11,674 nt of DNA, taken from Bacilli bacterium. GTDB taxonomy: Bacteria > Bacillota_I > Bacilli_A > RF39 > UBA660. The notes under the pieces were generated by a model. That model had not been told where the DNA came from. It saw nothing but the letters and a program-made list of their open reading frames with translations, and did not search any database. Below are positions 1-11,674 of the stretch, in pieces (within the stretch, counting starts at the first letter, position 1; each line of letters begins with the position of its first letter). The position numbers and the translations under genes are program-made. The stretch spans positions 1 through 11,674 of the forward strand of contig JAQVXV010000023.1 in assembly GCA_028708945.1 (NCBI GenBank), read 5' to 3'.

Positions 1-210
1 AAAATTTAATAACTAATCTTTCATTACTGTTGCTCTTTGATGTCCACCGATTATCGTATTATCTTTGTTTATAATAATTGGATCTACATATCAAAAGTGT
101 TCTATTGATTTTTTTATCTTTTGGTATTCTGCATCTTCTGGTTGTAATGTTTTTCTTGGGTTGTAGTCGGCGTGTTTTAATTCTTCAATTTTTATTTTTT
201 GAATATTCAT
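1..210 (-). pseudogene. ParB-like N-terminal domain remnant, two in-frame stops
   Basis: The minus strand from ATG at 210 reads MNIQKIKIEELKHADYNPRK and continues through an SIEHF-stop-YVDPIII segment to IIGGHQRATVMKD-stop. This matches the N-terminal ParB/Srx-type domain found in phage and element proteins, often fused to or next to DNA methylases. The NPRK and GGHQR motifs are the family signatures. TGA (91-93, codon 40) sits where the family normally has Gly in an 'FGYV' context, and TAG (13-15, codon 66) interrupts it again. A good ribosome binding site (GGGAAAGG) precedes the ATG, so the start of the gene survives. The gene runs off the left edge, so its C-terminal domain is unknown. No intact product longer than 39 residues is expected. 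The family call is from memory of the motifs. Confidence 0.72.
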
Positions 211-232
211 GTTTTTTTTCCTTTCCCGCAAT

Positions 233-260
233 AAAAAAAGGATTTTTCAATCCTTTTTTT
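233..260. terminator. Bidirectional hairpin terminator
   Basis: A perfect 12-bp stem: seven A plus GGATT (233-244), loop TTTC, and AATCC plus seven T (249-260). The T-run on either strand makes it work in both directions. For minus-strand transcription it ends reading from the decayed gene at 363-944 before the ParB-like remnant begins. Confidence 0.7.
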
Positions 261-362
261 ATTCTACTTTTAACAGATTCAATATTAAATTAATAACTAT
301 AGCACTAAACTAATGTAATATGCGTGTAAGTAATCCAATATGAATATATCATTTAATTAGTT

Positions 363-1210
<848 letters not shown>

Positions 1211-1212
1211 TT

Positions 1213-1241
1213 ATCATATTGTAGCACTTTTACCCTTACAA
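1213..1241 (-). promoter_or_regulatory. Promoter of the recombinase fragment
   Basis: On the minus strand, TTGTAA (1241-1236; 4/6 match to TTGACA), a 17-bp spacer and TATGAT (1218-1213; 5/6 match to TATAAT) lie about 33 bp upstream of the ATG at 1180. The fit and the position before a strong ribosome binding site support a sigma-A-type promoter. Confidence 0.5.
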
Positions 1242-1296
1242 GTGAAGACACATTTTTTTGCATTTTTTTATCAAATATTCATCTTTTATTTAACAA

Positions 1297-1342
1297 TTAC
1301 TTATGCATAAATTTATCGTTTACTTATACATTTATTTATCAT
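1297..1342. repeat. Two 23-bp tandem direct repeats
   Basis: Units at 1297-1319 and 1320-1342 both begin TTACTTAT and match at 19 of 23 positions. They lie between the decayed small gene (1366-1662) and the recombinase promoter. They could be binding sites for a regulator or accessory recombination protein, or simple AT-rich duplication. No third copy is visible. Confidence 0.45.
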
Positions 1343-1365
1343 AGCACTTGTATTTTTGGTACATC

Positions 1366-1662
1366 TTATCCAATTTCTAATATTTTTTTTATTGATTCCC
1401 ACTTAATCCGATTCTTAATTGTGTATAAAAATACTGCAGTTTCATCTTCATAATAATCCCCATAGCAGAGTAGCATCAGTTCCTTTCGATCCTTCTTAAC
1501 AAGTATTTTGTATGGATTAATCACATCGATGTTTGTACCTTTAAATGATATAAGTTGTCATTTGATATAAGTAATATCAAGGCTTTTAGTAGGTAGATAC
1601 TTTTCTACTCGTTTTTTAATCGATACTGGAAACCCCAAGTCTTTGACTTCAATTTCTGGCAT
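1366..1662 (-). pseudogene. Small unrecognised protein gene with internal TGA
   Basis: From ATG at 1662 the frame reads MPEIEVKDLGFPVSIKKRVE, meets TGA at 1558-1560 (codon 35, in the context TYIK-stop-QLISFKG), then stays open for 63 more codons (through INPYKILVKKDRKELMLLC and KNRIKWESIKKILEIG) to TAA at 1366. A full reading is 98 residues counting the stopped position. The continuation is typical coding sequence with mixed charged, aromatic and aliphatic residues, so a single TGG-to-TGA or similar change probably broke it. TGA is a true stop elsewhere in the window, so recoding is unlikely. A GTGAGG ribosome binding site lies 6 nt before the ATG, inside one arm of the hairpin at 1669-1703. 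It sits upstream of the recombinase fragment in the same direction and may have been co-expressed. The family is not recognised. Confidence 0.5.
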
Positions 1663-1668
1663 AATAAA

Positions 1669-1703
1669 ACCTCACATTCTATCCTACCGATTAAATGTGA
1701 GGT
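1669..1703 (-). promoter_or_regulatory. Hairpin covering a ribosome binding site
   Basis: ACCTCACATT and AATGTGAGGT are a perfect 10-bp inverted repeat (1669-1678 and 1694-1703) around a 15-nt loop. In the minus-strand transcript the 3' arm contains the GTGAGG ribosome binding site of the small gene starting at 1662, so folding would hide it. There is no T-run after it, so it is not a terminator. A second small hairpin (CTAACTC, loop TAAT, GAGTTAG; 1716-1733) lies just upstream. Confidence 0.45.
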
Positions 1704-1854
1704 CTGTATCAATAACTAACTCTAATGAGTTAGAGTAATTCACAATGGGGCATCATTTTGGTATATGTTACAGCCCTCTAAAGTTAATACACCAACAACA
1801 TACTATAATTATTAATAGAAGTCTAGTGAAAACCAGAAAGTTTTGACAAAATTC

Positions 1855-1911
1855 TTATATGCAACACTATTTTATATAACTACATCATTTTCGATAGTTT
1901 TTTGCATATAA
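1855..1911. repeat. Imperfect 57-bp palindrome
   Basis: TTATATGCAA (1855-1864) is repeated inverted as TTGCATATAA (1902-1911). The arms extend inward with ACTAT (1866-1870) and ATAGT (1894-1898) after a small bulge. It could be an operator, a recombination site or a miniature element core. No flanking target duplication is evident. Confidence 0.5.
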
Positions 1912-2041
1912 ATTGTTTTATAATTATAATTACACTAATTTGCTTTCAGTAATCTCAATTAAATATGCAATTGTTATCACAACATTATCGCAGGTCATAT
2001 TCTCAGCAAAAATCATTTTTTTTGATAATTTTTTCACAAAT

Positions 2042-2176
2042 TTAACAATTCTTTGTATCTGTAACTATCATATAAAATGAGTTTGTGTTATTGATTTCAA
2101 AACTAATTTTTATTATATTAAAAGTTTTTTCTATCGCTTTCTTTGATATCAAGTTTTTTAATCTATCTTGATTCAT
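2042..2176 (-). pseudogene. AbiEii-like toxin remnant
   Basis: The ATG at 2176 overlaps the TGA of the AbiEi gene (TGATG), the coupling expected of an abiEi-abiEii pair. The product begins MNQDRLKNLISKKA, which resembles the start of AbiEii/AbiGii nucleotidyltransferase toxins. It then jumps to a segment FNIIKISFEINNTNS, similar to a later part of that family, and stops after 44 residues at TAA 2042. Full-length AbiEii proteins are about 250-300 residues, so most of the gene, including the nucleotidyltransferase active site, is gone. The call rests mainly on position and the first 14 residues. The later resemblance is weaker. Confidence 0.5.
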
Positions 2177-2769
2177 CATAATAAAATCCTCATGTATTCA
2201 CTTAATTTTTCTTTAACATTTAAAATTTCTGCATATTTATATAGTTTGATAGAGTTTCTTGTCTTTAATGAAGCATATTGTTGCATAGCTTTCGTAAAAA
2301 TTTCTGCATCCATTTTATCTTTGTTTTTGACAATGTCGCAAATTGTTCTTTCAATATCGTATACAAAGATTCTATTTCCAAAATTTGTTTTTGCTTCTAC
2401 AACTCCTAAATTTAATGTTTCTTTTTTCACATAGTTTAAAGATACATTTTTATTTTTTAGCAAACTACCACTATAATTATATGGAACTGTAATATCAATA
2501 ATGATCGGAATTCTATCTGATAAATTATGAAAATACAAAGCAGTTGCAAGTGAAAATACTGCATCTTTATTCACAATTTGCAGTTTATAATATATATCAA
2601 CCAATTCAGTAGACAACATATAAATACCACGATCAATCCGTTCTAATTTATTTTCTTTTACTAAATTAGTTAAAAATGCACAAGAAATCCCATGAGCTTT
2701 AATTTCTTTTGTTGTAACATATCCATTATTTTTATTTGCTAATTCAATAATCTTTTCATAGTTATTCAT
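2176..2769 (-). CDS. AbiEi-family type IV antitoxin
   Basis: A 197-residue protein of the AbiEi family, the antitoxin and autorepressor of the AbiE abortive-infection/toxin-antitoxin systems. Residues 1-55 (MNNYEKIIELANKNNGYVTT, then HGISCAFLTNLVKENKLERI) form the N-terminal winged helix that binds the operator. The remainder includes SLATALYFHNLSDRIP, a DITVPYNY stretch and VYDIERTICDIVKNKDKMD, all typical of the antitoxin domain. Length and both domains are complete and no stop interrupts it. The start is supported by GAAAGGAAAT 9-17 nt upstream and by a TATAAT promoter. The toxin partner that should follow is reduced to a 44-codon remnant overlapping the stop codon, so this antitoxin is an orphan. 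It might still repress its own promoter or counter a related toxin elsewhere. Confidence 0.85.
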   Translation of the reverse strand: MNNYEKIIELANKNNGYVTTKEIKAHGISCAFLTNLVKENKLERIDRGIYMLSTELVDIYYKLQIVNKDAVFSLATALYFHNLSDRIPIIIDITVPYNYSGSLLKNKNVSLNYVKKETLNLGVVEAKTNFGNRIFVYDIERTICDIVKNKDKMDAEIFTKAMQQYASLKTRNSIKLYKYAEILNVKEKLSEYMRILL

Positions 2770-2796
2770 AAATTTTCCATTTCCTTTCTCTAGGAA

Positions 2797-2825
2797 ATTA
2801 TAACTTTTTTCCTTGGAAAAGTAAA
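2797..2825 (-). promoter_or_regulatory. AbiEi promoter with operator-like inverted repeat
   Basis: On the minus strand, TTTACT (2825-2820), a 17-bp spacer and a perfect TATAAT (2802-2797) lie 28 bp upstream of the AbiEi start. Plus-strand TTTTCC-TT-GGAAAA (2807-2820), an inverted repeat, fills the spacer, and another TTTCC/GGAAA pair (2780-2784, 2793-2797) flanks the transcription start. AbiEi proteins repress their own promoters through inverted repeats, so this is a natural candidate operator. Confidence 0.6.
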
Positions 2826-2958
2826 TTAGTTTTTTATTTTGGTTATATTCTTTTGTGTATTTTAGTTAAATTACTTATTTACCTTATCCCTTTACATTAA
2901 AGTGACTTTTTTTGTAATGTTCCAAAATAAAAATATTCTATTTTTTATCAATTAGTGG

Positions 2959-2964
2959 TATAAT
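2959..2964 (+). promoter_or_regulatory. -10 element for the winged-helix/nuclease-like gene
   Basis: TATAAT at 2959-2964 is preceded by TGG, giving an extended -10 (TGGTATAAT), and lies 29 bp before the ATG at 2994. No good -35 is visible at the usual spacing, which is common for extended -10 promoters. It diverges from the AbiEi promoter across a 224-bp spacer. Confidence 0.5.
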
Positions 2965-2993
2965 TTTAATAAGAGAATAGTGAAGGTGATAAA

Positions 2994-3656
2994 ATGAATG
3001 GTTTTAATTATGAAGAAAATTTAGTAAAAACTTTCTCATCATTTTTAGAAAAAAAGCAAGATATCATCATAAAAGAAATGCCTATTAGATGGGGAAACAT
3101 TGATATAGTTACCGTTAAAAACAATACTATACCTTTCAATACGGAACAATGTAAAATTTTATCAAAACCATCTGCGGCGAAAATATTTCTAAAAATCAAA
3201 AATCAAAGACCTATTTCAAAAAATGCAATAATGGAAATAGCTGGAATAAGTAATTCTACTGCAACTTCTATGCTAAGAGAATTAATAAAAACTAATTTAA
3301 TAAAAAAAGTTGATAACTTTTATTACAGGAATATTGCATTTGAATTCCCAAAGGTTATAATAACAGGATTTGAGGCAAAGCTACATGACTATAATAAAGC
3401 TTTCTTCCAGGCTTCAATCAATAAAGACTATGTCGATTATAGTTATATTGTTTTTCCAATGGTTGAAGCAATAAAAATACATAATAAGAACTATCAATTT
3501 CTTAAAGATAATGGTATCGGAATTATTGGAGTTACTCATAAAAAATATTCTGTACTTTTACAAGCATCTTCAAAAAATGAAATAAAAAAATATGTTAGAT
3601 TAATAAATTTAGTTCAATCATATTTATTATCAGAAAAAGCCCTAACTAATAATTAG
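2994..3656 (+). CDS. Winged-helix protein with PD-(D/E)XK nuclease-like halves
   Basis: A 220-residue cytoplasmic protein. Residues 24-41 (IIIKEMPIRWGNIDIVTV) and 121-156 (VIITGFEAKLHDYNKAFFQA, then a YIVFP strand) look like the two conserved parts of a PD-(D/E)XK nuclease fold. Candidate metal ligands are E28, D37, E127 and K129, with Q139 following in the helix as in Mrr- and TnsA-like families. Residues 60-115 (SAAKIFLKIKN, then ISKNAIMEIAGISNSTATSM) form a helix-turn-helix/winged helix, placed between the two halves rather than at an end. GIGIIGV (174-180) fits the later nuclease strand. AAGGTGATAAA precedes the ATG and an extended -10 lies upstream. The gene is monocistronic and its last 15 bases overlap the convergent operon inside a shared terminator. 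It could be a site-specific defence nuclease or a regulator with a dead nuclease fold. The fold call is mine and untested. Confidence 0.55.
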   Translation: MNGFNYEENLVKTFSSFLEKKQDIIIKEMPIRWGNIDIVTVKNNTIPFNTEQCKILSKPSAAKIFLKIKNQRPISKNAIMEIAGISNSTATSMLRELIKTNLIKKVDNFYYRNIAFEFPKVIITGFEAKLHDYNKAFFQASINKDYVDYSYIVFPMVEAIKIHNKNYQFLKDNGIGIIGVTHKKYSVLLQASSKNEIKKYVRLINLVQSYLLSEKALTNN

Positions 3657-3669
3657 TTGGGCTTTTTTT
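3634..3669. terminator. Shared bidirectional terminator
   Basis: GCCCTAACTAAT/ATTAGTTGGGC (3639-3662) forms an 11-bp stem with one bulged T, flanked by AAAAA on the left and seven T on the right. It ends the plus-strand gene at 3656 and the minus-strand operon ending at 3642. Both stop codons lie inside the hairpin. Confidence 0.85.
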
Positions 3670-4853
3670 ATAAACAACTCTATTCCAAGTAGCCAATCTT
3701 CCAGATGTGACGATGCCTTTTTTAATACATTTTGTAACTCAGCATAATTAGGTATAGTGTTATATATATCACTATACATTTTAATTGCAAACTCAATCTT
3801 TCTTTTTGTGAATTTAATTCTTTCTTCAATACTCTCAATATCGTTTGCTTCGGCAGACATTATTGACAACGCTTCCCAATATTGATGTTCTAAGTCAACA
3901 AACGAGACGTCATCAGAATCATTAAAAGCAGTAGTATCTATTTTCGTATTAGATTTTAACACATCAACATCAAAGTTTTTTGCTATTTCATTTATCGTTT
4001 CAAATGGTAAATATGTTAATAATGGTAATGATAAATATTTTTTCTTCCTTCGCCCAAATATATCCACTCCATCAAATCGTGCGGTATTAAATTTTCTTAA
4101 ATTATTAAACCAACCACTAGCTATATAGTCACAATTTAACATGTTAAATAGCAACGAATTAACAAAAGTATATCCCACAATGACACTAAAATCTTTCTTT
4201 TGTAAAGAATATATAAAATATAATATGTTAGATAGTGTTTCCGGATCTATAGACTCGTAATTATTATTAGCATTTGTATCATAGTTTATAACTAAATAAA
4301 TCCCATTATTATTGTAATCCTTATTTTCTTCTACTAAATCTAGCAATATTTCATCAACATCGTTTTTACTATGGAATAATTTTACATCCATCAATAATGA
4401 CATATAATGACTAAATTTGTTGTCGGTATCAAAATCCCTAAACTTTTTATATATATCCAATGAATAATCAAACTTCCAATCAATTGAATCTATGTATAAA
4501 GTTGGAGTTATTATATTATTTGATATCTCCTTAATAGAAGAATAGTATTTATTAAAATAACCATCTATTCTAGGATCTTTTGTTCTCATATCTCTTCTTG
4601 AAACCTCAGCAGGAAAGTCAAAATTATGTTCAAGATTTTTTAATAAATCCTTATTAAAAGTTGAATAATAAAATTGTGGATCAATAAATATGTTGTCTTT
4701 ATTTAAACTACTTGTAGAACTAGAATATGCTTTTATTGAATCAAATAACTCTTCTCGCAAAGAAAATACCACACCCGATGCTTCATCGTTATTAATTGCA
4801 TCTGTTATTTTATTTCCTTTTGCAGGACCATGCTGAATTAATACTTTTGTCAA
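3642..4853 (-). CDS. Unrecognised ~403-residue partner of the kinase
   Basis: I do not recognise this family with certainty. The start region reads TKVLIQHGPAKGNKITDAI, followed by short predicted strands (GVVFS, NIFIDPQFY, TPTLYIDSIDW, GIYLVINYD, DFSVIVGYTF, CDYIASGWF) alternating with helices. That pattern suggests an alpha/beta, possibly TIM-barrel, enzyme. FGRRKKKYLSLPLLTYLP is a basic stretch before an acidic, helical C-terminal quarter. There is no signal peptide or membrane segment. I chose TTG at 4853: the GGGAGG ribosome binding site ends 8 nt before it, whereas the in-frame GTG at 4862 lies within that site. The start is 1 nt after the kinase stop, so the two are translationally coupled and probably act together, with this protein as possible kinase substrate or effector. 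It is last in the DpnII operon and complete. Confidence 0.75.
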   Translation of the reverse strand: MTKVLIQHGPAKGNKITDAINNDEASGVVFSLREELFDSIKAYSSSTSSLNKDNIFIDPQFYYSTFNKDLLKNLEHNFDFPAEVSRRDMRTKDPRIDGYFNKYYSSIKEISNNIITPTLYIDSIDWKFDYSLDIYKKFRDFDTDNKFSHYMSLLMDVKLFHSKNDVDEILLDLVEENKDYNNNGIYLVINYDTNANNNYESIDPETLSNILYFIYSLQKKDFSVIVGYTFVNSLLFNMLNCDYIASGWFNNLRKFNTARFDGVDIFGRRKKKYLSLPLLTYLPFETINEIAKNFDVDVLKSNTKIDTTAFNDSDDVSFVDLEHQYWEALSIMSAEANDIESIEERIKFTKRKIEFAIKMYSDIYNTIPNYAELQNVLKKASSHLEDWLLGIELFIKKAQLIIS

Positions 4854-4854
4854 T

Positions 4855-5874
4855 TTATTCACCTCCCAAAGTGGAAAGAGCCTCTAAAAAACTATCCACA
4901 TTTTCAAATCTATATAAATTTTCCGGTTGCAACATTTTTTTTAAAACACTAAATAGTAATATGTTTTTTTCATTGTTTTCATCACAGAATTCATAAAATA
5001 TATCTTCGACTTCCCGGTCTAATTTATCTAAAATATTGTCATGCGGCCTGTTTGAACCCTGTGTTAAATATTTATCTATTAAATTAATTCCAGTAATCAT
5101 TTCATAACATATTATACCTAAGGAATATAAGTCACTTGAAAAATCTGCTTTACAAGCATTTCCATAATATTGTTCTGGTGATGCATATATTTGTTTTCCC
5201 ATTATATATCCATAATTAGTACTATCTCTATTAATTATTTTGATTGTTCCTGGATCAATTACCACAAACTTTTCATTTGGTGTAACCATTATATTATCTG
5301 GCGAAAGGTCTCTGTGTACTAATCCATACTCATAATATTTTTTAATCGTTTTACCAATACTATGTAGTAGTGATTTAGAAAGGTTAACATTCTCAACTTT
5401 ATCTAGCTTAATTTTCTTGTGTTTGCTTTCTAATGTTTCCCCATCTATTGCCTCTTCTATTAATAATCCAAAAAATGAATTGATAAGTTTTATATTGCTG
5501 GAATAGGCATAAACCTTAGGGAATAAACCTTCAGTATTACTTGTCACATCTATATACCTGTCAAACGACCTTTTTAAATAATAAACAATTTCGTTAATTT
5601 TATTTAATTCATACGGTATGGGACTATCATCCAATGAATTGATATATTCATCGACCGTTGAAAAAGCATCTGTATTAACAAATTCAGTAATAGCATTCAA
5701 TCCTTTTAAATAATCAAAAAACTTAGCAACCATTCTTTTTTTATCATTTTCATATATAAAGAAACAAAAAGACTGTCCACTTCTTTTGGGATTGGCAATT
5801 ATCTTGTAATTATCATCCCATAAATTATTATCTTTCAATAACTTTTCAATAGAATCAATAAAAGCTTTATACAA
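4855..5874 (-). CDS. Eukaryotic-type Ser/Thr protein kinase
   Basis: A soluble 339-residue Hanks-type kinase. With the TTG start, the ATP lysine is K51 (MVAKFF), the catalytic loop is HRDLSPDN at 187-194 (base D189, N194), the metal-binding motif is DPG at 207-209 instead of DFG, and the activation segment ends SPEQ at 232-235. It continues with a helix-F Asp and YSLGIICYEMITG. All key residues are present, so it should be active. The glycine loop is degenerate (NPKRSGQSFCFF), with a single Gly. It lacks the PASTA and membrane segments of PrkC/Stk kinases, so it is not a housekeeping cell-wall kinase. TTG at 5874 has GAGG 8 nt upstream; the GTG at 5883 would overlap that site. It lies 13 nt after the DpnII endonuclease gene and 1 nt before the next gene. 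Kinases in defence loci often act as infection sensors, but that role here is inference. Confidence 0.88.
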   Translation of the reverse strand: MYKAFIDSIEKLLKDNNLWDDNYKIIANPKRSGQSFCFFIYENDKKRMVAKFFDYLKGLNAITEFVNTDAFSTVDEYINSLDDSPIPYELNKINEIVYYLKRSFDRYIDVTSNTEGLFPKVYAYSSNIKLINSFFGLLIEEAIDGETLESKHKKIKLDKVENVNLSKSLLHSIGKTIKKYYEYGLVHRDLSPDNIMVTPNEKFVVIDPGTIKIINRDSTNYGYIMGKQIYASPEQYYGNACKADFSSDLYSLGIICYEMITGINLIDKYLTQGSNRPHDNILDKLDREVEDIFYEFCDENNEKNILLFSVLKKMLQPENLYRFENVDSFLEALSTLGGE

Positions 5875-5887
5875 ACACTCCACCTCA

Positions 5888-6742
5888 CTATATTTTTTCT
5901 AGCACGCCATTATCTAAATCATCTAAAGTATATAAATGTTCAATAACGCCATATGCTTCTCTTAGATTATTTTGTGTTGAACGCCACCCTTTACCATCGG
6001 TTATCCATACAAATTCAATACCGCTAATACCTTTAATATCTTTTCCGAGTTTAGCATAACTTCTAGCCGTTTCGTTTAATTTAGAACCACTTCCACCATA
6101 GAAATTAGTTTCTATTAAAAGCAATTTGCCAGTTCTAGATTTAACAACAAAATCAAATCGCTTGTTTGTCTTCTTTTCATCATCTAAGTTAAGATCATCT
6201 AATTCATCGGTTTTAAAATGTTTTTTAATGTCATTTTTAGTAGCTTCTTTTAAATAATCAACATTAGGTATTTTTTTAATGTAACTCTCCACAATATCTT
6301 CCATTAAATGACCAGTTCTATTCTTTCTTGCATTTGTATCAAGCCCAACTTCAACACCCGTTACATAATCTACTAAATTCTTGATTTTTTTCTTTTCTAA
6401 TAACTCCACTAATCCACTTTCTCTTAATAATTTAGTATAATCTGCTACTTCTCTGTTCATTTTCTTAAAACTATAAGATATTACTTCACCATCAATTATT
6501 TTAATTTCACCTTCACGAACAGCAAGTAAAATTGGTATAACTTCTATTACATCAGGATATTCCACGATAAGTTTCATAAACTCTTGTTCAATATTGTCTT
6601 TCCCAATTAAATAATTTAATAAGTTTAGTTGCATTTCTACTTTACTAACGTTTCTATATACCTTATCAAAATCAACATAATAATTGTATGTTGCTATAGA
6701 ATCCCTTAAACTACCTATTATTTCCTCAAATCTTCTTTTCAT
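5888..6742 (-). CDS. dpnB: Type II restriction endonuclease, DpnII/MboI family
   Basis: A 284-residue endonuclease expected to cut unmethylated GATC in double-stranded DNA. The family pattern is clear: GLDTNARKNRTGHLME (133-148), KRFDFVVKS (195-203), then LIETNFYGGSGSKLNETARS (209-228). The last two carry the D197 and E211 expected at a PD-(D/E)XK-type centre, followed by the GGSGSKLNETARSY signature. WITDGKGWRSTQNNLREA near the C-terminus is also typical. The length matches pneumococcal DpnII (about 288 residues). ATG at 6742 lies 7 nt after AAGGAGG; a TTG two codons earlier is too close to that site. It overlaps the end of dpnA by 17 nt and is preceded by both methylases, the DpnM-DpnA-DpnB order of Streptococcus pneumoniae. 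The GATC specificity is inferred from family and partners. Confidence 0.9.
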   Translation of the reverse strand: MKRRFEEIIGSLRDSIATYNYYVDFDKVYRNVSKVEMQLNLLNYLIGKDNIEQEFMKLIVEYPDVIEVIPILLAVREGEIKIIDGEVISYSFKKMNREVADYTKLLRESGLVELLEKKKIKNLVDYVTGVEVGLDTNARKNRTGHLMEDIVESYIKKIPNVDYLKEATKNDIKKHFKTDELDDLNLDDEKKTNKRFDFVVKSRTGKLLLIETNFYGGSGSKLNETARSYAKLGKDIKGISGIEFVWITDGKGWRSTQNNLREAYGVIEHLYTLDDLDNGVLEKI

Positions 6743-7523
6743 TTTCAAGCCTCCTTACTGATAAATCCAAATATTCTTTTTCTTTTTCTATTCCAATATA
6801 TTTTCTATTTAACATCTTGGCTACCACTCCAGTAGTCCCACTGCCACTAAATGGATCTAATATAACATCATCTTCATCAGTTGACGCTAATATAATTTTT
6901 TCTAATAAAGCTATGGGTTTTTGTGTAGGGTGTTTCCCGTGCTTCTTTTCACTAGTCTTTACAAGAGGTGTTTCCCAAACATCCTTCATCTGTTTCCCTT
7001 TATTCATTTCTTTCATTAAATCATAATTAAATTTATGCTTTGCCTTCTTCAAATCTTTTTTTGCCCAAAGAATCGTTTCGGTTGAATGAGTAAATGCACG
7101 GCAACTAATATTCGGTGGTGGATTTAATTTTTTCCAAGTAATATTATTAATAATTTTAAATCCTTCTTCTTCAAGAGCTAGCCCAATTGAATATATATTA
7201 TGCATTGTTCCACTTATCCAAATAGTACCTTCATCTTTTAAAACTTTTTTGCATTCCTTGAGCCATTTTTTATTAAATTTATGCTTTTCTAAAACACTTA
7301 TTTTCTCGTCCCAATCTCCTTTTTTCACGCTGGTCATCTTACCTGACTGACACGTAATTCCATTTCCAGAAAGAAAATAAGGCGGATCAGCAAAAATCAT
7401 ATCTATCGATTTTTCTTTTATTTTTTTTATAACTTTTAGGGAGTCGTTATTTATTAAAATCGTATCAGCGTTATTATAATACGGTTTAATATTATTAATA
7501 ATTTGTGATAATAGTTTCTTCAA
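6726..7523 (-). CDS. dpnA: Adenine DNA methyltransferase, DpnA type
   Basis: A 265-residue N6-adenine methylase of the beta class: catalytic motif IV (FADPPYF, DPPY at 46-49) comes first and the SAM-binding motif I (DPFSGSGTTG, 223-232) last, with KHPTQKP (197-203) between. The stretch GNGITCQSGKMTSVKKGDWD after DPPY is characteristic of the second methylase of DpnII systems. In pneumococcus that enzyme modifies GATC also on single-stranded DNA and protects incoming plasmid DNA during transformation. The start is TTG at 7523, with AAAGAGG 5 nt upstream and no ATG nearby. It overlaps dpnM by 29 nt and dpnB by 17 nt, so the three genes are tightly coupled. Complete, no oddities. Confidence 0.9.
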   Translation of the reverse strand: MKKLLSQIINNIKPYYNNADTILINNDSLKVIKKIKEKSIDMIFADPPYFLSGNGITCQSGKMTSVKKGDWDEKISVLEKHKFNKKWLKECKKVLKDEGTIWISGTMHNIYSIGLALEEEGFKIINNITWKKLNPPPNISCRAFTHSTETILWAKKDLKKAKHKFNYDLMKEMNKGKQMKDVWETPLVKTSEKKHGKHPTQKPIALLEKIILASTDEDDVILDPFSGSGTTGVVAKMLNRKYIGIEKEKEYLDLSVRRLENEKKI

Positions 7524-8331
7524 CAGAACCTCTTTTGCTACCTATTGAATTAATATTTCTTTTTGCGTTAATAACTGTTATGTTGTAGTCTTTATATAAT
7601 TCATTAATAAAGACTGTATTATGGTTAGATAACATTACTTTAACTCCCTTTTTATCTAATCTTTTATAACAATTAAATAATCTTATTTGGTCTTCTTTTC
7701 CAAATCCTTTATCGGTATAACTAGTAAATGAATCATCTTTCAAATTATCGTAAGGTGGATCAAAATATACAAAGTCACCTTTTTTAGCATTTTTTACAGC
7801 GTCTTCAAAGTCACCGTTTAAAATAATTACATTGTTTTTTGTTAAATATTCATGAATTGCTTCTAAATTATCTTGTTCAAATGTATTAACCTTTTTGCTT
7901 TTGTTAAAAGGAACGTTGAATTCATTCTTGCTATTTACACGATATAATCCGTTAAAACAAGTTTTGTTCAAATAAATAGTTCGCGCTGCTTTTTCATAAT
8001 CAGTCCATTTAGATATTATTTCTTTTTCTCTATCAATATTTCTGATTTTATAAAAATACTCTTCACAGTTATTACTCTCATATATTTTGAGTTGCTTATA
8101 TAAATCATCTAGTTTATTCTTGTTTCCTGCCAATATATTATAAATATTGATTAACTCTGCATTGTAATCATTGATTACCGCGTTTTTTGGTATCAATTCA
8201 AATAATACAGCTCCCCCACCAACGAATGGTTCAAAATATGTTCCGAATTCTTTTGGTGCATATTCTTTTATACGCTCTATTATCTGCCTTTTTCCACCAA
8301 CCCATTTGACAAATGGTTTCGGTTTTGCCAT
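7495..8331 (-). CDS. dpnM: Dam-family GATC adenine methyltransferase (M.DpnII)
   Basis: A 278-residue D12-class (Dam) N6-adenine methylase that protects GATC sites on double-stranded DNA from the linked endonuclease. Motifs: FVKWVGGKR (7-15) and YFEPFVGGGAV (32-42) for SAM binding, INDYNAELIN (53-62), FNGLYRVNSKNEFNVP (126-141), and catalytic DPPY at 191-194. These closely follow DpnM of Streptococcus pneumoniae (about 284 residues). I start it at ATG 8331, where GGAGG lies 7 nt upstream. The frame extends 27 codons further up to 8412, but that stretch contains the extended -10 promoter (8360-8368) and has no family match. It is the first gene of the five-gene operon, as expected for making the protective methylase before the nuclease. 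Confidence 0.92.
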   Translation of the reverse strand: MAKPKPFVKWVGGKRQIIERIKEYAPKEFGTYFEPFVGGGAVLFELIPKNAVINDYNAELINIYNILAGNKNKLDDLYKQLKIYESNNCEEYFYKIRNIDREKEIISKWTDYEKAARTIYLNKTCFNGLYRVNSKNEFNVPFNKSKKVNTFEQDNLEAIHEYLTKNNVIILNGDFEDAVKNAKKGDFVYFDPPYDNLKDDSFTSYTDKGFGKEDQIRLFNCYKRLDKKGVKVMLSNHNTVFINELYKDYNITVINAKRNINSIGSKRGSVEETIITNY

Positions 8332-8359
8332 ACTCTCGCCTCCAATCATATACATCTCC

Positions 8360-8368
8360 ATTATACCA
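8360..8368 (-). promoter_or_regulatory. Extended -10 promoter of the dpnM operon
   Basis: TGGTATAAT on the minus strand (8368-8360) is a perfect extended -10. Transcription would begin near 8353, leaving about 22 nt before ATG 8331 with its GGAGG site. Two more TATAAT matches lie further up (8388-8383 and 8449-8444) and may be additional start sites. None has a strong -35. Confidence 0.5.
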
Positions 8369-8535
8369 TCAATGCAGTTTATATTATAGTATTTAATTTG
8401 ATATTTCGACATAAGACTTGCAATCTTTTTAATTTAGAATCATATTATAGAACACTTGATAAAGCGATTTAATTATGATTAAAGAAAACAGACTTATTAT
8501 AAATGATTTACCTATAATTATTAATAAGAGGCAAT

Positions 8536-8585
8536 AAAAAAGAACCAACCTTTAAAGCATAATTGCTCTATTGGTTGGTTTTTAT
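8536..8585. terminator. Bidirectional terminator
   Basis: AACCAACC (8543-8550) pairs with GGTTGGTT (8573-8580), with a smaller AGCA/TGCT hairpin inside the loop. A-run/T-run flanks lie on both sides. On the minus strand it ends transcription of the small gene at 8582-8902 before the dpnM promoter, isolating the restriction operon. Confidence 0.75.
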
Positions 8586-8902
8586 TTGTTTGATAAGTCT
8601 TTTTCATGAATGGTCATAAAGCTTTCACCTTTTTTCAGTTTGTTATGTTGGATCATCTTTATTGTCCAATTGCTTAATTCATTTACTTCTTGAATAACAG
8701 TTAAATAAATATATTGATTGCTATTATCATCGTAATCGTAAACATAGTAATAGTTTGAGTTATCAATAAAATCAATTTTTTCTATCACTTCTTCTTTGGT
8801 ACAATGATTAACATCCATTACAAAGTAAGCGAGACTTTTATAGTTTCTTTTTATTAAATATGGAAACACTTCTACTAAATCAAATTCCCTTAATCCGTCC
8901 AT
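8582..8902 (-). CDS. Unrecognised 106-residue protein
   Basis: ATG at 8902 is 7 nt after GGAGG and is the likely start. The frame extends to 9001, but the promoter (TTGAAC at 9001-8996, TATTAT at 8979-8974) lies in that extension. The protein begins MDGLREFDLVEVFPYLIKRN, is acidic and rich in Tyr, Asn and Asp (YYYVYDYDDNSNQYIYLTVI), and has no signal peptide or membrane segment. It is probably a compact cytoplasmic protein. It is followed directly by a terminator, so it is a single-gene transcript lying between the element's GC-rich site and the restriction operon. That position is typical of small phage or element accessory genes. I do not recognise a family and assign no function. Confidence 0.65.
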   Translation of the reverse strand: MDGLREFDLVEVFPYLIKRNYKSLAYFVMDVNHCTKEEVIEKIDFIDNSNYYYVYDYDDNSNQYIYLTVIQEVNELSNWTIKMIQHNKLKKGESFMTIHEKDLSNK

Positions 8903-8973
8903 AATATTACCTCCACATACATCATATCGATCAATTTGATATATTGGTAGTATATTTATTAATTTTATTAAAA

Positions 8974-9001
8974 ATAATATTTTAGCATTTAAATTGTTCA
9001 A
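8974..9001 (-). promoter_or_regulatory. Promoter of the 106-residue gene
   Basis: Minus strand: TTGAAC (9001-8996, 4/6), 16-bp spacer, TATTAT (8979-8974, 5/6), about 70 bp before the ATG at 8902. Between them lies ATATC/GATAT inverted sequence near 8923-8942 that could be an operator. Confidence 0.45.
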
Positions 9002-9026
9002 TTGATTGGTAAGCTTTTTTGATACC

Positions 9027-9103
9027 CCTTATTGAAATATGCAAAAGTAAATTTTTGATACCCCCCTTATGAAATACGCGATTTCACACGCGCAGCTGGG
9101 GGC
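9027..9103. other. GC-rich C-tract/G-tract site, cos- or oriT-like
   Basis: Two related units, GATACCCCTTATTGAAATA (from about 9030) and GATACCCCCCTTATGAAATA (from about 9057), both preceded by TTTTT, are followed by ACGCGATTTCACACGCGC and then CAGCTGGGGGCC. The C-run at 9061-9066 can pair with the G-run at 9098-9102, and ACGCG/CGCG lies between them. In a genome this AT-rich such a block is usually a protein-bound site, for example a phage cohesive end (cos) or a conjugative transfer origin. The type is inferred from composition and symmetry only. Confidence 0.4.
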
Positions 9104-9154
9104 CGTTTTCCATAATTTTTATTTTCTAGAGATTCTATGGTGGGGGCTTCCTTT

Positions 9155-9231
9155 AATAATCTGTGACACTATTTTTTAGTTTTTTTGTTTATATTAAAAG
9201 GATTGATTGTTTTTTCTTGTCACAGATTATT
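9155..9231. repeat. 14-bp perfect inverted repeat, 49-bp spacer
   Basis: AATAATCTGTGACA (9155-9168) and TGTCACAGATTATT (9218-9231) are exact inverted copies. The right arm includes the stop codon of the primase-helicase gene (9227-9229). No T-run follows on either side, so it is not a standard terminator. Protein-binding or recombination site is possible. Confidence 0.7.
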
Positions 9232-10294
9232 TTACTTTATACTTAGTATCATGTTCTTCTTTTAGAACATCATTAATAATTAATTCTTGTTCTAGTTCAT
9301 CATCTATATAGTTTGGTTCAACTACACAAATATATCTTGCCCTGTCATTATCATCTCTAGTTTGTTTAGTATATGTACCTTTATTATGTTCAATATAACC
9401 TCTTTCACTAAAACCTTTTTTAATTGTTTTGGGATTAAAGCCTAGTTTTACTACTTCATCATCAAAGGCTTGTTGATAAACATAATATTTATGATCTAAG
9501 TATTTACCTAATCTCATCCCTTTGAAATTCCAATTAAACATTTCTGATTTGGATTGAAATACACTAATAAGTGTTTCGTATGCATGTTCTATCATATCTT
9601 TATTTTTATTAACATCTAATATTTTTAGAAGTCTTGAACCATATTGAACACTATTATCTTTATTAGGATTATTAAATATAATTTTATTAGTTAAATAATC
9701 AGTTATTACTAGAAGTGCAGCTATATTTATATGGGATGTTATTGTAGTTAGTTTTTGATTAGTTAGATATTTTATTATTTCATTCATAAAAGCAGATAAT
9801 TCTTTTGATCTATCTTTTTTTAATTTGATAATTTCTTTAATGTAAGTTTCTCCCGCTACTCCATAATGTTCTATTATTTCTTTATGAATATTTATAGCAT
9901 CTACTCCATAAATTTCTATTACTCTTGATATTACTCCATTATTTGAGTTATTAGATGTTATAGTTGATTCTCCAGTAGTAAGAGTTATATTTTTCCACTC
10001 TCTGAATTCTCTTATTCCTCCATCTTTGGATCCTCTAATTTTTCCTTTACCATTACTTACTGTATAAACAAAGTTAGAATTAAATTCATCATTGTTTTTA
10101 CCTGCTACTTCTCTTTCATCAATACATAGTGGTAAATCGTTATTAATTGTTGCAAGTGCCTCTAATGCTACCTTGGTAGTACTAAAACTTGTTATTAATA
10201 CTTCTGGGTTACCCCATACCGATTGAGCGGCTTTTAAGGCAGCCGTTTTTCCACTTCTTGAATAATACCAATTATGAAAGACAAAGTTTCTAAC
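9227..10294 (-). pseudogene. Primase-helicase, C-terminal part (DUF927-like ATPase)
   Basis: This is the in-frame continuation, after a TAA at 10295-10297, of the gene at the right edge. It reads VRNFVFHNWYYSRSGKTAAL (P-loop-like SRSGKT at residues 472-477 counting from the edge), SVWGNPEVLITSFSTTKVAL, a Walker B-like LPLCIDE (514-520), and KGKIRGSKDGGIREFREWKN, matching the ATPase core of DUF927-type phage/plasmid replication proteins. It then runs into a helical tail ending EEHDTKYKVK at TAA 9227. No ATG, GTG or TTG occurs in frame between the internal stop and ATG 9787, so only a 186-residue tail piece could be made by itself, without the ATPase. All 355 codons are open, so the break is a single recent event. 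Confidence 0.8.
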
Positions 10295-11674
10295 TTATAA
10301 AATTTTAAGCAAAGGTACTGCAAAAGAACAATTAATATAAGTTCTAAATATATCATTACTTAATAATGGTTTTATTAATTTTATCCATTCTTCTAATGTT
10401 CCTTTAGTACTATAAGCTTTTTCCATCTTTCCAAATTCTCCTGGTATATCAACTATTAAATCTCCACTTGCATATGGTACAAATAAATCTTTATACCAAC
10501 CATATTGAGAAACACTGTTTTTAATACTTATTTTATTAATGTTTATATATTGCCATAAATACTCTTGAACTTTACTTGAGTTTCTTGTAACAAAATCTAT
10601 TCCTATTTCATTTAAAATACTATTTTTACCGGAAAACAAAATATCTTTAGAATATAATGCTTTATGCCATTTAGAGTTTTTATAATATGATATTTCTGCT
10701 TTTTCTAACCCTAGATAAGTATCTTTAGTTATTTTAGTTATTACAATTGGAGTTGAACATATTAGTGTTTCTTCATCATCTTTTTTATTAAACCATACTC
10801 CTTTTTCATTCACTTTAAAACCACTAGGGATTATTATATCTCCTAGTGGTTCCATAAAATTATCAGTTTCTTTTTTCATTATCCACCTTCTTTCTAATAT
10901 TTCATCCATTATTTTTTTAAATTGATCTATATTGTCAGTTTTAATAAATAATTCACTAGGATCTTTTACTTCTTTATCATTTAAACTAATTAATGATATT
11001 TTTTTATTATGGTTTTTATTTAATAACATCTTATAAATGGTTGTAGCAAATTTAATACCACCATCATCTGGTTCTTTATAAATAATTACTTCTAAATCTT
11101 TTAATAAACTAACCCACTTTTCTTTGAATAGATTAGCACCTGGTACTCCTAAAGCTGGATACCCTGCGTAAGATAATGTTTGTGTATCTGATTCTCCTTC
11201 TACTAAAATGACATATCCCTTTTCTTTTATTTCTTTCATATTTTGCAGTCCGTATAAACATAATGGTTTATCGTTATTTAAATACTTAAATTGTTTATTC
11301 CCATAACGGATTTTTTCTTTAACTAAATTACCTTTTTCATCTAAATATGGAAATAATACTCCTTTTTCATAATCTTTTAATTTCCAAGTTTCTTTTAAAT
11401 AATCAAGTGGTATCTTTTTCGTTCTAGAATATTCTTCTAAAGATAGTTTTGTAATTGGTATATGCCTCTTCTTGTTTTTAATAACCACTGGTTCATTATT
11501 TAGTTTTTGAATAAACTGATCATAATTTCCGGATTCATTACAAGCGAAACATTTAAAAAGTCCATTCTCTAAATTAATGGATAACGATGGGGTGTTGTCA
11601 TTATGAAATGGACAATTTACTAAAACTTGTTTTTTTCTTTGTATATTAGAAAAGTATTTTCTATAATCATCATA
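10295..11674 (-). pseudogene. Primase-helicase, N-terminal part: CHC2 zinc finger, Toprim, DUF927
   Basis: The minus-strand frame is open from the right edge (no start seen) to TAA 10295. Counting from the edge: a CHC2 primase zinc finger NCPFH (C21, H24) and KCFAC (C42, C45); a Toprim domain with VILVEGESDTQTL (E159 region) and YKEPDDGG (202-206); then, from about 275, PLGDIIIPSGFKVNEKGVWF, the start of a DUF927 domain, through FAVPLLKIL before the stop. Such proteins prime and unwind DNA for replication of phages, satellites and plasmids. The GTG at 11488 is not the start, because the zinc finger lies upstream of it in the same frame. The stop removes the whole ATPase core encoded at 9227-10294, so replication by this protein should fail unless the stop is suppressed. 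The 5' end is outside the window. Confidence 0.85.

Follow-up and report, generated by a model that had tools for sequence, protein, structure and literature searches.

A candidate anti-phage module of three genes pairing a Hanks-type kinase with a transglycosylase-like barrel and a nuclease-fold protein

Among described defense systems, Dpd and BRC contain a protein of the tRNA-guanine transglycosylase (TGT) type together with other partners; the parts of a 2026 BREX survey (PMC12839542) that deal with them name DpdB/C, PglZ, BrxC-like and HerA/FtsK proteins, and no kinase–TGT pair is described in those parts. Restriction by base removal is already known from the PabI family, as presented in parts of PMC10273834. 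Ser/Thr kinase domains are found in PD-T4-6, in MAD6 of MADS and in PglW of BREX. The locus compared with these systems here lies in a window (the whole stretch of DNA analyzed, 11,674 nt) from a Bacilli bacterium and encodes a nuclease-fold protein (N), a barrel protein (T) and a kinase (K). It resembles Dpd and BRC in placing a TGT-type protein in a putative defense setting. By analogy with PabI-type glycosylases, base removal, followed by N, may be one role of T, although PabI is a single enzyme of HALFPIPE fold, unlike T, whose glycosylase activity is putative. Of the named systems that we tested, none has its defining features matched by the module, which looks like kin to multi-gene, nuclease-bearing defense modules, in an undescribed combination. 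No description of the trio was found in the open-licence PMC literature.

The open reading frames stood at the positions given by a first-pass annotation, which had described K and T as a two-gene addition to a DpnII operon. The number of genes was instead three, the third being the convergent N gene. The features are as follows:

2994–3656, + strand: N gene, 220 aa; predicted PD-(D/E)XK nuclease fold with an inserted winged helix
3641–3661, strand not assigned (T run on the + strand): terminator-like hairpin at the common 3' ends of N and T, from a consensus scan
3642–4853, − strand: T gene, 403 aa; predicted TIM barrel of TGT fold, with a DPQxY motif and invariant Asp58
4855–5874, − strand: K gene, Hanks-type Ser/Thr kinase with DPG replacing DFG (Pfam Pkinase, 2.5e-16)
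4859–4867, − strand: ribosome-binding site of T, GGGAGGTGA, within the 3' end of K
5878–5886, − strand: ribosome-binding site of K, GAGGTGGAG
5888–8412, − strand: complete DpnII system, context outside the unit (Pfam DpnII, 2.9e-102; methyltransferases recognized)
5888–6748, − strand: DpnII endonuclease gene dpnB (Pfam DpnII, 2.9e-102)
6726–7523, − strand: second methyltransferase of the DpnII system, recognized as such
7495–8412, − strand: Dam-type methyltransferase, recognized as such

K starts with TTG at 5874, 13 nt beyond the dpnB stop at 5888, and ends at 4855; its homologs start at the matching position. T starts with TTG at 4853, 1 nt past the K stop, and ends at 3642. This start is consistent with where T homologs begin, and the resulting length of 403 aa equals that of a 99%-identical protein (P0001). 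Both TTG starts follow good ribosome-binding sites, as had been claimed. N and T are convergent in the window, and the last 15 nt of N overlap the end of T. A consensus scan of 2800–8600 returned two terminator-like sites, where 1.2 are expected by chance in this region; the better of the two was that at 3641–3661, with a 9-pair stem and a T run on the + strand. None fell in the interval between dpnB and K, in agreement with the first-pass annotation.

A genome scan with T returned 12 loci, each with a kinase directly upstream of T and an N relative beside it where the contigs reach. Over all searches, N adjoined T at 24 of the 24 places outside the window, and K adjoined T or was fused to it at 23. 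Each place was counted once, with L011 and L012 taken as one gene set split across contigs; near copies (L001–L004, L005–L006, L008–L009 and L028–L029) leave about 18 independent places. The kinase and the unrecognized protein are thus a real recurrent pair, as the annotation had proposed, and with K beside or fused to T at all but one of the 24 places, T is neither a protein never linked to kinases nor half of a pair seen once. N was convergent with T at 15 places and upstream on the same strand at nine. In two-gene copies, K and T overlapped or were separated by ≤18 nt, except in L030 (166 nt, with a short kinase ORF) and L033 (82 nt). Three genomes encoded a K–T fusion, in which one chain of 676 to 683 residues holds both and the neighboring N gene is convergent. 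The evolutionary distances of K, T and N were correlated across 17 loci (r = 0.60 for K–T, 0.74 for T–N and 0.62 for K–N; host descent uncontrolled), and none of 9999 permutations reached the observed values. Left out of these 17 loci were most near copies, as well as copies in which a gene is absent, short or broken. N, K and T are a mobile three-gene unit with tight coupling and K–T fusions.

The sole place lacking K was L047 (6876–8841, − strand), where N and T stand between a serine recombinase and prophage lysis/tail-like genes; this copy either has decayed or represents a variant without the kinase. In Aerococcus (L010 6040–6737 and L031 12003–12700), the N gene is broken in two while K and T remain open.

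Co-occurrence was also investigated in 398 genomes of one class, drawn around the known carrier G009. The same nine genomes, the carrier included, had both a strong N match (E ≤ 2.8e-17) and T. N matches were found in 91 of the 398; beyond ten genomes they were at E 1e-6 or weaker and mostly covered only the winged helix. One further genome (G286) had a partial N match of 6.3e-12 and no T. Another (G257) was rejected as a T carrier, its 7.1e-5 match lying only at the profile end, in an unrelated ORF. In a second class, around carrier G010, the narrower A1 profile found T in two of 391 genomes, the carrier included.

N is likely a member of the PD-(D/E)XK superfamily with putative DNA-cutting activity. 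The structure model and its fold matches indicate a PD-(D/E)XK alpha-beta core carrying E7, D37, E127-x-K129 and Q139; at about residues 50–112, where strand 2 of the core leads to strand 3, a winged helix is inserted. E7, E28, D37, E127, K129 and Q139 were conserved in 17 of 17 loci, in contrast to the variable winged helix. PaqCI, the NucS-like 2vld and 3dnx have the core fold and the pattern of D, ExK and Q in common with N; unlike them, N carries a winged helix inside the core and is an obligate neighbor of T. Three identities for N were set aside as weak, confined to the winged-helix part or below cut-off: PDC-S72 (PADLOC, 2.4e-6) and Csa3 (6.4e-4), both matching over the winged helix, and MarR (Pfam, 9.6e-5, below cut-off, with PDB sequence hits to MarR regulators).

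K matched Pfam Pkinase above the cut-off (2.5e-16). Its DPG motif, which the first-pass annotation had singled out as unusual, is real and characterizes the window's clade, DFG, DVG or DTG being found in other clades; yet all the catalytic landmarks examined (G33, K51, H187-R188-D189, N194, D207 and G209) were kept in 17 of 17 loci. Among defense kinase models, K matched PD-T4-6 (1.1e-23), mad6 (1.3e-17) and PglW (0.0013). What K shares with these systems is the Ser/Thr kinase domain: the best PD-T4-6 match is confined to residues 141–265, with none beyond the common kinase core, and the models come without a partner of T or N type.

T was described in the first pass as unrecognized, and this was borne out by profile search, with no Pfam, PADLOC or NCBIfam match at E ≤ 1. 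Its predicted structure is a TIM barrel of the TGT type, and Asp58 was invariant in 272 of 272 sequences. The likeness is to the fold of the TGT family (PF01702; 1iq8, QTRT1 and the Z. mobilis TGT) as modeled. Foldseek alone did not single out TGT. No match was obtained with hhalign from alignments of 20 or 41 T rows to four TGTs or of 264 T rows (one, L033, frame-shifted) to 34 TGTs, and searching PDB sequences with the T profile yielded three hits that look like chance. PF01702 had no match to T in the window or in the carrier genomes, which encode a separate true TGT. At the level of sequence, hhalign and Pfam thus showed no kinship of T to TGT. The TGT nucleophile is an Asp at the end of strand 8. 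In T this place reads Ala/Ser-Ser/Thr-Gly, matched by strand order rather than by superposition, so that T, unlike TGT, appears to lack the nucleophile. T further differs from TGT in the absence of the zinc motif from the window's clade and in its coupling to a kinase and a nuclease-fold protein. A CxCxxC...His motif was observed in the T parts of the K–T fusions (L046 1061–2245, L048 8213–9400 and L049 7401–8591) and was absent from other T clades.

Searches for T relatives gave 145 proteins in the protein search, 187 with the profile and 124 for the distant set, with the best 120 of each listed. Among the matches listed were Bacillota (Clostridium, Listeria, Streptococcus, Enterococcus, Turicibacter, Christensenella and others), haloarchaea (Halobellus, Halorubrum, Halobacterium, Halorientalis and Halorarum) and metagenome bins named Nanohaloarchaea, Anaerolineae and Aureabacteria; in most of these named taxa T alone was seen. 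The whole trio was found in Bacillota loci, on one haloarchaeal plasmid (L013) and on three IMG/VR viral contigs. On one of these (L034, 178 kb) the order is a repressor-like gene, an IrrE-like peptidase, K, T, N and a phage integrase. Viral-contig scans with the window's T or A1 gave no match, the scan of phage records gave none, the plasmid scan gave one, and the viral structure library returned nothing informative.

The genomic setting fits defense, as the annotation had supposed. Outside the window, restriction genes of types other than DpnII stood near four of 18 loci: Eco57I-like (L013), an EcoRII-type endonuclease with a C5 methylase (L026), a C5 methylase (L033) and a Mod/Res pair of type III (L046). 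In six of the 18, a recombinase or integrase was confirmed. Other defense-type neighbors, chosen by eye and then scanned, were a ThsB-like TIR gene with a PDC-M50A gene after it, some 0.9 kb downstream of the module (L027 11017–12274, + strand), KAP/PDC-S20 and DUF4238 (L007) and, farther from the module, a PLD-Snf2 helicase (L005). The last matched DpdE weakly, among many helicases. At more than half of the 18 loci there was no confirmed defense gene among neighbors chosen by eye. In L028, whose module follows a groEL-like gene as judged by eye, a protein with GIY-YIG and Schlafen group 3 helicase parts is encoded some 5.4 kb past the module (15224–16897, + strand).

Neighboring genes were also compared with the models of PADLOC 2.0 (2023). 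The 139 neighbor ORFs of the 18 loci (139 of 140, with the window's seven ORFs and a single very long one omitted) matched 100 models at E ≤ 1e-15. Among the best 25 of these 100, 24 were DNA-methylase models, each matched by two ORFs; none of the 25 was matched by more than two of the 139 ORFs, and no Dpd model was among them. In ten arbitrarily placed 14-kb control stretches from five module genomes, 97 of 98 ORFs gave 11 models, with no restriction gene among them. The contrast is only rough, since the models overlap one another and the signal comes from few genes.

An anti-invader role is the best reading of these data because the three proteins are enzyme-like, because they are linked by operon, overlap and fusion, and because they are found on a plasmid, on viral contigs and in islands next to unrelated defense genes. 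We consider it fairly probable that N–K–T is a mobile anti-phage (anti-invader) module in which T, fused to K or coupled to it in translation, engages, K phosphorylates and N cuts. Four points are inferred: the defensive function itself, the ligand of T, the substrate of K and the sequence in which the steps occur. The barrel pocket of T, around invariant Asp58, would engage a base or nucleotide of the invading nucleic acid, which T would either sense or, as an enzyme, strip of the base. The state of T would be passed to K, which would phosphorylate T, N or both; the coupling of K to T suggests that an encounter in the T pocket is converted to phosphorylation. N, set on DNA by its winged helix, would then cut DNA of the invader (or of the cell) and is likely the effector. 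A more specific form is tentative and rather unlikely, namely that a TGT-derived barrel without its nucleophile removes (or reads) a base in invading DNA or RNA via Asp58, the kinase switches, and N cuts at the treated site or close to it. If true, it would constitute an undescribed class of immunity by base attack under the control of phosphorylation.

The first-pass annotation had instead built K and T into the DpnII system, as added subunits providing a second line behind restriction, for instance if GATC cleavage is evaded. K does lie on the same strand 13 nt behind dpnB with no terminator-like site between, and co-transcription of dpnB and K is likely in this organism. However, a phmmer search of the flanking DNA (up to about 8 to 10 kb per side, less at contig ends) with the three DpnII proteins found no DpnII endonuclease around any of the 24 other places; its hits were a single D12 methylase, in L006, and a single type III methylase, in L046. 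The restriction genes near other places are of the Eco57I-like, EcoRII, C5 methylase and type III kinds, and the constant partner is N. The DpnII-subunit proposal is therefore very improbable; the module stands behind DpnII because defense genes gather in islands, not as a part of DpnII. An addiction module resembling toxin–antitoxin pairs, in which N (or K) harms the cell, its partners restrain it and phage defense is a by-product, is unlikely. It would suit a small mobile unit that includes a nuclease-fold protein and occurs on prophages, plasmids and islands, and the often convergent N could be expressed apart from K and T; but three enzyme-like proteins with intact active-site residues exceed what a toxin pair typically needs, and, as there is no small antitoxin-like gene, an enzyme would have to serve as antitoxin.

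The TGT-like fold of T and its nuclease-fold partner also bring to mind self-marking of the Dpd type, in which DpdA is a TGT homolog, as stated in parts of PMC12839542. T would put a modified base into host DNA, N would cut unmarked DNA and K would regulate one of them. This is quite unlikely because, judged by strand order, the nucleophile place of T is empty; moreover, no deazaguanine-synthesis genes were seen among the neighbors, part of whose ORFs were scanned individually. The MarR-like winged helix of N, for its part, would allow N to be a DNA-binding regulator of the host or element whose nuclease fold is unused, with K and T signaling. Such a regulatory module is quite improbable, in that the nuclease-fold residues are the part of N kept in all 17 loci while the winged helix varies, and the spread of the module is rare and patchy.

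Should the anti-invader role hold, the trio would be a compact immune module made of three enzymes and carried by Bacillota, a haloarchaeal plasmid and viral contigs. It would tie a protein of TGT fold, so far known for deazaguanine exchange in tRNA and DNA, to a Ser/Thr kinase, and phospho-control of nuclease-based immunity would be testable with three single-residue mutants. T has no recognizing model in Pfam, NCBIfam or PADLOC 2.0, and N is recognized only via its winged helix.

Several further genes were noted in the window. An AbiEi-type antitoxin gene lies at 2176–2769 on the − strand (PADLOC AbiEi, 3.1e-64), and the 11,674 nt contain no long ORF for an AbiEii partner. Also on the − strand are a serine-recombinase-like fragment at 923–1180, similar to the resolvase of L001–L003, a Cch helix-turn-helix protein at 9227–9787 (PF18662) and a DUF927/CHC2 primase-like ORF at 10295–11674. 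This gene content gives the window the look of a piece of an integrated element, which may be SCC-like.
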